Shown here one piece after another: positions 1 through 64,000 of a stretch of DNA of 64,000 nt. The stretch is taken from the NCBI GenBank assembly GCA_036522515.1, contig DATDFQ010000043.1:310001-374000 (forward strand). The letters run 5' to 3'. The stretch's first letter is position 1, and the number at the start of each line of letters is the position of its first letter. Made by a program: the position numbers and the translations under genes. This DNA comes from Bacteroidota bacterium (lineage in GTDB: Bacteria; Bacteroidota; Ignavibacteria; UBA10030; SZUA-254). The notes under the pieces were generated by a model. It had not been told where the DNA came from. It made no database searches and saw only the letters and a program-made list of their open reading frames with translations.

Positions 1-2348
1 AGCGGAGGCGGACCTTTTACGGTGATATAGAAGCCGTCAACCGTCGGATAGGTGAAATCATCGCCAAACTTCGGAGGAGGCGAAGGGTCGAGATTTCCGT
101 CGCCCGGATCGATGACGACCGCCGTCCCCTGGTTGACTCCATTATAGAGGGTGTCGTTGCCGGAGATAAGGTACCAGTGCAGGATCGGCACGACCACCGT
201 GTCGCGCGTGTCGGTCGCATCGGGCCCGTAGGCGAACGCGGTCTGAACATTCTTGAAATGCACCTGATACGTTTTTCCCGTCAAGACAGGCGGGTTCACC
301 ACCGTGATCACGGCCTTTCCGTCGCTCTTTCCGGAATCATGGACGACCGTGACAGCATCCCCGAAGTCGGCTCCGATCCGCACGCCCGGGTTCGTCGTTT
401 GCGGGATGACCGTGATGATCTGCAGCGTCGTCTCGGAGGCGTGGGAAAGAGCGGTCGAGGTATCCGAATATCCGTACGCGGTAACGGCATAGTAATACCG
501 CTGCCCGTTCGCGAGGGGGAGTCCACCGCGCAACGTATCGCTGGTCCGTTCGAGGAACCGGACGATCCCGTTGTCGGTGCCGCGCTGCCGGATCGCCTGA
601 ACGTTCAGCCCAAGCTCGATATCGAAGACCGTATCGACGATCGTTCTGATTCCGTTCTGAAGGTCAAACGTGGCCAGGCGCACCGCCTTCGAAAAATCCG
701 CCGAGGAGGTGGGTAGCTGATAGACGTTGTATCCCTCAAACCTCACGCCGAGGCGGTTGAACGACTCTGTCGCCGCAACCGCGGCCGAGTCCCATCCCCA
801 GTCGAGCACGACCTTTTGATTCAGGGCCGCGATCCTGAGCTTCGGGGAAGGGGGCGGTTTCGGGAGATTGAACAGATTGTCATACGCGCTCTGCGCCGCC
901 TTGTCGTTCGCCTTGAGCACGCCGATGCTCGAGATATTATCCCCGCCGAGCCCCGCGACCAGTGCGACAACCACTTCCTGCGTGTCGCCCAGCACCATCG
1001 TAAACGGTCCCGTGCTCAGCATCTGGCGCCGGTCGCCCGGGTTGTCGATCGTTCCGTCCAGGTACCCCGTGCCGGCCTGGGGATTTCCGCTCAGCCAGAA
1101 TTTTGTTTCAGCTCCGCCCGGGTAGACGAACGGCGCGCCGGTGATCGGAGTCAATCCGCGAAGCAAATTATACCATTGACCGGCGCCGACGTAACTGAAC
1201 GGGGGATCGGAGTAGGTGCCGCCGGCCGCGAAATAAATCCAGGATGTCATGGGGAGGTTTCGATACCCGTATATCCTCTTCAGATCGAATACCGCCGAGT
1301 CACCGGGTGACACCACCTTCGGTCCTGCGAAGAAATCGTACCCGACCGCCGGTGGAGGAACCCCGAAGACCTTATAACTCGCATCCACCGCCGATGAATT
1401 ATAGACATAGCCGAGGCTCAGGGTCGTATCGCACGCCTCGAAATCGTCGCTATAATCGCCGAGGTCGGGATCCGCCCACTGACCGATATACATGTTGTCG
1501 ATGCGGGAATCGGACGCTCCGCTCGCGGTGCCCTTGTAAATGAACCGGAATTTTTTGAAGATCACATTACCGAGAGGATCGGTCCTTGCATACCCCCAGA
1601 GGGTCGACTGGACCTCCAGCCCTATCGGGTCGGAGCCCAGGAACGACTGGCTCTGGGCCGCATTCAGGTCGTTCATCACAAACCAGACCACCTGGTCCGC
1701 ATCCGCGATCCCCGGCTCGTCCGTCGACGGGCCGGCGGTGGCGTTCGGATCGGGGTTGTATCCCGGGACGCCGTCCCGGTCATAATAGGGAGCTCCCTTA
1801 TCCGCCGGCCACTCGACCCAGTCTTTCCGGTATTGTTCGCGAACCTGGTCGATATCCGATTGCGACACGGCGGAGAGCCCCTTCGAGAAGAGCTCGGCCG
1901 CGTCCTGCCTCAGGTCTGCGGTCTGCCAGTCGCGCCGCACACGGTAGATGCGCACGCTCTGGTCTCCCGCAGATTCGGCCACCCCCTTGGAGATGATCTT
2001 TCCGCCGACCGTCCCGGGCTGGTACGTCTGTCCGTTCACACGGAGCAGTTGCGCGCCGCCGTCGTGAACCTGGCCGCCCCAGATCAGGCCGTCCGCAAAG
2101 ATGGGTGTTGACGTTCCGCGCGGAAACGTCACGCCCGAGTTGCCTGTGCTCGGATTTCTCGCCGAGGATCCGTCGTATTCGATCCACATCGAGAGGTTGT
2201 TAATGTTCATCAGCGTCGAGAAGGGACCCGTTCCCGTCATTTGTTGCGCCGTCCGCAGAAGGGATTTTTTCCCCTCCGCGGAATACGCCTGATGGAGCCC
2301 GCCCGAAAGGAGGAGCGCCGCGCCGAGGAACAGATGAAGTTTTTTCAT
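1..2348 (-). CDS. Large secreted surface protein, fibronectin-III-like (C-terminus cut by window edge)
   Basis: The frame stays open from an ATG at 2348 to the left edge, about 782 codons, so the C-terminus is outside the window. The start has a good ribosome site (AGGTGAG, 6 nt upstream) and a Sec signal peptide (MKKLHLFLGAALLLSGGLHQ...). The body holds many Asp/Gly/Tyr-rich segments, a stretch with PYYDRDGVPGYNPDP resembling a calcium-binding loop, and a later module with KVVLDWGWD and FEGYNVYQ typical of fibronectin type III domains in surface proteins of this group. The arrangement matches the protein at 23670-26087 (a PLPxP-like linker, then V-L/E-WG, then FEGYxxY), so the two are probably paralogues. 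It is the third gene of a minus-strand operon after the CHRD lipoprotein and the TonB receptor. A T9SS-type C-terminal domain is expected beyond the edge but not seen. Function unknown. Confidence 0.75.
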   Translation of the reverse strand, partial: MKKLHLFLGAALLLSGGLHQAYSAEGKKSLLRTAQQMTGTGPFSTLMNINNLSMWIEYDGSSARNPSTGNSGVTFPRGTSTPIFADGLIWGGQVHDGGAQLLRVNGQTYQPGTVGGKIISKGVAESAGDQSVRIYRVRRDWQTADLRQDAAELFSKGLSAVSQSDIDQVREQYRKDWVEWPADKGAPYYDRDGVPGYNPDPNATAGPSTDEPGIADADQVVWFVMNDLNAAQSQSFLGSDPIGLEVQSTLWGYARTDPLGNVIFKKFRFIYKGTASGASDSRIDNMYIGQWADPDLGDYSDDFEACDTTLSLGYVYNSSAVDASYKVFGVPPPAVGYDFFAGPKVVSPGDSAVFDLKRIYGYRNLPMTSWIYFAAGGTYSDPPFSYVGAGQWYNLLRGLTPITGAPFVYPGGAETKFWLSGNPQAGTGYLDGTIDNPGDRRQMLSTGPFTMVLGDTQEVVVALVAGLGGDNISSIGVLKANDKAAQSAYDNLFNLPKPPPSPKLRIAALNQKVVLDWGWDSAAVAATESFNRLGVRFEGYNVYQLPTSSADFSKAVRLATFDLQNGIRTIVDTVFDIELGLNVQAIRQRGTDNGIVRFLERTSDTLRGGLPLANGQRYYYAVTAYGYSDTSTALSHASETTLQIITVIPQTTNPGVRIGADFGDAVTVVHDSGKSDGKAVITVVNPPVLTGKTYQVHFKNVQTAFAYGPDATDTRDTVVVPILHWYLISGNDTLYNGVNQGTAVVIDPGDGNLDPSPPPKFGDDFTYPTVDGFYITVKGPPP

Positions 2349-2398
2349 AGTTGTCTCACCTCTGGTTTATAGACAAGATTCCGACACCTCAAGCGTGA

Positions 2399-5300
2399 TC
2401 AATAGTCGAGCCGGACACCGAACCGGATCTGCCGCGGCGTACCCAGGAGATCCCCGCCCTGATTCCTCCAGTAGTTCTGGCGGTCGGCGAGGTTCGCGTC
2501 GCGGTACATCTGCACATAGGCAGCCCCGCGGCCCGGAGCGCTGATCACTTCGGAGCTCAGCGCGGGATTCGTCAGGAACCCGTCGTCATCGGCATTGCCC
2601 GTCCGCCCGTACACATTGACGACGTTCTCCGTGTTGAGAAGGTTCTGGACGTAGAGATACACGTTCAGGTCGAACGAACCCGACAGCGTGAACGACTTGT
2701 CGAGACGCGCATCCAGGCTGAAATTCCAGGGAGTCGTCGACGCGTTGATCGCCTCGACCGGCCTCCGGTTTCGCGGATCGCCGTCATACAGGATACCGCC
2801 GTCTTCCGGCCCGGTCTGGCCCAGCCCGCCGGTCACCTTCGTGTAATTGTGGCCGCTGTTGAACGAGAAGAGGATGTTCGCCCCGAGACGTTCAAGGATC
2901 GGCCCCCCGTCGTTGGGAGCAAAGTGATAATCGAGATTCAGGCTTCCGCGGTGCGCCTGGTTGAAGGTCAGAGGGGAAATAATCGTCGGCCGGAGCGTCC
3001 CGTTCTCGACGGATGAGATCGCGGACGTCGTGTTCGAACCCGTGCCCTGGGCATCCTGGAGCGTGTAATTCACGCGCGCCTGGAGCCGGTCGACCCGGCG
3101 CAGGGTCAGCGTGACTTCCAACCCCTTCGTCGTCGCAAAATCTCCGTTCTGGAGAATATCGTACGACTTCGCGAGAGCGCCGCTTTCTGTCGTGATACGG
3201 CCCACCTGGATCTGGCCCTTGATGTCTTTATAGAAGCCGGTCAGATCAAACGCGGCAAAGTTCGTAATCTGCTCCGTGAACCCGATCTCGTACTGCGTGG
3301 TGCGCTCCGGATCGAGCCCGAGTCCGACCGGCGCGGGGATGAAGTTTCTTCCCGAAACATAGAGGGAGAGCAACGGACCCCCGATATAGATATTGTTCAG
3401 CTGGGGCGCCTGGATGAACTTGCCGAACTGCATATGGAAGATCGTCCGGTCCGTGACGGGGAACGATAACCCGAGACGCGGGCTGATCGCATGGAAGGGA
3501 TCTTTCTTCCGGACGGTCGTCGGATCCAGCGCGAAGATGTTTCCGTTGATGAACGAAGGGTTCTCCGCGTCGATGAACTCCCTGTCGTCCGTGTCGAAGT
3601 AATCGTACCGGATGCCGGCATTGATGATCAGGTCGTTCAACTCGACCTTGTCCTGGAGGTATCCGGAGAAGAACGTGGGGTGTTTCGGCCCGTCGAACCC
3701 GTCGTTCACTTCGTTGCCGAACACGTCATATCCGACGTTGTCGGGAATACCGGCGGACTGCATCAGTCGCGTCCTCGAGTCGGCGTTGCGTACCGAGTCG
3801 GGCTGGGAGATCATCTGGAGGAACACGTTCTCCAGCCTGCCGACCGAGTAGAGCCGGACCGTATATCTCTGGTACGACGATCCGAGCTTGAGCTCGTGCT
3901 TCCCGTATTGAGTCGTCAGATCCGCCGATCCGCCGATGTAGGTCTGCTTCCCCTTGATGTAATTCGTGGAAGCCCCCAACCCGGAGATCGAAGACCCGCC
4001 CACGATCAACTCGCCGGGCCGCGCGTACGGGAAACCGTAAAACCGGAACTCCGTCGGGGAGAGGCCCAGCGCGCCGTTCATATAGCTGTAGAAATTGTAG
4101 CCGAGTTTCGCGGCCTCGATGCTGTCGCCGTAGGAAAGAATGTTATCCTGGAGATTCGGATCGTACTGCCTGTTCCGGCTGTCGAAGTAATTGAGGTTAA
4201 TCTCGTAAAATGTCTTCGGATCGAGCAGGTGTGTGATCTTCAGGTTGAAGAGGTCATCGCTGTTATCTCGCATCGGCAGACGGGAAAGATCGAGGATGTT
4301 CTGGACCGGCAGGTCGTTGATCCTCCGTTGCTGCCACGACATCGCCGAGCCGAATCGTACGGTGACGGGGCTGAGGTCGAGGCTGATTGTCCCGTTCAGG
4401 TTCCACCGGTTCGACATCCGGCCGGGGATCACGCCTTCGGGAACCTTGATGGCCCCGTATCGTGAATTAATCGACGATGCCGGGACGCCTGATCCCGCAT
4501 AGAGCGTATCTCCGGGACGCCCGCCGCCGGGACCGTCGACAAGTGCGGCCGGAAAATCGGCGTTGGGGAATTCAAACCCCGTCCAGAAGGTCGGGATCGG
4601 ATCACGCTGGAATTGATTCTCTCCGGCTGCGAAAATCTTCAGTTTGTCGCCGATAATCGGACCGCTGAGAGTAAGCACGTGGTCCCAGTATCCGTAGGAA
4701 TAGGAATCAAGTGATTTGGAGCCGACCTGCGCGAACCGGTCGGTCTCACCGGAGTAGCTCAGCTTAATCCCCCCCGTTCCCGACCGGAGCTGCTGACGGA
4801 TGATTCCCGCATTCGCTCCGCCGTATTCGGCGTTGTACCCGCCCGCCTGGATCTGGACTTCTTCGACCGCCTCGGGGATGAGGAGCACCGCGTTCCTGCC
4901 GTTCATGACGTTCCTGGCGCTGGCGCCCTCGACGTAGTATCCGACCTCGTCTTCCCTGCCGCCCCGGATATAAATGTTGTTGTCCTGCAGGACAACCCCC
5001 GGCTGCAGGGCGAAGACACCGGTCAGTCCGCGGACCGGGATCGCGCTCAAGTCGTCCGCGTTCAAAATCCGGACGGCGTTCGTGGCCGACTTGTTGACAA
5101 GCGGCCTCTGGGCCATGATCTCGACCGTCGGGAGGTTGATGTCCTGGGCAACGAGCTCAACATTCAGCTCGGTCGTCAGGTCCGGGTTCACCCGGACGTT
5201 CGTAACCGATGGGGCATGATACCCCACGAGGCTCGCCTTCACCGTATAGACCCCGGCGGGGATGTTGAGGATTATGAAACTTCCGTCAGGATCCGCTGCG

Positions 5301-5455
5301 ACACCGTACGGCGTCCCCTCGAGCACCACGATCGCACCGGCCGCCCCTTCGTGCGTATCCTTGAACGTAACCTTTCCCCTGATCTTGCCCGTCGTTCCGC
5401 CGAACAGGAGTCCGGGAACAAGCAGGAGTGCGGTGATCACTAATGCGACTTTCAT
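2399..5455 (-). CDS. TonB-dependent outer-membrane receptor with carboxypeptidase-regulatory-like domain
   Basis: The protein has 1018 residues from the ATG at 5455, chosen because GGAGG lies 4 nt upstream and a signal peptide (MKVALVITALLLVPGLLFG) follows at once. An ATG 10 codons earlier is possible. Order of domains: signal peptide 1-19; carboxypeptidase-regulatory-like beta-sandwich about 22-100 (GKIRGKVTFKDTHEGAAGA, YTVKASLVGY); plug about 115-235 (TNAVRILNADDLSAIPVRG, NIYIRGGREDEVGYYVEGA); then a long 22-strand-type barrel ending in GVRLDY with a terminal aromatic residue as in outer-membrane proteins. Such receptors take up bulky ligands using TonB/ExbBD energy; no TonB gene is in the window and the ligand cannot be read from sequence. 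It lies 55 nt after the CHRD lipoprotein and 50 nt before the large surface protein, on the same strand. Confidence 0.9.
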   Translation of the reverse strand: MKVALVITALLLVPGLLFGGTTGKIRGKVTFKDTHEGAAGAIVVLEGTPYGVAADPDGSFIILNIPAGVYTVKASLVGYHAPSVTNVRVNPDLTTELNVELVAQDINLPTVEIMAQRPLVNKSATNAVRILNADDLSAIPVRGLTGVFALQPGVVLQDNNIYIRGGREDEVGYYVEGASARNVMNGRNAVLLIPEAVEEVQIQAGGYNAEYGGANAGIIRQQLRSGTGGIKLSYSGETDRFAQVGSKSLDSYSYGYWDHVLTLSGPIIGDKLKIFAAGENQFQRDPIPTFWTGFEFPNADFPAALVDGPGGGRPGDTLYAGSGVPASSINSRYGAIKVPEGVIPGRMSNRWNLNGTISLDLSPVTVRFGSAMSWQQRRINDLPVQNILDLSRLPMRDNSDDLFNLKITHLLDPKTFYEINLNYFDSRNRQYDPNLQDNILSYGDSIEAAKLGYNFYSYMNGALGLSPTEFRFYGFPYARPGELIVGGSSISGLGASTNYIKGKQTYIGGSADLTTQYGKHELKLGSSYQRYTVRLYSVGRLENVFLQMISQPDSVRNADSRTRLMQSAGIPDNVGYDVFGNEVNDGFDGPKHPTFFSGYLQDKVELNDLIINAGIRYDYFDTDDREFIDAENPSFINGNIFALDPTTVRKKDPFHAISPRLGLSFPVTDRTIFHMQFGKFIQAPQLNNIYIGGPLLSLYVSGRNFIPAPVGLGLDPERTTQYEIGFTEQITNFAAFDLTGFYKDIKGQIQVGRITTESGALAKSYDILQNGDFATTKGLEVTLTLRRVDRLQARVNYTLQDAQGTGSNTTSAISSVENGTLRPTIISPLTFNQAHRGSLNLDYHFAPNDGGPILERLGANILFSFNSGHNYTKVTGGLGQTGPEDGGILYDGDPRNRRPVEAINASTTPWNFSLDARLDKSFTLSGSFDLNVYLYVQNLLNTENVVNVYGRTGNADDDGFLTNPALSSEVISAPGRGAAYVQMYRDANLADRQNYWRNQGGDLLGTPRQIRFGVRLDY

Positions 5456-5510
5456 AACTCCTCCAATCTTCTGCGAGAGGAACATGGTTCTCTTCCCTAA
5501 TTCTGTGAAC

Positions 5511-7016
5511 TTATTTTTTTCCGATTGAACTCTGGATCAACTTCGCGGGCTCTTTTCCCGCTGCAACCTTTGCGACGCCGGCCTGCCGGTCGGACAATTG
5601 AAGCAGGTTGAGGGATTTCCCCGAACCCGAAGCCACGACCGTATACATACGCGCGCCCGCATAATCGGAAGCCGGAAGCGACGCGACGCCATATTGACCT
5701 CTGGCCGGATCCACGTCGAGCTGGCCTCTTACGATGCTGCTCGGGTAAGCGGAGGTGTGGAAATTAATATAGATGTAATCCGCCACGATCGTATCCTTGA
5801 TCGCGTCGGTGAGCCCGTACCATGTGCCGGTAAAGACATTCGTGCTGACCGAATCCGGAACGAGCTGCCCGCGGATTGCGCCGCCGGGGTGGGCCGCGGA
5901 ATGAAAATTCACGTAGATATTGCCGGCGAGGAGCGAGGAAATGAGCGCCGGAGTCAGGGGTTGTCCTACCTCATCGCTCGTCCAGGTCCCGGTCAATGTC
6001 GTATCGCCCACGGGAGTCGTCGTAATGTTCCGCACCACCGGGCCGGCGACGCCGGCAGCACCCTCGTGGAAGTGTCCGGCAACGAATGGTGAATCCAGGC
6101 CGCTCGGATGGAGGACGATCGAATAGCTCAACCCGTCCCGGCTGAAACTGAACGTCCCGACTGCCGTGGAGGTGACCGACGGATCCGGCGAACTCTCGTT
6201 CGATCCGTTCAACGTCACGTCGGGGAACGTGATCACCTGTCCCGTGATGTCAACCGGCTGGATGACGGGGCCGTTCACCCCGGGGAGGCCGACGTGAAAA
6301 TGCGCGGCTGTATAGAGACTGTCACGGTAATCTGAGTGCACGGTGACCGTGAACAAAGCGCTGTCTGCCGGAGTCAGATCGAGGGAGGCGGTCCCCGTCG
6401 TATTCGTCGTGACGGGTGTCGGGGTCACCTGGCTTCCGCTGATATTGGCGGTGTAACCGCCGTTCGACACGGCATAGACCTGATGCGACCCGGCGGTCAG
6501 GTTGACATACCCGGTGGACGTCGGATACCCGACATCGGCCGCGAGGGGAGTTCCGCTCGCGGAACTGTCGTAAAAAGAGATCGCGGGCGCGGACCCGGTG
6601 GCGACATGCACAAACTTCACCTGCGTGAGAGCCGGGTCGCCGCCGCCGTTGTTCGTGAAACTGTAGCCTTCGTCGACGGCCAGGAACTTGTTGGAGCCCG
6701 TCAAGGCGTAGAGAAGCACCGTGTTCTGACTATTCGAACGGAAATTCACGTGTTGGACCGTCGATCCGAATCCCAGGTCGCGGCCCCCCGCCAGAATGTC
6801 GATATAGGCGCTGCTGGCGCCGAACGAGAGATTGGCAACCTGATTGCCGTCTATCGTAACGGCCCCTCCCGTCTGGTCGGCGGTCACATCGACGATCCGG
6901 GCGAGAGCATGATAGTCCGGCGTCGCCTGGCCGCTGCTGGGGGTATCAACACAGCTCGAGACAGCGAATGCGAGTATGCCGATGATCAGAAGGAAACAGA
7001 TGCTTCTCGTGGTCAT
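5511..7016 (-). CDS. Lipoprotein with DUF4397 and CHRD domains
   Basis: This 501-residue protein starts at an ATG with GGAGG 8 nt upstream. It begins with a lipoprotein signal (MTTRSICFLLIIGILAFAVSSC, Cys22), so it is expected to be a lipid-anchored envelope protein. Residues about 40-200 look like a DUF4397 domain (YIDILAGGRDL, VNFRSNSQNTVLLYAL, KFVHVATGSAPAISFYDSS). From about 205 to 460 there are two CHRD domains and a partial third, seen in repeated AHFHxGxxGxxGPV and NFHSAAHPGGAIRGQL signatures. CHRD domains occur in chordin and in many bacterial surface proteins of unknown role. The C-terminus is basic and Ala-rich. It is first in the operon with the TonB receptor and large surface protein and has a near-consensus promoter at 7253-7281. 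Confidence 0.88.
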   Translation of the reverse strand: MTTRSICFLLIIGILAFAVSSCVDTPSSGQATPDYHALARIVDVTADQTGGAVTIDGNQVANLSFGASSAYIDILAGGRDLGFGSTVQHVNFRSNSQNTVLLYALTGSNKFLAVDEGYSFTNNGGGDPALTQVKFVHVATGSAPAISFYDSSASGTPLAADVGYPTSTGYVNLTAGSHQVYAVSNGGYTANISGSQVTPTPVTTNTTGTASLDLTPADSALFTVTVHSDYRDSLYTAAHFHVGLPGVNGPVIQPVDITGQVITFPDVTLNGSNESSPDPSVTSTAVGTFSFSRDGLSYSIVLHPSGLDSPFVAGHFHEGAAGVAGPVVRNITTTPVGDTTLTGTWTSDEVGQPLTPALISSLLAGNIYVNFHSAAHPGGAIRGQLVPDSVSTNVFTGTWYGLTDAIKDTIVADYIYINFHTSAYPSSIVRGQLDVDPARGQYGVASLPASDYAGARMYTVVASGSGKSLNLLQLSDRQAGVAKVAAGKEPAKLIQSSIGKK

Positions 7017-7252
7017 AAATTAAACCTCCAGGTGTGTTAATGCTCAGATCGCTCGTGGGTGGAGCCTGGTACCATGCGCGCAACAACAGCTTTCCCCTCC
7101 TCGTCGGGGTACACGAAGGCGGATGCAGGATCGTCGGGAGAACACGCGATGAGAAAAGATGGGGCGGAAGTTCGGAGGATGGGTGGTAACAATTTGTCTC
7201 AGCTGAGCCTCACTTTCCCTCGTCAGTGATACCTCAAAACCATCGTTGCGAG
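7017..7252 (-). other. Long untranslated leader of the CHRD operon
   Basis: With transcription starting near 7246, the mRNA would carry about 230 nt before the ATG at 7016. The frame open over 7044-7262 begins inside the promoter -10 box and has no ribosome site, so it is not taken as a gene. A short CCCC/GGGG hairpin lies near 7110-7125. No known riboswitch class was recognised. The rest of the gap, 7282-7375, holds nothing recognised. Confidence 0.45.
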
Positions 7253-7281
7253 AATATAGCAAATCAACAGATGCTTGTCAA
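7253..7281 (-). promoter_or_regulatory. Sigma-70-type promoter of the CHRD/TonB operon
   Basis: Read on the minus strand, TTGACA (7281-7276) is followed by exactly 17 nt and TATATT (7258-7253). The -10 is preceded by TTTGC, giving an extended -10 (TGn). The same arrangement recurs upstream of several other genes in this window. Confidence 0.85.
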
Positions 7282-7375
7282 GTTTTACCCGATTTTGAGA
7301 CTTCCACCGGTCCGGCCCCCTAAATACTTGCCTGGACTGGACTTTCGCCGCCTCCCGAACGCCATCATCCCGGCG

Positions 7376-8953
7376 CTAAAGGGTGATCATCTTGACATCC
7401 GAGACGCCGTCGAGAAGCGCGATCTCTTTGAGGACGGCCTCCGGTGCCGGAGTGTCGATCGAGATCACCGTGAGGGCCCTGCTGCCGGACTCAAATCGGC
7501 CGAGGGAGAGTCCGGCGATATTGATATGCGCCCGCGCAAGAAGCGAACTCACTGCCGCGAGCATCCCCGGGCGGTCTATATTAGAATAGAGGATCAGGTG
7601 CCCGTCCGGATTCATTTCGAAGTGGAAGCCGTCGATGCCGACAATACGCAGGTCTTTTTCGCCGAAAAGGGTGCCTGAAAAGTGCCGGGATTCCTTTTCC
7701 GTCTGATACCGGACCGAAAGAACCTGCGCGTAGCGGAGAAGGGCTGACTCCCGGACCAGCTGGACACCGATCCCCCTCTCGCGGGCGATCACCGGCGCGT
7801 TGAGATAGTTGACCGGTTCATCCAGCACTCCCTCGAAGGCTCCTTTCAGGACCGCGGCGCCCAGCGCCGGAAGAAACTCCCCGAGCGGTTCGCCGCTCGC
7901 CGAAACCGTGACCGATTTCAGCTTGCCATCCTTCAGCTGCGCCACCAGCCGGCCAAGCTTTTCGCCCAGAAGAAGGAAGGGGCGAAGCTCATCCTTGAGA
8001 CCCAGGGAGATGCTGTCGGCGTTGACCGATCCCGACACGCCGCGCCCCTTCAGAAAGTCCGCCACCTGCCGGGCGATCTGAATCGCCACTTTTTCCTGGG
8101 CTTCCTCCGTCGAGGCGGCGAGATGGGGGGTGACGACGACGTTCGGATGCCGGATTAACGGCGTATTCGAAGGGGGCTCCTGTTCGAAGACATCGAGAGC
8201 CGCGCCCGCCACCGCCCCGCTCTCCAGCGCCCCGAGAAGCGCGGCTTCGTCGACGATCCCTCCCCGGGCGCAATTGATGATTCTGACTCCGTGTTTGCAG
8301 AGGGCGAGCGATTCTTTTCCGATCAACCCCTTGGTTTCAGGAATCAACGGGGAGTGAAGGGTGATGAAATCAGACTGGCGCAGGAGATCGGGGAGGCCGA
8401 CAAGCTGCGCGTTCACCTTCCCCGCCATCTCCTCCGACTGGGCGGGATCGAACGCCACGATCTTCATACCGAACGCCGAGGCGCGCCGGGAAACCTCCGA
8501 TCCGACTTTCCCGAGTCCGATCACGCCGAGAGTCTTCCCGTAGAGTTCCGTCCCCACGAAGGCGCTTCTCTCCCACTTTCCCTCCCGGAGGCTCTGGTTC
8601 GCCTGAGGAATGTTTCTGGCGAGGGCGAGCATCATCGAGAGGGTATGTTCCGCGGTCGAAATCGTGTTACCCCCCGGCGTGTTCATGACGATGATCCCGT
8701 GGCGGGTCGCGGCGGCGACGTCGATATTGTCGACCCCCGCCCCCGCCCGGCCCACGACTTTGAGCTTCTTCCCCGCTTCGAGAACGTGAGAGGTGACCCG
8801 GCTCCGGCTCCTGACGATCAGGCCTTCGACCGGCTCCACGGCTTTCAGGATCTCCGCGGGGCCGAGCGCCGGATGGTACTCAACGCGAAATCCTTCCGCC
8901 TCGAGTATGTCGACGCATTGCCGGTCGACATCGTCTGTGATCAGGATTGTCAC
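7376..8953 (-). CDS. serA: D-3-phosphoglycerate dehydrogenase
   Basis: SerA oxidises 3-phosphoglycerate to 3-phosphohydroxypyruvate with NAD+, the first step of serine synthesis. The protein has about 525 residues, the long form: catalytic/nucleotide-binding domains first (VIGLGKVGSEVSRRA Rossmann loop; GRAGAGVDNIDVAAATRHG; NCARGGIVDEAAL; TPHLAASTEEAQ with the catalytic His), then an intervening domain (PVNYLNAPVIARERGI) and a C-terminal ACT domain (SNIDRPGMLAAVSSLLARAHINIA), the usual site of serine feedback. The start is uncertain. GTG at 8953 has AAGG 8 nt upstream and gives MTILITDDVD; GTG at 8968 overlaps the stop of the aminotransferase as GTGA; an ATG lies at 9010. All indicate tight coupling to the upstream aminotransferase. 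Confidence 0.93.
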   Translation of the reverse strand: MTILITDDVDRQCVDILEAEGFRVEYHPALGPAEILKAVEPVEGLIVRSRSRVTSHVLEAGKKLKVVGRAGAGVDNIDVAAATRHGIIVMNTPGGNTISTAEHTLSMMLALARNIPQANQSLREGKWERSAFVGTELYGKTLGVIGLGKVGSEVSRRASAFGMKIVAFDPAQSEEMAGKVNAQLVGLPDLLRQSDFITLHSPLIPETKGLIGKESLALCKHGVRIINCARGGIVDEAALLGALESGAVAGAALDVFEQEPPSNTPLIRHPNVVVTPHLAASTEEAQEKVAIQIARQVADFLKGRGVSGSVNADSISLGLKDELRPFLLLGEKLGRLVAQLKDGKLKSVTVSASGEPLGEFLPALGAAVLKGAFEGVLDEPVNYLNAPVIARERGIGVQLVRESALLRYAQVLSVRYQTEKESRHFSGTLFGEKDLRIVGIDGFHFEMNPDGHLILYSNIDRPGMLAAVSSLLARAHINIAGLSLGRFESGSRALTVISIDTPAPEAVLKEIALLDGVSDVKMITL

Positions 8954-8964
8954 GTCGAGGCCCT

Positions 8965-10107
8965 TCACTCCTTCGATTGAAAGTACCGCTGCACGGCCTG
9001 GACGCCGCATCCCGGCTCAAATTTCCACCCGCAATCGCCGAGCGCGCGCTCCACCGCGGCGACGACCGCAACGATATCGAGCTCGTCATAATACCCGAGA
9101 TGGGAGATCCGGAGTATTTTGCCGCTGTACCGGTCCTGTCCTCCCGCGACGGTGACGCCATATGTCGACTTCAACGCCTTGTTGAACGCTTTCCACCCGA
9201 TCTCCTCCGGCACCCAGACGGCGGTGACCGCGAACGAGGGGTGGGGCGAGAACAACTTCATGCCGAGCGCCTGCAAGCCCGCCCTCGCGGCGTGAGCCAT
9301 GCGTCTGTGGCGTCTCCAGACCGCTTCAATTCCCTCTTCCCGGATCATCGTGAGCGCGGTGTCGACTCCGATGATCAGGGAGGCGGCCGGGGTCCATGGA
9401 GTATCGTCGCTTGCGTATGACTCGAGGGCTTTGCGGAGGTCCAGATAAAATTTCGGGAGGGTCGACCTCTTCGCCGCCGCGATCGCGCGCTCGCTCAGGG
9501 CGACGAACGTGAGTCCGGGCGGTATCATCAACCCTTTCTGCGAGCCCGTGACGCACGCGTCGATTCCCCACCGGTCGAACCGGAACTCGTGCGCGCCGAT
9601 GGCGGTAATGCCGTCGACGCAAACGAGCGCGCCGGAATTCTCCCGGGCAACACGGGAAATCGCCTGCACGTCGGTTGCCGTCCCGGTGGACGTTTCGCTG
9701 TGTGTCAGGTAGACCGCTTTCGCGTCCGGATGCTCCTTGAGGAGGCGGAGAACCTGGTCCGGGGAGGGCGCCTCTCCCCACTCGAGTTTGAGCTCGACGA
9801 CTTCCAACCCGAACGCCCTCGGCATCTCCACCCAGCGCTCGCCGAATTTCCCCGCGTTGACGGAGATGATTTTCTCTCCGGCGGAGAAGAGGCCCACAAA
9901 CGTCGCTTCCATTCCCCCTGTCCCCGAGCAGGCGAGCGTCAGAACCGGCTGCGAGGTCTGGAAGACATACTTCAGATTTTCGTTCACCCTCGCGAAGATC
10001 TCACCGAACTCGGGGCTCCGGTGATGGATGATGGGCTCCGCCATCCTCATCATCACACGCTCGGGAACGGGAGTCGGACCGGGGGTGAAAAGCCGCGGTT
10101 TAAACAT
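8965..10107 (-). CDS. Class V aminotransferase, serine-pyruvate/alanine-glyoxylate type
   Basis: This 380-residue PLP enzyme starts at ATG 10107 (MFKPRLFTPGPTPVPERV) with GAGAGG just upstream; the TFTPGPTPVP opening is typical of the serine-pyruvate/alanine-glyoxylate aminotransferase family. GSQKGLMIPPGL contains the PLP-binding lysine and DGITAIGAHEFRFDRWGID the PLP-contacting aspartate. Because it is translationally coupled to serA and no serC is visible, it probably provides the transamination step of the phosphorylated serine route, or links serine with glyoxylate; the exact substrate is inference. It follows the amidohydrolase by 51 nt on the same strand and shares its promoter. Confidence 0.88.
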   Translation of the reverse strand: MFKPRLFTPGPTPVPERVMMRMAEPIIHHRSPEFGEIFARVNENLKYVFQTSQPVLTLACSGTGGMEATFVGLFSAGEKIISVNAGKFGERWVEMPRAFGLEVVELKLEWGEAPSPDQVLRLLKEHPDAKAVYLTHSETSTGTATDVQAISRVARENSGALVCVDGITAIGAHEFRFDRWGIDACVTGSQKGLMIPPGLTFVALSERAIAAAKRSTLPKFYLDLRKALESYASDDTPWTPAASLIIGVDTALTMIREEGIEAVWRRHRRMAHAARAGLQALGMKLFSPHPSFAVTAVWVPEEIGWKAFNKALKSTYGVTVAGGQDRYSGKILRISHLGYYDELDIVAVVAAVERALGDCGWKFEPGCGVQAVQRYFQSKE

Positions 10108-10158
10108 AGGGCCTCTCAAAGGGTGAAAATTGCGGCCGGCTTGTTGTGCCTCTCCGCG

Positions 10159-11853
10159 TCACGGAGCCCCTCCTCCGGCGGGCTTCCGGTACGTAACACG
10201 CCCATCCACGATTGTCATCTCGACGTTCGTTGTGAGAACCTCCGGGGGAGATACCTGCATGATATTTCTTGAGAGGAGCGTGAGGTCCGCCAGTTTACCC
10301 GGCTCGATCGAGCCCTTGGCGCCCTCCTCAAATCCGGCGTAGGCGCCCCAGGCGGTAAAGCACCTGATCGCCTCCTCCCGGGTCATCCGCTGGTCCCGAT
10401 ACCACCCATCCTGCGGGTAGCCGCTCCGGTCGGCCCTGGTGAACGCCGCATAGAAGCCCCAGAGCGGTTCCATTCCGTCGTTGGGAAAATCGGATCCACC
10501 GGGGATAATCGAACCGGTTTCGAGCAGTGATCGCCATGCGTAGGCTTCATGGATGCGGGACGGGCCCAGCCTCGCCTCGGCCCAGTACATATCGGACGTG
10601 GCATGGATCGGCTGCATGCTCGGCAGAACGCCGAGCCTCTTGAAACGGGAAATATCTTCGGGGAGGATCACCTGGGCATGTTCGATGCGGGGCCGGTAGT
10701 CGCCGGCGGGGAGCGCGTTCAGCACGTGTTCATACGCGTCGAGCACCGCATGATTGGCGCGGTCCCCGATCGCATGGACGCAGGGCTGAAATCCGTGCGC
10801 GATCGCATCGCGGACGAGGGACTCAAGCTCCGCCGCGCCGAGCATCGTCAGCCCCCTGTTTCCCGGATCGTCCGAATACTGTTCCACCAGCGCCGCTCCG
10901 CGGGAGCCGAGCGCCCCGTCCATATACAATTTCATCGACCGGATGGTCAGCATCCCGCCGCCGGCCCCGATCAGGGGCCCTTGTTCCTTCCAGAAATTCC
11001 ACGCGGGGCCGGGAGCGCTGATCGCGGCATAGATCCGGACGGGGAGCCTCTTCTCCCCGGCAAGCCGCCGGTAAATCCCGATCCGGAGAGAATCGATTCC
11101 CATATCGTGGACCTCGGTGAGGCCGCTCTTCGCGCAGGCGGCCGCGGCGGTGAGAATGTCGCGTTCGATCTCCTCCGGCGTTTCGGAAGGGACAAACCTC
11201 TCGATGAGAGCGCGGGCCTCGTCCAGGAACACTCCGGTCGGTTCGCCCGAACGGGTCCGGATAATCCTTCCCCCCGGGGGGTCCTGTGTGGACCGGCTGA
11301 CTTGCGCGAGCTCGAGCGCCCGGGTGTTCACCCAGATTGCGTGGCCGTCAATCCGGATGAGAACAACAGGATGATCCGGGGAAACGGCGTCCAGTTGCGA
11401 TGCGGAGGGAAACTCCTTGTTCTCCCACCGGTTCTGATCCCATCCGCGCCCGTGAATCCATGCACCGGGGGCAACCTCGCGCGTCCGGGCCCGGACAAGC
11501 CCCACGATCTCCTCCGGCGATGAGGTCCCGACCAGGATCACCGATTGCATCAGCTGTCCCAGCCCGCTTATGTGGGCGTGCGCGTCGATAAATCCCGGCA
11601 CGACTGTCTTTCCCTCCAGGTCGATCACCGTGTCGGAGTCGAACCGGCTCCGCAGGTCGGCGGACGTCCCGACGGCCGCGATCCTGTTCCCCCGGATGGC
11701 GACCGCCCCGGCGACCGTGTTCTGCGCGTCGAGCGTGAGGACGGTCCCGTTCACCAGCAGCATGTCCGCCTTATGCCTGGTGGAGCTTATGACGGTGAGA
11801 AACATGGCTGTGGCGAAGAGGGCGAGGATCGCTCCCGCCGTTTTCCGATTCAT
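10159..11853 (-). CDS. Amidohydrolase family 3 protein (YtcJ-like), membrane-anchored or exported
   Basis: The protein has 564 residues from ATG 11853 (MNRKTAGAILALFATAMFL, an N-terminal hydrophobic segment). The frame is open further upstream, but that part crosses the promoter at 11904-11932 and a dispersed repeat, so it is not coding. Metal-site motifs of the family are present: VVPGFIDAHAHISG near the N-terminus, HAIGDRANHAVLDAYE, PRIEHAQVI, and GGSDFPNDGMEPLWG. YtcJ-type enzymes hydrolyse amide or formamide bonds with bound Zn; the natural substrate is usually unknown. It heads a likely operon with the aminotransferase and serA. Ribosome site is weak. Confidence 0.85.
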   Translation of the reverse strand: MNRKTAGAILALFATAMFLTVISSTRHKADMLLVNGTVLTLDAQNTVAGAVAIRGNRIAAVGTSADLRSRFDSDTVIDLEGKTVVPGFIDAHAHISGLGQLMQSVILVGTSSPEEIVGLVRARTREVAPGAWIHGRGWDQNRWENKEFPSASQLDAVSPDHPVVLIRIDGHAIWVNTRALELAQVSRSTQDPPGGRIIRTRSGEPTGVFLDEARALIERFVPSETPEEIERDILTAAAACAKSGLTEVHDMGIDSLRIGIYRRLAGEKRLPVRIYAAISAPGPAWNFWKEQGPLIGAGGGMLTIRSMKLYMDGALGSRGAALVEQYSDDPGNRGLTMLGAAELESLVRDAIAHGFQPCVHAIGDRANHAVLDAYEHVLNALPAGDYRPRIEHAQVILPEDISRFKRLGVLPSMQPIHATSDMYWAEARLGPSRIHEAYAWRSLLETGSIIPGGSDFPNDGMEPLWGFYAAFTRADRSGYPQDGWYRDQRMTREEAIRCFTAWGAYAGFEEGAKGSIEPGKLADLTLLSRNIMQVSPPEVLTTNVEMTIVDGRVTYRKPAGGGAP

Positions 11854-11903
11854 CCGGGTCCGATTGTCCGATGTGATCGCATGGAGGCATTCAAGTGCGG
11901 GTG

Positions 11904-11932
11904 AATATAGAAATTTCCGGCACGATTTCCAA
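11904..11932 (-). promoter_or_regulatory. Promoter of the amidohydrolase-aminotransferase-serA operon
   Basis: Minus strand: TTGGAA (11932-11927), 17 nt, TATATT (11909-11904), again with TTTC/TTTGC-like sequence before the -10. Transcription would start near 11897, leaving a leader of about 45 nt before ATG 11853 and supporting that start. Confidence 0.72.
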
Positions 11933-11973
11933 TGAAGGCGCCCGGGGGCTCGTGTCTCACATGTACCCAATGT

Positions 11974-12050
11974 GTCATCCTGAGGGAGCAAAGCGACCGA
12001 AGGATCTCGTCTTTCCGACCTGCGAGATCCTTCGCTTCGCTCAGGATGAC
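11974..12050. repeat. Dispersed palindromic repeat (GTCATCCTGAG family)
   Basis: The outer arms GTCATCCTGAG (11974-11984) and CTCAGGATGAC (12040-12050) are perfect inverse complements. Inside, CGAAGGATCTCG and CGAGATCCTTCG pair as well, so the whole unit can fold into a long hairpin. This sequence (translated as HPERSEGS...) is known as a widespread intergenic repeat in many bacterial genomes. It sits between the divergent promoters of the amidohydrolase and mazG. Confidence 0.82.
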
Positions 12051-12064
12051 AAAATAACGCGCCG

Positions 12065-12093
12065 TTGCATCTGATTCCGGATTTATCTACGTT
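12065..12093 (+). promoter_or_regulatory. Candidate promoter of mazG
   Basis: TTGCAT (12065-12070), 17 nt, TACGTT (12088-12093), followed after about 30 nt by the mazG ATG at 12123 with AGAGG 9 nt upstream of it. The match is weaker than others in the window. Confidence 0.5.
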
Positions 12094-12122
12094 TTTAAAC
12101 CACAACTCAGAGGTTCTCCCCG

Positions 12123-12917
12123 ATGGTGAATGATGCGTTTCTCAAACTTGTCGAAATTACAAAACGGCTGCGCGCGGAATGCCCGTGGGACCGGGAGCAG
12201 ACGCACGAGTCGATCCGGATGAGCCTGATCGAGGAGGCCTACGAGGTCGTCGAAGCAATCGACGGCAGGGCCCACGACGACCTGAGAAAGGAATTGGGCG
12301 ATTTGTTGCTCCATGTCCTCTTCCACTCGAACATCGCGGAGGAGCGGCACGAATTCACGCTCGAAGAGGTGATCACGGGCCTCACGGAGAAGCTGATCTT
12401 CCGGCACCCGCACGTGTTCGGAGACGTGAAAGTGGGGAATGCGCACGAAGTCAAGCAGAATTGGGAGAAGTTGAAGATGCAGGAAGGAAGGACCTCCCTC
12501 ATGGACGGGGTCCCGAAGGAGTTGCCCGCGCTCCTGCGGGCGCACCGGCTGCAGGACAAGGCATCCAAGGCCGGTTTCGACTGGGAGAAGCGCGAAGACG
12601 TCTGGAAGAAAGTCGAGGAGGAGCTGGGCGAACTGCACCGGGAAGTCGGGGATCAGGCCGGGCCGGAAGCGGGGCACACATCAGGCGAAGCGAACCGGGA
12701 GCGTATGGAGATGGAGTTCGGCGATCTCCTCTTCGCTCTCGTCAATTATGCGCGCTTCCTTCACGTCAACCCGGAGATTGCCCTCAGAGGGACGATCGAG
12801 AAATTTATCGCGCGCTTTCAGTACATCGAACGGCGATTGAAGGAAACGGGAAAGGACGTGCACTCCTCCACCCTCGGGGAGATGGATGCGTTGTGGAGGG
12901 AAGCGAAACAGGTCTGA
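12123..12917 (+). CDS. mazG: Nucleoside triphosphate pyrophosphohydrolase
   Basis: MazG hydrolyses (d)NTPs to the monophosphate and pyrophosphate, a house-cleaning role. This 264-residue protein has the full two-domain form. The N-terminal domain (about 10-120) shows CPWDREQTHESI, LIEEAYEVVEAI (the EExxE metal-binding helix) and ELGDLLLHVLFHSNIAEE. The second domain (about 145-250) shows GFDWEKREDVWKKVEEELGE and MEFGDLLFALVNYARFLHVNPE (ExxD metal site). Converges with phoH, whose stop lies 10 nt away. Confidence 0.95.
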   Translation: MVNDAFLKLVEITKRLRAECPWDREQTHESIRMSLIEEAYEVVEAIDGRAHDDLRKELGDLLLHVLFHSNIAEERHEFTLEEVITGLTEKLIFRHPHVFGDVKVGNAHEVKQNWEKLKMQEGRTSLMDGVPKELPALLRAHRLQDKASKAGFDWEKREDVWKKVEEELGELHREVGDQAGPEAGHTSGEANRERMEMEFGDLLFALVNYARFLHVNPEIALRGTIEKFIARFQYIERRLKETGKDVHSSTLGEMDALWREAKQV

Positions 12918-12927
12918 CGCGAGGAGG

Positions 12928-13950
12928 TCATTTTTTCCTGCGGGCGGGCCGCTCCGCTTCCTCCACCCCGATTCCCCCGCCGGCATGAAATGTGTCGTAG
13001 GCGTCGATGATATCCTTGACGAGCCGGTGCCGGACGACGTCGTTCCTGTCGAAATAACAGAACTGCACCCCCTCGATCTCGCGGAGAATTTCCTGAATCT
13101 GGACGAGTCCGGAAACCGTTTTCGACGGCAGGTCGATTTGCGTGATGTCGCCGTTGATGATGGCTTTTGAGTTCGGGCCGATCCGGGTGAGAAACATCTT
13201 CATCTGCATGCTCGAGGCGTTTTGGGCCTCGTCGAGGATGACGTAGGCGTTGTTCAGGGTCCGGCCCCGCATATACGCGAGCGGAACCACCTCGATCACC
13301 CTCCGTTCGATGTACGTCTTGAGCTTCTCGGGGGGGATCATGTCGTCCAGCGCATCGTAGAGGGGCCTCAGGTAGGGATCGACCTTCTCCCGGAGGTCTC
13401 CGGGAAGAAATCCGAGGCTCTCACCGGCTTCGACGGCGGGACGCGCGAGAATGATTTTCATCACCTCACGGTTCCTGAGGCCGGCCACCGCCATCGCGAC
13501 GGCCAGGTAGGTCTTTCCGGTCCCGGCCGGTCCGATCGCGAAGACGATATCGTTCTTCTTGATCTGGTGGATGTACTCTTTCTGGCCGGGCGTCTTTGCC
13601 CGGATGATCCCGTTCCTCGTAAACAGGACGACGGCCTCGAGCTCATCGGTCCCCATCCTGCTCGTCACGTTTGTCGGGAGAGCCGGATCGCCGTTGACCG
13701 CGACAAGATCGATGATGGTCTCGACGTCGTTCGTGGTGATCGCGCCGCTCTTGCCCAGGACGTAGATCAGTTCCTTGAAGATTTTCTCGAGCTGGTCGAC
13801 CTCCTTGGCTTCCCCCCGGAACGTGATCTGATCGCCCCGGACGGTGATGCTCGCGTCGAAGCGGTCCTCGACGACCTGTAGATTTGCGTCGTTCAGGCCG
13901 AGAAGCCTGAGCATGTCGACGCCCTGCGCCTTGATCTTCCGTTCAGCCAA
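12928..13950 (-). CDS. phoH: PhoH-family ATPase
   Basis: PhoH-like proteins are cytoplasmic P-loop ATPases tied to RNA metabolism; the precise job is not settled. Motifs: Walker A GPAGTGKTYLAVAMAVAG, RPAVEAGESLGFLPGDLREK, Walker B YVILDEAQNAS, and a C-terminal GVQFCYFDRNDVVRH typical of PhoH, after an N-terminal KH-like segment. The frame is open to a GTG at 13995, but that codon abuts a terminator-like hairpin (13996-14043). TTG at 13950, giving MAERKIKAQGVDMLRLLGLND, fits the usual family N-terminus better and is used here, with GAGAGG about 12 nt upstream. Confidence 0.9.
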   Translation of the reverse strand: MAERKIKAQGVDMLRLLGLNDANLQVVEDRFDASITVRGDQITFRGEAKEVDQLEKIFKELIYVLGKSGAITTNDVETIIDLVAVNGDPALPTNVTSRMGTDELEAVVLFTRNGIIRAKTPGQKEYIHQIKKNDIVFAIGPAGTGKTYLAVAMAVAGLRNREVMKIILARPAVEAGESLGFLPGDLREKVDPYLRPLYDALDDMIPPEKLKTYIERRVIEVVPLAYMRGRTLNNAYVILDEAQNASSMQMKMFLTRIGPNSKAIINGDITQIDLPSKTVSGLVQIQEILREIEGVQFCYFDRNDVVRHRLVKDIIDAYDTFHAGGGIGVEEAERPARRKK

Positions 13951-13995
13951 TGAAGCCGGATTCCTCTCCGGTATGCCGGAATCGTTTATAAGCAC

Positions 13996-14043
13996 AAGAA
14001 GCCCCGTTCATCCGCCGGTTTACCGGGGCGAGTGGGGCTTCTT
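13996..14043 (-). terminator. Terminator-like hairpin between the LysM gene and phoH
   Basis: The arms AAGAAGCCCC (13996-14005) and GGGGCTTCTT (14034-14043) pair perfectly, with a second CCGG/CCGG pairing inside the loop. It lies 64 nt after the stop of the LysM gene in the direction of transcription. The T-tract is poor, so partial read-through into phoH is possible. Confidence 0.6.
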
Positions 14044-14107
14044 GATATGTGGTGCCGCGTGTTACCAACAGGGTAGACCCAAAGAGCGTCTCCTTCGCGA
14101 CAAACGG

Positions 14108-14857
14108 TTACTGCGAGGCCGGTGCCGCAGCTTTCTTGCGATAGTAGCGGCTCGCGGCCGATTTTTCCTCGCGTGATAATTCCTTGCCGGCCGGAATCTT
14201 GAGAACCCACCGGGGCTTGATGATGTCCGGATCCTTGATCATGTCCCGGTTGCCCTGCCAGATCTTGGGCCACATCCACGCGTTGTCGTAGATATCTTTT
14301 TTCCGTGCGATGTTCCAGAGGCAATCCCGGTCCCTGGCCCACGTGCCGACGGTATACGTTTTCTCCTTCGACAAACTCTGCATGAGCGCAGTCACCTTGT
14401 CCTGGAGCGAGTGGACGCGTTCCCCGTACCGGGGAATCAGGGCGATCTTGCTGGCGGCCATTTCCTTCAACCGGTCGTTCATCCGTCCGATCTCATCCTT
14501 GTAGCCGAGAAGTTCGGCATCGGTCATGCGCTGGAGATCGCCGACCCGCTTTTCCATGTCGGAGAGTTCCTTGTCGTACGCTTCGACGTCGGCCCTTGTC
14601 ACTCCGAGCATCGCGTAGAGCGCATCTTCGCACGCCTTCACATCCGCGTCAAGCTTTGCGGACTGCGCCTGGAGAAGGGCTTTCTGGCTGTCGAGCGCGG
14701 CGCTCTGGGCCTTCAGGTCTGTGATCCGCTGGGTGGCGGTACTCATCTGAGATTGCCATTCGTCCTTGGTCATCTTCTGCTCCTGCCCGATGGCGGGGGA
14801 AGCGGCGACCAGGAAGAAGAGCGAAACGAGAAGATACATCAGGAGGGTCGTCTTCAT
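14108..14857 (-). CDS. Exported coiled-coil protein with LysM-like C-terminal domain
   Basis: This 249-residue protein begins with a signal peptide (MKTTLLMYLLVSLFFLVAASPAIGQ). Residues about 30-170 are a long, heptad-rich helical region (QSQMSTATQRITDLKAQSAALDS..., DMEKRVGDLQRMTDAELLGYKDEIGRMNDRLKEMA). The C-terminal part, YTVGTWARDRDCLWNIARKKDIYDNAWMWPKIWQGNRDMIKDPDII...LKIPAGKEL, matches LysM domains that bind peptidoglycan. Its ATG overlaps the stop of the preceding small lipoprotein gene (ATGA), so the two are translationally coupled. An envelope spacer or cell-wall-tethering role with the lipoprotein is inference. Confidence 0.85.
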   Translation of the reverse strand: MKTTLLMYLLVSLFFLVAASPAIGQEQKMTKDEWQSQMSTATQRITDLKAQSAALDSQKALLQAQSAKLDADVKACEDALYAMLGVTRADVEAYDKELSDMEKRVGDLQRMTDAELLGYKDEIGRMNDRLKEMAASKIALIPRYGERVHSLQDKVTALMQSLSKEKTYTVGTWARDRDCLWNIARKKDIYDNAWMWPKIWQGNRDMIKDPDIIKPRWVLKIPAGKELSREEKSAASRYYRKKAAAPASQ

Positions 14858-15117
14858 TTTCCACCCAACGCTTTCTTCACGGCCTCTTGGTCCGATTGAC
14901 ACTGCTGGAGGGCCGCGTTCTTGTCAGCAATTTTCTTCTGCAGGTCTCCAATTTCACCTTTCTTCGCGTCCACGGCAATCCGGAGCTGCTCGGCTTGCTT
15001 CTGCAACTCGCTCAATTGCCTCAGCTCCTCCTCAGAGGGCGAACTGGAACAGCTCGTAAGCGCTAAACCCCCGCAGAACAAGGCGGCAATGAGCAGAGGT
15101 TTTAGAATCTTCACCAT
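14854..15117 (-). CDS. Small coiled-coil lipoprotein
   Basis: This 87-residue protein starts at ATG 15117 with GGAG 8-10 nt upstream. Its lipoprotein signal is MVKILKPLLIAALFCGGLALTSC followed by SSSPSEEEL. The mature part is a single predicted coiled coil (ELRQLSELQKQAEQLRIAVDAKK, GEIGDLQKKIADKNAALQ). Size and build recall Lpp-type or other small helical envelope lipoproteins, but no specific family was recognised. Coupled by ATGA overlap to the LysM protein; both are driven by the promoter at 15174-15202. Confidence 0.85.
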   Translation of the reverse strand: MVKILKPLLIAALFCGGLALTSCSSSPSEEELRQLSELQKQAEQLRIAVDAKKGEIGDLQKKIADKNAALQQCQSDQEAVKKALGGK

Positions 15118-15173
15118 GGAAGGTCTCCTCAATTGTTTGCGAACAGATCCAATTCAAACCATAGTTACTGACG

Positions 15174-15202
15174 AACATAGCAAATAAAACCGATTTTGTC
15201 AA
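15174..15202 (-). promoter_or_regulatory. Promoter of the lipoprotein-LysM pair
   Basis: Minus strand: TTGACA (15202-15197), 17 nt, TATGTT (15179-15174), with TTTGC directly before the -10 as at 7253-7281. The leader is about 50 nt. Confidence 0.82.
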
Positions 15203-15239
15203 GTCAAATTTCAGCGGTTTTCCCCTCTCCGGGGGGAAC

Positions 15240-15953
15240 CTACAACAGTCCGCGCTCGGCAAAACTCGAGTAGGAATGGAGGGCGAGGATGATGTGGTCG
15301 TGCACCGGAATCCCCATAATCTTCCCGGCTTCGCAGAGTTGCCTGGTGACCTGGATATCCTCGGAACTCGGCTCGGGATTGCCGCTCGGGTGATTGTGCA
15401 GGAGGATGATGCTCGCCGCCGGTTCCAGGATCGCCCGCCTGAAAACCTCCCGGGGATGCACCAGCGATCCGTTGAGGATTCCCACGGAGATCGTTTCGTC
15501 CGCGAGAAGGTGATTTGCGCTGTCGAGGAGCAAAACCTTGAACACCTCCTGCTGGAGGTCCCGAAGAAGCGGCTGATAGTGCTGAACGACGTCCTCGGGA
15601 GAGCAAATCGGGGCGCGCTGCGGGTCTCTCCTGGAGGAGGCACGCCTGCCGAGCTCGAACGCCGCGACGAGGGCGATCGATTTCGCGTTCCCCACCCCCT
15701 TCAACCTGCGCAAGTCGCGGAAGGACCTCGAAGTCATCCGCTCCAGGGAACGGAATTCCCGGAGAAGGCTCTTGGCGACGTCGACCGCGGTCGCCTTCCC
15801 GACCCCTGTCTGTAGAAGAATTGCCAGGAGCTCCGCGTCGGAGAGAGAGCCCGCCCCGTGCAGCATCAGCTTTTCGCGCGGCCGCTCTTCCACCGGCCAA
15901 TCCGTGATCCTGGAATGGCCGAACGGAGGTTCCCCCACTTTCTGATTTGACAT
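15240..15953 (-). CDS. radC: RadC-family JAB/MPN-domain protein
   Basis: A full-length 237-residue RadC-type protein with a strong ribosome site (GGGGGAGG) before the ATG. The N-terminal part has a helix-hairpin-helix-like region (LKGVGNAKSIALVAAFELGRR); the C-terminal JAB1/MPN metalloprotease-like fold has the conserved LLHNHPSGNPEPSSED (JAMM-type His-x-His...Asp). RadC was once thought to act in DNA repair, but its biochemical role is unknown. It lies 21 nt after the LpoA-like gene in the ABC transporter operon, an unusual place for it. Confidence 0.93.
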   Translation of the reverse strand: MSNQKVGEPPFGHSRITDWPVEERPREKLMLHGAGSLSDAELLAILLQTGVGKATAVDVAKSLLREFRSLERMTSRSFRDLRRLKGVGNAKSIALVAAFELGRRASSRRDPQRAPICSPEDVVQHYQPLLRDLQQEVFKVLLLDSANHLLADETISVGILNGSLVHPREVFRRAILEPAASIILLHNHPSGNPEPSSEDIQVTRQLCEAGKIMGIPVHDHIILALHSYSSFAERGLL

Positions 15954-15974
15954 GTCCGCCTCCCCCGATGTGCG

Positions 15975-17963
15975 CTAATTGACCGGTAGTTCGATGATCC
16001 GCTTTACCTCGCCGTTCGAGTACCGCAGTATATGGACATTGGAATTGACCCGGCCGTGCGTGAATGTCACCGTAGCATGGACCCCGGGAAATCTCTCCAG
16101 ACCCGAGAGGGAGGCCGTCAGTTTTTCCCGGGTCGTCGCCCCCCCGTCGATCCGCGCCAGGAGCATGCTCATCGCGTCATAGCCGATGAGCGCGTACTTC
16201 GTGGGATGGCGGCCGGTAGCGGAAGAGAACGCGCCGTCGAACCGGGAGTAGCCGGAATCGCGGGTGTCCGCGTAAAAGTCCGATGTGAACACGGCCCCGT
16301 TGACATACTGCCGGTGGACGTCGAGCTGGGCGGGATCGTACCATTCATCGTTGCCGAGGATCTGGGCCTTGATATTGAAGTACGAGAGTTGCGACCCGAT
16401 GATGCCGATCTCCTCGGCGTTGTCGACCGCCACGAAGATCCCCTGCACGGCTGTCACGGGGATATCGGTGTTTCCCGAGACAGTGTCTGTTTCGACGAGC
16501 GCGAGATGGAGCGAGTCGGCCACCACCCGTCCGCGGGGCCCGAAGAGCTTCGTGACCCCGATCGATTCCCGCCGCGCGAGGAGCGAATCGACCAGCGCGG
16601 TATCGGCGCCGGCGCCGAGAATCGGAGCCGCGTCCGCCCTCGTTTTTCCGGCAAACGAAAACTCCGGGTCCAGCGGAGAGGCGGCTTTGCGGATGCGCAG
16701 GAATTGATCCCGGAGATCGCTCGCGCCCTGCGGAAAGGTCTCGGCCGCGACGACGGTGGCGCCCAGGCGCCGGGCCTCCTCGGCGAAACTGCGCGCCGAC
16801 AGGGATTCGGGGGCATCGTTCGAGGAGAGCACGGCAAGCGAGGTCAGGCCGAGGGAGCTCACGGCATACCGGGCCATCGCTTTTCCCCTTGTCGACCAGT
16901 CCGGGTGGAGCTGGAAGAGATGCGATCCCATCGACGCGAGACCGTTGGCGGTCGCGGTCGGGGAGATCATGGGGATGCCGGCCGACTGCGCGACGGGGGC
17001 GCACGCCGCGACGTCGTTGCTGAACACGGGCCCGATGATTCCGATGACGTCGGGGGAGGAAGCGACCTCGCGGACCGCCCGGAGGGCGACCGCCGAATCA
17101 CGCTTCGAATCCCTGACCTCGATCGAGACTGCGGTCCCCGCGCCCGGACGGGCCGAGTGTTCCCTGATCGCGAGCGAGATCCCTTCGAGGAGCTCTCCGG
17201 CAAGGTTCTTGACGGCGTTCGCGCCCAGCTCCTGCATCAGGGGAAGGACGACGGCGATCTTCACTCCCGCCTGCCGCTCGAGCCTGTCGAGCAACTGGCG
17301 TGCGCGCTCCCGGTACGGATTCCCTTTCTCCCCTCCCAAAAGGCCGTACACGATCTGTTTCGCGCGCGCGGGGTCGCCTCCCGCCGCATACCGTTCGGCG
17401 AGTTTCAGCCGCACGAGCTCTTTCGAACGCTCGCCGGCCGTCGACTGGAGGATTCTCTCGAGCGACGGGAGCGGCAACCGCTCCTCGGCCACGTACTCGA
17501 ACAGCGTCTCCGCCCGCCTCGCCAGGGACGGATCGCCGGCGCTCTCGAGGGCTTGAAGGAATTCGGCGGCGGCAACGTCGAACTTCGCGGCCATCAGGTG
17601 GTCGAGCGCGAGCGTATACGTGGCGTCGTCCCGATACGTCGAAGCCGGGAACATGCCGAGAAACTCCTGGAGCAGAAGAGCGGACTCCTCATACTTCTTG
17701 AGTTCGAACCATGCTTTTGCGAGCATCACATACGCGCCCGTCGTCCGCTGGTGCCACGGTTTCAGGCGGCGCAACTCGTCGAAGCCGGAGGCGGCATCAC
17801 TGAACTTGCCGTTCTTGAAGAGCTGCGTCGCGTCGAGAAACGACTTTTCCGCGCCGGAATTGAAGGTCAACTCCTGCTGCGCATTCCCGACGGAGAATGC
17901 GGCCGCAAAAAAGAAAACCACCGAAAGGAGAAGCCTCTGCACGTGTGACACGATCCGGATCAT
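15975..17963 (-). CDS. TPR plus periplasmic-binding-fold protein (LpoA/ABC substrate-binding-like)
   Basis: This 662-residue protein begins with a signal peptide (VQRLLLSVVFFFAAAFSVGNAQ). Residues about 35-225 form TPR-like helical repeats (AEKSFLDATQLFKNGKFSDAASGFDELRRLKP, AYVMLAKAWFELKKYEESALLLQEFL). From about 235 there is a type I periplasmic-binding fold of the branched-chain-amino-acid receptor class (KIAVVLPLMQELGANAVKNLAGELLEGI, VIGIIGPVFSNDVAACAPVAQSAGIPMISPTATA). The TPR plus binding-protein order is that of penicillin-binding-protein activator LpoA, so a role in cell-wall synthesis is as likely as ligand uptake. It lies 7 nt after the ABC permease. Confidence 0.82.
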   Translation of the reverse strand: MIRIVSHVQRLLLSVVFFFAAAFSVGNAQQELTFNSGAEKSFLDATQLFKNGKFSDAASGFDELRRLKPWHQRTTGAYVMLAKAWFELKKYEESALLLQEFLGMFPASTYRDDATYTLALDHLMAAKFDVAAAEFLQALESAGDPSLARRAETLFEYVAEERLPLPSLERILQSTAGERSKELVRLKLAERYAAGGDPARAKQIVYGLLGGEKGNPYRERARQLLDRLERQAGVKIAVVLPLMQELGANAVKNLAGELLEGISLAIREHSARPGAGTAVSIEVRDSKRDSAVALRAVREVASSPDVIGIIGPVFSNDVAACAPVAQSAGIPMISPTATANGLASMGSHLFQLHPDWSTRGKAMARYAVSSLGLTSLAVLSSNDAPESLSARSFAEEARRLGATVVAAETFPQGASDLRDQFLRIRKAASPLDPEFSFAGKTRADAAPILGAGADTALVDSLLARRESIGVTKLFGPRGRVVADSLHLALVETDTVSGNTDIPVTAVQGIFVAVDNAEEIGIIGSQLSYFNIKAQILGNDEWYDPAQLDVHRQYVNGAVFTSDFYADTRDSGYSRFDGAFSSATGRHPTKYALIGYDAMSMLLARIDGGATTREKLTASLSGLERFPGVHATVTFTHGRVNSNVHILRYSNGEVKRIIELPVN

Positions 17964-17970
17964 GTGGGTC

Positions 17971-19656
17971 TCAAAAGTCCCGCCCGAGGGCGCGCAGGCC
18001 CACCGCCAGGGATGCCGCCGCCATCATGCCCGAAATGGCGAGAACAAGGAGGGTCGCGAGGTACATCGTATCCGGATTGAAAGGGACGCCCCGCAGCTTG
18101 AAGGCGAAGTAATCATTGAAGGGAACAAACACGGATGCGATCACGAAGGTGAGATAGACGATGCAGATCAGGAACGTCAGGGTCGCGGCCTGCGAGGAAG
18201 CGACGCGGATCGGGTTCTTCTCGCGGTAATTCGAGAAGAAACTTCCCGCCCCCAGGTTCAGCGCGGTCAGGGCCGCCGAGGCGAAGAGCATGATGCACAG
18301 GTTGAGCTGGAGCAGGACCGGGAACTCGAGGAGCGACCGGTGCGAGAAGACGACCAGCGCCTCGCTGATCAGAATGATCGGGATCAGGTAGAGGGTGAAT
18401 TTGAGCCAGAAGACCTTTTCCCGCGCCACCGGGGCGCTGAGTATCTTCCAGAAATTCATTCCCTCGGTGCTCATGCTCGGATAGACGAACCGCAGGGCGA
18501 TCGAGGAGACAAGGAAGAGGTTGAAGACGAGCACCACCATATAGGAGATCGTCTGCAGGAACGGCAGCGTCTGCCTGAGATTGATTTGCGCGATGCTCGC
18601 GATGAACGTCATCACGAGCGCAGAGATGATCGTGAGATGGATCCACTGGCTCGGCTCCCGGAAAAACTGCCAGAACTCCTTCCGGAACAGGACGGTCGAC
18701 TGGGGGTCGAACCTGCCCGGCCCGGTCAGCGAGAACATCGACATGAGCATCTTCGGCGACTCGCCCGCGGGCCGGAGCTCGAGCGAAGCCAGCCAGCTTC
18801 TGTAGAAGACCCGCCTCGCGGTGTACACCATGAGGCCGAAGAGGGCGATCGTGGCGAAGACGAGCATCGTGGTGTAGGAGAGCGCGAAGGAGGTGTCCCC
18901 CCGCATTGTCCAGTAGAGCGATTCCGCTATCCAGTGGTTGGGGAGGTACTTTACCGCCGGCGCGTCGAGGTAGCCGAAATACTCGTCGACGTGGGGAAAA
19001 TGTTCCATCACGGCCGCCTGAAGCTTGACGGGATTTGTCATGCTGAAATAGCCGGAGAGCAAACCGAGGTAGAGCGCGACCAGCACCACAATTACTTTCC
19101 TGACCCCGATCACGCGGGCGAACCGCATCAGGAGCATGAGCATCATCACGGCGCTGCAGCCCGCGAGGAGCATGAAAGGGAGCAGCATGAACACCATCGT
19201 CTTGACGTAAAAGACCCATCCCATTTGAAAATGAGAACCGTAGCCGAGCAGGACCGCAAGCGCCAGGACGAAAAAGACGGTCGAGCTGTAAAAGAAATTG
19301 TCGAGGAACTTGATGAGAAACAGGTTCGTGTGCGAGATCGGCTTGGTCAGATAATACTCCATCTCCGGGGAGCGGTAAAACGTCGCGTAGGAGACGATGA
19401 TATTCCCGACGTTGATGGAGAGGAAAAAGACGAAGAGGAGCATCGAAAGGAAACGGTGAAGCAGAAAAAGCCCCAGCCGGGCCGTATCGAGGAGGTAATC
19501 GGTGGCGATCCTGGAGGAATAGTAGGCGCCGATGACGAACCCGCCGAACACGATGAGGGTGCCGACCGTGCGGACGACGTTTGCGGAGTTCAGTTCCGTC
19601 GAGCGCATGAGGATACTCCGCGTCTTGAACCGGAGGATGTGGAGGATATCAACCAT
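17971..19656 (-). CDS. ABC transporter permease (about 12-TM ABC-2-like exporter)
   Basis: The protein has 561 residues with many hydrophobic segments, for example TLIVFGGFVIGAYYSS, FLSMLLFVFFLSINVGNIIVSY, FFVLALAVLLGYG, FMLLPFMLLAGCSAVMMLMLL, VIVVLVALYLGLLSGYF, and a second set in the C-terminal half. The layout resembles large ABC-2-type exporter permeases that pair with a single cytoplasmic ATPase. It follows the ATPase gene by 27 nt. The substrate cannot be told. Confidence 0.85.
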   Translation of the reverse strand: MVDILHILRFKTRSILMRSTELNSANVVRTVGTLIVFGGFVIGAYYSSRIATDYLLDTARLGLFLLHRFLSMLLFVFFLSINVGNIIVSYATFYRSPEMEYYLTKPISHTNLFLIKFLDNFFYSSTVFFVLALAVLLGYGSHFQMGWVFYVKTMVFMLLPFMLLAGCSAVMMLMLLMRFARVIGVRKVIVVLVALYLGLLSGYFSMTNPVKLQAAVMEHFPHVDEYFGYLDAPAVKYLPNHWIAESLYWTMRGDTSFALSYTTMLVFATIALFGLMVYTARRVFYRSWLASLELRPAGESPKMLMSMFSLTGPGRFDPQSTVLFRKEFWQFFREPSQWIHLTIISALVMTFIASIAQINLRQTLPFLQTISYMVVLVFNLFLVSSIALRFVYPSMSTEGMNFWKILSAPVAREKVFWLKFTLYLIPIILISEALVVFSHRSLLEFPVLLQLNLCIMLFASAALTALNLGAGSFFSNYREKNPIRVASSQAATLTFLICIVYLTFVIASVFVPFNDYFAFKLRGVPFNPDTMYLATLLVLAISGMMAAASLAVGLRALGRDF

Positions 19657-19683
19657 GCGGCAGGCGGCGGCCGTGCGCGGCCC

Positions 19684-20403
19684 TCATTTCGTCAGTTCGA
19701 GAAACGCGGATTCGAATCGTCCGTCGTACTTTTGCTTGAAGTGATGAAAGCGCTCGACGGAATCCTCGAACACCAGCCGGCCGTTCTTGATGATCCCGAC
19801 ACGGTCGCACAGCTCCTCCGCGACGGGGAGACTGTGCGTCGACATGAAGACGGCGGAACCCTCCGCCGACTGTTGCTTGAGGACCCGCTTGACGGTCAGC
19901 GTGCTCCGCGGGTCGAGCCCCACCATCGGCTCGTCGATAATGAGCACTTTCGGTCTGTGCAGAAGCGCCGCGACGATCACGAGCCGTTGCCGCATCCCCT
20001 GCGAGTAGTTCTCCGCCCGCCGGTCGATCCAGGAGCCGATTTCAAAGAGGTCGGCAAGCTCCCCGATGACCTCCGTCGATTGGCGGTGGTTCATTTTGTA
20101 GAGCCCGGCGCTGAAGTGAAGGAATTCCCGGCCGGTGAGCTTTTCGTAGACGAACGGCTGATCGGGAACATACCCCGTCGCCATTTTTGCCTCGACGGGG
20201 TGGCGTTGAACGTCGAACCCGTTGATCGAAATCGACCCCGAGCTCGGCGCGAAGAGCCCCGTCATCATCTTGATCGTGGTCGTCTTTCCCGCCCCATTCG
20301 GGCCCAGGAAGCCGAAGAACTCGCCGCTCTTGATCTGCAGCGAGAGGTGGTCGACCGCATGCACGTCGCCAAATGTTTTCGTGAGCTCTCTTAACTGGAT
20401 CAT
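19684..20403 (-). CDS. ABC transporter ATP-binding protein
   Basis: A 239-residue single ABC domain. Walker A is GPNGAGKTTTIKMM, the signature YSQGMRQRLVIVAAL, Walker B VLIIDEPMVGLDP, and the switch His lies in MSTHSLPVAEEL. The sequence is of the CcmA/NatA/DrrA exporter class. First gene of a four-gene unit: ATPase, permease, LpoA-like protein, RadC. The A/T-rich stretch upstream (20430-20470) probably holds the promoter, but no clear -35/-10 pair was found. Confidence 0.93.
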   Translation of the reverse strand: MIQLRELTKTFGDVHAVDHLSLQIKSGEFFGFLGPNGAGKTTTIKMMTGLFAPSSGSISINGFDVQRHPVEAKMATGYVPDQPFVYEKLTGREFLHFSAGLYKMNHRQSTEVIGELADLFEIGSWIDRRAENYSQGMRQRLVIVAALLHRPKVLIIDEPMVGLDPRSTLTVKRVLKQQSAEGSAVFMSTHSLPVAEELCDRVGIIKNGRLVFEDSVERFHHFKQKYDGRFESAFLELTK

Positions 20404-20572
20404 CGATCCCCGTAAGTATTCGCCGCTCCTGTTACAAACGAACTTTAATGTTTAAAAAAATCGACAAACATGCAAGGGCTCGTGTGGCGGTGGTTAAATT
20501 GCGGCCATTTTTGTATATTTGCAGAGCGATGCCGCATCGCCGCATCGCTGCCGCGCCGTCACCCCCGCCCAC

Positions 20573-20656
20573 GCCGGAGTGTTGAAATTGGTAGACAAGT
20601 CGGTCTCAAAAACCGATGGTCGCAAGGCCATGAGGGTTCGAGTCCCTCCTCCGGCA
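20573..20656 (+). tRNA. tRNA-Leu(CAA)
   Basis: The acceptor stem GCCGGAG (20573-20579) pairs with CTCCGGC near the 3' end. The anticodon arm is TCGGT-CTCAAAA-ACCGA with anticodon CAA, reading UUG. There is a long class II variable arm (TGGTCGCAAGGCCAT) and a T-arm GAGGG-TTCGAGT-CCCTC. Discriminator is A; CCA is not encoded (CTC follows). The upstream A/T-rich TATATT at 20514-20519 may be its -10 box, but no matching -35 was found. Confidence 0.97.
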
Positions 20657-20853
20657 CTCTCTCCCCTTTTCCCATCTCCACGACTCCGCCATTAGCAATG
20701 CTTCCTTTGCCTCCCACCGGCTGGTACGGCCGGGAAAGGCAATGTACATGGAGGTACCTTCGGGCGGACGCAACAAAAACCGGCGTCCCGGGACACTTCA
20801 ACATGCGGGGGGGCAACCTGGATAGAACCGGTATCGGCGGGGGCAACAGGAGC

Positions 20854-20880
20854 GAGGGCCGGCCCGCAAGGACCGGCCTC
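20854..20880 (-). terminator. GC-rich hairpin after the surface-protein operon
   Basis: The arms GAGGGCCGGCCC and GGACCGGCCTC pair with one bulge and a 4-nt loop, 12 nt beyond the stop of the Ycf48-like gene. There is no T-tract, so termination would be inefficient or factor-dependent. Nothing else was recognised between the tRNA and this gene. Confidence 0.45.
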
Positions 20881-20891
20881 GTCCGAGAGTA

Positions 20892-22649
20892 CTACTTCGA
20901 GGTGTGGCTCAACTGGCTGTACCAGCGCGGAATCGGGTCTTTCGCCATGTAGAATGAATAGTTCGTATTTTCCCGGGAGGGTATATCTCCATAATCGTCG
21001 CTAAACCTCGCGAGAGAATACCACTCGGGGATAAACCCCGCCGGCTGGTTGTTCGGCCAGGGATCGGGGGTCGGCCTGAAATTCCCGTACCGGACGACGT
21101 CAATCACCACCGAATCGAGCCCGAGGAACTGCTGCGTCGCAATCACCTGCGTCAGGAAGCGTTTGACCAGGCGGATCTCTCCCGAAGGAAGGAGAGTCCA
21201 GAGGACCGGCCGCGCGCCGAACGGTGAAGTCGGGTCGGCGTAGTATCCGATACTGTTCGGGATGACCGTGCCGTCGCCGGGGCCGAGATTCGTGTGGTCC
21301 TTGAATTTGTCGCTGTCGCTGGTAATCACCGCGAATGCCCCGGGGTTGATGTCGGAAGGGGGCGACAGGCCGAAATTGACCAGGATTTGGGGATCGAAGA
21401 GCATCGTTCCCGAGTCGATCTTGGTGAAATAATCGAAGTTAATCGTCCCCGTCGCCGGGTCGAAAAAGAACGCCCTCCGTTGCGCCACCATCTCGAGAAG
21501 ATACTGGCTCACCACACGGACGATCAGAGGAATGAAGGCCGACCCGTGGAGGTTGGCCCCCGTCGGGCCCGGCTGCTGATGCCAGGTTCGCCCGGCGTTC
21601 GCCGTGGAGAGGATGAGGCCGCCGTCGCCGAAGGCCCATCCCCGGAGACTGTCCGCGAACGTGACGGAATTCAATCGTCCCGATGTTCCTGTGGTCGCAC
21701 GGGTCCATGTCCCCCCGTTGTCGCTCGTCCGCAGGATCACACCGCTGTCTCCCACAACCCACCCCGTGGCGCGCCGGAAGGGGTCGCGGCTGGGCGGGAA
21801 AAATCCGCCCCTCAGCGCCGCGTGGACGTGCGAGGTTTCCGGCACCCACTGGCCGCCGCCGTTCGTGGAGACCAGGATCGTGCCGTCATCTCCCGTGACC
21901 CACCCCGTATCCGCGTTAAAATTGACCGAATAGAAACTGAGCGGCCTGTAGGGCTCCGGCACGATCTTGGAAGACCACCCGGTACCGGCGTTGGTCGACT
22001 TGATGATGGTCCCGTTATCCCCGCAGGCGTAGATATTCTGGAATGAAACGAAGAAAACGGACCGGAGGTTGTTCGTCGTGGGCGGGACGAGCGGAGGAAG
22101 CCAGGTCGCGCCTCTGTTGACGGTCCGGAGAATCGTGCCGTTATCGCCCACCGCATAGGCCGTCCGGCTTTGCTGGTCGGCGGCGGCCGAGATCCCGTTC
22201 AGATTAGCCAGCGTGCCGCTTATCAGGGCCTGGACCGAGTTCTTGGTGACCTTGAGGATTTTCCCATTGTTCCCCACGGCATATCCCGTATCCGCGTTCG
22301 ACATGCTGATCGCATTCAAGCTTCCGTTTTGCGCGGCGCTCAGCGAGTCGCTCCATGCCCCTCCGTCATTGCTCGTATGAATGATTGCCCCGCTCGACCC
22401 CACGGCGAACCCCGCAGCCGGCTTCGTCTCGTCGAACCACTTGATCTTCTTGGTCGTGGGATTGTAGAGCTCGATCCAGGAGTACGAGTAGTACTTGTCT
22501 GGCGAGATCGTAAACACTTCGTTGATGATGAGATCCTTGCCCCCCTGCACCCTCTTATCGACGGTAGCGGGGGTCTCGAGCGTGCAGCCCGCCACCAGGG
22601 ACAACGAGGCAAGCAGAACAATCATTGAGGCAGAAGACAACGACTTCAT
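20892..22649 (-). CDS. Lipoprotein with Ycf48/BNR-like beta-propeller repeats
   Basis: This 585-residue protein starts at ATG 22649 with GGAG 6 nt upstream. The lipobox is LVAGC (Cys22), so it is lipid-anchored. A short lamin-tail-like segment (LIINEVFTISPDKYYSYSWIELYNPT) is followed by at least six repeats of the Ycf48/photosystem assembly type: GFAVGSSGAIIHTSNDGGAW, GYAVGNNGKILKV, AYAVGDNGTILRTVNRGATW, IYACGDNGTIIKSTNAGTGW, GWVTGDDGTILVSTNGGGQW, GWVVGDSGVILRTSDNGGTW, GWAFGDGGLILSTANAGRTW. The C-terminal part returns to the lamin-tail-like style. It is the last gene of the six-gene surface operon; a scaffold or protein-binding role is inferred from the propeller. Confidence 0.88.
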   Translation of the reverse strand: MKSLSSASMIVLLASLSLVAGCTLETPATVDKRVQGGKDLIINEVFTISPDKYYSYSWIELYNPTTKKIKWFDETKPAAGFAVGSSGAIIHTSNDGGAWSDSLSAAQNGSLNAISMSNADTGYAVGNNGKILKVTKNSVQALISGTLANLNGISAAADQQSRTAYAVGDNGTILRTVNRGATWLPPLVPPTTNNLRSVFFVSFQNIYACGDNGTIIKSTNAGTGWSSKIVPEPYRPLSFYSVNFNADTGWVTGDDGTILVSTNGGGQWVPETSHVHAALRGGFFPPSRDPFRRATGWVVGDSGVILRTSDNGGTWTRATTGTSGRLNSVTFADSLRGWAFGDGGLILSTANAGRTWHQQPGPTGANLHGSAFIPLIVRVVSQYLLEMVAQRRAFFFDPATGTINFDYFTKIDSGTMLFDPQILVNFGLSPPSDINPGAFAVITSDSDKFKDHTNLGPGDGTVIPNSIGYYADPTSPFGARPVLWTLLPSGEIRLVKRFLTQVIATQQFLGLDSVVIDVVRYGNFRPTPDPWPNNQPAGFIPEWYSLARFSDDYGDIPSRENTNYSFYMAKDPIPRWYSQLSHTSK

Positions 22650-22691
22650 TCCATTCTCCGGAGGATTCCTAAAAGGGGACGGTCAGACAGA

Positions 22692-23648
22692 TCAGAACTG
22701 CATTTCAAACGTAAACGAGTGCGTACCGGGCAGATATTTGAAGTTGTTAAACCCGTAATCGAGCGTGCTGTTGAAGCCGAGCGAATTCAGGCGTACGCCG
22801 AACCCGGCGGTCACGTTCTCCTGATCGTATGCGAATTTATATCCCCCCCGCAGGGCGACCATGTTGCCGAACACGTATTCGGTCCCGAAGTTGTACTGTT
22901 CGTCGGCGTCGTTCACGCGCGCGATCTGAAGCGTGGTCACGAAAGAATTCGACTCGTTCTTCATCACGTCGACCAGCACGCCGAAGCGCAAAGCGGTCGG
23001 GAGCGAATATGTCTCGTTGATGAACTTGACGTCTTTTCCGATGTTGGTCAGCGAGACCCCGATATGGCTTTGCAGAATCGGTATGTCGTACAGCGTGCCG
23101 ATGTCGAACGCGAACGAAGAAGCTCCCAGTTGCTTGTTCAACAGGTACGACTGGATGATCTTGCCGTTGATCCCGACGCGGAACTGTTCGGTCACCTGCC
23201 GGGCGAATGCCACGCTGAACGCGTAATCGCTCGCGCGGAATGTGCTGCCGGTCCCCTCGGGCGCCGAAGGGGTCGTTTCCGGAATATCGTCCGTCGTCAG
23301 GAGCGTGACGCTCACACCGATCGCCCCGAGGCCCGGAACATTCTTTACAATACCGGCGTACGAATGCTGCATATCCGCCAGCCACGCCGTGTACGTCGCG
23401 CCGAATCCGTAGTTGGCGACCGACATGATTCCGGCGGGGTTATACGCCATGGAACTGACTCCCTCGGCGATTGCGACCTGGGCTCCGCCCATGCTGATCG
23501 AGCGGGCGCTGGTCCCGATTTTCAAAAACAGCTCCGACACAGTCCCCGATCTGTCGCCCGCACGGCCCGTCGAACAGACGGCCAGCAGCGCCAGGAAGAG
23601 GAGCGAGGATGAAAAAAACGGTTTCATTCGATTCATGGTCCGATTCAT
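22692..23648 (-). CDS. PorV/PorQ-family outer-membrane beta-barrel protein
   Basis: The protein has 318 residues from ATG 23648 (MNRTMNRMKPFFSSSLLFLALLAV, signal peptide), with GGAG 9 nt upstream. The mature N-terminus shows the family hallmark FLKIGTSARSISMGGAQVAIAEGVSSMAYNPAGI, followed by alternating amphipathic strands and a terminal FTFEMQF. PorV is an outer-membrane shuttle of the T9SS that delivers cargo to the sortase; members with this motif also occur as operon partners of individual surface proteins. It lies 21 nt after the large surface protein, so it may serve as that protein's partner; this is inference. Confidence 0.88.
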   Translation of the reverse strand: MNRTMNRMKPFFSSSLLFLALLAVCSTGRAGDRSGTVSELFLKIGTSARSISMGGAQVAIAEGVSSMAYNPAGIMSVANYGFGATYTAWLADMQHSYAGIVKNVPGLGAIGVSVTLLTTDDIPETTPSAPEGTGSTFRASDYAFSVAFARQVTEQFRVGINGKIIQSYLLNKQLGASSFAFDIGTLYDIPILQSHIGVSLTNIGKDVKFINETYSLPTALRFGVLVDVMKNESNSFVTTLQIARVNDADEQYNFGTEYVFGNMVALRGGYKFAYDQENVTAGFGVRLNSLGFNSTLDYGFNNFKYLPGTHSFTFEMQF

Positions 23649-23669
23649 GTTCAGGGTCTCCTTCACCGA

Positions 23670-26087
23670 TCAGCGTATCAGAACGAACTTGCCGATTTGC
23701 TTGCCCAGATCCGATTCAACCGAAAAGATGTAGACGCCGCTGGCGATCGCCCTGCCGCTCTGGCTCAGGAGATCCCATTCAAGCTCGCCATGGACCTCGT
23801 CGTTATGGTCAAGCGTAGCCACCTGATCGCCTGTGAGCGTGAAGATCCGGATCGTGCATTTTGTCGGAAGATGGATAAACTTCACGAGGCGGTTATTTTC
23901 AGTCCAGTTGCTCGACCGTCCCTCCCACCCTCCGTTCTCGTAGGTGTAATCCTGATCGACCCGGTAGGGGTTCGGCACCACCAGCACCTTCCCCAGCGTG
24001 TCCGCCACCGAGAACGAGAGATCGACCCTCGCCTTCCGTATTTTTGCCGACTCGGTGTTTTGGGCGTAGAGCGAGTCGAACCGCACATTCCCGCTGCTGT
24101 CGACCGTTTCGATGATCGTCAGATCGGGGATCCCGAAGGAGGTCACGGAATACCAGTACCGCTTGCCCCGGGTCAGATTTGAATCGATGAAGACGCTGTC
24201 GATGCCCACGTTATATTCGAAATTGTCGTCAGGGATGTCATATTGCTTCAGGAGGGTCCAGCTCTGGTCCCCGGGGGTATTGCTCGGATCCTCCGATCGA
24301 TAGAGGCGGTAGCCCTCGAAGATACGCCCGCCGGTCAGATACCCGTCGATGCACCGGTGGCCGTTCGAGCAGGTGCCCACGACCGTCTGGCAGGGCGGGT
24401 CGCGCCGGCGGAAACTCGTGTCGGGATACGACTGAGCGATCTTGCTGGAGTCGTCCCAGAGGTCGAGAGGATTATCCAGCGTGGGATCGATGTGTCTTCC
24501 CCACTCTACTCTGACTTTCTTGAATCCCTCGGTCACCTTCAACGGCGGCTGAGGGAGCGTCAACGGGGGAAGATAGCCGCGCTTGTACAATTTGAGAGCG
24601 TTCTCGGCATTTTCCCGGAGATTGTGAGGTCCGCCTTCCACGCCGTAACCGCCCACGAGCGCCACGGAGATCTTGAGCGTGTCCCCCGGTTTCATCTCGT
24701 CGAAAGGTCCGAACGAGAAGAAGAACCGCGTGTCGGTGGGAGACGAGGGCGACTGGCACGGCTTGATCTTATCGTTGAAGCACTGGCCGCTCATCCAGCA
24801 ATAAATCGTCGAATCGAGGGTTCCCGGTTCCGAAAATCCGTGCCATTGAAAAATATATTGAAGAGAGTCGAGAGGCCGCGGCGTGTGCAACACCGTCAGG
24901 CCCATCGGAGTCGAACCTCTGTCGACCGCGTTATGGATGTAGGCGGTCCGAAGATCGGGAATATAGCACGCGTAATCGTGGCTGAAATACCCGCTGACAT
25001 TGGTCGGACCGACATCCATATCGCAGAAGAACGCGACATAGACCTGCTTGATCGTCTTCTGCCCGATGTTGACGAACAGATAATCGAACGGAAGAACCCC
25101 GTCCGCAAAATCCTCCGCCCAGGCGTACGACTTCATGAAGCACTTAATTCCCATCGGGACGTGGCCGGGTTGGGTGGCGGTCTTGAATGTGTCGGTCGCG
25201 CCGGCGTAATAATCGCTCTCGGAGATCCCCGCGTAATCCTCATCGACGTGCGGTTCGCCGTGATCGGGAATCCCGTTGTTCTGCGTGTAGCTGGCCTTGC
25301 TGTTTTTCCGGACATAATTGCCGTTCGCGTCCGTGTGACACTTGTCGACGCTGAACGGGTCGTAATTGTCATACGCGGGATCCGGGTTGGTCACGGGATC
25401 GTACACCTTTTGGTCGCAACCGGCTTCCAGGCTGTCGGGGAGGCCGTCCGATCCGAGGTCATCGGTCAGAGGGTTCCAGTCGCCGTCGTTATCCTGGCCG
25501 TCCAGCTCGTCTTCGTCGACCTTGCCGTCTCCGTCGTCGTCGCAACCCCGGCGGTTTACCTGGATGGCGTGGTTGTAATAGTATCCGTTGTATCCGTTGA
25601 CATCCCTGTTCTTAAAATAGAAATCCTCGGAGCCTGCATGGGTGTACCAGATCCTGTCGCGGGCGGTGTCCGTCCGCTCCGGCATGAATTCGTGCCGGGC
25701 GTCGTCGCCGTTGTACGATTCATCCACCCTCCGGACGCCGTCCACCAACCCCCCGATCCACGGACCGCCTCCGAACATATGCTCGACGCAACCGCCCACA
25801 GGATACTCGAGCCCGATACCGACGTCGCCGCAATCGCCGGGAGGAACCTGCGACGCGTTCGACACTCCGGGGTCCCACGCCTCAAGCCCGAACGCGATCT
25901 GGTTCGTGAGCCAGATACGCATGTTGAATCCCTGGAGCACGTGTTTCGCCCAGCTGACCCCCGCCTCCGTCTCATCGATGGAGCGGGTTCCCTTGATACC
26001 GGTGATGCCCTTCCTGTCTTTCGGAACTGCCGCACCGGCGAGAAGGAGAAAAAGAAACAGATACAAGAGGCGCCGTTTCATACCCAT
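23670..26087 (-). CDS. Large T9SS-type surface protein with Asp-rich calcium-binding-like segment
   Basis: The protein has about 805 residues with a signal peptide (MKRRLLYLFLFLLLAGAAVP). The start may be ATG 26087 or 26081; AAGGA is upstream of both. Around residues 190-230 lies an Asp-rich segment (DDDGDGKVDEDELDGQDNDGD) of thrombospondin-3/EF-hand type, likely to bind calcium. The central part carries many Cys and aromatic residues. A fibronectin-like module (VRVEWGRHID, IFEGYRLYRSEDPS) follows near 530-640, and the end is a FlgD-like/T9SS type A sorting domain (VVPNPYRVDQDYTYENG, IRIFTLTGDQVATL, GVYIFSVESDLGKQIGKFVLIR). The protein is thus probably exported across the outer membrane and anchored. 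Paralogue of the gene at the left edge. Function unknown. Confidence 0.85.
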   Translation of the reverse strand: MGMKRRLLYLFLFLLLAGAAVPKDRKGITGIKGTRSIDETEAGVSWAKHVLQGFNMRIWLTNQIAFGLEAWDPGVSNASQVPPGDCGDVGIGLEYPVGGCVEHMFGGGPWIGGLVDGVRRVDESYNGDDARHEFMPERTDTARDRIWYTHAGSEDFYFKNRDVNGYNGYYYNHAIQVNRRGCDDDGDGKVDEDELDGQDNDGDWNPLTDDLGSDGLPDSLEAGCDQKVYDPVTNPDPAYDNYDPFSVDKCHTDANGNYVRKNSKASYTQNNGIPDHGEPHVDEDYAGISESDYYAGATDTFKTATQPGHVPMGIKCFMKSYAWAEDFADGVLPFDYLFVNIGQKTIKQVYVAFFCDMDVGPTNVSGYFSHDYACYIPDLRTAYIHNAVDRGSTPMGLTVLHTPRPLDSLQYIFQWHGFSEPGTLDSTIYCWMSGQCFNDKIKPCQSPSSPTDTRFFFSFGPFDEMKPGDTLKISVALVGGYGVEGGPHNLRENAENALKLYKRGYLPPLTLPQPPLKVTEGFKKVRVEWGRHIDPTLDNPLDLWDDSSKIAQSYPDTSFRRRDPPCQTVVGTCSNGHRCIDGYLTGGRIFEGYRLYRSEDPSNTPGDQSWTLLKQYDIPDDNFEYNVGIDSVFIDSNLTRGKRYWYSVTSFGIPDLTIIETVDSSGNVRFDSLYAQNTESAKIRKARVDLSFSVADTLGKVLVVPNPYRVDQDYTYENGGWEGRSSNWTENNRLVKFIHLPTKCTIRIFTLTGDQVATLDHNDEVHGELEWDLLSQSGRAIASGVYIFSVESDLGKQIGKFVLIR

Positions 26088-26112
26088 GATTTCCTTTGAA
26101 ATTGACAAAGCC

Positions 26113-29034
26113 CTAGTCCCAATTGATCTTCATGCCGAGGATGATCTGCCGCTGGTCGCCGAACGCGGCAGGATCAAGCCGGCTGTCCGCCTGACTCCAG
26201 GGAAGGATAAACCCTGTGCTGGCATCGGCGTCTCCGAACTGGGCAGGCTGCCCCGTCTGGTTGTAAATCGAGTTGACGTTCCTGCGGTTGAAAAGGTTCG
26301 TGACATCGAGCGTCACCAGGAGGTTCAGTCCGCCTGTCAGCAGGATTCCCTTGTACATCGAGAGGTTTACCGTCGAACTGTACGGCTTCGTCTCGTTGTT
26401 CAGAAGGTAGACGTTTCGTGCGGTGACCTTTCCCTGGTACGGGGTGAACGGGAATCCGCTTCCGAGGCTCCACGTGAGTGAAATCCCGTAGTTATTGACA
26501 AACGGAAGGCCGAAAAATTTCCCCTGCTCCCTCGGACTCACCCTGTAGGTTGCGAAGACGTTCGCCGTGTGGTTCTGATCCCAGTCGAGCCGGCTTTCCC
26601 GGGGGAGTTCGAACTGGGGCTGGAAAATATTCGCCAGGGGGTTCGACGAACGCCCCTTCGCGAGCTGGTACGAGTAGGTCACGCTCGCCGTAAAGTTCGA
26701 CCCCAGGGCCTGGTTGACCGAAACCTCGAACCCGCGCGAGCTCGCATAATCGAAGTTGCGGGGGAAGTTATTGCCGGACCGGGCGAAGTTGTCGGCATAG
26801 TCGAAAATGTCCTTGTAGAAGGCGTGGAGCGTGAAGGCCATGTCTTCCGAGACCTGGTCCTCGAATCCCGCCTCGTACTGGATCGTACGCTGGGGTTTGA
26901 GGCTCGGATTCCCGATCAGATTCCCCGAGGCGCCCAGGATGGTCGGATCGCGGTAGTAATTCTCCCTGTCCGGAAACTGGATGAAGTGTCCGTAATTAAA
27001 ATAGAAGACGATCCGGTCCGTCACGGGATAGCCGATCGAAAGGCGCGGACTCACGTAACCGTGCGTGAAATAGTAGAGGAACCGTTTGCTGTCCGTCAGC
27101 CCCTTGGCGACCTTCACCGTCTGACCGGAGGAGTTGACGGTGGAATCATAACCGACGTCGTTCACCCACTGTGCGGGGAGATACCCGGGATCGTTGGAAT
27201 TCAGACCGCCGTTCAAGGCGATCTCCCAATCCCTCCGGAACTCGTCATAGAACACCTGCCGCCCGATGTCCAGGTAATCGTACCGGGCTCCCACGTGAAG
27301 GTTCAAGCCCGAAAACTCGATGTTGTCCTGGACGTACAACCCCCCTCGATTCGGATAGTTGTTAAGATTCCAACGGTAAAGGCCATATCCCGGATATTCA
27401 CCGTGGGCATATCTCGGATCGTCCACCGGGGGGTTCACCGTCACTCCGTTCACCACGTGTGCGACGGTCGGATACTGGATCTCGGTCGAATTTATTTCTT
27501 CGTAATTAAACTCGAACCCCGCCTTCAAGAGATGGAGCGGGTGAACCTGGCTGTTGAAATCGATCCGGGTCGTCCAGACGTCCGTGAGCGACTTCACCCA
27601 CGTCTGGTCGGTCCCGAGCTCGGCGAAGCCGTCGAGGTTCGGATCCTGCGATTGGTATGCCGAGGAATAATCCGAGGGCTTGACGCCGGCGACATCATTG
27701 CCCGCATGGCTCTCAAGCTTGCCGAGGTAGAGCCGTACGAACGAATTCGTGGTGAAGAAGTGAGTCCAGGCAAACACGTGCTGAATGGCGAGCGTGGCTC
27801 TGAGCAAGGACGAGTCGGCGCGGTACTTGTAAAAATTATTGTAGTCGTGGTTCGTGCCCAGGCTCGCGCGATAGCCGTAGGAGAACTGGTCGGAGCCGCT
27901 CATGTCGTAGCGCAACTTCGAGTTGAACGTAAAGGCGTTCCTCTGGTCGTCGGCGAACCGGTAACCCAGCCCGTTCAGAATGCCGCCCAGGAAACCGTTC
28001 AGTTCGATCCGGCGCTCCAGCGGATGGTAAAACTCATTATGCACGTAGTTATAGGGGCCGTCGCTCCGGTCGGCGTCCGCGCTGATGAAGAAAGTGAGCG
28101 CCCCCGGGATCTTAAAGCCCAGATTCGGCATGAGGTACTTCGTGAGCGGGTCGGGGCCGCCGAGCGTAAAGGAGCTGTAGTTTTCATTCTGGTTCGTCGA
28201 CGCGATCCTGTCCGTGCGATACTGCGCCGAGGCCGAATAATGGTCGGCTCCGGATTTCGTGACGATGTTGATCACCCCGGATTGAGCGTTTCCGTAATCC
28301 GCATCGAACCCGCTGGTCTGGACGCTGACCGATTGGATGGCGTTCGCCGAGACCGCGAGACCCGTCGCGCCGCCGCCGATCGTCCCGGATTGCACGCCCG
28401 CATACACTTTCTGGAGTTCTTCGTTGGTTCCCGCCGTCGTGAGAGAGCCGGAATTGCCGAGAATGCTGTTCGTCGGAATACCGTCCACGAGGTACTGGAC
28501 TTCGTTGGCGCGTCCGCCCCGCAAGAAGAGGTTGTTTCCCTGCTTCACGACCCCGGTCTGCAGCCGGAGGACGTCTTCCACCGTCTTGACATTGGGAATT
28601 TCCGAAATCGTCTTCGCGTCGACGGTCGGGGTCCCCGTCGTCACCATGTTGTTGACCATTTTCGTGGCGGTGATGACCTGCTCGTTGATTTCCACGGCGC
28701 TCGAGGTCATCTTGATATTCACGGGCGTGGTCGCATCCGCCCCGATTTCGATGTCCTTGATGACCACCGTCTGGTAGCCGAGAATGCTGGCCCTGATGCT
28801 CACCGCGCCGCTCGGAACCGCGATGATGGAAAACTTTCCCTTGTCGTCCGTCGAAGCGCCGCGCTGGGTGCCCACCACCAGGATGTTGACAAACGGGATC
28901 GGCTCACCGCTCTGGGCATCGGTGACCGTCCCCACAATTTTTCCCGTGTTCCCGGCCTGCCCGATCGCGGCGAGAAGAAAAGCCAGACACGCGGTCGTGA
29001 ACGACCGCCGCGCAACGTGTAACCTTGATGTCAT
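26113..29034 (-). CDS. TonB-dependent outer-membrane receptor with carboxypeptidase-regulatory-like domain
   Basis: The protein has 973 residues from ATG 29034 (MTSRLHVARRSFTTACLAFLLAA), with AGGAG 8 nt upstream. After the signal peptide come the regulatory-like domain (GKIVGTVTDAQSGEPIPFVNILV, TDDKGKFSI), a plug (ITATKMVNNMVTTGTPTVDAK, EDVLRLQTGVVKQGNNLFLRGG, VQYLVDGIPTNSI) and a beta-barrel. The final residues are GMKINWD, so the last residue is Asp rather than the usual aromatic. It shares its architecture with the receptor at 2399-5455. It lies between the 594-residue lipoprotein-like protein and the large surface protein in the same operon. Confidence 0.9.
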   Translation of the reverse strand: MTSRLHVARRSFTTACLAFLLAAIGQAGNTGKIVGTVTDAQSGEPIPFVNILVVGTQRGASTDDKGKFSIIAVPSGAVSIRASILGYQTVVIKDIEIGADATTPVNIKMTSSAVEINEQVITATKMVNNMVTTGTPTVDAKTISEIPNVKTVEDVLRLQTGVVKQGNNLFLRGGRANEVQYLVDGIPTNSILGNSGSLTTAGTNEELQKVYAGVQSGTIGGGATGLAVSANAIQSVSVQTSGFDADYGNAQSGVINIVTKSGADHYSASAQYRTDRIASTNQNENYSSFTLGGPDPLTKYLMPNLGFKIPGALTFFISADADRSDGPYNYVHNEFYHPLERRIELNGFLGGILNGLGYRFADDQRNAFTFNSKLRYDMSGSDQFSYGYRASLGTNHDYNNFYKYRADSSLLRATLAIQHVFAWTHFFTTNSFVRLYLGKLESHAGNDVAGVKPSDYSSAYQSQDPNLDGFAELGTDQTWVKSLTDVWTTRIDFNSQVHPLHLLKAGFEFNYEEINSTEIQYPTVAHVVNGVTVNPPVDDPRYAHGEYPGYGLYRWNLNNYPNRGGLYVQDNIEFSGLNLHVGARYDYLDIGRQVFYDEFRRDWEIALNGGLNSNDPGYLPAQWVNDVGYDSTVNSSGQTVKVAKGLTDSKRFLYYFTHGYVSPRLSIGYPVTDRIVFYFNYGHFIQFPDRENYYRDPTILGASGNLIGNPSLKPQRTIQYEAGFEDQVSEDMAFTLHAFYKDIFDYADNFARSGNNFPRNFDYASSRGFEVSVNQALGSNFTASVTYSYQLAKGRSSNPLANIFQPQFELPRESRLDWDQNHTANVFATYRVSPREQGKFFGLPFVNNYGISLTWSLGSGFPFTPYQGKVTARNVYLLNNETKPYSSTVNLSMYKGILLTGGLNLLVTLDVTNLFNRRNVNSIYNQTGQPAQFGDADASTGFILPWSQADSRLDPAAFGDQRQIILGMKINWD

Positions 29035-29056
29035 AAACCAGTCTCCTTCCAAGAGA

Positions 29057-30841
29057 TCACGGGTTCAACTCCCTGATGTCGTTCATCGCCGCTCTCATCG
29101 TCTCGGTGGCGCTCGCGGGATTCATGTAATAGAGCGGAAATCCGAGATACACGACGCTATAGGTAATACCGATGTATCTCACTCCGATCGAAGCTCCCTC
29201 ATAGGGCAGGAAATTATTCGCCGCGTCATACCGATAGATGATCTCTCCAAACCCGTAGGGTCTTCCCGCCCAGAGGAAGGTCAAGCCCGGGCCCGAGGAT
29301 GCGGTGTCGATCCTGCTGATGTCGACGGAGATATCGGGGTACCCTTTGTCGCCGCGCGCCCCGATGAAATTTGCCCGTGTGAGATCGGTCAGGCCGGCCT
29401 GCATATGACCGATATTCTGCACAAAATCCTGGCTCCCGTTCAGCGCGAAGGGAAGCGCCCACGCGGTGATGATGAGCTTCCCCCCGACATAACAATAATC
29501 CCTCAGAATCTTCTCGCGGCTGCCGCCGATGCCGTGAGTGGGGCCCGCGGTGTGAAGGTCGTCGAGCACATCCTGAAGAAACACGATGGAACTGTACTGC
29601 CCCAGTTGTCCGCGGCCCGGGAAAATGTGGATTCCCGCCCTGGAGTCATCTATCACGTCGAAAATATCGTACTTGCCGCTCTTCCCGAGCGCATCGAACA
29701 TGGCCGAATAATAGGCATCGACCTGTGCGACGGTCGGCCGGGCCACCGTTCCGGGATCGGGCCACTTGTAGCAATCATTCAGGATCAGAATCCGCTGCTG
29801 GTATCCGGGACGGCGAAAAATCGGATAAAGGGTGTTAAACTTGGCTCTCGAATAAATCGTATCGAATCCCGTCGGATTGTTGTTTCCGTCAAACGTCGTA
29901 TGGACGTAGTATCCGAGCGTATCGATGCTCCCGAATTCGTTCCGTCCCCGCACATAGAACGTATGCGAAGTCTGATATTTGTCCGGGAAATCCGAAGCCG
30001 TGACGCTGGCGGTCGTCGCCGAGCTGAAGGGAGACCAGGGGATGTTATCCTGAGGCCATTGGTCCTTGTCGACCACCCAGGAATAGTCGATCGTCCGGCT
30101 GTTCGGATCGAATCCCTGGAATGTGAATGTCGCTCCTGTGAACGTATCCGTTATTTGATCCAGAACCAATACCGTATCGGAGGGCGAACCGGTGATCTGG
30201 GTCTGCGGGGGAGGCACCCGCGGAGTCCCGAACGACACCGACGCGGGGGCCCCGACCAGCCCCTCGTTATCGATCGCGGAGACTTCAAACGTGTGCGGAT
30301 TCAGGGAATCCTGGGAATCGAAGATAAAGGTCCCGCTGTTGGGATTCCTATGGACGGGAAACCGGATCACTTTCGGGTTCGATGCCCAGACGCGCGAACC
30401 TGCGATGCTCAACACGCGTCCCGAATCAAGGGCGTTCGCGCTGTCACCGTTTAACCCTTCGGGAGGGAGCGTCGAAAAATAATGATACACGTTCGCGACA
30501 TTGTTCGGGCCCGCGTCGGTCATCAGCGCGAAGTTTGAGACGATGATGTTCAGCACCGTGCTGTAGGGCTTGTAGACGAAGGGGCTCTGGGCGTTGAGGC
30601 GAAACGTCCATCGGTACCTGAACGCGACCACAAACCCGTCCGGGTCGTCACCGACCCAGTTGAGCGTCAGGAGGGGATTCTTGGTGACGATGAACGTGTC
30701 GGTGGGGGGCACGTTGGAAAGCCTCGTGATCGGGGCGACATTGCCGAGGGGTACATCGGTCCCTTTGCAGCTCCAGCCGACGACAATGATGGTCAGGGCG
30801 GCGGACGCCGCGGCAAGCCACCGGACAGTAGCATTATGCAT
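29057..30841 (-). CDS. Exported protein, probable lipoprotein with Ig/fibronectin-like region
   Basis: This 594-residue protein begins with a hydrophobic signal followed by a Cys (LTIIVVGWSCKGTD), a weak lipobox. The N-terminal half has Ig-like features (LNWVGDDPDGFVVAFRYRWTFR; EVSAIDNEGLVGAPASVSF). The C-terminal half (ILILNDCYKWPDPGTVARPTVAQVDAYYSAMF, KILRDYCYVGGKLIITAWALPFAL) looks like a gated alpha/beta region seen in surface-attached proteins of this phylum. No named family was recognised. It follows the upstream lipoprotein by 5 nt and precedes the TonB receptor by 22 nt. Confidence 0.78.
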   Translation of the reverse strand: MHNATVRWLAAASAALTIIVVGWSCKGTDVPLGNVAPITRLSNVPPTDTFIVTKNPLLTLNWVGDDPDGFVVAFRYRWTFRLNAQSPFVYKPYSTVLNIIVSNFALMTDAGPNNVANVYHYFSTLPPEGLNGDSANALDSGRVLSIAGSRVWASNPKVIRFPVHRNPNSGTFIFDSQDSLNPHTFEVSAIDNEGLVGAPASVSFGTPRVPPPQTQITGSPSDTVLVLDQITDTFTGATFTFQGFDPNSRTIDYSWVVDKDQWPQDNIPWSPFSSATTASVTASDFPDKYQTSHTFYVRGRNEFGSIDTLGYYVHTTFDGNNNPTGFDTIYSRAKFNTLYPIFRRPGYQQRILILNDCYKWPDPGTVARPTVAQVDAYYSAMFDALGKSGKYDIFDVIDDSRAGIHIFPGRGQLGQYSSIVFLQDVLDDLHTAGPTHGIGGSREKILRDYCYVGGKLIITAWALPFALNGSQDFVQNIGHMQAGLTDLTRANFIGARGDKGYPDISVDISRIDTASSGPGLTFLWAGRPYGFGEIIYRYDAANNFLPYEGASIGVRYIGITYSVVYLGFPLYYMNPASATETMRAAMNDIRELNP

Positions 30842-30846
30842 GAGTC

Positions 30847-31434
30847 TTACTCGTAGTGGATCGATGAGATATAATAATAAGGCTTGAACAGAAACGTGTC
30901 GGCTCGTTTGACGAGAGACGAGTCCAGGTTGATGGTGAGGACGATGCGGGTCGTTTTCTGCTCGTTGATCTTGAAGGACTTGATGAATGAAAGCGTGGGG
31001 TCAAAATCGGGCAGGGTGCTGACGGAAATGTTCCGGTACCCGTCCAGGATGACGCTGGGACCCGGCTGGATGAGCATCAACACGCCAAGGTAATCGCCGG
31101 GGGGGATATCAGCCTGACCGACGACGAGCGAAGAATCCTCGGCATGGAAATCGAGCGTGTTATAAATGCCTGTCGTGCTCTTGATCGCGTGGACATCCCC
31201 GTACACCTGGGCCTGCGTGTGGTCTGAGCGAAGCGCCGTCACCTGGGTGATCTTGAGGACGAAATTGTTCAGAGCGCTGAACGCGATTCGGCCCGAATCT
31301 GAAATCGTGTGGAGCCGAATGTCGACCAGGCCGGGAAGGGGTGAACTGTAATCATACTGACAGCTCACACTCAAGAGCAGAATTGAAACGGGAAAAAGAA
31401 TGAATGAAACAAATGGAACGTATTTACGTTTCAT
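30847..31434 (-). CDS. Small DUF4382-like lipoprotein
   Basis: The protein has 195 residues from ATG 31434 (MKRKYVPFVSFILFPVSILLLSVSC), with a Cys at the end of the signal suggesting a lipoprotein, though the lipobox is imperfect. The mature part reads as a beta-sandwich (VDIRLHTISDSGRIAFSALNNFVLKITQV, IPPGDYLGVLMLI, KSFKINEQKTTRIVLTINLDSSLV) in the style of DUF4382 proteins. No ribosome site is visible before either candidate ATG (31434 or 31458). First gene of the six-gene surface operon, about 60 nt after its promoter. Confidence 0.78.
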   Translation of the reverse strand: MKRKYVPFVSFILFPVSILLLSVSCQYDYSSPLPGLVDIRLHTISDSGRIAFSALNNFVLKITQVTALRSDHTQAQVYGDVHAIKSTTGIYNTLDFHAEDSSLVVGQADIPPGDYLGVLMLIQPGPSVILDGYRNISVSTLPDFDPTLSFIKSFKINEQKTTRIVLTINLDSSLVKRADTFLFKPYYYISSIHYE

Positions 31435-31497
31435 GGAGGTAGCTGGATGATGCGACATTGGGCGGATGACGAGCCGGGGTGAACCGGGTATTTTTGG

Positions 31498-31526
31498 AGT
31501 ATAGGAAAAATATGTGTGACAGTCAA
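31498..31526 (-). promoter_or_regulatory. Promoter of the six-gene surface operon
   Basis: Minus strand: TTGACT (31526-31521), 17 nt, TATACT (31503-31498). It is identical in both boxes to the aroF leader promoter. The surrounding DNA is distinctly A/T-rich compared with the genes. Confidence 0.83.
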
Positions 31527-31688
31527 GTTTGGGGCACTATTTCTCTCATTTCTGTGTTAAAGCTTGACGTGTCGCAGAACCCCGGCAGGCCGGTCTCAGC
31601 GCGTGCGATCTCCTTCCCGATCGGATCCCTCCCTCTCGATCTTCTCGAATGACTTCGCGGAAACCTTCGTCCCGGACAGCAAGAAGTT

Positions 31689-31716
31689 TTGTTTATTCGC
31701 GAATATTTTGTACTTT
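31689..31716 (+). promoter_or_regulatory. Candidate promoter of the propeller lipoprotein
   Basis: TTGTTT (31689-31694), 16 nt, TACTTT (31711-31716). The ATG follows only 9 nt after the -10 box, so the mRNA would be nearly leaderless and the GAGAGG next to the ATG might not be transcribed. An upstream start site cannot be excluded. No feature was recognised in 31527-31688. Confidence 0.4.
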
Positions 31717-31725
31717 GAGAGGTTC

Positions 31726-32865
31726 ATGAGCGACAGTCAGATCCTTCAGCCCGCATCCCTTCACCCTTCCCTCAATCGATCCGTGATCCTTCGCGCAGCT
31801 CTTTTGTCTCTAACCGTGTCTTTGTTGGGGGTTTTCGGAGGCTGCACGAGTCCGAGCGACCCGCCGCCGGTTCTTCCGAAAGCGACGTGGCAGGTGTTCA
31901 AGGCGTCCGCGAGCTCGCTGGCGGACAACCACGTGAACGCGATTTTCATGGACAATGCCCGGAGGGTTTGGTTCGCAACAAATAACGGCGCTTCGTACTT
32001 TGATAATGGAGCTTGGGCAACGATCAGGGATTCATTGACCTCTCCGGATGGCCATGGCGGTCCGCCGAATCACAGGGTGACTTGCATCGTCCAGGCGAAG
32101 GACCGGAGTATGTGGTTCGGTCTCACCGGCGGCGGCGTCCAACGCTATAATCCGATTTCGACCATCGCGGTCTGGACGCGCTACACCGTGCAATCAACCT
32201 TTGGCGGACTTGTGTCCGACCTGGTCCTTTCCGGGACCGCGGACATTTCGAACCAGAGCGCGTACGGAGAGGTGTGGTTTACTTCGGCGATCGGGATCAG
32301 CCGTTTCGTCGGCGCCGCGAATGAAACCGGGACATGGCATTTCTATACGCATGACAACACGGGGCAGATTCCCTCGAACCAGGTCTGGTCGTCCATGACG
32401 AAGCTTGACGACAACACCCTCTGGTTCGGAACTCAAACGGGCGGCGCGGTCTCGGTCGAGTATGGTCTTGCGGGACTGAACTGGACACAATACTCGCTTC
32501 CCGTCGATTCAAGGATCAATTCGATGGCCTTCGACCTTCAGAATACCGTCTGGTTCGGAAACGAGAATGGCGCGGCAAGCTTCAATGTGCAGACCTCTGA
32601 CTGGAGAGTGATCGATTCGGCGGGAGTCCGGTTGCGCCACGGGCCCGTGAATTCCGTGACGACGAACCACCAGAATATCAGATGGTTTGGAACCGACGCC
32701 GGAGCCGCGCGCCTGGCGGACACGACCTGGACGATCTTCACCACGGCGAACAGCCCTCTCCCCAGCGACACGGTGAACGCAGTCGCCTTCGACTTCAATC
32801 AGAACATCTGGATCGGTACGGATAATGGAGTCGCCGTCTACAACGAAAGCGGATTGACGTTCTAG
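31726..32865 (+). CDS. Lipoprotein with seven two-component-regulator-type propeller repeats
   Basis: The protein has 379 residues from ATG 31726; the open frame further upstream has no signal-like start. A lipoprotein signal is present (LLSLTVSLLGVFGGCTSPSDPP). Seven Reg_prop repeats follow: VWFATNNGASYFD, MWFGLTGGGVQRYN, VWFTSAIGISRFV, LWFGTQTGGAVSVE, VWFGNENGAASFN, RWFGTDAGAARLAD, IWIGTDNGVAVYN. Seven units fit one complete propeller. In hybrid two-component sensors such propellers form the periplasmic ligand-sensing part; here there is no kinase or transmembrane part, so it may be a stand-alone binding protein. It is divergent from the six-gene surface operon. Confidence 0.87.
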   Translation: MSDSQILQPASLHPSLNRSVILRAALLSLTVSLLGVFGGCTSPSDPPPVLPKATWQVFKASASSLADNHVNAIFMDNARRVWFATNNGASYFDNGAWATIRDSLTSPDGHGGPPNHRVTCIVQAKDRSMWFGLTGGGVQRYNPISTIAVWTRYTVQSTFGGLVSDLVLSGTADISNQSAYGEVWFTSAIGISRFVGAANETGTWHFYTHDNTGQIPSNQVWSSMTKLDDNTLWFGTQTGGAVSVEYGLAGLNWTQYSLPVDSRINSMAFDLQNTVWFGNENGAASFNVQTSDWRVIDSAGVRLRHGPVNSVTTNHQNIRWFGTDAGAARLADTTWTIFTTANSPLPSDTVNAVAFDFNQNIWIGTDNGVAVYNESGLTF

Positions 32866-32906
32866 GGACTCCGCTCCTTACCTCCGCGTAATTCTCACCC
32901 CCCTCT

Positions 32907-32925
32907 CCGGCGGGCAGCCCGCCGG
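32907..32925. terminator. Hairpin between convergent genes
   Basis: CCGGCGGG (32907-32914) and CCCGCCGG (32918-32925) form an 8-bp stem with a CAG loop, between the stops of the propeller lipoprotein (plus) and the glycosidase-like gene (minus). No T-tract follows on either strand. Confidence 0.4.
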
Positions 32926-32927
32926 GT

Positions 32928-35213
32928 TCACTTGCTGAAATCTATCCAGATCGCTTCCCAGGACGTCGCATCTCCTTTGATGAACACCTCGGGCCCGTTC
33001 TTGAGGGCATGCGTTCCCGTCACCGAGTCGAACTGGATATTCGGCGGAAGTTTTCTCGGGAGGATCACGTCGCTCATCGGCGGCATGGTCCTGGAATCGA
33101 AATCTTCGCGTTTAAACGTGGTTCGCCAGCGCTTGTTCTCGATCGGTTCATGCCTCACCGTCACCCGACCGAACCGGGTGGGAGTGTAGGTCAGCGAGAT
33201 CGGTTCCTTCGAGGCAAAGTCGGCCGCCCCGAGGCCGGTAAACAGCCGAAGGCTGTCGCCGTCTTCCAGAACAAGCATATGCCGGAGATACCGGATACAC
33301 TCCGCGCTCGCCCAGTTATGGGGCATGTCACCGACGTACCGTTCGGTCCCGGCCGACTTCAGGGATTGTTCTTCGCGCCATGCGTAGAGGGGCGATGCGT
33401 GGTTGAGAAATCCGATAAATGTCTTTCTCGCAAGATCCCTGAGACCCGCCCAGAGGTAGACCTGCGCGGCGATCGGGGCGTTGTACGGCCAGACACTCTC
33501 GTTCGCGAGCCAGCCTGTCTCCGCTGGAATATCCTCGGCGGTCACCGCTTTCATGAGCTCGATGTGGCCTTTGACGATCGCATTTTCCGGAGGAAGGATG
33601 AGTCCCGGATAGATCGCCTGGGAAAGATAAATCTGGGCCGCCTGAGGCCGCGGCTGTTTCCGTTCATCGGGATCGGACCACTGGGGGTCATCTTTCATCA
33701 GCATCGGCAGGTAGGAGAATCCCTTCGGATGCTGGCGCATCTCCTCACGAGCCGCCGCCGGAATCCTAAGGGTCATGGCGGTCAGGAATTCACGGATCTC
33801 CTGGCGTTTGGGGAGGAAAAACCGCTGGGCTGCTTCGTCGAGTTTCTTCAGCCCCACCCAGAGCCAGATGGAGTTTGTGAATTCGGACCGGATCCCTCCG
33901 ATGCCGCTGTCCCCAAACCCTTTCGGCAGGAGCCCGTACTTCCCGTTTGCCGTGCCGTCCTTTTCGGCCTTGGCCACCAGACCTCTCAGGTACATCATCG
34001 CCTTGTGCGCGTCCGGATAGGTCGCGTGAAAGTAATCCCAGTTCTGCGACAATTCGGCCTGGCGGACGAGGGCATACACCGCCACGGCGGTGTCTTTCCA
34101 ATGGGCCTCTCCCGCGCCGGCGGTGAACCCGCCGCTCGCATCCTGTATGTCCCAGATCGCCTCGAGGCCTTCCTGTGCTTCCTTATCGTTGCCGAGATAC
34201 CGTGCGGCTTCGATCATGAACGCGCCGTCGACGACCCACAATCCGCGACAGACCGTCGGTCCGACCTGGAAAACTTCCTTGCCCTTCTTGAGTTCCTTCG
34301 CCTCCACGATATTCCGGGCGGAAGCGACAAGAAAGTCCTGGTACCCGCCCGTCAGTTTCCAGTCGACCTTCCCCTCGAACGGTTTCCATTTCTGCCAGAA
34401 GGCCCGGGCGCCCGCGATCAGATCGTCAACCCGGCCGAACCCCCTCGTGAGTTTGTCGAGCGGTTGGCCCTCCTGGGGGAACCGGATGAAGAACGCCGCT
34501 TTTTCGCCGCTCTTCAATGACCGCGATTCGAGCTTGAACCGGTGGACCCCTTCTCCCGATCCGGATTCGACGGGCGAATCGACGACAAAAAAAGGCCCTT
34601 GCGAGCCCTCGAGCCGGACGACTCCGAGCCTGCGCCTGCGGGAGGAAGAGTCGTCGACGACCTCCGGCGTGAACGCGCTCTTGGAAGTGAGGACGATCTC
34701 GGGAGAGCATTCCGCATCTGTCTTCCCGTCAGGTTGAAATTCGACCAGAAGGTTGTCGACCCGCCCCTCTCCGGGCTCGTTCGTCGCAAACGAGGTGAGC
34801 GATGCGTTGAGGCCGGTCCAGGAAAGCTTCGTTGAAACGATCGGAATTCCCGGCGCCTCCAGCTTTTGCCCGGCATACTCCCCCGCAGGCCTGCCTTGAA
34901 GGCCGACCGACACCACATGGGGAAAGTAGCTGAAGTCGGCTCCGATCCCCGGATGGCCGATCAGCAATTCACCGTGCTTCCCGACCAGGCTCTTATGGGG
35001 ATCGTCGGGAAAGCAATACGTCGACTGCCAGCGCGCGGGGGCGTAGCGAAAATCGATTTCCTGTTTCACGCCGGCCGCCTTCTGCGCGGAAGCGGAACCC
35101 GGCTTTCCGCCCCCCCCGGGAGGCATCGCCTCTACGAAGTTCCTCCCGATCGTAATCGCACCGAGAGTGATTCCGAGATCCGCGAGGAATTCGCGCCGGT
35201 TCTTCTTCTCCAT
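32928..35213 (-). CDS. Tat-exported six-hairpin glycosidase-like protein
   Basis: This 761-residue protein starts at an ATG with AAGGA 8 nt upstream. The N-terminus MEKKNRREFLADLGITLGAITIG is a twin-arginine signal, implying export of a folded protein. A beta-rich first part (about 50-260) is followed by an alpha/alpha-toroid-like region (about 290-690: CRGLWVVDGAFMIEAARYLGNDKEAQEGLEAIWDIQD, KDTAVAVYALVRQAELSQNWDYFHATYPDAHKAMMYL, ETGWLANESVWPYNAPIAAQVYLWAGL), as in GH15/GH63-type glycosidases. A glycan-degrading role is likely, but linkage and substrate are unknown. It lies 40 nt after the DUF4412 gene. Confidence 0.8.
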   Translation of the reverse strand: MEKKNRREFLADLGITLGAITIGRNFVEAMPPGGGGKPGSASAQKAAGVKQEIDFRYAPARWQSTYCFPDDPHKSLVGKHGELLIGHPGIGADFSYFPHVVSVGLQGRPAGEYAGQKLEAPGIPIVSTKLSWTGLNASLTSFATNEPGEGRVDNLLVEFQPDGKTDAECSPEIVLTSKSAFTPEVVDDSSSRRRRLGVVRLEGSQGPFFVVDSPVESGSGEGVHRFKLESRSLKSGEKAAFFIRFPQEGQPLDKLTRGFGRVDDLIAGARAFWQKWKPFEGKVDWKLTGGYQDFLVASARNIVEAKELKKGKEVFQVGPTVCRGLWVVDGAFMIEAARYLGNDKEAQEGLEAIWDIQDASGGFTAGAGEAHWKDTAVAVYALVRQAELSQNWDYFHATYPDAHKAMMYLRGLVAKAEKDGTANGKYGLLPKGFGDSGIGGIRSEFTNSIWLWVGLKKLDEAAQRFFLPKRQEIREFLTAMTLRIPAAAREEMRQHPKGFSYLPMLMKDDPQWSDPDERKQPRPQAAQIYLSQAIYPGLILPPENAIVKGHIELMKAVTAEDIPAETGWLANESVWPYNAPIAAQVYLWAGLRDLARKTFIGFLNHASPLYAWREEQSLKSAGTERYVGDMPHNWASAECIRYLRHMLVLEDGDSLRLFTGLGAADFASKEPISLTYTPTRFGRVTVRHEPIENKRWRTTFKREDFDSRTMPPMSDVILPRKLPPNIQFDSVTGTHALKNGPEVFIKGDATSWEAIWIDFSK

Positions 35214-35253
35214 CTCTATGATCCTTTGGTATTGGTTGTTCCGGAGGGATGTG

Positions 35254-36132
35254 TTACTGATGACCGTTGGAGCTGTCGGCGGGATCCTTCTCCTCCTTCC
35301 CGCCCTGTTCCTGCATTTCCTTCATGAGTTTTTCCAGATTCTCCCTGTTCAGAGAACTGTCTCCTCCCCGGCCGTGCCTCGACTTCATTTGCTCCTGAAG
35401 CTGGTCCATCATCTTCCCCATGTCGACGTCGAGCGATTGTTTCTTGTACCCCGGGGGCGGATCGAACAGCGCCGCCTCCAGATGCCGTGAATCGATCCTC
35501 GTCACTTCCTGGCTCTCGGTCGTATCGCCGCTTTCCCCCTTTTCCCCCCTGTCCATTGAGAGAATCCTCAGGGGGAACACCTTCATCTTCGCAAGCTCTC
35601 CCTCCCATCCGCTCATCTGCGACTCGGCGAGACTGGGATTCATCTTCTCGAACGATTTCATCAATCCCTCGTAGACGTTCCCCAACTTCGGCGTTCCCCA
35701 GATGTGCGTTACCGTGCCGGTGTCTTCGGCCACCCACTCCTCGCACGGATAGCCGAGGATCGATTCGGTCCGTCCGGCTTTGCGCAGCTTCACGTTCGAA
35801 TCGCCCCGGCGGGGACCGGATCCCCCCTTCTTCTTCCCGCCCGCGTCGCCGGTGAGGGAAATCTCGAGGTAGGTTTTGGCCTGATCATCGACGACCCACA
35901 TGACCTTCCGGTCGCCGCGAAAAATGAATTTTCCTTTCGCCTCACTCCCTTCCCCTTCGCCCGCCTGCGCAGCCAGCATCTCACCTTTCACCGACATGGA
36001 GTACGACACCGAGCGCGGGGCCCCCTCGACATGCCGCGTCATTTTCATATCGATGATTCCCTCAAACTGAGCGAGGGCGGGGAGCGCCCGGAAGAGAAAC
36101 AGCAGAAGGGCGACCGCCATGGCTCTACGCAT
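35254..36132 (-). CDS. Exported DUF4412-domain protein
   Basis: The protein has 292 residues from ATG 36132 (MRRAMAVALLLFLFRALPALAQ, signal peptide), chosen because AAGGA lies 6 nt upstream; two earlier ATGs exist. The mature start FEGIIDMKMTRHVEGAPRSVSYSMSVKGEMLA and MWVVDDQAKTYLEI are typical of DUF4412, a lipocalin/LolA-like fold. Later: GYPCEEWVAEDTGTVTHIWGT and PPPGYKKQSLDVDMGKMMDQLQEQM. The C-terminus is highly charged (GDSSLNRENLEKLMKEMQEQGGKEEKD). Function unknown; in an apparent pair with the Tat-exported glycosidase-like protein. Confidence 0.8.
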   Translation of the reverse strand: MRRAMAVALLLFLFRALPALAQFEGIIDMKMTRHVEGAPRSVSYSMSVKGEMLAAQAGEGEGSEAKGKFIFRGDRKVMWVVDDQAKTYLEISLTGDAGGKKKGGSGPRRGDSNVKLRKAGRTESILGYPCEEWVAEDTGTVTHIWGTPKLGNVYEGLMKSFEKMNPSLAESQMSGWEGELAKMKVFPLRILSMDRGEKGESGDTTESQEVTRIDSRHLEAALFDPPPGYKKQSLDVDMGKMMDQLQEQMKSRHGRGGDSSLNRENLEKLMKEMQEQGGKEEKDPADSSNGHQ

Positions 36133-36240
36133 ACGAAATCCTTTCATCAAGAGTTGTTCAGAGGAGTAAGTTCCGAAAGTACGCTCTCTTTTCCAAATCA
36201 GCCGGGCAGCGGAAGAAGTGCTCCGCGGCGACCCCGCGCG

Positions 36241-36483
36241 TCAAATCTTTTGAGCGGGCGGGGGCGCAGGCGGAGGGAGCGCAAAGGCGGTGATCTCGCA
36301 GTGCCACCCGTTGGTTTTGTGCGAGCTGTCGCAAAAAGGTTTTCTCTGGCTCTCGCCGCACCGGCAGAGCGAGACCGACGTGCGGCCCGCGAGATCGAAC
36401 TTGTTGCCGCTCTGGTCGACGATCTCGAACTCTCCCTCGATGCGGAGGCTCCCGTTGTTCTTGACGATGATTCTGGCGGGCAT
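36241..36483 (-). CDS. CDGSH-type iron-sulfur protein (variant CDSSH)
   Basis: A small, 80-residue protein with ribosome site GAGG 10 nt before the ATG. The cluster-binding motif reads CRCGESQRKPFCDSSH (Cys-x-Cys...Cys-Asp-x-x-His), matching the three-Cys one-His 2Fe-2S site of CDGSH proteins but with Ser for Gly. The preceding IVDQSGNKFDLAGRTSVSL is typical of the bacterial single-domain form. The tail is Pro-rich. Such proteins take part in electron or iron-sulfur handling. It lies 15 nt after thiI. Confidence 0.9.
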   Translation of the reverse strand: MPARIIVKNNGSLRIEGEFEIVDQSGNKFDLAGRTSVSLCRCGESQRKPFCDSSHKTNGWHCEITAFALPPPAPPPAQKI

Positions 36484-36498
36484 TGTGGGGTTTCCTCT

Positions 36499-37734
36499 TC
36501 AGTTTATTGTTGGATCGCCCGCCGGCTCTTCCACGGCGTGACGTTCGACTTCCTCATCGTCCGCGGCCGCGGGAGATGAAAAGCGCTCCGAGGTCGTGGC
36601 GCCGAGCGCCTTCTCCACCAATCCGGGAATGTCGAGAGTTGTCTCGGCCTCCCTGACTTCGGAAGGATCCGCCCAGGTGGCCGGGTTGCGGGGCGCAAGA
36701 TACGAGCAGCAGTCGTCGTTCTGTTCTTTCGAAAGATCGTGCGTGCCGATCGTGCGTGCGAGGCTCATGATATCCTCCTTGTCGCTTCCCGAGAGCGGCC
36801 TCAACACCGGGAGCGACGCCGCGTCGTTGATCACACGGATGTTCCGGAGGGTCTGCGACGCCACCTGCCCGATGCTCTCGCCGGTCGCGAGCGCCTCGGC
36901 CCGTTCGCGCCGGGCGACCGCCTCGGCGATGCGGATCATCATCCTGCGGTAGAGGATCACCCGCAACGGTTGCGGCGTCCGGAGGATGATTTCGTTCTGG
37001 CTTTCGGCGAACGGCACGAGAAAGAGCTTCGACTGAAACTGGTAGCGCGTCAGCGCCGCCACAATCTGGCGGACCTGCTCGACGGACCGGACGCTCGTGT
37101 AAGGCATGCTGTGAAAGTGGACGAAGATCACCGATGCGCCGCGCTTCATCATTTGCCAGGCGGCGACGGGCGAATCGAAGCCGGCCGAGAGGAGTGCGGC
37201 CACCCGGCCGCTTACGCCGACGGGGAGTCCCCCCGGGCCCTTCAATTTCGAGCGATAGACGTACGCCGCTCCGTCGACGAGTTCGATGTAAATCGTCTCA
37301 TCCGGCCTGGAGAGGTTCGCCCGGACCGAAAAGCGCGTGCAGAGGTATTCTCCCACGCGCGCGTTGAGGGCCATCGAAGAAACCGGGAAATTTTTGTCCA
37401 CCCTGCGGGTTTCGACACGGATGGTCTTGAATTCCCTTCCCTCCAGGATCTCTCCGGCCGCCCTGCAGATGGAATCGGCCTCCTGCTCGATTCGCAGGCC
37501 GGTGCAAATATTGGAGAGCCCGAAGACTCCGGTGAGGCGCTGTTCGGCCTCCCCCGGAGTCGAACCGGGAGCGAGGTCGATGATCGACCTGCCATATCCT
37601 CCCCGAATCGCCCCGGGCGCCACCACACCCCGGAGGGAGATTCGCACATTTTTCATGAGCTGGCGCTCGAAATACCTGCGATTCTCGCCCTTCAGGATAA
37701 TTTCATGATGGTGGAGGATGATGACGGGATGCAT
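36499..37734 (-). CDS. thiI: tRNA 4-thiouridine synthetase / thiamine sulfur-transfer protein
   Basis: ThiI adenylates U8 of tRNA and adds sulfur. The protein has 411 residues: an N-terminal ferredoxin-like/THUMP region (about 5-170), then the PP-loop ATPase (SGRVAALLSAGFDSPVAAWQMMKRGASVIFVHFHS), and the ALATGESIGQVASQTLRNI motif. The C-terminal rhodanese domain of E. coli ThiI is absent, as in many bacteria. The last about 40 residues are acidic and unconserved. A promoter sits only 5 nt before the ATG. Followed by the CDGSH gene. Confidence 0.93.
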   Translation of the reverse strand: MHPVIILHHHEIILKGENRRYFERQLMKNVRISLRGVVAPGAIRGGYGRSIIDLAPGSTPGEAEQRLTGVFGLSNICTGLRIEQEADSICRAAGEILEGREFKTIRVETRRVDKNFPVSSMALNARVGEYLCTRFSVRANLSRPDETIYIELVDGAAYVYRSKLKGPGGLPVGVSGRVAALLSAGFDSPVAAWQMMKRGASVIFVHFHSMPYTSVRSVEQVRQIVAALTRYQFQSKLFLVPFAESQNEIILRTPQPLRVILYRRMMIRIAEAVARRERAEALATGESIGQVASQTLRNIRVINDAASLPVLRPLSGSDKEDIMSLARTIGTHDLSKEQNDDCCSYLAPRNPATWADPSEVREAETTLDIPGLVEKALGATTSERFSSPAAADDEEVERHAVEEPAGDPTIN

Positions 37735-37739
37735 ACTTC

Positions 37740-37768
37740 AAGATAGAGTTTCCGGGAGGGAAAAGCAA
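37740..37768 (-). promoter_or_regulatory. Candidate promoter of thiI
   Basis: Minus strand: TTGCTT (37768-37763), 17 nt, TATCTT (37745-37740). The thiI ATG begins 5 nt after the -10 box, so the transcript would be leaderless or nearly so; no ribosome site precedes the ATG. Confidence 0.6.
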
Positions 37769-37780
37769 TCGCCGGAACGC

Positions 37781-37809
37781 TTGCGTCCCACGCGCCTGTT
37801 GCATAGATT
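37781..37809 (+). promoter_or_regulatory. Candidate promoter of the DsrE-like gene
   Basis: TTGCGT (37781-37786), 17 nt, TAGATT (37804-37809), divergent from the thiI promoter and starting 13 nt from its -35. The leader to ATG 37887 is about 70 nt. Confidence 0.58.
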
Positions 37810-37886
37810 GTCTCCATTCATTACATTTCCAATCATTTCGTCCCATCACATCCACTGTTCATTCAAATCATAAGGAGGGTCGCTCA

Positions 37887-38579
37887 ATGGAAAACCTTAC
37901 AAGACTGACTCGGCGGCGCGGATTCCTGGGAACAGTCGCTGCAGGCGGAGTCTCGCTTCTGGGACTCGCATCACTCGCGAAATCCGCACCGCGCGGTTTG
38001 ATGTCGCCGTCGCTCCTGCAGGCCGGAACGGGCGATGCGTCGTTCGAGGCATGGATCGGAAAGATCAAGGGAAAGCACAAGCAGGTCTTCGACGCGCCGG
38101 ACGCGAATCACGGCTTCCCGTTCATCTGGGCGCGCGTGTTCCTGATGACCAACAAGCAGCAGGGTGTTGCGGACGGCGACGTGACGTCGGTCGTCATCCT
38201 GCGGCACGAGGCGATCGGCACTGCCATGGGCCACGATCTCTGGGCGAAGTACAAATTCGGCGAGTTGTTCAAAGTGACCGACCCGGCGACGAAGGCGGCG
38301 GCTGTGCGAAATCCGTTCTTCCAGATGAAGGAGAGCGAGCAGCCCTTGCCGAATATTACGATCGAAGATCTCCAGGCGAGCGGCGTTCTCATCGGAGCCT
38401 GCGACCTGGCGTTGACCTTTTACAGCAAGGGTGTCGCAAAAACCATGAACATGGATGCCGCCGAAGTAAAGAAAGAGTGGGTCGCCGGGGTGCTCCCGGG
38501 AATTCAGATAGTCCCGTCGGGTGTCTTTGCGGTGAACCGCACACAGGAAGCGGGATGCACATACTGCTTCGCGGGCTGA
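37887..38579 (+). CDS. Tat-exported DsrE/DsrF-like protein
   Basis: The protein has 230 residues with an excellent ribosome site (AGGAGG 8 nt upstream). The N-terminus MENLTRLTRRRGFLGTVAAGGVSLLGLASL is a twin-arginine signal. The mature part has the DsrE-like fold pattern: VTSVVILRHEAIGTAMGHDLWAKYKFG, ASGVLIGACDLALTFYSKGVAK, and VPSGVFAVNRTQEAGCTYCFAG. Cys in the GACD segment and the C-terminal CxxC could handle sulfane sulfur, as DsrE-type proteins do, but here in the periplasm. It converges with a TsdA-like dihaem cytochrome, which supports a sulfur role. Confidence 0.82.
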   Translation: MENLTRLTRRRGFLGTVAAGGVSLLGLASLAKSAPRGLMSPSLLQAGTGDASFEAWIGKIKGKHKQVFDAPDANHGFPFIWARVFLMTNKQQGVADGDVTSVVILRHEAIGTAMGHDLWAKYKFGELFKVTDPATKAAAVRNPFFQMKESEQPLPNITIEDLQASGVLIGACDLALTFYSKGVAKTMNMDAAEVKKEWVAGVLPGIQIVPSGVFAVNRTQEAGCTYCFAG

Positions 38580-38603
38580 CAATCGTTCGGAAGTGAGAGT
38601 GTG

Positions 38604-38632
38604 GGCCCGGTCCCCCCGGGCCTACTTCTTTT
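38604..38632 (+). terminator. Intrinsic terminator of the DsrE-like gene
   Basis: GGCCCGG (38604-38610) and CCGGGCC (38616-38622) pair with a 5-nt loop, then TACTTCTTTTG. It lies 25 nt after the stop and touches the stop of the convergent cytochrome gene. Confidence 0.8.
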
Positions 38633-39602
38633 GTAGAGGCGGGGTTACCGCATTTCCCTTGTAATAGACTGCATCGGGGGGGACGCGCTCGGTCGCGTAG
38701 TCCCTGTCTTTATAGGGAAACACCGGACGGGGCTTGGAATTGATGTACGCCGAGATATGCTGGGCATCCTCGGGCGTCAGACTTCCGAGGTCGAGGTAGG
38801 GCATCATGTAGAGGATCATTCCGGCGAGCGTGTAGATTCGCGCCGCGCCCGCCCCGTCGTTCCATGAAGCAGGCCCCCACAAAGGGCCTGCTTTTTTGTT
38901 GCCGATTTCCACCCCCTGGCCGTTCTCTCCGTGGCAGGATGTGCATTTCTCCCGGAACAGTTTCCTGCCCCGCCCCGGATTCAGCTTTTCGAGCGGAATC
39001 AGTTTGTCGGCCGGAATCGTGTTTTCCCCCCTCCATGTTAATCTTGACCCGGCGGCATATCCCGCGGAGAGCCAGGAGATATAGGAGGCGAGCGCTGCGA
39101 CCTCCGGCGCATCGACGGGCACGATCGCCTCGACGGCCCTGGATCCGCCGGCCGTCGGCGCTCCCGTCGCATTCTCGCTCCGGAGGAAACAACCGACGAT
39201 CCGGTCCTCCAGAGAAATCGGACGGCCGGCCCGTTTGCTATACTCCGGGAACACTCCCGCGACGCCGACAAGCGGCATCGCTTTTTCCCTCTGCCCCGCG
39301 TTCAGATGGCAATTGTTGCAGGAGAGAGAATTCCGGGTAAATCCGGGAGCTTCGCGCGGGGTATTGACGAAGATCCGGTACCCCCGGGCAATCCGGGCCG
39401 CGTGAGCGGTGTCGGAGGGAAGCGCATCGATCAGCGGGTTCTTCGGGAGGTCCCACGCGGTTTCCATCCCGGTCCGCGCCGAAATCAGAGGGCCCGCAAG
39501 GACGGAGTCGGCGGGTTTGTAGACCTGTTCCTGTCCTCTCGCGTGCAGCGCAATCGTCAAGACTAACGCCGCGACGGCGGCGATCCCGATGAACGGTTTC
39601 AA
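38622..39602 (-). CDS. Dihaem c-type cytochrome, thiosulfate dehydrogenase (TsdA)-like
   Basis: The protein has 326 residues with a signal peptide (IAAVAALVLTIALHARGQ). Two haem-c motifs are present: CNNCH at 95-99 and CTSCH in the C-terminal half. LSCNNCHLNAGQREKAMPLVG, then EDRIVGCFLRSEN, resembles TsdA. Cys138 lies 43 residues after the first haem Cys, in the sequence context that supplies the unusual Cys axial ligand of TsdA haem 1. TsdA interconverts thiosulfate and tetrathionate. A closely related dihaem cytochrome with another substrate is possible. It faces the DsrE-like gene. Confidence 0.83.
   Translation of the reverse strand: MKPFIGIAAVAALVLTIALHARGQEQVYKPADSVLAGPLISARTGMETAWDLPKNPLIDALPSDTAHAARIARGYRIFVNTPREAPGFTRNSLSCNNCHLNAGQREKAMPLVGVAGVFPEYSKRAGRPISLEDRIVGCFLRSENATGAPTAGGSRAVEAIVPVDAPEVAALASYISWLSAGYAAGSRLTWRGENTIPADKLIPLEKLNPGRGRKLFREKCTSCHGENGQGVEIGNKKAGPLWGPASWNDGAGAARIYTLAGMILYMMPYLDLGSLTPEDAQHISAYINSKPRPVFPYKDRDYATERVPPDAVYYKGNAVTPPLQKK
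38869..38897 (+). terminator. Terminator-like hairpin inside the cytochrome gene, antisense
   Basis: On the plus strand, GCAGGCCC (38869-38876) and GGGCCTGC (38884-38891) pair perfectly with a 7-nt loop and are followed at once by six T. It is opposite to the cytochrome gene (codons for the KKAGPLWGPA segment) and could stop antisense read-through. Confidence 0.6.
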
Positions 39603-39771
39603 TTCACACCTCTCATGAACTGAATTTATGAAAGGGGTGGCTGAGTTACAAACGCTTCAGGATCGCGATCGACAGATCGTCCGCAGCGCCGGAGGTCTTT
39701 CTTCAACGTCTCGAAGATTCTCGGTTCGGGGCGGGGGGCGTTATTGGGAGGAGCGTCCTTCACGGAAGTCC

Positions 39772-39813
39772 TATAAAGAGAGAACGCCGTGCCCACGATG
39801 CTGCACGGCGTTC
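39772..39813 (-). terminator. Intrinsic terminator of the SdrD/T9SS repeat-protein gene
   Basis: Minus strand: an 11-bp perfect stem, GAACGCCGTGC/GCACGGCGTTC (39813-39803 with 39792-39782), loop 10 nt, then TCTCTTTATAG. It lies 23 nt after the stop at 39836. The remainder of the gap to 39602 shows nothing recognised. Confidence 0.78.
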
Positions 39814-39835
39814 CGGAGAGCTGGCATCAAGTTCC

Positions 39836-42799
39836 TCATTTCAACAACAGCATCTTTTTCACGATCACGGAAACGCCGGGACTCACTCCTCCCTCCTCTT
39901 CGGGCAAGCCCTCCGAGATAAGCCTGTAGAAATAGACCCCGGAAGCGAAACCGCTCCCATCGAAGTCGACTCCGCCCGGGCCGTCTTCCATGTACTCCCG
40001 GTCGAGGAGCGTCGCGACCTCCTGACCCAGGAGGTTGTAGACTTTCAGCGTCACAATCGACGGCCTCGCAAGCTCGAACTCGATCGTGGTCGTCGGATTG
40101 AACGGATTCGGGTAATTCTGGCGGAGCGTGTACGCCGGGGGCGGTTCCTCGGTGAGGCCGCTCCTGGGCGCAACGATTGTGGGGGGTGTTTCCGGGCTCG
40201 GCCGGAGGAACGGGATTTGCTTCACCGAAGCGACGCCGTCGAGTCGCAGGAAACTCTGGAACGATATCGTGTCCATCGGCGCGCTAAAGGCGGCATTGAT
40301 CTTCCGGATGACGGTATCGAGATTGATGTACACCCCCTGGGGCACGCCGGTCCAGAAGGTCAGGTTCGAATCCGCCCTCCCGGTGATCTGGTTCAGCGTG
40401 AGTCCGCTCAGCGGGTTGTTCGGCTCCTCGTAAATCAGATCCCCAAAACCCGGCGGCGTATGACCGAGCAGGCTCGAGGCGATATTGAGCTTCAACGCGA
40501 CGAGGTCCGCGAACAACAGGTTGTTGTGATAGACCGGCGTCAGCGTCGTCTTCTTGCCGAGGAAGCTTCTCCCGTGGTACGAGACGAATCCGCCCGGCGG
40601 CGAGGCGTGCTTGACACCGCGGCTGATCAACGAGTTGTACATCGAGAGGCTTCTCGGCAGCACCACCCAGCCGTACAGGTTCCTGGCGTCGGGCCGCGGG
40701 ATGCCGACCGTCATTCCCGAAGTGAAAAATTGGAGGAAGGACTCTTCGCGCACGTTCGCCGTGTTGGGCATCGCGAGGAGGAATTGCTGCGAGGCGGGGC
40801 TCGTCGAACCCTGCTTGATCCCCACCAGCGCGCCGTTGAACGACCACCACCATCTCCTGACACCCATCCCGTACCTCGATCCGTCGCCGCACAGTTCGAC
40901 CATCTGGGCCGGCGCAATTGTGATGCCCGAGAAATCAAATTCCCTGGGACCGAGCCGGGTCGCGGTGGGGAACGGACCCTGGTTCGTGATCGAGTCGACG
41001 GTCCGGCTGAAGACCACATGCAGGCCGTTCACGGGAGTCTGCGAAACGCCGTTCGTAAAATCAAAGCACCATCTCGATTCGACTCTCCGCCGCGGAACCG
41101 ACTTCTTGACGTAGAGACTCTCGAGCGGGAACGATCTGAATTTCGAAGAGTCGCCGACCGTCGAGGCGCCAAAATCAAAGCCCGAAGTGTCGGTCTCCGT
41201 GGAAACCACCAGGACATAGGTCGACGAGGGGGGGTACGACTGGGTCCAGTTGGGCTTCACGACCATGCTGATCGTGTAGGTGCCGGGCAGGAGCGTCGAT
41301 ATTTCGTAGAGCCCGCCGGCTTGCGTCACAGTCGTCCGGCTGTTCTGGGGCAGCGCCGCGGTGGCATTGACGGTCCAGCCGGTCAATCCGCCTTCGCCCG
41401 CTTGTTTGCTTCCGTTCGCATTCCGGTCGTAGAATACCATTCCCCGGACCGAGATGTTCCGGGCGTTCCCGAAGTCCCTCCCGGTCACGCTTTGCCCGCT
41501 CTGGAGCGTTACGGAATAGGTGCCTGTCGGCGGCATCGTCTGCGTCCATCCGGTCTGAAGTTGCTCCGAGACCGTATACGTTCCCGGTCCGACATTCGAG
41601 AACGTATAGTTCCCGCTGACATTGGTAAGAGTGCTATCGACATGGAGAGCGCCGAGGAATAAGCGGATCCGCCAGCCCGACAGCCCCGGTTCTCCGCCGT
41701 CTTTGACACCGTCGGCGTCGAGATCGCGGAATTTCATTCCGCTGATCGTCCCGTTATGGAAATTTCCGAAGTTTTTTCCGGTGGCGTTTTGCCCGCTCTG
41801 TGCCGCCAGGAGATAGGGAGCCCCGGAGGCGGGGAGCGTCTGGGTCCAGCCCGCCTGGGATTGCTCCGAGAGCGTGTATGTCCCGGGCCCGACGCCGTTA
41901 AAGACATAGTTGCCGCTCCCGTCGGTCAGGGTGCTGTCGACATGGAGTGCCCCGAGGTAAAGCTGGATGCGCCAGCCCGGAAGAAGGGGATCGCCCCCAT
42001 CCTTGACTCCGTTGGCGTTCACGTCCTCGAATTTGCTGCCGCTGATGGAGATGCGCTGGAAGTTTCCGAAGTCCCGCCCGGTAACTGTCTGCCCGCTCTG
42101 GGGAACCACGGTGTATGAGGAGGGTGAAGCCGGGAGCGTCTGCGTCCATCCGGCCTGAACCCCCTCGCTCACCTGGTAGGTGCCCGGTCCGAGATTTGTG
42201 AATGAATACGTTCCGCCTCCGGAAGTGAGGGTGCTGTCGACGTGGAGGCTGTTCCGGAAGAGATGGATTCGCCAGCCGGAGAGGCCGGGATCGCTCAGGT
42301 CCCTGACGCCGTTGCCGTTCAGGTCATTAACCTTGGAGCCGCTGATCGCCGCATTCTGAAAATCGCCGAAATCGTTCCCGGCAAGATGCTGCCCGGCGAG
42401 AAGGGTAAGCGCGTACGACCCGCCCGAAACCGGGAGCGTCTGCGACCATCCCGGCTGCACTGCCTGGGAGACGGTGTAGCTGCCCGGGGCGATATTTGTG
42501 AACCGGAAACCGCCTCCGGCATCGGTCAGCGTGCTGTCGACTTCCAGCGAAGCCTCGAACAACCGGATGCGCCAGTTTTGCAGGCCCGGGTCCGACAGAT
42601 CCCTCGCCGCATTCCCGCCGATGTCGTTAAACACGGTCCCGCTGATCGTGTCGGTAAAGAGCGAAACGCTGAAGAGTCGCCCGGGCGAGCCTCCATCCGC
42701 CTGCGATCCCCCGGCGAACAAGAGCGGGGATGCTCCAACCTCAGTTTGCAACAAGGAATAGAGAAGCAGGCAACAAACGGTAGCAATGAGTTTATTCAT
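39836..42799 (-). CDS. T9SS-exported protein with five SdrD_B-like repeats
   Basis: This 987-residue protein begins with a signal peptide (MNKLIATVCCLLLYSLLQTEVGA). Residues 52-546 hold five SdrD_B/Cna-B-like domains; the first four begin at 52, 152, 252 and 352 (ISGTVFND, ISGSKVND, ISGSKFED, ISGMKFRD), an exact 100-residue period, and the fifth at 451 is divergent. Each has a DxNGxxDxxD calcium-type loop. A non-repetitive central region (about 550-850) follows, then a type A T9SS C-terminal domain (YTLRQNYPNPFNPTTTIEFELARPSIVTLKVYNLLGQEVATL, GVYFYRL, KKMLLLK) with a Gly/Glu-rich insertion before the last strand. Predicted to be exported and anchored at the cell surface as a stalk or adhesin. 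Confidence 0.9.
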   Translation of the reverse strand: MNKLIATVCCLLLYSLLQTEVGASPLLFAGGSQADGGSPGRLFSVSLFTDTISGTVFNDIGGNAARDLSDPGLQNWRIRLFEASLEVDSTLTDAGGGFRFTNIAPGSYTVSQAVQPGWSQTLPVSGGSYALTLLAGQHLAGNDFGDFQNAAISGSKVNDLNGNGVRDLSDPGLSGWRIHLFRNSLHVDSTLTSGGGTYSFTNLGPGTYQVSEGVQAGWTQTLPASPSSYTVVPQSGQTVTGRDFGNFQRISISGSKFEDVNANGVKDGGDPLLPGWRIQLYLGALHVDSTLTDGSGNYVFNGVGPGTYTLSEQSQAGWTQTLPASGAPYLLAAQSGQNATGKNFGNFHNGTISGMKFRDLDADGVKDGGEPGLSGWRIRLFLGALHVDSTLTNVSGNYTFSNVGPGTYTVSEQLQTGWTQTMPPTGTYSVTLQSGQSVTGRDFGNARNISVRGMVFYDRNANGSKQAGEGGLTGWTVNATAALPQNSRTTVTQAGGLYEISTLLPGTYTISMVVKPNWTQSYPPSSTYVLVVSTETDTSGFDFGASTVGDSSKFRSFPLESLYVKKSVPRRRVESRWCFDFTNGVSQTPVNGLHVVFSRTVDSITNQGPFPTATRLGPREFDFSGITIAPAQMVELCGDGSRYGMGVRRWWWSFNGALVGIKQGSTSPASQQFLLAMPNTANVREESFLQFFTSGMTVGIPRPDARNLYGWVVLPRSLSMYNSLISRGVKHASPPGGFVSYHGRSFLGKKTTLTPVYHNNLLFADLVALKLNIASSLLGHTPPGFGDLIYEEPNNPLSGLTLNQITGRADSNLTFWTGVPQGVYINLDTVIRKINAAFSAPMDTISFQSFLRLDGVASVKQIPFLRPSPETPPTIVAPRSGLTEEPPPAYTLRQNYPNPFNPTTTIEFELARPSIVTLKVYNLLGQEVATLLDREYMEDGPGGVDFDGSGFASGVYFYRLISEGLPEEEGGVSPGVSVIVKKMLLLK
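41450..42646 (-). repeat. Tandem 300-bp coding repeats
   Basis: Four consecutive in-frame units within the SdrD_B gene; the first three are exactly 300 bp and the fourth 297 bp. Segments such as LHVDSTLT, GPGTY and GWTQTLPAS recur at the same position in each unit. The similarity suggests duplication by recombination, with later drift. Confidence 0.85.
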
Positions 42800-42932
42800 C
42801 TCTGGCTCCTTCGCGCTGAGTCGGCCTCATAAACGCGTTGGGCGACGTCACACCTGGCCCTGTCACATTCAATTCGTCCGGACCTCCCTAGTAAGACCGT
42901 TGTCGTGTGGTGCGCCCCCTCCTCCCTTTGTC

Positions 42933-42961
42933 TAAGTAACGCAAATTCCGGTAAAAGTCAA
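42933..42961 (-). promoter_or_regulatory. Candidate promoter of the SdrD/T9SS repeat-protein gene
   Basis: Minus strand: TTGACT (42961-42956), 17 nt, TACTTA (42938-42933); the -35 is strong and the -10 weak, with the recurring TTTGC motif before it. The leader would be about 130 nt. Confidence 0.5.
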
Positions 42962-42977
42962 CCGATTTTCTCAATAA

Positions 42978-44333
42978 TTATCCCTTCGGCAACCCGGTTT
43001 TTGCGACCGTCTCCATCACCTCCACAAACCGGTCGAGTTCTCCCAGGGTCGTGTAGAGGTTTGGAGTGATGCGGATCCCCTTGAACTCGTCATGCAGGAT
43101 CGGCGTGGTGAAAATCTTGTGTTTGTCCATCAGGTATCCTCCGATCGCCGCCGGATCAATGCCCTCGATTTCAACGTTTGCGATGCCGCACGACTGGTTG
43201 GCGTCGAGCGAGGTGTGGAAGCGGACATTCGGCAGATGGCTCAATTTGTTCATCCAGTACCTCGACAGGAACCGGAGACGGGCTTCCTTGCGCCTGGCGC
43301 CGATGCCGTTGCTGAACAGAAGAGCCTCGCCGATGGCGAGTTTGGGCGCGGCGGAATGCGTCCCGATCTCTTCGTACTTCCGTATGTCAGCCGACTGCTT
43401 TTTGTCTGCCGCCATCAGGGGCCAGATCTGCTCAATCTTCTCTTTCCTCACGTAGAGCAGGCCGGTTCCCTTCGGCGCATAGAGCCATTTGTGCAGGCTC
43501 GTTCCGAAATAGTCGCATCCCAAATCCTTCTGCTTGAACGCGAAGTGGCCGAACGAGTGGGCCCCATCCACGATCACCTCGATTCCCCTGGAACGCGCCA
43601 TCTCACAGACCGCCTTCACCGGCGTAATCTGGCCGGTGATGTTGATGACATGGGAGATCAGGATCAGCCGGGTCCTGCCCGTCACCCCCTTCTCGAACGC
43701 ATCGACGATCGCGTTGAGGTTTTTCGGTGCTATCGGGACCTGGATCAGTTTCAACACGAGTCCCTCCCTCACCTCCCGCTGGCGCAGGGTGGTGAGCATC
43801 CGCGGATAGTCCTGCGTGGTCGTCAGGATCTCATCGCCCGATTTGAGGTTCATGCCGGAGAGAAGAATCTCGAGCGACTCCGAGGCGTTCCGGGTGATCG
43901 CAATCTCTTCGCGGTCGCACCCGAACATCTCCGCAAGGCCGGTCCTGATCGTCTCGGATTGAGGCTCCAGAATCTGCCACATCGTGTAGGCGGTCGCATC
44001 CTCCTGTTCCCAGGTGTACCGCACCAGCGCGTCGGTGACGAGTCGCGGCGAGGGGGAAACGCCGCCGTTGTTCAGGTTTGTGATGCCGCGCGTCACGGAA
44101 AAACTCCGCTGGATCTCGAGCCAGAAATCCTCGTCCGAGGCCGCCTGCTCCGGCGCGAGGGTATCGACGCGCTTCACCGCCGCATGAAGGTCGCCGAGCA
44201 GCCCGGCGAGCGATGGCGTGCTCAGGGTGGCCAGACCGAATCCCTTTCCCACCATCGAAAGGAACCGACGGCGGTCGAAACCGTCGTCGCTGAAACCCGG
44301 ACGCCCGGGCGGAAGTTGAATCGATGAGTTCAT
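42978..44333 (-). CDS. Tat-exported class V aminotransferase/isopenicillin-N-epimerase-like PLP protein
   Basis: The protein has 451 residues from ATG 44333, with GGAG 6 nt upstream. Near the N-terminus, FDRRRFLSMVGKGFGLATL is a twin-arginine signal, so a PLP enzyme is predicted to act outside the cytoplasm. PLP-fold motifs: ITNLNNGGVSPSPRLV, ITRNASESLEILLSGM, VIVDGAHSFGHFAF (PLP Asp) and FGTSLHKWLYAPKGTGLLYV (PLP Lys), of the isopenicillin N epimerase/cysteine desulfurase-like branch. Substrate unknown. It lies 90 nt after the OmpA-family gene on the same strand. Confidence 0.88.
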   Translation of the reverse strand: MNSSIQLPPGRPGFSDDGFDRRRFLSMVGKGFGLATLSTPSLAGLLGDLHAAVKRVDTLAPEQAASDEDFWLEIQRSFSVTRGITNLNNGGVSPSPRLVTDALVRYTWEQEDATAYTMWQILEPQSETIRTGLAEMFGCDREEIAITRNASESLEILLSGMNLKSGDEILTTTQDYPRMLTTLRQREVREGLVLKLIQVPIAPKNLNAIVDAFEKGVTGRTRLILISHVINITGQITPVKAVCEMARSRGIEVIVDGAHSFGHFAFKQKDLGCDYFGTSLHKWLYAPKGTGLLYVRKEKIEQIWPLMAADKKQSADIRKYEEIGTHSAAPKLAIGEALLFSNGIGARRKEARLRFLSRYWMNKLSHLPNVRFHTSLDANQSCGIANVEIEGIDPAAIGGYLMDKHKIFTTPILHDEFKGIRITPNLYTTLGELDRFVEVMETVAKTGLPKG

Positions 44334-44423
44334 GCGCGGCTCCTCAATGGTGATAAGTGCCTGACTCTGCCTGAATTTGATTGACAATCCCCGAACAGGG
44401 GCGTACCCCCCCGGGCGGGAAGC

Positions 44424-45911
44424 TCACTTGCCCGGCGCTGGCGCCTCCGGTGTGATGACGACGTCGATACGCCTGTTCTTCGCCCTTCCCTCGGGCGAAT
44501 CGTTGCTGGCGACGGGCCTGCTCTCGCCGTACCCCTGGTGATCCACGGCGAATTCCACCCCCATGTTCGCCATGAGGTATTCCGCGACCGCCTTGGCCCT
44601 GCTCTCGGAGAGGGCCTGGTTCTGTTCGTCGCTCCCCTGGGAATCGGTGTGGCCTTCGATGGTAATTTTGCACTTTGGAAATTTCTTGATCGCTTCCTGA
44701 ACTTTGGTGAGGAGGCTGTAATACTCCGGCTCAATCGTATTCTTGCCGACAGGGAATGTCAGGCCGTACAAGCGGATGATGATATTCTCCCCGTCGCGCA
44801 GGACGTTCCCTTCCTCGGGAGAAAACATGGAGGAAACCTGCCGGATCGTTTCTTCCTCCTGATGCTTGATCCCGAGCGTGCGCTGCAGGTCCTTTTCCGA
44901 CTCGGTGAGCGATCCGACTCTCCCCTCCATCGAGGAGACCTGCTTCCGCAGGTTTTCGATTTCGACATCCTTTTCCGCGATCGTCTCTCCCGCCCGGCGG
45001 AGCTGTTCCGCGTCCTTCAACGCCTTTGCGTCGCGCTCTTTGAGAGCGGCGATCGCGTCGGAAACAGGGCCTTCGAGACCGTTCTCGAAGCGGGGCTGGA
45101 CTCCGAGGATCACCGCGATCCGCTGAAACTGATCCTCCGCCGCGAGCAACGCGTCCTCGAACGTCTTCTCCTCCTTCTTCATGCTTCTGATCGTCCGGGA
45201 GAGGTAGGCGGCGTGGGCGGCCTCGTACCTTGCCTGCTGGGCAAGCTGCCTGGCCTCGTCCGCATCGTAGCGATTCTGCTTGAACAACGCCTCCACCTGC
45301 ACGGCGAGGCCATGCGCCTTCGCGAGAGTCTTTGGAGCCTCGTCCCTCACCCCTTCCTCGTCGTCCTTTGCGAGAAGTACCCGCGCGGGGGAGAGATAAT
45401 TGGATTTGACCGCCTCGAGCTCGGCTGCGCGGTAGGCGGCCTGGGCCTCGGCCGCGCCCCGGGTGGCGGCCTCCGTCTCCCCGTCTTCGAGCTCGCGAGC
45501 CGCCTTGTTAAATTGCGCCTCCGCCCTGCGCCAGAGTTCGGGAGCGGACTTCCCGGCCCCCGCGCTGTCGGCGTCATTTCGCGCAGCCAGGACTCCGCTG
45601 AATGTCGCTTCACCCGTCTTGCTCTCGTCGAGCGCCTTCGCGAAATACGCCGCGGCATTCTTGAGTTTTTCGCGGATCTGCTCGAGATCCCGGCCCTTCT
45701 GGTAGAGGTCTTCCCCCTCTTTATAGTACTGGCTCCCCTTTTGATAACTCACCGGGGCGTAGAGAGGCGCATTCTTCGCCCTCGCCTGTGCCAGGACCCT
45801 GTCCGCCTCGCCGAAGAGCTCGTTCCGCAGGTTATCCTGCCCGACGAGAGTCCGGGGCAGGATCGACGCGAGGATCAAACACCGGTACGTGAGGCGAAGA
45901 AGCGCTTGCAT
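44424..45911 (-). CDS. OmpA-family protein with long coiled-coil region
   Basis: The protein has 495 residues from ATG 45911, with AAGG 6 nt upstream and a signal peptide (MQALLRLTYRCLILASILPRTLVG). Residues about 25-340 are rich in Ala, Glu, Lys and Arg and predicted helical, partly coiled coil (EIENLRKQVSSMEGRVGSLTESEKDLQRTL). The C-terminal OmpA domain binds peptidoglycan: FPVGKNTIEPEYYSLLTKVQEAIKKFP, ITIEGHTDSQGSDEQNQALSESRAKAVAEYL, GYGESRPVASNDSPEGRAKNRRIDVVI, with the conserved Asp and Arg. No N-terminal beta-barrel is seen, so it is a periplasmic spacer-type protein. Its promoter is the strongest of the set. Confidence 0.9.
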   Translation of the reverse strand: MQALLRLTYRCLILASILPRTLVGQDNLRNELFGEADRVLAQARAKNAPLYAPVSYQKGSQYYKEGEDLYQKGRDLEQIREKLKNAAAYFAKALDESKTGEATFSGVLAARNDADSAGAGKSAPELWRRAEAQFNKAARELEDGETEAATRGAAEAQAAYRAAELEAVKSNYLSPARVLLAKDDEEGVRDEAPKTLAKAHGLAVQVEALFKQNRYDADEARQLAQQARYEAAHAAYLSRTIRSMKKEEKTFEDALLAAEDQFQRIAVILGVQPRFENGLEGPVSDAIAALKERDAKALKDAEQLRRAGETIAEKDVEIENLRKQVSSMEGRVGSLTESEKDLQRTLGIKHQEEETIRQVSSMFSPEEGNVLRDGENIIIRLYGLTFPVGKNTIEPEYYSLLTKVQEAIKKFPKCKITIEGHTDSQGSDEQNQALSESRAKAVAEYLMANMGVEFAVDHQGYGESRPVASNDSPEGRAKNRRIDVVITPEAPAPGK

Positions 45912-45970
45912 GGGTGACCTTCCGAAAGTGCTTGAAACCAAACGAGAGACGAGGGGGCTGATTTGTGGCA

Positions 45971-45999
45971 AATATAGTCCAATTCGAAACCAGTGTCAA
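45971..45999 (-). promoter_or_regulatory. Near-consensus promoter of the OmpA-family gene
   Basis: Minus strand: TTGACA (45999-45994), 17 nt, TATATT (45976-45971). The leader to ATG 45911 is about 55 nt. Confidence 0.87.
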
Positions 46000-46045
46000 G
46001 AATCGCGCTGGCCCGGAACCCGCCGACTTCTTCGTCCCCACGCTA

Positions 46046-46063
46046 CGCGACCTGAAGGTCGCG
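46046..46063. repeat. Dispersed palindrome CGCGACCT-GA-AGGTCGCG, copy 1
   Basis: A perfect 8-bp inverted repeat with a 2-nt centre, followed by CCTACCG. A second copy with the same flank (CCTGCCG) is at 52439-52456. It lies between glcF and the OmpA-family promoter. Confidence 0.8.
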
Positions 46064-46097
46064 CCTACCGATCCCTCGGACCCGGTAGCCGCAGTCT

Positions 46098-47402
46098 TCA
46101 CGCTGCGTTTTTTTCCCGTTCCGGCAATCCGTACGCACGCCTGAGGAGGCTCACCGGGTGCATGACCTCCATCGAAAGGCCGGAATTCCTGATCCCGAGT
46201 TCGAGCTGAAGATGGCACCCGGGATTCGCGGTGAGAACGATTTCGGCTCCGGTCGAAGCGATATTCTTCATCTTCCGTTCCAGGAGGGCCATCGAGTCGT
46301 CAAATTGTGTCACCGTATAGATCCCCGCGCTCCCGCAGCACCAGGTGGCTTCCGGCAGTTCCACAAATTCGATCCCGGGTATGGAGTGGATGACGGACCT
46401 CGGCTGGGTCGAGATCTTCTGAGTGTGGACAAGGTGGCACGCTTCATGATAGGTCACCCGCTTGCGAACGGGCCAGGCGGGTTTGTCGAAACCCGCCTCG
46501 ACCAAAAACTCGGTGACGTCCTTCGTCCTGGCCGACAGGGATGCCGCCCGCCCGGAATAGTCAGGATCCCCCTCCAGCACCCTGCCGTACTCCTTGATGA
46601 ACGCGCCGCAACCCGCCGAGTCGACAACCAGGGCATCGATCTCAAGCGACCCGAAAAGATCGACGTTCCTCCGCGCGAGGCTGCGCGCCATCCGGAGGTC
46701 GCCGTTGTGTCCGTGGAGAGAGCCGCAGCATTCCTGGGGCCGCGGAATGAGGACCTCGAACCCGTTCCTGAGCAGGACCTCGACCGTATCCCTGTGCGTC
46801 CGCGCATGGAGGATGTTCATGACGCAACCCGTCAAAAGCGCGACCCGCCCGCGCACCGGTCCGTCGGGCCGTAACGTTTCCGGAACGCTCTCGTCGAAAA
46901 ACTCTTCCCGGAGCTGGGGCAGCAGGCCGTGCGTCCGGGCGAGGCGGGGTGAAAATCGCCCGAGGAGTCCCGACTTCTGGACCCAACCCATGAGGCCGGT
47001 CTTACGGTAGAGCCGGAGCAAACGGGCCGCAAGTTTTGTCCGGCCCGCCGAAGCGAGTATCACCCTGAGCAGCACCCATTTCAGGAGACGAAGGCGTGCG
47101 GGATCCTTTTTCCGCTCATGGATGAGACGGCGGGCATCTTCCACGAGAGAGCCGTACGCCACGCCCGCAGGGCATGCGGTCTCGCACGCCTGGCAATCGA
47201 GGCAAAAATTCATTTCATGCACGAATTCCGGCGTCAGGGCCAGTTTCTCTTCATGCACCGAGCGGATGAGACGGATCCGGCCCCTCGGAGACGACTCCTC
47301 CCGGAACGTCAGCGCATAAGTCGGGCAGACCGGGAGGCACATGCCGCAGTGGATGCAGTTATGGACGATCTCGTCCAGCGGGCGATGTTCTTTCCCGCTC
47401 AC
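46098..47402 (-). CDS. glcF: Glycolate oxidase iron-sulfur subunit-like (Fe-S)-binding protein
   Basis: The protein has 434 residues from GTG 47402, whose GTGA overlaps the stop of the rhomboid gene; an earlier in-frame start at 47471 would overlap more. N-terminal 2x[4Fe-4S] motifs: CIHCGMCLPVCP and CLDCQACETACP. Two CCG domains follow (GCVMNILHARTHRDTVEVLLRNGFEVLIPRPQECCGSLHGHNGD; HEACHLVHTQ...ELPEATWCCGSAGIYTVTQ). This is the GlcF/LutA-type electron-transfer subunit that accepts electrons from a GlcD flavoprotein. The partner glcD is at 49888-51342, separated by three genes. Confidence 0.9.
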   Translation of the reverse strand: MSGKEHRPLDEIVHNCIHCGMCLPVCPTYALTFREESSPRGRIRLIRSVHEEKLALTPEFVHEMNFCLDCQACETACPAGVAYGSLVEDARRLIHERKKDPARLRLLKWVLLRVILASAGRTKLAARLLRLYRKTGLMGWVQKSGLLGRFSPRLARTHGLLPQLREEFFDESVPETLRPDGPVRGRVALLTGCVMNILHARTHRDTVEVLLRNGFEVLIPRPQECCGSLHGHNGDLRMARSLARRNVDLFGSLEIDALVVDSAGCGAFIKEYGRVLEGDPDYSGRAASLSARTKDVTEFLVEAGFDKPAWPVRKRVTYHEACHLVHTQKISTQPRSVIHSIPGIEFVELPEATWCCGSAGIYTVTQFDDSMALLERKMKNIASTGAEIVLTANPGCHLQLELGIRNSGLSMEVMHPVSLLRRAYGLPEREKNAA

Positions 47403-48073
47403 GACCAGCCCGGTTTCCGGAGGAACGGAAACAGCAGCGCGCCCGCCGCGAAGCCGCCGATGTGCGCCCACCAGGCGACTCCCCCGGCATCCGCGCCGAT
47501 GCCGAGCGAGAGAAGGCCGCTGATCGCCTGCAGCAGAAACCAGATGCCAAGGAAGAGGAACGCCGGGAGTTCCACGATCTGGAAAAAAATAAAGATGGGG
47601 ATGAGCGTGGTCACTCTTGCGGCGGGGAACATGAAGACGTACGCCCCCAACACGCCCGCGATGGCGCCGCTCGCCCCGACCATCGGGACTCCGGACCCCG
47701 GGCTGAACACCGTCTGGGTCGCCGCGGCCGCAAGCCCTGCGACGAAGTAGAACAACAGGTATCCCCCGTGGCCGAACCTGTCTTCGACGTTATCCCCGAA
47801 GATGTAGAGGAAGAGCATGTTTCCAAGGAGGTGCAGCCAGCCGCCATGGAGAAACATCGAGGTGAACATCGGGAGAAAGAGAGCCGCGTGAACGTGACCG
47901 GAGTGAAGAGCGCCGAGGAGATCTGCCGGCACCAACCCGTAGCGGAAGATGAACGCGTCGAGATGCCTGCCGAGCGAGGCCTCGTAAAGAAATACGACGG
48001 TATTTGTCGCGATGAGGAGGTAGTTGACGAACGGCGTCGTGTTCGAGGGAACGCTATCGCGCAGAGGAATCAT
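47399..48073 (-). CDS. Rhomboid intramembrane serine protease
   Basis: A 224-residue protein with about six transmembrane segments. The motifs of active rhomboids are present: catalytic Ser in GASGAIAGVLGAYV, catalytic His in WWAHIGGFAAGALLF, and MFLHGGWLHLLGNMLFLYIFG with the HxxxN oxyanion-side motif. DNVEDRFG follows as in the family. It cleaves transmembrane proteins inside the membrane; the target is unknown. No clear ribosome site. Its stop overlaps the glcF start. Confidence 0.92.
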   Translation of the reverse strand: MIPLRDSVPSNTTPFVNYLLIATNTVVFLYEASLGRHLDAFIFRYGLVPADLLGALHSGHVHAALFLPMFTSMFLHGGWLHLLGNMLFLYIFGDNVEDRFGHGGYLLFYFVAGLAAAATQTVFSPGSGVPMVGASGAIAGVLGAYVFMFPAARVTTLIPIFIFFQIVELPAFLFLGIWFLLQAISGLLSLGIGADAGGVAWWAHIGGFAAGALLFPFLRKPGWS

Positions 48074-48175
48074 CGTCCGGCCGGTTTGCTGTCAGAGGGA
48101 ACATCATGGTCGCGTGCAGAGAGTCTCGGTTCCGGGCGAAGGGACGCGCACGTCCTGCCGCCGCCGGCGACCGGT

Positions 48176-48826
48176 TCAGATCTGTTGGGTCAGCCACCGC
48201 ATCATGTCGTTCAAGCTGTCTTCGATGATCTGATGGCCCATGTCGTACTCCCGGTAGGTGATCGCCGCCCCGCGGGGTTCCAGAAGTTCCTTCGCCCTCC
48301 GGGCGAACGCGACCGGTATGACCGGATCGTACATCCCGTGCGAGATGAAGAACGGCTTCCCCTTCACGCCGGTCCATTCGATATTCAGGCCGGAATCCTC
48401 AGCGATGTAACCGCTGTTCGCCGCGACTCCGGCGACGGCCTGGGGCCTGGTAAGCGCCATCGAATACGACATTACCGATCCCATGCTGAATCCGCAGAGG
48501 AGGAGCTTCGAGGGATCGACAGGATACCCCTTGACGACGTCGTCGATAAACTGGGAGAGCTTCCGGTAGCTCTCTGCGAACATTTTCGGCTCGGGTTTTC
48601 CGACCTCCTCGATCTCATACCAGGTGAACCCGCCTCCGAGAGCGAACGGAAAGGGCGCTCGTGCGCTGACGATCAGCAACCGGTCGTCCAGGTACTCGGC
48701 AAGCCCCAGGAGGTCGTCTTCGTTGGCCCCCCTGCCGTGAAGGAGCATCAAGGTCGGATACTTCGAATTACTCTTGCGCTGCGGCTCGAGAATCTTGTGG
48801 ATCAGGGATGTGTGAACGGGATTCAT
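48176..48826 (-). CDS. Alpha/beta-hydrolase, MhqD-like carboxylesterase/phospholipase
   Basis: The protein has 216 residues with GAGG 4 nt upstream of the ATG. Catalytic triad: Ser in LLLCGFSMGSVMSYS, Asp in HGMYDPVIPVAFA, His in YDMGHQIIED; oxyanion region LLHGRGANEDDLLGLAEYL. This is the phospholipase/carboxylesterase family that includes MhqD of Bacillus subtilis. Six nt after the VOC dioxygenase, it forms the same pair as B. subtilis mhqED, induced by quinones and electrophiles. Role in quinone detoxification is inferred from that context. Confidence 0.88.
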   Translation of the reverse strand: MNPVHTSLIHKILEPQRKSNSKYPTLMLLHGRGANEDDLLGLAEYLDDRLLIVSARAPFPFALGGGFTWYEIEEVGKPEPKMFAESYRKLSQFIDDVVKGYPVDPSKLLLCGFSMGSVMSYSMALTRPQAVAGVAANSGYIAEDSGLNIEWTGVKGKPFFISHGMYDPVIPVAFARRAKELLEPRGAAITYREYDMGHQIIEDSLNDMMRWLTQQI

Positions 48827-48832
48827 CGGGCC

Positions 48833-49897
48833 TCACTCCCGTATCGGGGAGAGCGCTCCTTCGATCCGGGACCGGCTCCCCTCAAGCCAGGGGGGTAACT
48901 TGAGCTCGCGGCCCAGGTTCTTCCTCTCCTCGTCGACGAGAAACCCGGGCCCCGACGTCGCGATTTCCAGTATGTGTCCGTCCGGGTCTTCAAAGTAGAT
49001 AGACTTGAAATAGACTCGATCCAACACCTGCGTGACCGGAACACCCGCTTTGAGCAGCTTTATTCGCCACTCACGCTGAATCTCATCATTTTCCACTGCA
49101 AATGCAAAATGATGCGTGAGGCCGGTTCCGATCGTTCCCGGACGCATCCTGCCGGCGGGATAGGCAAAATAGGTGACGATCGTGCCGGGGCCGGCGTCGC
49201 CTGCCGCGAAATAGAGATGGGGAGCGGAGGGATCGTCGAAATTGACCGTCCGCTTGACCAGGCGAAGCCCCAGAGTCTGCGTGTAGAACTTCTCCGTCTT
49301 TTCGATATCGGACGAGATCGCGGTGATATGGTGAAGGCCCCTGAGCCCCATTTCTGCGGTGATCGTCCCGGCCGGTTCGGGCCACGAGAGGCGCGCGATC
49401 GCGGCCTCGTCTCTCCCCTCCCGTGTGAGTTCCGCGGGGGGCTCGATGAGACGCGAGCCCAGCCGGTCGGCGGGCTCGTCCGCGGTCCACCCCGGACCTC
49501 TCGTCGCGATCTCAAGGATGAGGCCGTCGGGATCCTCGAAGTAAATCGAGGTGAAGTAGGTCCTGTCGTACGGCCCCGTCACACCGATCCCGCTGTCCGT
49601 CAGCCGCCGTTTCCAGCGCAGCTGCGCTTCCTTCGACTCCACAATAAATGCGAGATGGTGCGTGGTCCCGATCCCCCAGCGTCCCTTCGGCATGCCCGCC
49701 CATTCGAAAAAAGTAACGAGCGTGCCCGGACTCCCCTGCGGATCGCCGAAGTAGAGGTGGTAGGCGCCGGGATCGTCAAAGTTGACCGTTTTCTTCACGA
49801 GCTTCAGGCCAAGAACTTTCGTATAGAAATCGACAGTGCGCTGGGCGTCGGAACAGATTGCCGTAAGATGATGGAGGCCCCTGATCTCTACATCCAT
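48833..49897 (-). CDS. Ring-cleaving dioxygenase of the VOC/glyoxalase fold (MhqO/MhqE-like)
   Basis: The protein has 354 residues, with two tandem VOC units of similar sequence. Unit 1 reads IRGLHHLTAICSDAQRTVDFYTKVLGLKLVKKTVNFDDPGAYHLYFGD...SIYFEDPDGLILEIAT and unit 2 LRGLHHITAISSDIEKTEKFYTQTLGLRLVKRTVNFDDPSAPHLYFA...SIYFEDPDGHILEIAT. The His and Glu of both units form the metal site. This is the MhqO/MhqE hydroquinone-dioxygenase type. It overlaps the end of glcD by 10 nt and is 6 nt from the esterase. Confidence 0.9.
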   Translation of the reverse strand: MDVEIRGLHHLTAICSDAQRTVDFYTKVLGLKLVKKTVNFDDPGAYHLYFGDPQGSPGTLVTFFEWAGMPKGRWGIGTTHHLAFIVESKEAQLRWKRRLTDSGIGVTGPYDRTYFTSIYFEDPDGLILEIATRGPGWTADEPADRLGSRLIEPPAELTREGRDEAAIARLSWPEPAGTITAEMGLRGLHHITAISSDIEKTEKFYTQTLGLRLVKRTVNFDDPSAPHLYFAAGDAGPGTIVTYFAYPAGRMRPGTIGTGLTHHFAFAVENDEIQREWRIKLLKAGVPVTQVLDRVYFKSIYFEDPDGHILEIATSGPGFLVDEERKNLGRELKLPPWLEGSRSRIEGALSPIRE

Positions 49898-51342
49898 GCG
49901 ACGTCCTGAAATTTTTTGATCTGTTCGCGATCCCGCGGGAGAGCTCCTTCACACTTCGGCTTGAGGTCGAATACTTTTCCAGGGTTCAGTACGTTGTTGG
50001 GATCCATCATCTGCTTCAAGGTCCGCATCATGTTCAGGGAGGGGGATCCGACCATCTTCTCGAGGAGGCGCTTCTTGTACAATCCCACCCCGTGCTCGCC
50101 GGTGATGGTCCCTCCGAGCTCGATCGCGGCTTCCTCGACTTCGAAGACCGTTTTTTCCGCGCGGCGAAACTGCTCGGGGTCGCGTTCGTCGGTCATATAA
50201 TTCGGGTGAAGGTTTCCGTCGCCCGCATGCCCGAAATTTCCGATCATCACGCCGTTCTTGCGGCCCAGTTCGCTGATGCGGGCCACCAGTCGCGCCAGGT
50301 CCGCCCTCGGAACCGCGACATCTTCCATGATCGTCGTCGGTTTGACGCGCGCCAGGGAAGTGAAGGCCGCCCGGCGCGCGGTCTTGAGGCGCAGCGATTC
50401 CGGGTCGTCCTTCGCAATCTTGATTGCGGTCGCGCCGTGCTTGCGGCAGATTTCGCTGATGAGGGCGGCATCCTCCTCGACGACAGTCCGCCTGCCGTCC
50501 ACCTCTATCAGAAGCATCGCCTCGGAGTCGACCGGCAGCCCCAGATGCGTGTACTCCTCGACGCATCGGATCGTCACCTGGTCGAGAAATTCCAGCATTG
50601 CCGGGGTGATCTTCTCCGCGATGATCGCCGAGACGGTCCGCGCCGCATCGTCCATCGACGAGTAGAACGCCACCATCGTCCGGTGAGATTGAGGCTGGGG
50701 AATAATCTTCAGAAGAAGCTTCGTGAAGACCCCGAGCGTCCCCTCGGAGCCGATGAAGACATCTTTCAGATTGTATCCAGCGACGTCCTTCACCGATTTT
50801 CCGCCGGTATTGAGGATTTCGCCCGTCGGCAGCACGGCTTCGATTCCCATCACATAGTTTTTCGTCACCCCGTACTTGAGGCCGCGAAGGCCTCCCGAGT
50901 TCTCGGCGACATTTCCGCCGAGCGTGCAGATGCTGGAGCTTCCCGGGTCGGGGGGATAGAGATAGCCCAAACGTTCGACCGCCTGGTGGAGGTGGGCGGT
51001 GATCACTCCGGGTTGAACCGTGACGGTCATGTTCTCCCGGTCAATTTCAAGAATACGGTTCCAGTGGTTGGTGAGGAGCACGATCGAGCCGGGGACGGGA
51101 AGGGCGCCGCCGCTCAGGCCGGTCCCCGATCCCCGCGGTACGACCGGGAATCGCTCTTCGTTCGCGAGGCGGATGATCCTGCAAACCTGCTCAGCGTTGG
51201 AGGGAGAGACGATCGCGGCGGGAAGCTGGGGTTCAATCGCCGTCGCGTCGTAGGAATAGGCGATGAGCGACTCCTGAGAATCGAGGAAATTCTCCGGACC
51301 TACAATTTCCTTCAGCTTCCTGACGGCCGCGGGACTGGGCAT
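49888..51342 (-). CDS. glcD: FAD-linked oxidase, glycolate/lactate oxidase subunit
   Basis: The protein has 484 residues. FAD_binding_4 domain about 40-180 (PVVPRGSGTGLSGGALPVPGSIVL, YLYPPDPGSSSICTLGGNVAENSGGLRGLKYGVTKNYV); C-terminal FAD-oxidase domain with IGNFGHAGDGNLHPNYMTDERD and GTITGEHGVGLYKKR. GlcD oxidises glycolate or D-lactate, passing electrons to GlcF. First of a run of five co-directional genes; its -35 box overlaps the aroF stop. No ribosome site; the -10 box is 12 nt from the ATG, so the leader is only about 6 nt. Confidence 0.93.
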   Translation of the reverse strand: MPSPAAVRKLKEIVGPENFLDSQESLIAYSYDATAIEPQLPAAIVSPSNAEQVCRIIRLANEERFPVVPRGSGTGLSGGALPVPGSIVLLTNHWNRILEIDRENMTVTVQPGVITAHLHQAVERLGYLYPPDPGSSSICTLGGNVAENSGGLRGLKYGVTKNYVMGIEAVLPTGEILNTGGKSVKDVAGYNLKDVFIGSEGTLGVFTKLLLKIIPQPQSHRTMVAFYSSMDDAARTVSAIIAEKITPAMLEFLDQVTIRCVEEYTHLGLPVDSEAMLLIEVDGRRTVVEEDAALISEICRKHGATAIKIAKDDPESLRLKTARRAAFTSLARVKPTTIMEDVAVPRADLARLVARISELGRKNGVMIGNFGHAGDGNLHPNYMTDERDPEQFRRAEKTVFEVEEAAIELGGTITGEHGVGLYKKRLLEKMVGSPSLNMMRTLKQMMDPNNVLNPGKVFDLKPKCEGALPRDREQIKKFQDVAWM

Positions 51343-51354
51343 GGTCTGAAAGCC

Positions 51355-51383
51355 AACGTAACGAAATCAGGACGGAAAATCAA
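51355..51383 (-). promoter_or_regulatory. Candidate promoter of the glcD operon
   Basis: Minus strand: TTGATT (51383-51378), 17 nt, TACGTT (51360-51355). It is embedded in the end of aroF and gives a very short leader. Confidence 0.55.
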
Positions 51384-52396
51384 GGCATGCCGCGCCCCAT
51401 CGCCTGGGCGATCGACCGGACTTCTTTCATGACCTGATCGAATGCGGGAGGCGTGAGCGATTGATCCCCGTCCGAGAAGGCCGCTTCGGGCCGGGGGTGG
51501 ACTTCGATGATCAGTCCGTCGGCCCCCGCCGCGATGGCCGCCCGGCTCATCGGGAGAATCAGGTCCTGCCGCCCGGTTCCGTGACTCGGATCGACGAGGA
51601 TGGGAAGATGGGAAAGCAGTTTCACCGCCGGGACGACGTTCAGGTCGAGCGTGTTGCGCGTGTACTCGACAAACGTCCTGATCCCCCTCTCGCACAGCAC
51701 CACCTGGTCGTTGCCCCCCGCAAGGAGGTATTCCGCGCTCATCAGGAACTCGTTCAACGTCGCCGCAAAATTCCTCTTCAGGAGGACCGGCTTGCGGAGC
51801 TGGGAGAGTTTTCTGAGGAGCTTCGTATTTTGCATGTTTCTCGCCCCCACCTGAAGCATGTCCGCATACTCGGCGACGAGCTCGGCCTCCGCCGATTCCA
51901 TCACCTCGGTGACGATGCCCAGCCCCGTCTCCTCCCGTGCTTTCGCCAGAAGCTTCAATCCGTCTTCGCCGAGCCCCTGGAATGCGTACGGGCTTGTCCG
52001 CGGCTTATAGGCGCCCCCTCTCAGGAGGGATGCGCCCGACGCCTTCACGGCCCGGGCCGTCGTCATGAGCTGCTCCTCGCTTTCCACCGAGCAGGGCCCT
52101 GCGATCACCGAGATCTGTTTACCCCCGAACTTCACCCCCGCCACCTCGATCACGCTTCCGGTTTGCTTGAAATCCCTGCTTGCGAGTTTGTACGGCTTGA
52201 GGATCGGGATGACATTCTCGACCTCGGGCAAGAGCGAGAATTGTTCCTTCTTGATGACACGCTCGTCCCCGATCACCCCGATAATGGTCCTCTCGACACC
52301 TTTCGAGAGGTGGGCCTGCAGGCCGAGTTCCTCGATCCGTGCGACCACATGCCGCACGTCGGCATCGGTCGCCTTTGATTTCATGACGATGATCAT
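51380..52396 (-). CDS. aroF: 3-deoxy-7-phosphoheptulonate synthase (DAHP synthase)
   Basis: DAHP synthase joins phosphoenolpyruvate and erythrose 4-phosphate, the first step of aromatic amino acid synthesis. The 338-residue protein starts at an ATG with GGAG 7 nt upstream. An N-terminal ferredoxin-like regulatory domain (about 1-70: MKSKATDADVRHVVARIEELGLQAHLSKG, TIIGVIGDE) is followed by the TIM barrel: ISVIAGPCSVESEEQL, GGAYKPRTSPYAFQGLG, LLKRNFAATLNEFLMSAEYLL, PILVDPSHGTGRQDLI. This is the Thermotoga/Bacillus-type enzyme. Upstream lies a candidate Phe/Tyr attenuator (52492-52663). Confidence 0.95.
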   Translation of the reverse strand: MIIVMKSKATDADVRHVVARIEELGLQAHLSKGVERTIIGVIGDERVIKKEQFSLLPEVENVIPILKPYKLASRDFKQTGSVIEVAGVKFGGKQISVIAGPCSVESEEQLMTTARAVKASGASLLRGGAYKPRTSPYAFQGLGEDGLKLLAKAREETGLGIVTEVMESAEAELVAEYADMLQVGARNMQNTKLLRKLSQLRKPVLLKRNFAATLNEFLMSAEYLLAGGNDQVVLCERGIRTFVEYTRNTLDLNVVPAVKLLSHLPILVDPSHGTGRQDLILPMSRAAIAAGADGLIIEVHPRPEAAFSDGDQSLTPPAFDQVMKEVRSIAQAMGRGMP

Positions 52397-52438
52397 GAGC
52401 TCGCTCCGTCTGTTTTTTTTTGATGTTGTCGAATTCCG

Positions 52439-52456
52439 CGCGACCTGAAGGTCGCG
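52439..52456. repeat. Dispersed palindrome CGCGACCT-GA-AGGTCGCG, copy 2
   Basis: Identical core to the copy at 46046-46063. It lies in the aroF leader between the attenuator terminator and the start codon, so it would be transcribed only in read-through mRNA. Confidence 0.8.
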
Positions 52457-52491
52457 CCTGCCGTGGCCGCCGGCTTACGACGGCGTGAAAC

Positions 52492-52523
52492 AAAAAACCC
52501 CGCCGGTCTTCTCAGCAGGGTTT
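52492..52523 (-). terminator. Attenuator terminator in the aroF leader
   Basis: Minus strand RNA: AAACCCUGC (52523-52515) pairs with GCGGGGUUU (52503-52495), nine pairs including one U-G, loop 11 nt, then further U to 52492. It lies 27 nt after the stop of the leader peptide and about 95 nt before the aroF ATG. Confidence 0.8.
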
Positions 52524-52550
52524 CGTCATTTCTCGCTTAACGGTCTTGGT

Positions 52551-52628
52551 TTAAAGCGGATGCGCCTCTGCTGTCTTGCCCGCGGGGCAATAATAAAAAC
52601 GGGGGTAGCTGAGGCGTCCTGAATTCAT
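52551..52628 (-). CDS. Candidate aroF leader peptide (Phe-Tyr-Tyr attenuation peptide)
   Basis: A 25-codon frame from ATG 52628 to TAA at 52551 with codons Tyr8, Phe11, Tyr12, Tyr13 (PRFYYCP). Such a run of the pathway's end-product amino acids in a short frame just before a terminator is the mark of transcription attenuation. The -10 box ends 6 nt before the ATG, so translation would be leaderless; no ribosome site is present. RNA segments can pair alternatively: 52616-52611 with 52568-52563 (1:2) and 52573-52568 with 52518-52513 (2:3, blocking the terminator). Confidence 0.68.
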   Translation of the reverse strand: MNSGRLSYPRFYYCPAGKTAEAHPL

Positions 52629-52634
52629 GACTGA

Positions 52635-52663
52635 AGTATACGGAAGAGAACGGCGAAAGTCAA
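52635..52663 (-). promoter_or_regulatory. Promoter of the aroF leader
   Basis: Minus strand: TTGACT (52663-52658), 17 nt, TATACT (52640-52635), the same boxes as the surface-operon promoter at 31498-31526. Expected start of transcription is at or next to the leader-peptide ATG. Confidence 0.83.
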
Positions 52664-52685
52664 CCATTTCGCGCCGCAACCATTT

Positions 52686-52735
52686 CGCGGCGCAGAGCGC
52701 CGCGGATATGCGTTCCCACGCAGAGCGTGGGAACG
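52686..52735. repeat. Twin-hairpin dispersed repeat with AGA loops
   Basis: Two perfect hairpins with the same AGA loop: CGCGGCGC-AGA-GCGCCGCG (52686-52704) and CGTTCCCACGC-AGA-GCGTGGGAACG (52711-52735). The second is a widely seen intergenic repeat (translated SFPRSAWER). It lies between the divergent aroF and PIG-L promoters. Confidence 0.8.
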
Positions 52736-52756
52736 AGGGGTTTCTCCGGGAGAGAA

Positions 52757-52785
52757 TTGCCTTTTTATTCAAATCCGGTTACTTT
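52757..52785 (+). promoter_or_regulatory. Candidate promoter of the PIG-L/permease pair
   Basis: TTGCCT (52757-52762), 17 nt, TACTTT (52780-52785); the same -10 as at 56318-56323. The leader to ATG 52817 is about 25 nt. Confidence 0.55.
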
Positions 52786-52816
52786 GGTGGGACATCAAAT
52801 CAGGTTTCGATCGAAC

Positions 52817-54712
52817 ATGACTTCAACGGCGCGGCTTCGGCTACCTTCCATGATCTGCATTCTCGGCACGTTCCTTCTGTTCCCGAGCGGAATGTTCTCG
52901 GGCGCCCCGGGCGTCCCTTCAGAGCCGCCGGGCCCCGCGGGGTCTCCCACACTTGTCCTGATGTGCCTCTCGGCCCATCCGGATGACGAGGATGGCGGCG
53001 CGCTCGCCTACTACTCCAGGATCAAAGGGATCAGGACGTACAGCATCTTCTTCACCCGGGGTGAAGGGGGTCAGAACGAAATTGGATCAGAACTCTACGA
53101 TGATCTGGGGGTTCTCCGCACGAAAGAAACACTCGAGGCCGCAAAGATCCTGGGAACCGAACCCTATTTTCTCGGGTACCCCGACTTCGGCTTCTCCAAG
53201 ACCGCAAGAGAAACGTTTGCGAAATGGGGAGGCCGGGACAGCGTCCTCTCGCGTCTCGTGTATTATATCCGGGCTCTAAAACCGGATGTCATCATCACCC
53301 ACCATGATACCATCACGACGGAACCGAACCGCCAGCATGGAAATCACCAGGCGGTGGGGATCTCGGCCTACGAGGCGTTTGCCAAAGCCGCCGACCCCGC
53401 CTTCCATCCGGAGCAGCTCTCGGATAGCGTCGGAGTCTGGCAGGTCAAGAAACTCTACGTTTTCTTCCGGAACAGGGACAGCAGCCTGGCAAAAACCGGG
53501 AGCGTCGTGGAAATCGACGTCTCGGCGCGAACTCCGGAGGGCCCTTCCGTCGGAGAGCTCTCCCTCTCCGCCCTCCAGCAGCATCGCTCGCAGGGGCTCG
53601 ACAAACTGACCCGCTCTTCGGTCCCTGATTTCTTCAGCCGGCACAGATTCGTACTCATTCGAAGCGACCGTGAATACCCCTACGATCCACGGAACCTCTT
53701 TTCGGGGATTGAACCGGCGGCAAGGCTCCAGCATCCTCTCGCAAAGCCCACGGGTGAACTCGCCCAATTTTCAATCAAAGTTTCCCCGGAATACGTGCCC
53801 CGGACGGGCCCGGGCAAATTCGTCGTCACTTTCATCGATCGAAGGAATCCCCGGTTTTTCCAATGTAAGCTCTCCGTGTTCAACGGCGGAAGGCGAGTCT
53901 TGATCAAAGAGTATCGCGCATCCGCGCCACCGGACACGGTCCATCTCGAAATTGATAGTGATGCCGGGGGCGCCGACAGCATTCTCCTCTTCCGCGCAAC
54001 CGCGGTAAGAGACGCTGACTCGATTTCCTCCGAATTCAGAGTTGCGAAGAGGTCGGTTTCCGCCACGGTCTCTCCCCGCACGTTTGTCGGCCTGGTGAAT
54101 ACCTACGACAACACCGACGAGGAAACCCTGGGATCGTTTTCAGTTCCGTACCGGCTGATCGATTCGTCGGAGTTGGCAGGCGGTGCCCTCGATCGATATT
54201 CGGCGATCCTGCTCGACCTCAGGGCGTACGAGTACAGGCCCGATGCGGCATCCCATAACGATCGCCTCCTTGAGTATGTCCGGAATGGAGGTAACCTCAT
54301 CTGCCTCTACCACAAAACAGGCGATTGGAACGGAAAGCATTTTTCTCCCTATCCGATCCAGTTGACCGGCGACCGGGTCACCGAAGAAGATGCTCCGGTC
54401 CAGATCCTCTTTCCGGGCCATCCTCTTCTCAACCGGCCGAACCGCATCGGCCCCGGAGACTGGGACGGATGGGTCCAGGAAAGGAGCATCTATCTCCCTG
54501 CGGCAGATACGCAGCAGACTTCGGCAAAGTACGACCGGATCCTCGGCATGAGCGATCAGGACCAGCACCAGCCCCCGACCTCCCTCCTCTGGGCCCGGTA
54601 TGGGCACGGATCCTACACCTACGTCTCCCTGGCGCTCTACAGGCAACTCAGGATCCTGCAGGAAGGCGCGGTACGTCTCTTCCTCAACCTGGCTTCGCAG
54701 CCAAGAAACTGA
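52817..54712 (+). CDS. Exported PIG-L-family deacetylase with gatase-like C-terminal domain
   Basis: The protein has 631 residues from ATG 52817 (MTSTARLRLPSMICILGTFLLFPSGMFSG, hydrophobic signal). The frame is open upstream but lacks a better start; ribosome site weak. PIG-L domain about 45-260: zinc motif LSAHPDDEDGGALAYYS and HHDTITTEPNRQHGNHQAV (second metal His). The family removes acetyl groups from N-acetylglucosamine-type substrates. The C-terminal part (about 420-620: SAILLDLRAYEYRPDAASHNDRLLEYVRNGGNLICLYHKTGDWNG) resembles a ThuA/gatase-like fold. It ends directly against the ATG of the APC permease (TGAATG). Confidence 0.87.
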   Translation: MTSTARLRLPSMICILGTFLLFPSGMFSGAPGVPSEPPGPAGSPTLVLMCLSAHPDDEDGGALAYYSRIKGIRTYSIFFTRGEGGQNEIGSELYDDLGVLRTKETLEAAKILGTEPYFLGYPDFGFSKTARETFAKWGGRDSVLSRLVYYIRALKPDVIITHHDTITTEPNRQHGNHQAVGISAYEAFAKAADPAFHPEQLSDSVGVWQVKKLYVFFRNRDSSLAKTGSVVEIDVSARTPEGPSVGELSLSALQQHRSQGLDKLTRSSVPDFFSRHRFVLIRSDREYPYDPRNLFSGIEPAARLQHPLAKPTGELAQFSIKVSPEYVPRTGPGKFVVTFIDRRNPRFFQCKLSVFNGGRRVLIKEYRASAPPDTVHLEIDSDAGGADSILLFRATAVRDADSISSEFRVAKRSVSATVSPRTFVGLVNTYDNTDEETLGSFSVPYRLIDSSELAGGALDRYSAILLDLRAYEYRPDAASHNDRLLEYVRNGGNLICLYHKTGDWNGKHFSPYPIQLTGDRVTEEDAPVQILFPGHPLLNRPNRIGPGDWDGWVQERSIYLPAADTQQTSAKYDRILGMSDQDQHQPPTSLLWARYGHGSYTYVSLALYRQLRILQEGAVRLFLNLASQPRN

Positions 54713-56179
54713 ATGGCTTCCCCGCTCGCCCCGGAGAAGAACCCCTCATCTCCGGATCTGATACGCGGCATCGGGCTCTCCGGCGCGACCGCGCTGAACA
54801 TGATCGACATGATCGGCGTCGGCCCCTTCATCACCATTCCACTCATCGTCGCCGCGATGGGCGGTCCTCAGGCGATGCTCGGATGGGTCTGCGGAGCTCT
54901 CCTCGTGATCTGCGACGGGCTGGTCTGGGCCGAGCTGGGCGCGGCGATGCCCGGCTCGGGGGGATCCTACGGGTACCTCAAGGAAATCTATAACCCGGAT
55001 TCTGCGGGAAAACTGATGGCGTTTTTGTTTATATGGCAGTTGACCTTCAGCGCCCCGCTTTCGATCGCCTCCGGATGCATCGGACTGGCGCAGTATTCGG
55101 AATACCTCGTGCCCGGCCTCGGAGTTCCGGTGGCGCAACAAAATTTCCACTTCATGCTGCCCCTGATCGGACCCGTTGAGGCGAGCCTGCTCTTCACCCG
55201 GGGCACTCTTGTCGCAATGGGATGCTGCGCCGTGGCCGTGATCCTCCTCTACCGGAGGATCACCATGATCGGCGCGATCGCGAAATTCCTCTGGGTGGGC
55301 GTCATGGCCACGATCGGTTGGGTGATCGTGGCGGGTGTGACGCACTTCAACCCGGAGCGCGCCTTCAGCTTTCCCCCCGGCGCATTCACGCTCTCTTCAA
55401 ATTTCTTCACCGGCCTGGGGAGCGGAATGCTCGTGGCGGTGTACGATTACTGGGGCTACTACAACGTCTGTTTTCTCGGCGGCGAAATCAAGGAGCCCGG
55501 AAAAAACATTCCGAGGGCGATCCTCATTTCGATTCTCCTGGTGGGAATCATCTATCTCGTCATGAACGTCAGCATCCTCGGGGTCATCCCGTGGCAGGAA
55601 CTCCAGGAGAGCGCGGCATCCGATGCGCGAAAGTTCATCGTCTCGAGTTTCATGCAGAGAGTCTATGGCGACTGGGCGGGGATCCTCGCCACCGTGCTCA
55701 TCATGTGGACGGCCTTCGCATCCGTCTTCTCCCTTCTCCTCGGCTATTCGCGCGTCCCCTATGCGGCCGCAGTGGGAGGCGATTTTTTCCGGTCTTTTTC
55801 CCACCTTCATCCGCGCCACCGTTTCCCCGATGTCTCCCTCCTCGTGCTCGGGGGCGTCGCAATCCTGTTTTGCCTTCTCAGGCTTGCCGACGTCATCGCC
55901 GCGCTGGTCGTCATCCGGATCCTGATCCAGTTCCTCTCACAGATCGCGGGCGTGATCATCCTCCGCGTCCGCCGGCCCGGTCTTATGCGTCCGTTCCGGA
56001 TGTGGCTCTATCCCCTTCCGGCTCTCGTTGCGTTCGCAGGATTCTTCTACGTCCTCGTGGGGCGGAAAAACTTCCAGAAAGAAATCCGGTATGCCGTGAT
56101 CCTTGTCCTGCTTGGGTTCATTCTGTTCCTCGTCCGGTCGTGGAGGAAACGAGACTGGCCTTTTATCTCCAAAACGTGA
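54713..56179 (+). CDS. APC-family amino acid permease
   Basis: A 488-residue protein with about 12 hydrophobic segments. It has the APC start (GLSGATALNMIDMIGVGPFITIPLIVAAMGG, with the GxG ligand loop in TM1), then AELGAAMPGSGGSYGYLKEIY, YDYWGYYNVCFLGGEIKEPGKNIPRAILISILLV and YSRVPYAAAVGGDFFRSFSHLHP, all typical of amino acid/polyamine antiporters. Proton- or exchange-driven uptake; the substrate is unknown. Start codon abuts the PIG-L stop, so the two are co-translated. Confidence 0.92.
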   Translation: MASPLAPEKNPSSPDLIRGIGLSGATALNMIDMIGVGPFITIPLIVAAMGGPQAMLGWVCGALLVICDGLVWAELGAAMPGSGGSYGYLKEIYNPDSAGKLMAFLFIWQLTFSAPLSIASGCIGLAQYSEYLVPGLGVPVAQQNFHFMLPLIGPVEASLLFTRGTLVAMGCCAVAVILLYRRITMIGAIAKFLWVGVMATIGWVIVAGVTHFNPERAFSFPPGAFTLSSNFFTGLGSGMLVAVYDYWGYYNVCFLGGEIKEPGKNIPRAILISILLVGIIYLVMNVSILGVIPWQELQESAASDARKFIVSSFMQRVYGDWAGILATVLIMWTAFASVFSLLLGYSRVPYAAAVGGDFFRSFSHLHPRHRFPDVSLLVLGGVAILFCLLRLADVIAALVVIRILIQFLSQIAGVIILRVRRPGLMRPFRMWLYPLPALVAFAGFFYVLVGRKNFQKEIRYAVILVLLGFILFLVRSWRKRDWPFISKT

Positions 56180-56260
56180 GCTCAAATTGGGGAAATTGCC
56201 GCACGACGGCCACTCCGTGTGATGGCACGCAAGTCCGGATCCGGAAGGGGGTAGTCTTGG

Positions 56261-56286
56261 ATCCCGCCTGCCGGGACCGGCGGGAT
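56261..56286. repeat. Palindromic repeat ATCCCGCC...GGCGGGAT
   Basis: An 8-bp perfect stem (56261-56268 with 56279-56286), loop 10 nt. It lies 80 nt after the permease stop and just before the next promoter; no T-tract. It may act as a transcript end or be a REP-like element. Confidence 0.6.
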
Positions 56287-56294
56287 TAGTTGAC

Positions 56295-56323
56295 TTGACA
56301 CTCTGGACTGGAATGCCTACTTT
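56295..56323 (+). promoter_or_regulatory. Promoter of the small unknown gene and methyltransferase
   Basis: TTGACA (56295-56300), 17 nt, TACTTT (56318-56323). The leader to ATG 56400 is about 70 nt. Confidence 0.72.
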
Positions 56324-56399
56324 GAAATGCGTCGCATCTCGTGAGCCTACGGCTGGGGTGTAAATTCAGACCTGCTGCCAATTCAGATGGGTGATCATC

Positions 56400-56666
56400 A
56401 TGTCCTCACGATACAAAGGAAGCCGTCTCCTGGAGAATATTCTCGAGGTCGTCGACAATCAGATGCGCGACAACCTTCCTCCCGAAACCCGCAAGACATT
56501 CGACCGTCTCCTCAAAGAAGGCCACTCGCAAACCGAGGCCAAGCGCCTCATCGGCTGCGCGTTGTCTGCGGAGATTTATGACGTGCTGAAGAACGAACGG
56601 GAATTTGACCGGCGGAGGTACTCCGCATACCTCGGCAAGCTCCCCCGGATGCCGTGGCGGAGTTGA
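56400..56666 (+). CDS. Small conserved-looking hypothetical protein
   Basis: An 88-residue, mostly helical protein from ATG 56400; a GTG three codons earlier is possible. It reads SSRYKGSRLLENILEVVDNQ, then TRKTFDRLLKEGHSQTEAKRLIGCALSAEIYDVLKNE and RRRYSAYLGKLPRMPW. The EGHSxxEAxxLIG...EIYxVLK pattern looks like a recurring family of small bacterial proteins, but no function is known to me. It overlaps or nearly abuts the methyltransferase. Confidence 0.75.
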   Translation: MSSRYKGSRLLENILEVVDNQMRDNLPPETRKTFDRLLKEGHSQTEAKRLIGCALSAEIYDVLKNEREFDRRRYSAYLGKLPRMPWRS

Positions 56667-56679
56667 TCCGGTTCGATTG

Positions 56680-57459
56680 ATCGACCCCGCTCAGCGATTC
56701 TCCTCCCGGGTCGAGCAGTACGTCAAGTCACGGCCCCATTACCCTCCCGAATTTATCCGCACCCTGGAAGAGCACTGCGGCCTCACGAAGGAATCCGTCG
56801 TCGCCGACATAGGCTCGGGGACGGGGATTCTGACGGAGGAATTCCTCAAGAACGGCAACCGGGTCTTCGGCGTGGAGCCGAACCGCGAGATGAGAGAGGC
56901 GGCGGAACGCCTCCTGCACGCCTACCCCCTCTTCCGGAGCGTCGACGGGCGGGCGGAATCGACCACACTCCCCGCTCGCAGCGTCAACTTTGTGGCCGCC
57001 GGCCAGGCGTTTCATTGGTTCGACCGGGACCGTGCCCGCGAGGAGTTCTCGCGGATATTGAAACCGGACGGATGGGTGGTCTTACTCTGGAATGAGCGGC
57101 TCACCGGCCCGGCTCCCTTTCTGAGGGAGTATGAGGAGCTGGTGAAGCGCTACGCCACGGACTACGCGGAAGTGGACCACCGGAAAATCGACCGGCCGGT
57201 TCTCAAGGAATTCTTCGGAGGGGAGGAGATCGGGTCAGGCACGTTCCATCAGAGCCAGCTCTTCGATCTCGCCGGCGCGGAGAGCAGACTCTTGTCCTCC
57301 TCCTACATGCCCGGACCGGGCCATGCATCCTACGAGCCGATGCTCGCATCTCTCGGCAGGATCTTCCGCGCGAACGAACGGAACGGAAGCGTTGCCTTCG
57401 AGTATCTCACGCTATTGTACTACGGCAGGCTCGGGGCAAAGACCGCTACTTCTTCTTGA
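56680..57459 (+). CDS. Class I SAM-dependent methyltransferase
   Basis: The protein has 259 residues if TTG 56680 is the start ([23 protein letters not shown], matching the usual family opening); no ATG or GTG is available nearby. SAM-binding motif: [32 protein letters not shown]; motif II/III region [39 protein letters not shown]. The FHWF sequence is common in this ubiE-like group. Substrate unknown. Its end overlaps the convergent msrB by 14 bp. Confidence 0.87.
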
Positions 57460-57979
57460 CGAATCTCAGCGCAACGGAATTGATGCAGTAGCGCAATCCC
57501 GTGGGAGCCGGCCCGTCCTCGAAGACGTGCCCGAGGTGGGCCCCGCACGTGCCGCACATGACTTCGGTCCGGACCATTCCGAATGTCGTATCGGATTCGG
57601 TCAGCACCTTCGCCTCCTGGGGCGGAGCCCAGAAGCTCGGCCAGCCGGTCCCGGATTCAAATTTCGTTTCGGAACTGAAGAGCAGTTCGCCGCAATCGAT
57701 GCAATAGTATGTCCCGGTGTCGTGATTGTCCCAGTACTTTCCCGAGAACGCGCGTTCCGTCCCCTTGTTCCGCGTGACTTCATATTCCTCGGGGGTGAGC
57801 TGTTTCCTCCACTCCGAGTCGGTCTTCGTCACCTTAAAACCCATCGAACTCCCTTTCTGTCCTGTTGAGTCGCCTCGTTCCTGGCCCCGCGATGCGGCGT
57901 CGCCGCCTGCGCCCCGGGATCCGCACGCCGGAACCCAAAGAACGCCAAACATCGCCAGAAAAACAATCATGAATCTCAT
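57446..57979 (-). CDS. msrB: Lipoprotein-type peptide-methionine (R)-S-oxide reductase
   Basis: MsrB reduces methionine-R-sulfoxide in oxidised proteins. The protein has 177 residues from ATG 57979, with GGAAGGA 8 nt upstream. The N-terminus [19 protein letters not shown] is a lipoprotein signal, so the enzyme is probably anchored in the envelope. Catalytic domain: [92 protein letters not shown]. Catalytic Cys in RYCINS; Zn site from the two CxxC pairs. Confidence 0.95.
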
Positions 57980-58050
57980 GGATGCGTTCCTTCCTTCTGC
58001 CGGATTAAACACGCGGGAAGCTCCTCCCGTTCCGCGGCTCTGCGATCAGG

Positions 58051-59916
58051 TCACCGGTACCCGATCGCCTGGAGGTTGAACAGCTCCGCATATTTGCCGT
58101 TCCGGTCGAGGAGCTCCTCATGCGTGCCGGACTCGAGGATTTCCCCGTTTTCCAGGACGATGATCCGGCCCGCCATCCGCACGGTCGAAAACCGGTGGGA
58201 GATCAGGACTGCGGACTTCCCCCGGGTCAGGTCGGCGAAACGCTGGAAGACTTCATGTTCCGCCCGCGCGTCAAGCGAGGCCGTCGGCTCATCCAGAATC
58301 AGCAACTGCGCGTCGCGCATATAGGCCCGTGCGAGCGCGATTTTCTGCCACTCGCCCACGGAGAGATCGACCCCCGTGTCGAACCGCTTGCCCAAAATCT
58401 GATCGTACCGGCCCGGAAGCTTGTCGATCACCAGGTCTGCGAGGCTCCGTTCGGCCGCCGTCTGAATGCGGGGAAGGTCGCTTCGCGCCTCGATTCTCCC
58501 GATGGCGATATTCTCTCCGGCCGTCATCTGGTACTGCACAAAATCCTGAAAGATCACGCCGATCTCCCTGCGGAGGTCGTTCAGGTCGTATTCCCGGAGA
58601 TCGTACCCGTCCAGCAGGATCCTCCCTTCGCTCGGATCGTAGAGGCGCGCGAGCAGCTTCACGAGGGTCGTCTTTCCGGCGCCGTTCTCCCCGACGAGAG
58701 CGAGCTTTTCCCCCGCCCGGAGCGTGAACGACAGGTGCCTGTTGGCCCACCGTGTCGAATTCGGATAGATGAAGCCGACATTCTCGAATGTGAACCCCTG
58801 TTGGACGGGCCGGGGGAAGGGCCGGGGATGTTCCGGCGAGCGCACGGTCGGTGCGAGATCGAAGAACTCAAAGAGATCGCGCAGATAGAGCGCGCCGTCG
58901 GCCATACCGGAGAACCGGCTCAGAATCGTCTGGAGGAGATTCTGCAATTGCCTGAACGATCCGGCCAGGAAGGTCAGGTCCCCGAGGGAGGCCTCCCCCC
59001 GGACGGTGCGAAGAATGATGAAGACGTACGCGACATAGTATCCGGACCCGCCGATGATCGCCAGAAAACTCCCCCAGACGGACCGCTTCACGGAGAGGGA
59101 TTTGTTGGTTTCAAAAAAGCGATCCGACAACGTCCGGTACCTGGCGGTCAGAAACTCCGAAAGGTCGAAGATCTTCACCTCTTTCGCGGTTTCGTCGCTC
59201 GCGCCCGCGTACCGCAATGCATCGAGCTCCCGGCGCTCGGGAGTCCACTTCCGCATGAACGAATAGGTCCTCGCGTTGAAGTGCGCCTCCCCGAGAAAGG
59301 CCGGGACGAGCGCGACGAACAACAACACGATCAGCCAGGGGTTGAACGCGATCAGCCCGGCGGCAAGGATCGCCATCGTAATGAGATCCTGGAGCTGGCT
59401 GAACATCTGCGTCATCAGGGTGGTGCGGCCGGTGGTCTGCTGCCGGGCCCGCTCGAGCTTATCGTAGAAATTGGAATCCTCGAAGTGGTACAGATCGAGC
59501 CGGGCGGCATGCTCCATGATCCGGAGCGAGGTCCGGTTGGTGAAGAGGTCTCCGAGGAGGCTGTCGATCAGCGCGATGCCCCGCCCGAGAAGGTCCGAGA
59601 GGACAGCGATCCCGAATTCGGCCGCCACGAGGAACCAGAGATGGGCGAAATCCCGGGGTTCGGGCGAACCGATGAGACGCACAATCTCGTTGATGATGAG
59701 CTTGCCGACGTAGAGGAGGGCGAGCGGGGCGGCTGCCTTCACGACGCGCAAGAGGAAATCGGCGACCGTCAGGGGCTTGCTCGTCCCCCAGATCAGCCGG
59801 AGGAGTTGAGGCAGGTTCGAGAACGCTTTGAACCGTTCCTTCAGAGTCAGCGGAGACTTGCCGTCGCGGCGGGGTTTCGCGGGTCCGGCCGCAAAGAACC
59901 TGCCAAGGAGCGACAT
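58051..59916 (-). CDS. ABC exporter, fused permease and ATPase
   Basis: The protein has 621 residues, start ATG with GGAG 9 nt upstream. The transmembrane domain (about 50-340) has six segments of the type I exporter fold (ADFLLRVVKAAAPLALLYVGKLIINEIV, LITMAILAAGLIAFNPWLIVLLFVALVPAFLG). The nucleotide-binding domain follows: Walker A LVGENGAGKTTLVKLLARL, Q-loop FQDFVQYQMTAGENI, signature LSVGEWQKIALARAYM, Walker B LLILDEPTASLDARAE, switch SHRFSTVRMAGRIIV. Functions as a homo- or heterodimer. It lies 28 nt after tyrS. Substrate unknown. Confidence 0.92.
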   Translation of the reverse strand: MSLLGRFFAAGPAKPRRDGKSPLTLKERFKAFSNLPQLLRLIWGTSKPLTVADFLLRVVKAAAPLALLYVGKLIINEIVRLIGSPEPRDFAHLWFLVAAEFGIAVLSDLLGRGIALIDSLLGDLFTNRTSLRIMEHAARLDLYHFEDSNFYDKLERARQQTTGRTTLMTQMFSQLQDLITMAILAAGLIAFNPWLIVLLFVALVPAFLGEAHFNARTYSFMRKWTPERRELDALRYAGASDETAKEVKIFDLSEFLTARYRTLSDRFFETNKSLSVKRSVWGSFLAIIGGSGYYVAYVFIILRTVRGEASLGDLTFLAGSFRQLQNLLQTILSRFSGMADGALYLRDLFEFFDLAPTVRSPEHPRPFPRPVQQGFTFENVGFIYPNSTRWANRHLSFTLRAGEKLALVGENGAGKTTLVKLLARLYDPSEGRILLDGYDLREYDLNDLRREIGVIFQDFVQYQMTAGENIAIGRIEARSDLPRIQTAAERSLADLVIDKLPGRYDQILGKRFDTGVDLSVGEWQKIALARAYMRDAQLLILDEPTASLDARAEHEVFQRFADLTRGKSAVLISHRFSTVRMAGRIIVLENGEILESGTHEELLDRNGKYAELFNLQAIGYR

Positions 59917-59944
59917 TCAGAAGGTCTCCGTCACTTCGCCCCCA

Positions 59945-61231
59945 TCAGATCACCTTCACCAGGAAATAGTTTCTCGCGCCTTTCCTCAGCACGATGAACT
60001 TTCCCCTGACAGCCTCCTCCAGGGTGACCGCCTTCTCCGGGTCGGAGACGCGCTTATTATTGAGGTAGATCCCCCCTCCCTGGATGGACCGGCGGCCCTC
60101 TCCCTTCGAACCCGCCACGCCCGCGGCGGAGAGGAGTTCGAGAAGCGGCATCCCGGACCCTCCGAGGCGGTCCCTTGCGATTTCAACGGATGGAACGTCG
60201 CTGAAAATATCGAGCAGCTCCGCGTCGCCCGCTCCCGAGAGTTCACCTCCGAAGAATATCCGGGAGGCGCGCACGGCCTGTGACAACGACGACTCCCCGT
60301 GCACAGTCCGGGTCACTTCGGAGGCGAGCGCCGCCTGGGCGGACCGCTTCTGGGGGGCGGCCTCCAGCTCCGACTCGAGCTCCGCAATCTTCTCCCGCGG
60401 CAGGAGCGTAAAGAGCCGGAGATAGCGGAGAACATCGCGGTCGTCGGTGTTATACCAGAACTGGTAGAATCTGTAGGGCGAAGTCCGCCCCGCATCGAGC
60501 CAGACGGTGCCGCTTTCGGATTTTCCGAACTTCTCCCCGGTCGAGGTCGCCAGAAGCGGGAAGACGATGCCGTGCACGTCCGCGGAGCGCATGCGCCGGA
60601 TGAGGGCGACGCCCGAGACGATATTCCCCCACTGGTCGCTCCCTCCCATTTGCAGGGTGCATCCGTACCTGTCGAACAGCTGCAGGTAATCGTAGGATTG
60701 GAGAAGGGAGTAGCTGAACTCCGTGAAGGACATTCCCTGCTCCTGGTCGATTCTCGACTTCACCGAGTCTTTCGCGAGCATCTCGTTCACCGAGAAATAC
60801 TTGCCGACCCCGCGAAGGAATTCCAGCATCGAAATCGTACCCAGCCAGTCGGCGTTGTTCACGATCCGGGCCGGGTTCTTTGCCGCGCGGAAATCGAGAA
60901 ACTGGGAGAGCTGGCGTTTGATTCCCTCGAGATTGAGTCCGATGTCGTCCGCCGAAAGAAGCCTGCGTTCGAGTGTTTTTCCGCTGGGATCGCCGATCAT
61001 TCCCGTCCCGCCCCCCGCGATCGCGATCGGATGATGCCCGAACCGCTGCAGGTGGACGAGGCCCATGATCGGGAGAAGCGATCCGACGTGGAGGCTCGAT
61101 GCGGTCGGGTCAAAACCGATGTATCCGGTCACTTCATCCGGCGAAAAGACCTTTGCCGCCCCCTCCGTCGAGGTATGGATGAAACCCCTCCACGATAATT
61201 CTTCGTAGAAGCCGGGCTTTGAGTTGCTCAT
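59945..61231 (-). CDS. tyrS: Tyrosyl-tRNA synthetase
   Basis: The protein has 428 residues from ATG 61231 (MSNSKPGFYEELSWRGFIHTSTEG). Class I signatures: HIGH-like TASSLHVGSLLPIMGLVHLQRFGHHPIAIAGGGTGMIGDPSGK and KMSKS-like KFGKSESGTVWLD. Tyrosine pocket YSLLQSYDYLQLFDRYGCTLQMGGSDQWGNI; C-terminal S4 domain RRSIQGGGIYLNNKRVSDPEKAVTLEEAVRGKFIVLRKGARNYFLVKV. It is not next to the aromatic genes. A candidate promoter is at 61260-61288. Confidence 0.96.
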   Translation of the reverse strand: MSNSKPGFYEELSWRGFIHTSTEGAAKVFSPDEVTGYIGFDPTASSLHVGSLLPIMGLVHLQRFGHHPIAIAGGGTGMIGDPSGKTLERRLLSADDIGLNLEGIKRQLSQFLDFRAAKNPARIVNNADWLGTISMLEFLRGVGKYFSVNEMLAKDSVKSRIDQEQGMSFTEFSYSLLQSYDYLQLFDRYGCTLQMGGSDQWGNIVSGVALIRRMRSADVHGIVFPLLATSTGEKFGKSESGTVWLDAGRTSPYRFYQFWYNTDDRDVLRYLRLFTLLPREKIAELESELEAAPQKRSAQAALASEVTRTVHGESSLSQAVRASRIFFGGELSGAGDAELLDIFSDVPSVEIARDRLGGSGMPLLELLSAAGVAGSKGEGRRSIQGGGIYLNNKRVSDPEKAVTLEEAVRGKFIVLRKGARNYFLVKVI

Positions 61232-61259
61232 ATTCGAATGCTCTCGATCATCTGGTGAC

Positions 61260-61288
61260 AAGGTACCCCTTTAGCGAGGAAAAAACAA
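61260..61288 (-). promoter_or_regulatory. Candidate promoter of tyrS
   Basis: Minus strand: TTGTTT (61288-61283), 17 nt, TACCTT (61265-61260). The leader to ATG 61231 is about 22 nt. Confidence 0.5.
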
Positions 61289-61345
61289 GAATTCGGGAAC
61301 TCGCGCCCGAATGCAGAACTTGGTAGTGCCGCAGTTTCACCTTCT

Positions 61346-61427
61346 CTCGTCATCCCGACATGTTTTAGATCGGGATCTTTATAAAAGAGTTGAAAGATGC
61401 TGACCAGGAGCATGTCAGCATGACGAG
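61346..61427. repeat. Dispersed palindromic repeat with CTCGTCAT/ATGACGAG ends
   Basis: The terminal arms CTCGTCAT (61346-61353) and ATGACGAG (61420-61427) are perfect inverse complements, and internal CATG-rich parts (CCCGACATG... GCATGTCAGC) may extend the fold. The type is known as a common intergenic repeat in this bacterial group. It lies between the divergent tyrS and HExxH-protein genes. Confidence 0.7.
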
Positions 61428-61477
61428 GTGGAGAGACGTTCGGCCAAATTGAGACATCGCCCAGAAGTTGAAACTCA

Positions 61478-62146
61478 ATGAAAAAACACGTACCTTTCGC
61501 ACCCAAAATTATCATGGACGATCAGGTAAAATGGAAAAGCGTTCACCGCCCCGGCGATGAACCGAAGCTCCCGCCGGCGCGCCTCTTTGCCGTGGGGCTT
61601 CCGGCATTTCTGGCTGCCATCCTTCTCTCGATTCTTGTCCACGAGTCTTCCCACCTGATCGCCCGACGCCTGCTCGCCTCCGCCGCACCCGTGCAAACGC
61701 ACGCGGGCCTGGAGGCCGGAAATCCGGCACAACATTCTCCGCTGGAGGAGCTCGCCGGACCGTTCGGAACGTTTCTTCTCGCCGTGGGATCCTTTGCGCT
61801 GTTCGTGCGCGTTCCGGAAAACCTCTTTTTCTCGGCGATGGCGTTCGTCAACGCGACCGCGCGGCTCCCGCAGACCCTCCTGTTCTGCGCACAACTCTTC
61901 TTCAGACGAAACACGCCCGCCGAAACCGAGGAGGGTTCGCTCCTGGCGCTCCTCCACCTTCACAATCCCACCGCGGGACTGGTGATTCTCTGTTTTTTTT
62001 CGCTGCTCCTCCTGTTCATGAGCATCACCGTCATTCATGAATCGCGGTCGGTCCCCTGGAAATGGCTTGTCGCGCTCGGAATGCTGGCGGTCTTCATTCC
62101 CGTCCAACCGCTCCTCTCGAGACTATTCGCCACCGTCCTGTTGTAG
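61478..62146 (+). CDS. Membrane protein with HExxH motif, possible M50-like metallopeptidase
   Basis: The protein has 222 residues from ATG 61478 (MKKHVPFAPKIIM), with no clear ribosome site; an ATG at 61514 is another choice. Four or five transmembrane segments. The first contains VGLPAFLAAILLSILVHESSHLIARRLL, an HExxH sequence at the end of a hydrophobic helix as in site-2-type proteases. LEELAGPFGTFLLAVGSFALF follows, with a GP helix as in M50 families. The typical second motif (NxxPxxxxDG) is not seen; AFVNATARLPQ might be a variant. Activity is unproven. Confidence 0.7.
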   Translation: MKKHVPFAPKIIMDDQVKWKSVHRPGDEPKLPPARLFAVGLPAFLAAILLSILVHESSHLIARRLLASAAPVQTHAGLEAGNPAQHSPLEELAGPFGTFLLAVGSFALFVRVPENLFFSAMAFVNATARLPQTLLFCAQLFFRRNTPAETEEGSLLALLHLHNPTAGLVILCFFSLLLLFMSITVIHESRSVPWKWLVALGMLAVFIPVQPLLSRLFATVLL

Positions 62147-62158
62147 CCCCCGCACGTC

Positions 62159-63502
62159 CTAGCCGATCAGATCGGCAGCCCTGTTTCCGCTCAGGACCGC
62201 TCCTTCAATCGTCGCCGGCAATCCCGTGTCGGTCCAGTCACCCGCCAGGAAGAGATTGGAGACGGGAGTTACCGCCCCGGGGCGCCATTGCTCGGCCTCG
62301 CACGTGGGAGAAAAAGTGGCCCGTTTTTCCTTGATGACGACCGATGAGACGAGTTTGCCCAGAGCCGGATAGACTCCGCGGAGGTCCTCGAGTGCGATCG
62401 AAAGCAACTCCTGACGGGAGAGATGGGCGTATTCGTGGGCGGCGCTGATGACGGCCGAGAGGTAGCCCGATTTCTTCCCGCCGCCCCCCGTGATCCTCCT
62501 CCGGTTGAACACCCATTGAATCCTCCGTCCGATCAACCCCACGAATTCTTCATTCATGACCTCCTCTTCGAACCAGAGATGGAGCGAGACGATGGGCGAG
62601 CTTTTGAGATGGTGCAACCCCGCAAACGGTTTTTCCTCCTGAAGATCCGGAGGGACCAATCGTTTCAACGAGTGGTAGGGGACCGCGGCGATAACATGAG
62701 CGGCGTTCAGCCGTCGGCCGTCCTTCAGCACGACGCCTGAGACCGCCGAATGCCGGATCTCCAGCGACGCAACCTCCGTGTTCACGAGGAGCCTGGCCTT
62801 TCTCGCAGCGAGGTAGCGGAGCGCCCCGGAGACATAGAGCTCCGTCTGGCCGACGGTGGGAAGAAGGATGGCAGAGTCGGATTTCTTCCCGAGGAACGCG
62901 GCACGAAGCGTCTTCGCGAACAGGAGAGCGGATGCCTTCCCGGGCGATTCGTTCATCACAGCGATTGCAATCGGATTCCAGAGGCACTCCATCGCGCGCC
63001 GCGATTGTCCGAGACCGGTCAACCATTGATCGACCGTGATCCCCGCGAGCTTCTCGTCGGCGCTCTTGTTCCGGCGGCTGAGGGCGAGACCGACCTTGAG
63101 AAGCCTCCTTCGCTCGGCAAGAGTGAGCAACTTGAATTTGAGCATGCCCGCGGGGAGGTGAAACGGCCGCGGGACCGGGGGCACGGCGAACGATGCGAAG
63201 CCCTTCTGCGGATGGTGCAGCGGAAGAGTCAGGGAGCGGACCTTGAGGAATTCCCTGCTGCCGATCGTGTCGAGATAGGCAAGGAGATTGTGGTAGGCGC
63301 CCAGGAGAATGTGCTGGCCGTTGTCGACGACATCTCCCGTGGCCGGGTCGGTAAAGGAGTAGCATCTCCCGCCGAGTCTCGGCGCCTGTTCGCACATGAC
63401 GATTTCGGCGCCCCGGGAGGCCAGGCGCACAGCCGCGGCGAGCCCGCTCAATCCGCCCCCTATGATGAGAGCGTCAACGCGCGGCGGCGTGGAAGTACCC
63501 AG
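62159..63502 (-). CDS. hpnE: Hydroxysqualene dehydroxylase-like FAD oxidoreductase, start unclear
   Basis: HpnE reduces hydroxysqualene to squalene, the final step of the HpnCDE route. The protein has an N-terminal FAD motif (VDALIIGGGLSGLAAAVRLASRGAEIVMCEQAPRLGGRCYSFTDPATGDVVDNGQHILLGAYHNLL), NPIAIAVMNESPGKASALLFAKTLRAAFLG and the C-terminal NLFLAGDWTDTGLPATIEGAVLSG. The FAD-motif codons lie upstream of the first ATG/GTG/TTG of this frame (TTG 63451). CTG at 63502 would give a normal N-terminus. The ATG at 63542, coupled to hpnD by ATGA, is in another frame and meets TGA after 22 codons. Either an unusual start or a frame error (one base) is present. Confidence 0.85.
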   Translation of the reverse strand: MGTSTPPRVDALIIGGGLSGLAAAVRLASRGAEIVMCEQAPRLGGRCYSFTDPATGDVVDNGQHILLGAYHNLLAYLDTIGSREFLKVRSLTLPLHHPQKGFASFAVPPVPRPFHLPAGMLKFKLLTLAERRRLLKVGLALSRRNKSADEKLAGITVDQWLTGLGQSRRAMECLWNPIAIAVMNESPGKASALLFAKTLRAAFLGKKSDSAILLPTVGQTELYVSGALRYLAARKARLLVNTEVASLEIRHSAVSGVVLKDGRRLNAAHVIAAVPYHSLKRLVPPDLQEEKPFAGLHHLKSSPIVSLHLWFEEEVMNEEFVGLIGRRIQWVFNRRRITGGGGKKSGYLSAVISAAHEYAHLSRQELLSIALEDLRGVYPALGKLVSSVVIKEKRATFSPTCEAEQWRPGAVTPVSNLFLAGDWTDTGLPATIEGAVLSGNRAADLIG

Positions 63503-63538
63503 GGGACTTGTGTACCTTGATGCGTGGGGCGGTGCGGC

Positions 63539-64000
63539 TCATCGGCCGAAGAGCCGCTGCTTCACCCAGTATTTCACCGCGATCAGGAACTGGAGGAAGC
63601 GAGGGAGCCGGACGCGGTGGTCGAACACGTTGTACCCGGCATCCTTGATGCGGAGGAGCGTGTGAAAGTAGATCCGTTCCATGATCTTCGGGGCGAACAT
63701 CGCGCGGCGGTCCTCGTTCGGCAGCGAATCCTTGGCCCGGCGGTAGTATTCCTCCGCGCGCCCGGTCTCAAATTCCATCAACTCGCGGAACTGAGGCGTG
63801 TACTTGCCCGCGAGGAGATCCGATTCCGTGTAGCCGAACCGCCGGAGATCTTCCTGCGGAAGGTAGATTCTGCCGTACGAGGCGTCGATGGCGACGTCGC
63901 GGAGGATGTTGGTAAGCTGCAGAGCGATGCCCAGGTTGACCGCATACTCCCGCGTCCCCCGGTTTCTCGGCCCGAAGATTTCGAGCGTCATCAGCCCGAC
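63539..64000 (-). CDS. hpnD: Presqualene diphosphate synthase-like protein (N-terminus outside window)
   Basis: The C-terminal 153 residues of a squalene/phytoene synthase. GIALQLTNILRDVAIDASYGRIYLPQEDLRRFGYTESDLLAG contains the second Asp-rich motif (DVAID) that binds Mg-diphosphate, typical of HpnD/CrtB enzymes. The gene continues past the right edge. It lies directly upstream of hpnE, 36 nt or less apart, so the pair belongs to the squalene (and probably hopanoid or carotenoid-like) pathway. Confidence 0.9.
   Translation of the reverse strand, partial: VGLMTLEIFGPRNRGTREYAVNLGIALQLTNILRDVAIDASYGRIYLPQEDLRRFGYTESDLLAGKYTPQFRELMEFETGRAEEYYRRAKDSLPNEDRRAMFAPKIMERIYFHTLLRIKDAGYNVFDHRVRLPRFLQFLIAVKYWVKQRLFGR

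Follow-up and report, generated by a model that had tools for sequence, protein, structure and literature searches.

The aroF gene in this stretch of DNA is preceded by a leader region which is very probably a ribosome-mediated transcription attenuator, whose codons suggest that it senses a shortage of phenylalanine (Phe, F) or tyrosine (Tyr, Y). DAHP synthase catalyses the step that commits the cell to making the three aromatic amino acids; in textbook accounts its transcription is controlled by repressors. The window, that is, the whole stretch of 64,000 nt which we have analyzed, contains a promoter with a characteristic spacing, a short frame with a run of F/Y codons, a terminator and a helix flanking the codon run, and this arrangement is conserved in relatives. 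A previous sequence-only reading had described a near-consensus promoter, a 25-codon frame with Tyr8, Phe11, Tyr12 and Tyr13, and a terminator before aroF; all of them are found on the minus strand where it placed them. The features are the following:

52663-52658, minus strand: -35 box, TTGACT
52640-52635, minus strand: -10 box, TATACT, separated by 6 nt from the leader ATG
52628-52551, minus strand: leader frame MNSGRLSYPRFYYCPAGKTAEAHPL, 25 codons, without a ribosome-binding site; its F/Y richness is kept in relatives
52616-52607, minus strand: segment 1, the 5' arm of the 1:2 helix (pause or anti-antiterminator helix)
52607-52605, minus strand: control codon Tyr8
52598-52590, minus strand: control codons Phe11-Tyr12-Tyr13
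52573-52563, minus strand: segment 2, complementary to segment 1 mainly through GAGGCG and to segment 3 through CAGCAG
52524-52513, minus strand: segment 3, the 5' arm of the terminator, whose CUGCUG (52518-52513) is able to pair with CAGCAG of segment 2
52524-52492, minus strand: intrinsic terminator hairpin and U-tract (terminator with its T6 tract, 52524-52494)
52396-51380, minus strand: aroF, a type I-beta DAHP synthase with an N-terminal ferredoxin-like domain (PF18152 and PF00793)
51342-49888, minus strand: FAD-linked oxidase (GlcD-like) gene, 37 nt after aroF

The promoter, TTGACT-17-TATACT, matches the consensus at 10 of 12 bases (with a spacer of 17) and is the only promoter-like site within 2 kb. 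Its spacing suggests that transcription starts at or next to 52628, so that the leader RNA appears to be leaderless. The sequence-only reading had proposed a frame translated without a ribosome site, in agreement with a Shine-Dalgarno pairing energy of +0.6 kcal/mol. In-frame TTG or GTG starts further upstream (LRREMVDF..., MVDF...) were rejected, they lie inside or before the promoter. The pattern TATACT, 5-8 nt, ATG and three F/Y codons has a single match in the 3.5 Mb genome, at the aroF leader, and none in a reversed-pattern control. The upstream neighbour is a divergent gene of the PIG-L family, so there is no upstream gene that the terminator could serve. The GlcD-like oxidase gene is possibly co-transcribed with aroF, as its position suggests, and would then be under the same attenuator.

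From these elements we infer the following course of events. RNA polymerase would begin on the A of the leader ATG or on a base beside it, and the frame would be translated from leaderless RNA. If charged Phe- and Tyr-tRNA are plentiful, the ribosome would reach the end of the frame; formation of the 1:2 helix would be followed by that of the terminator, and transcription would end about 137 nt from its start. If Phe- or Tyr-tRNA is scarce, the ribosome would stall at Tyr8 or at Phe11-Tyr13, covering segment 1; segment 2, freed by the stall, would pair with the terminator's 5' arm, and transcription would go on into aroF.

The aroF leader folds better than all of 200 dinucleotide shuffles (z = -3.25). 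The pairing of 52616-52611 with 52568-52563 (CGCCUC with GAGGCG), drawn in the sequence-only reading, is present and extends to nine pairs; the model energy of the 1:2 helix is about -20.3 kcal/mol, including a small inner hairpin. The terminator, at nt 105-135 counted from the predicted transcription start, had been given nine pairs and a U-tract: the hairpin and the T6 tract are there, the fold has 12 pairs including G-U (about -17.9 kcal/mol). The third pairing proposed, 52573-52568 with 52518-52513 (CAGCAG with CUGCUG), is also there as complementarity; its role as antiterminator is the weakest link of the attenuator model, and the evidence points to it only weakly. This 2:3 helix has six contiguous pairs and, taken as a bare helix, -6.2 kcal/mol, while the best fold from segment 2 to the terminator loop reaches -17.9 kcal/mol. 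With a ribosome modelled on Phe11, even the full RNA prefers the antiterminator fold. If the ribosome is placed on Tyr12 or Tyr13, the equilibrium favours the terminator, and the antiterminator is preferred only until the 3' arm has been made; the switch would therefore depend on the RNA folding while it is being transcribed. Attenuators are generally held to depend on such folding.

We have located aroF orthologues in 60 related genomes and read many of their upstream regions. The leader arrangement is found in six of the 13 readable genomes of the window's family (f1), counting the window's own genome (G000), and in two genomes of another family (f3). There are seven leaders in the six f1 genomes (G000, G005, G011, G004, G014 and two in G012). 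The peptides differ from each other, for example MNFRRFYFYYFYF, although the F/Y runs persist. Further examples of leader peptides are:

G005 (f1), before aroF: MNIGCFSYYYSYRFRFYTAEKRSFKF
G011 (f1), before aroF: MILGNAPYYYFYFFKGRLPAVARSSHS
G004 (f1), before aroF: MNFRRFYFYYFYFSPISPSPDLERRS
G014 (f1), before aroF: MNYRYSFYYYFYFSPRLRPDEEYLYS
G021 and G016 (f3): MTTRTINYRYYYSNPVRRDAE and MITGTTYYDWYYANPLQRDSV
G015 (a third family), before its other DAHP synthase: MTTENTKNSICHRYEYYSYYYYQFFGSQLGVYKFIF

Relatives had been suggested as a check of the leader frame and terminator. F/Y runs and terminator are kept in eight further leaders, from seven other genomes and two families, but the only relative of the same genus (G001) has no leader: a direct promoter lies next to its aroF. 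No clear leader is found upstream of the main aroF of G002, G006, G007, G008 and G013. In G003, a GC-rich hairpin is kept upstream of aroF, without a clear U-tract or leader. Taken together, these results support the reading of the aroF leader as a Phe/Tyr attenuator: F/Y frames, terminator and flanking helix are conserved in relatives.

In all nine leaders the bases just 5' of the F/Y run can pair with bases 3' of the run, though the sequences differ: the arms are, among others, CGCCUC/GAGGCG, ACGUUCC/GGAACGU, GACGCUUC/GGAGCGUC and AACGCGCCA/UGGCGCGUU in different leaders. Compared with shuffles, the helix has p <= 0.02 in seven of the nine leaders, the two f3 leaders alone are not significant; the combined Fisher p is 3e-10, relatedness being ignored. 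A leader's own arms bind better than arms swapped between leaders, with -14.1 against -9.2 kcal/mol (permutation p = 5e-5). The 1:2 helix flanking the control codons is thus kept by compensatory change. The 2:3 helix can form in all nine leaders when segment 1 is hidden, with a combined p of 0.02 against shuffles and of 0.17 by permutation, a test of specificity which is weak because the terminator arms resemble each other and are rich in GC. Between segment 2 and the terminator arm, CAGCAG/CUGCUG in the window corresponds to CGGCGG/CCGCCG in G005, with two compensatory changes; the sequence found in the window costs two G-U pairs in its own terminator.

The weakness of the 2:3 helix would fit a constitutive leader, whose terminator merely fixes the level of aroF and whose F/Y run is incidental. 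We regard this as very unlikely, since F/Y runs and a re-paired flanking helix recur in nine leaders, and Trp codons take the place of F/Y when the operon is a trp operon (see below). Another explanation starts from the unit of about 137 nt formed by promoter and terminator, which might produce a free-standing small RNA or a trans-acting peptide, control of aroF by read-through being secondary or absent; both rnTrpL and peTrpL of Sinorhizobium meliloti are trans-acting (PMC7298713). There is little to recommend it here: units of this kind are found repeatedly, immediately upstream of DAHP synthase genes, and among the leaders of relatives we have found no conserved RNA core and no conserved peptide or RNA sequence, except for the F/Y codons, the flanking complementarity and the terminator. 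An attenuator of aroF remains the preferred explanation.

A second leader, also presumably an attenuator, is found elsewhere in the genome:

Contig C28, 31633-31719, minus strand: Trp/Tyr leader before trpE (locus L242), with the frame MISVPRNSGFWYWYWFPVPSVPGGTRTA (FWYWYWF) and a terminator

Its promoter is TTGACA-17-TATCGT, followed by 6 nt and ATG, the same spacing as in the aroF leader. The gene after it is trpE, according to PF04715 and PF00425. A second DAHP synthase (C28, 25953-26960) lies on the same strand some 4.8 kb further downstream and directly follows the end of an apparent trpF gene (named by eye). It appears that, of the two long DAHP synthases in this genome, one is assigned to Phe/Tyr and the other to Trp through the leaders. 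Frames in which Trp codons stand close together, with a terminator, are found in the corresponding region of G003, G004, G007, G018, G020, G021, G030, G032, G048, G054 and G057. Pattern searches of the relatives were of little use: nearly all matches to a Trp-leader pattern were due to chance (one is real, in G018), and a His-leader pattern was too unspecific.

The start of the leader frame shows the same regularity in the window's family. The best promoter of the seven f1 aroF leaders ends 6 nt upstream of the ATG in six cases and 9 nt upstream in the seventh, and there is no Shine-Dalgarno pairing; therefore transcription should start at the start codon or within a few nt of it. Leaders in families f3 and f2 and some class-level leaders have other types of -10 box, so the leaderless start is proposed for the f1 aroF leaders. 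Among 55 leaders pooled from all groups, 25 have their best sigma-70 site 4-10 nt upstream of the start codon (11% expected from shuffles, p 1e-10); the same is true for only 3 of 79 start codons of the DAHP synthases themselves. Start codons of the cross-phylum leaders were picked by a fixed rule and not by promoter score.

We have extended the search to GTDB genomes of about seven phyla. An aromatic-rich short frame with a terminator lies within about 330 nt upstream of the gene in 38 of 79 DAHP synthase loci, while the same scan elsewhere in these loci is positive in 26 of 2256 windows (1.2%). The Fisher p of 1e-43 overstates the number of independent cases, because several loci belong to close relatives and the sample is not random: it consists of the best matches to the query (one subfamily) that have enough upstream DNA. 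Leaders are found in Ignavibacteria, Deltaproteobacteria (Geobacter group and Syntrophus), Planctomycetes, Deferribacteraceae, Firmicutes, Lentisphaerae and Photobacterium; within the survey loci L089-L165, an example from the Geobacter group is MNSNRFYVAFSFYFWFGFYFRPSARVEV. The 1:2 helix is modest in the cross-phylum leaders, 7 of 35 at p < 0.05 (Fisher 5.5e-7), and we make no claim for individual leaders. We consider it somewhat probable that attenuation by leaders with aromatic codons is common for type I-beta DAHP synthases across many phyla, that the frame often begins with the RNA's first base, and that, within a genome, the codons of the leader decide whether an isozyme is assigned to Phe/Tyr or to Trp.

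A leader controlled by a terminator, upstream of an amino acid gene, might also be a riboswitch or a T-box, sensing the amino acid or the tRNA directly. Among 20 surveyed loci without a frame of this kind, an Rfam scan detects two T-boxes, one directly upstream of the DAHP synthase, in the bacterium of locus L122, and another at 1.4 kb upstream, in L091. The window's leader does not match any of the Rfam covariance models compared (Phe_leader, Trp_leader, T-box and others), either at the gathering score or at E <= 1, and its relatives share no RNA core, which makes this the least probable of the explanations considered here, far less credible than translation-dependent attenuation. In a scan of twenty loci, 19 of them leader-bearing, the single match to a leader family is Trp_leader in Photobacterium.

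Several known systems resemble the aroF leader. In Corynebacterium glutamicum, aroF is attenuated through the leader peptide aroR (Phe-Tyr-Phe) and its transcription rises under Phe limitation, while Tyr availability has no effect, according to the accounts of Neshat et al. 2014 given in PMC11802643 and PMC4046766. As in that case, an F/Y leader peptide precedes a DAHP synthase gene, and the ribosome-mediated attenuation predicted here would be of the same kind; the phylum is another one, most relatives of the window's genome have a longer F/Y run, and the likeness is one of function only. Tyr is more frequent than Phe in our leader, so the amino acid sensed may differ. In Acholeplasma, the uORFC-13-1 motif before aroF was predicted in 2021 (PMC8632094): it also has a short upstream frame with Phe codon(s) and a terminator, but it was predicted with a ribosome-binding site and a conserved RNA motif, both absent here. 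Table 7 of a survey based on structure alone (PMC1173090) lists attenuators upstream of operons for type I-beta DAHP synthase in Thermus, Thermoanaerobacter and Bacteroides.

The pheA, pheST and trp leaders of Escherichia coli have the same layout, with control codons between segments 1 and 2 and a 3:4 terminator. Their leader peptides are translated with a ribosome-binding site. The sequence-only reading considered attenuation of aro genes to be known in enteric bacteria; in E. coli attenuation is known for trp, pheA and pheST and not for DAHP synthases, which are reported to be repressed by TyrR and TrpR (PMC11802643). Leader frames at the 5' end of the RNA are found in trpL of S. meliloti (PMC7298713), in ilvB of Corynebacterium diphtheriae (PMC5784534) and in the mycobacterial polycysteine leaderless ORFs (Canestrari 2020, as cited in PMC13236596). 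The aroF leader would share their leaderless leader peptide, to judge from promoter spacing alone; they concern other amino acids and other genes. It had also been suggested that attenuation would be new in this lineage: we have found nothing on this lineage in the openly accessible literature, but attenuation of aroF as such is already published for C. glutamicum aroR. The sequence comparisons thus give good support to a mechanism known from other bacteria, in what would be a new lineage, with a distribution which appears wider than that reported in openly accessible literature.

If the survey holds, repressor-free, tRNA-sensing control of the DAHP synthase step would be widespread and largely missed, because the leader frames, being short, variable in sequence and often without a ribosome-binding site, would escape both gene finders and Rfam. 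Cultured bacteria of the Geobacter group would be a place for asking whether attenuator leader peptides commonly come from leaderless RNA.

We have made some additional observations. In G006 and G008 another copy of the DAHP synthase has a Phe/Tyr leader (MSMFKRYYLYYYPWARDSALSLR and MSMFKRYYFYYFTRARDCALSLR; loci L083, 1243-1314, and L084). The leader-bearing extra enzyme of G006 is 284 aa long; the N-terminal region that would match the ferredoxin-like regulatory domain is missing, as if attenuation were in place of feedback inhibition. Tandem aroF duplicates (L008 and L010; G012 and G004) are separated by a short conserved frame containing F/Y codons (MGYEKYFVYTYARNE... and MGYEKFFDYTYLRK), with no adjacent terminator. 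Two short palindromes flank the aroF leader on the minus strand. The first, GTTCCCACGCTCTGCGTGGGAAC (52712-52734 of the window), has 94 copies in the genome with up to two mismatches, 59 of them exact; the second, GCGACCTTCAGGTCGC (52440-52455), has 103 exact copies. Reversed-pattern controls give 0 matches in both cases: these palindromes are REP-like repeats, dispersed throughout the genome.
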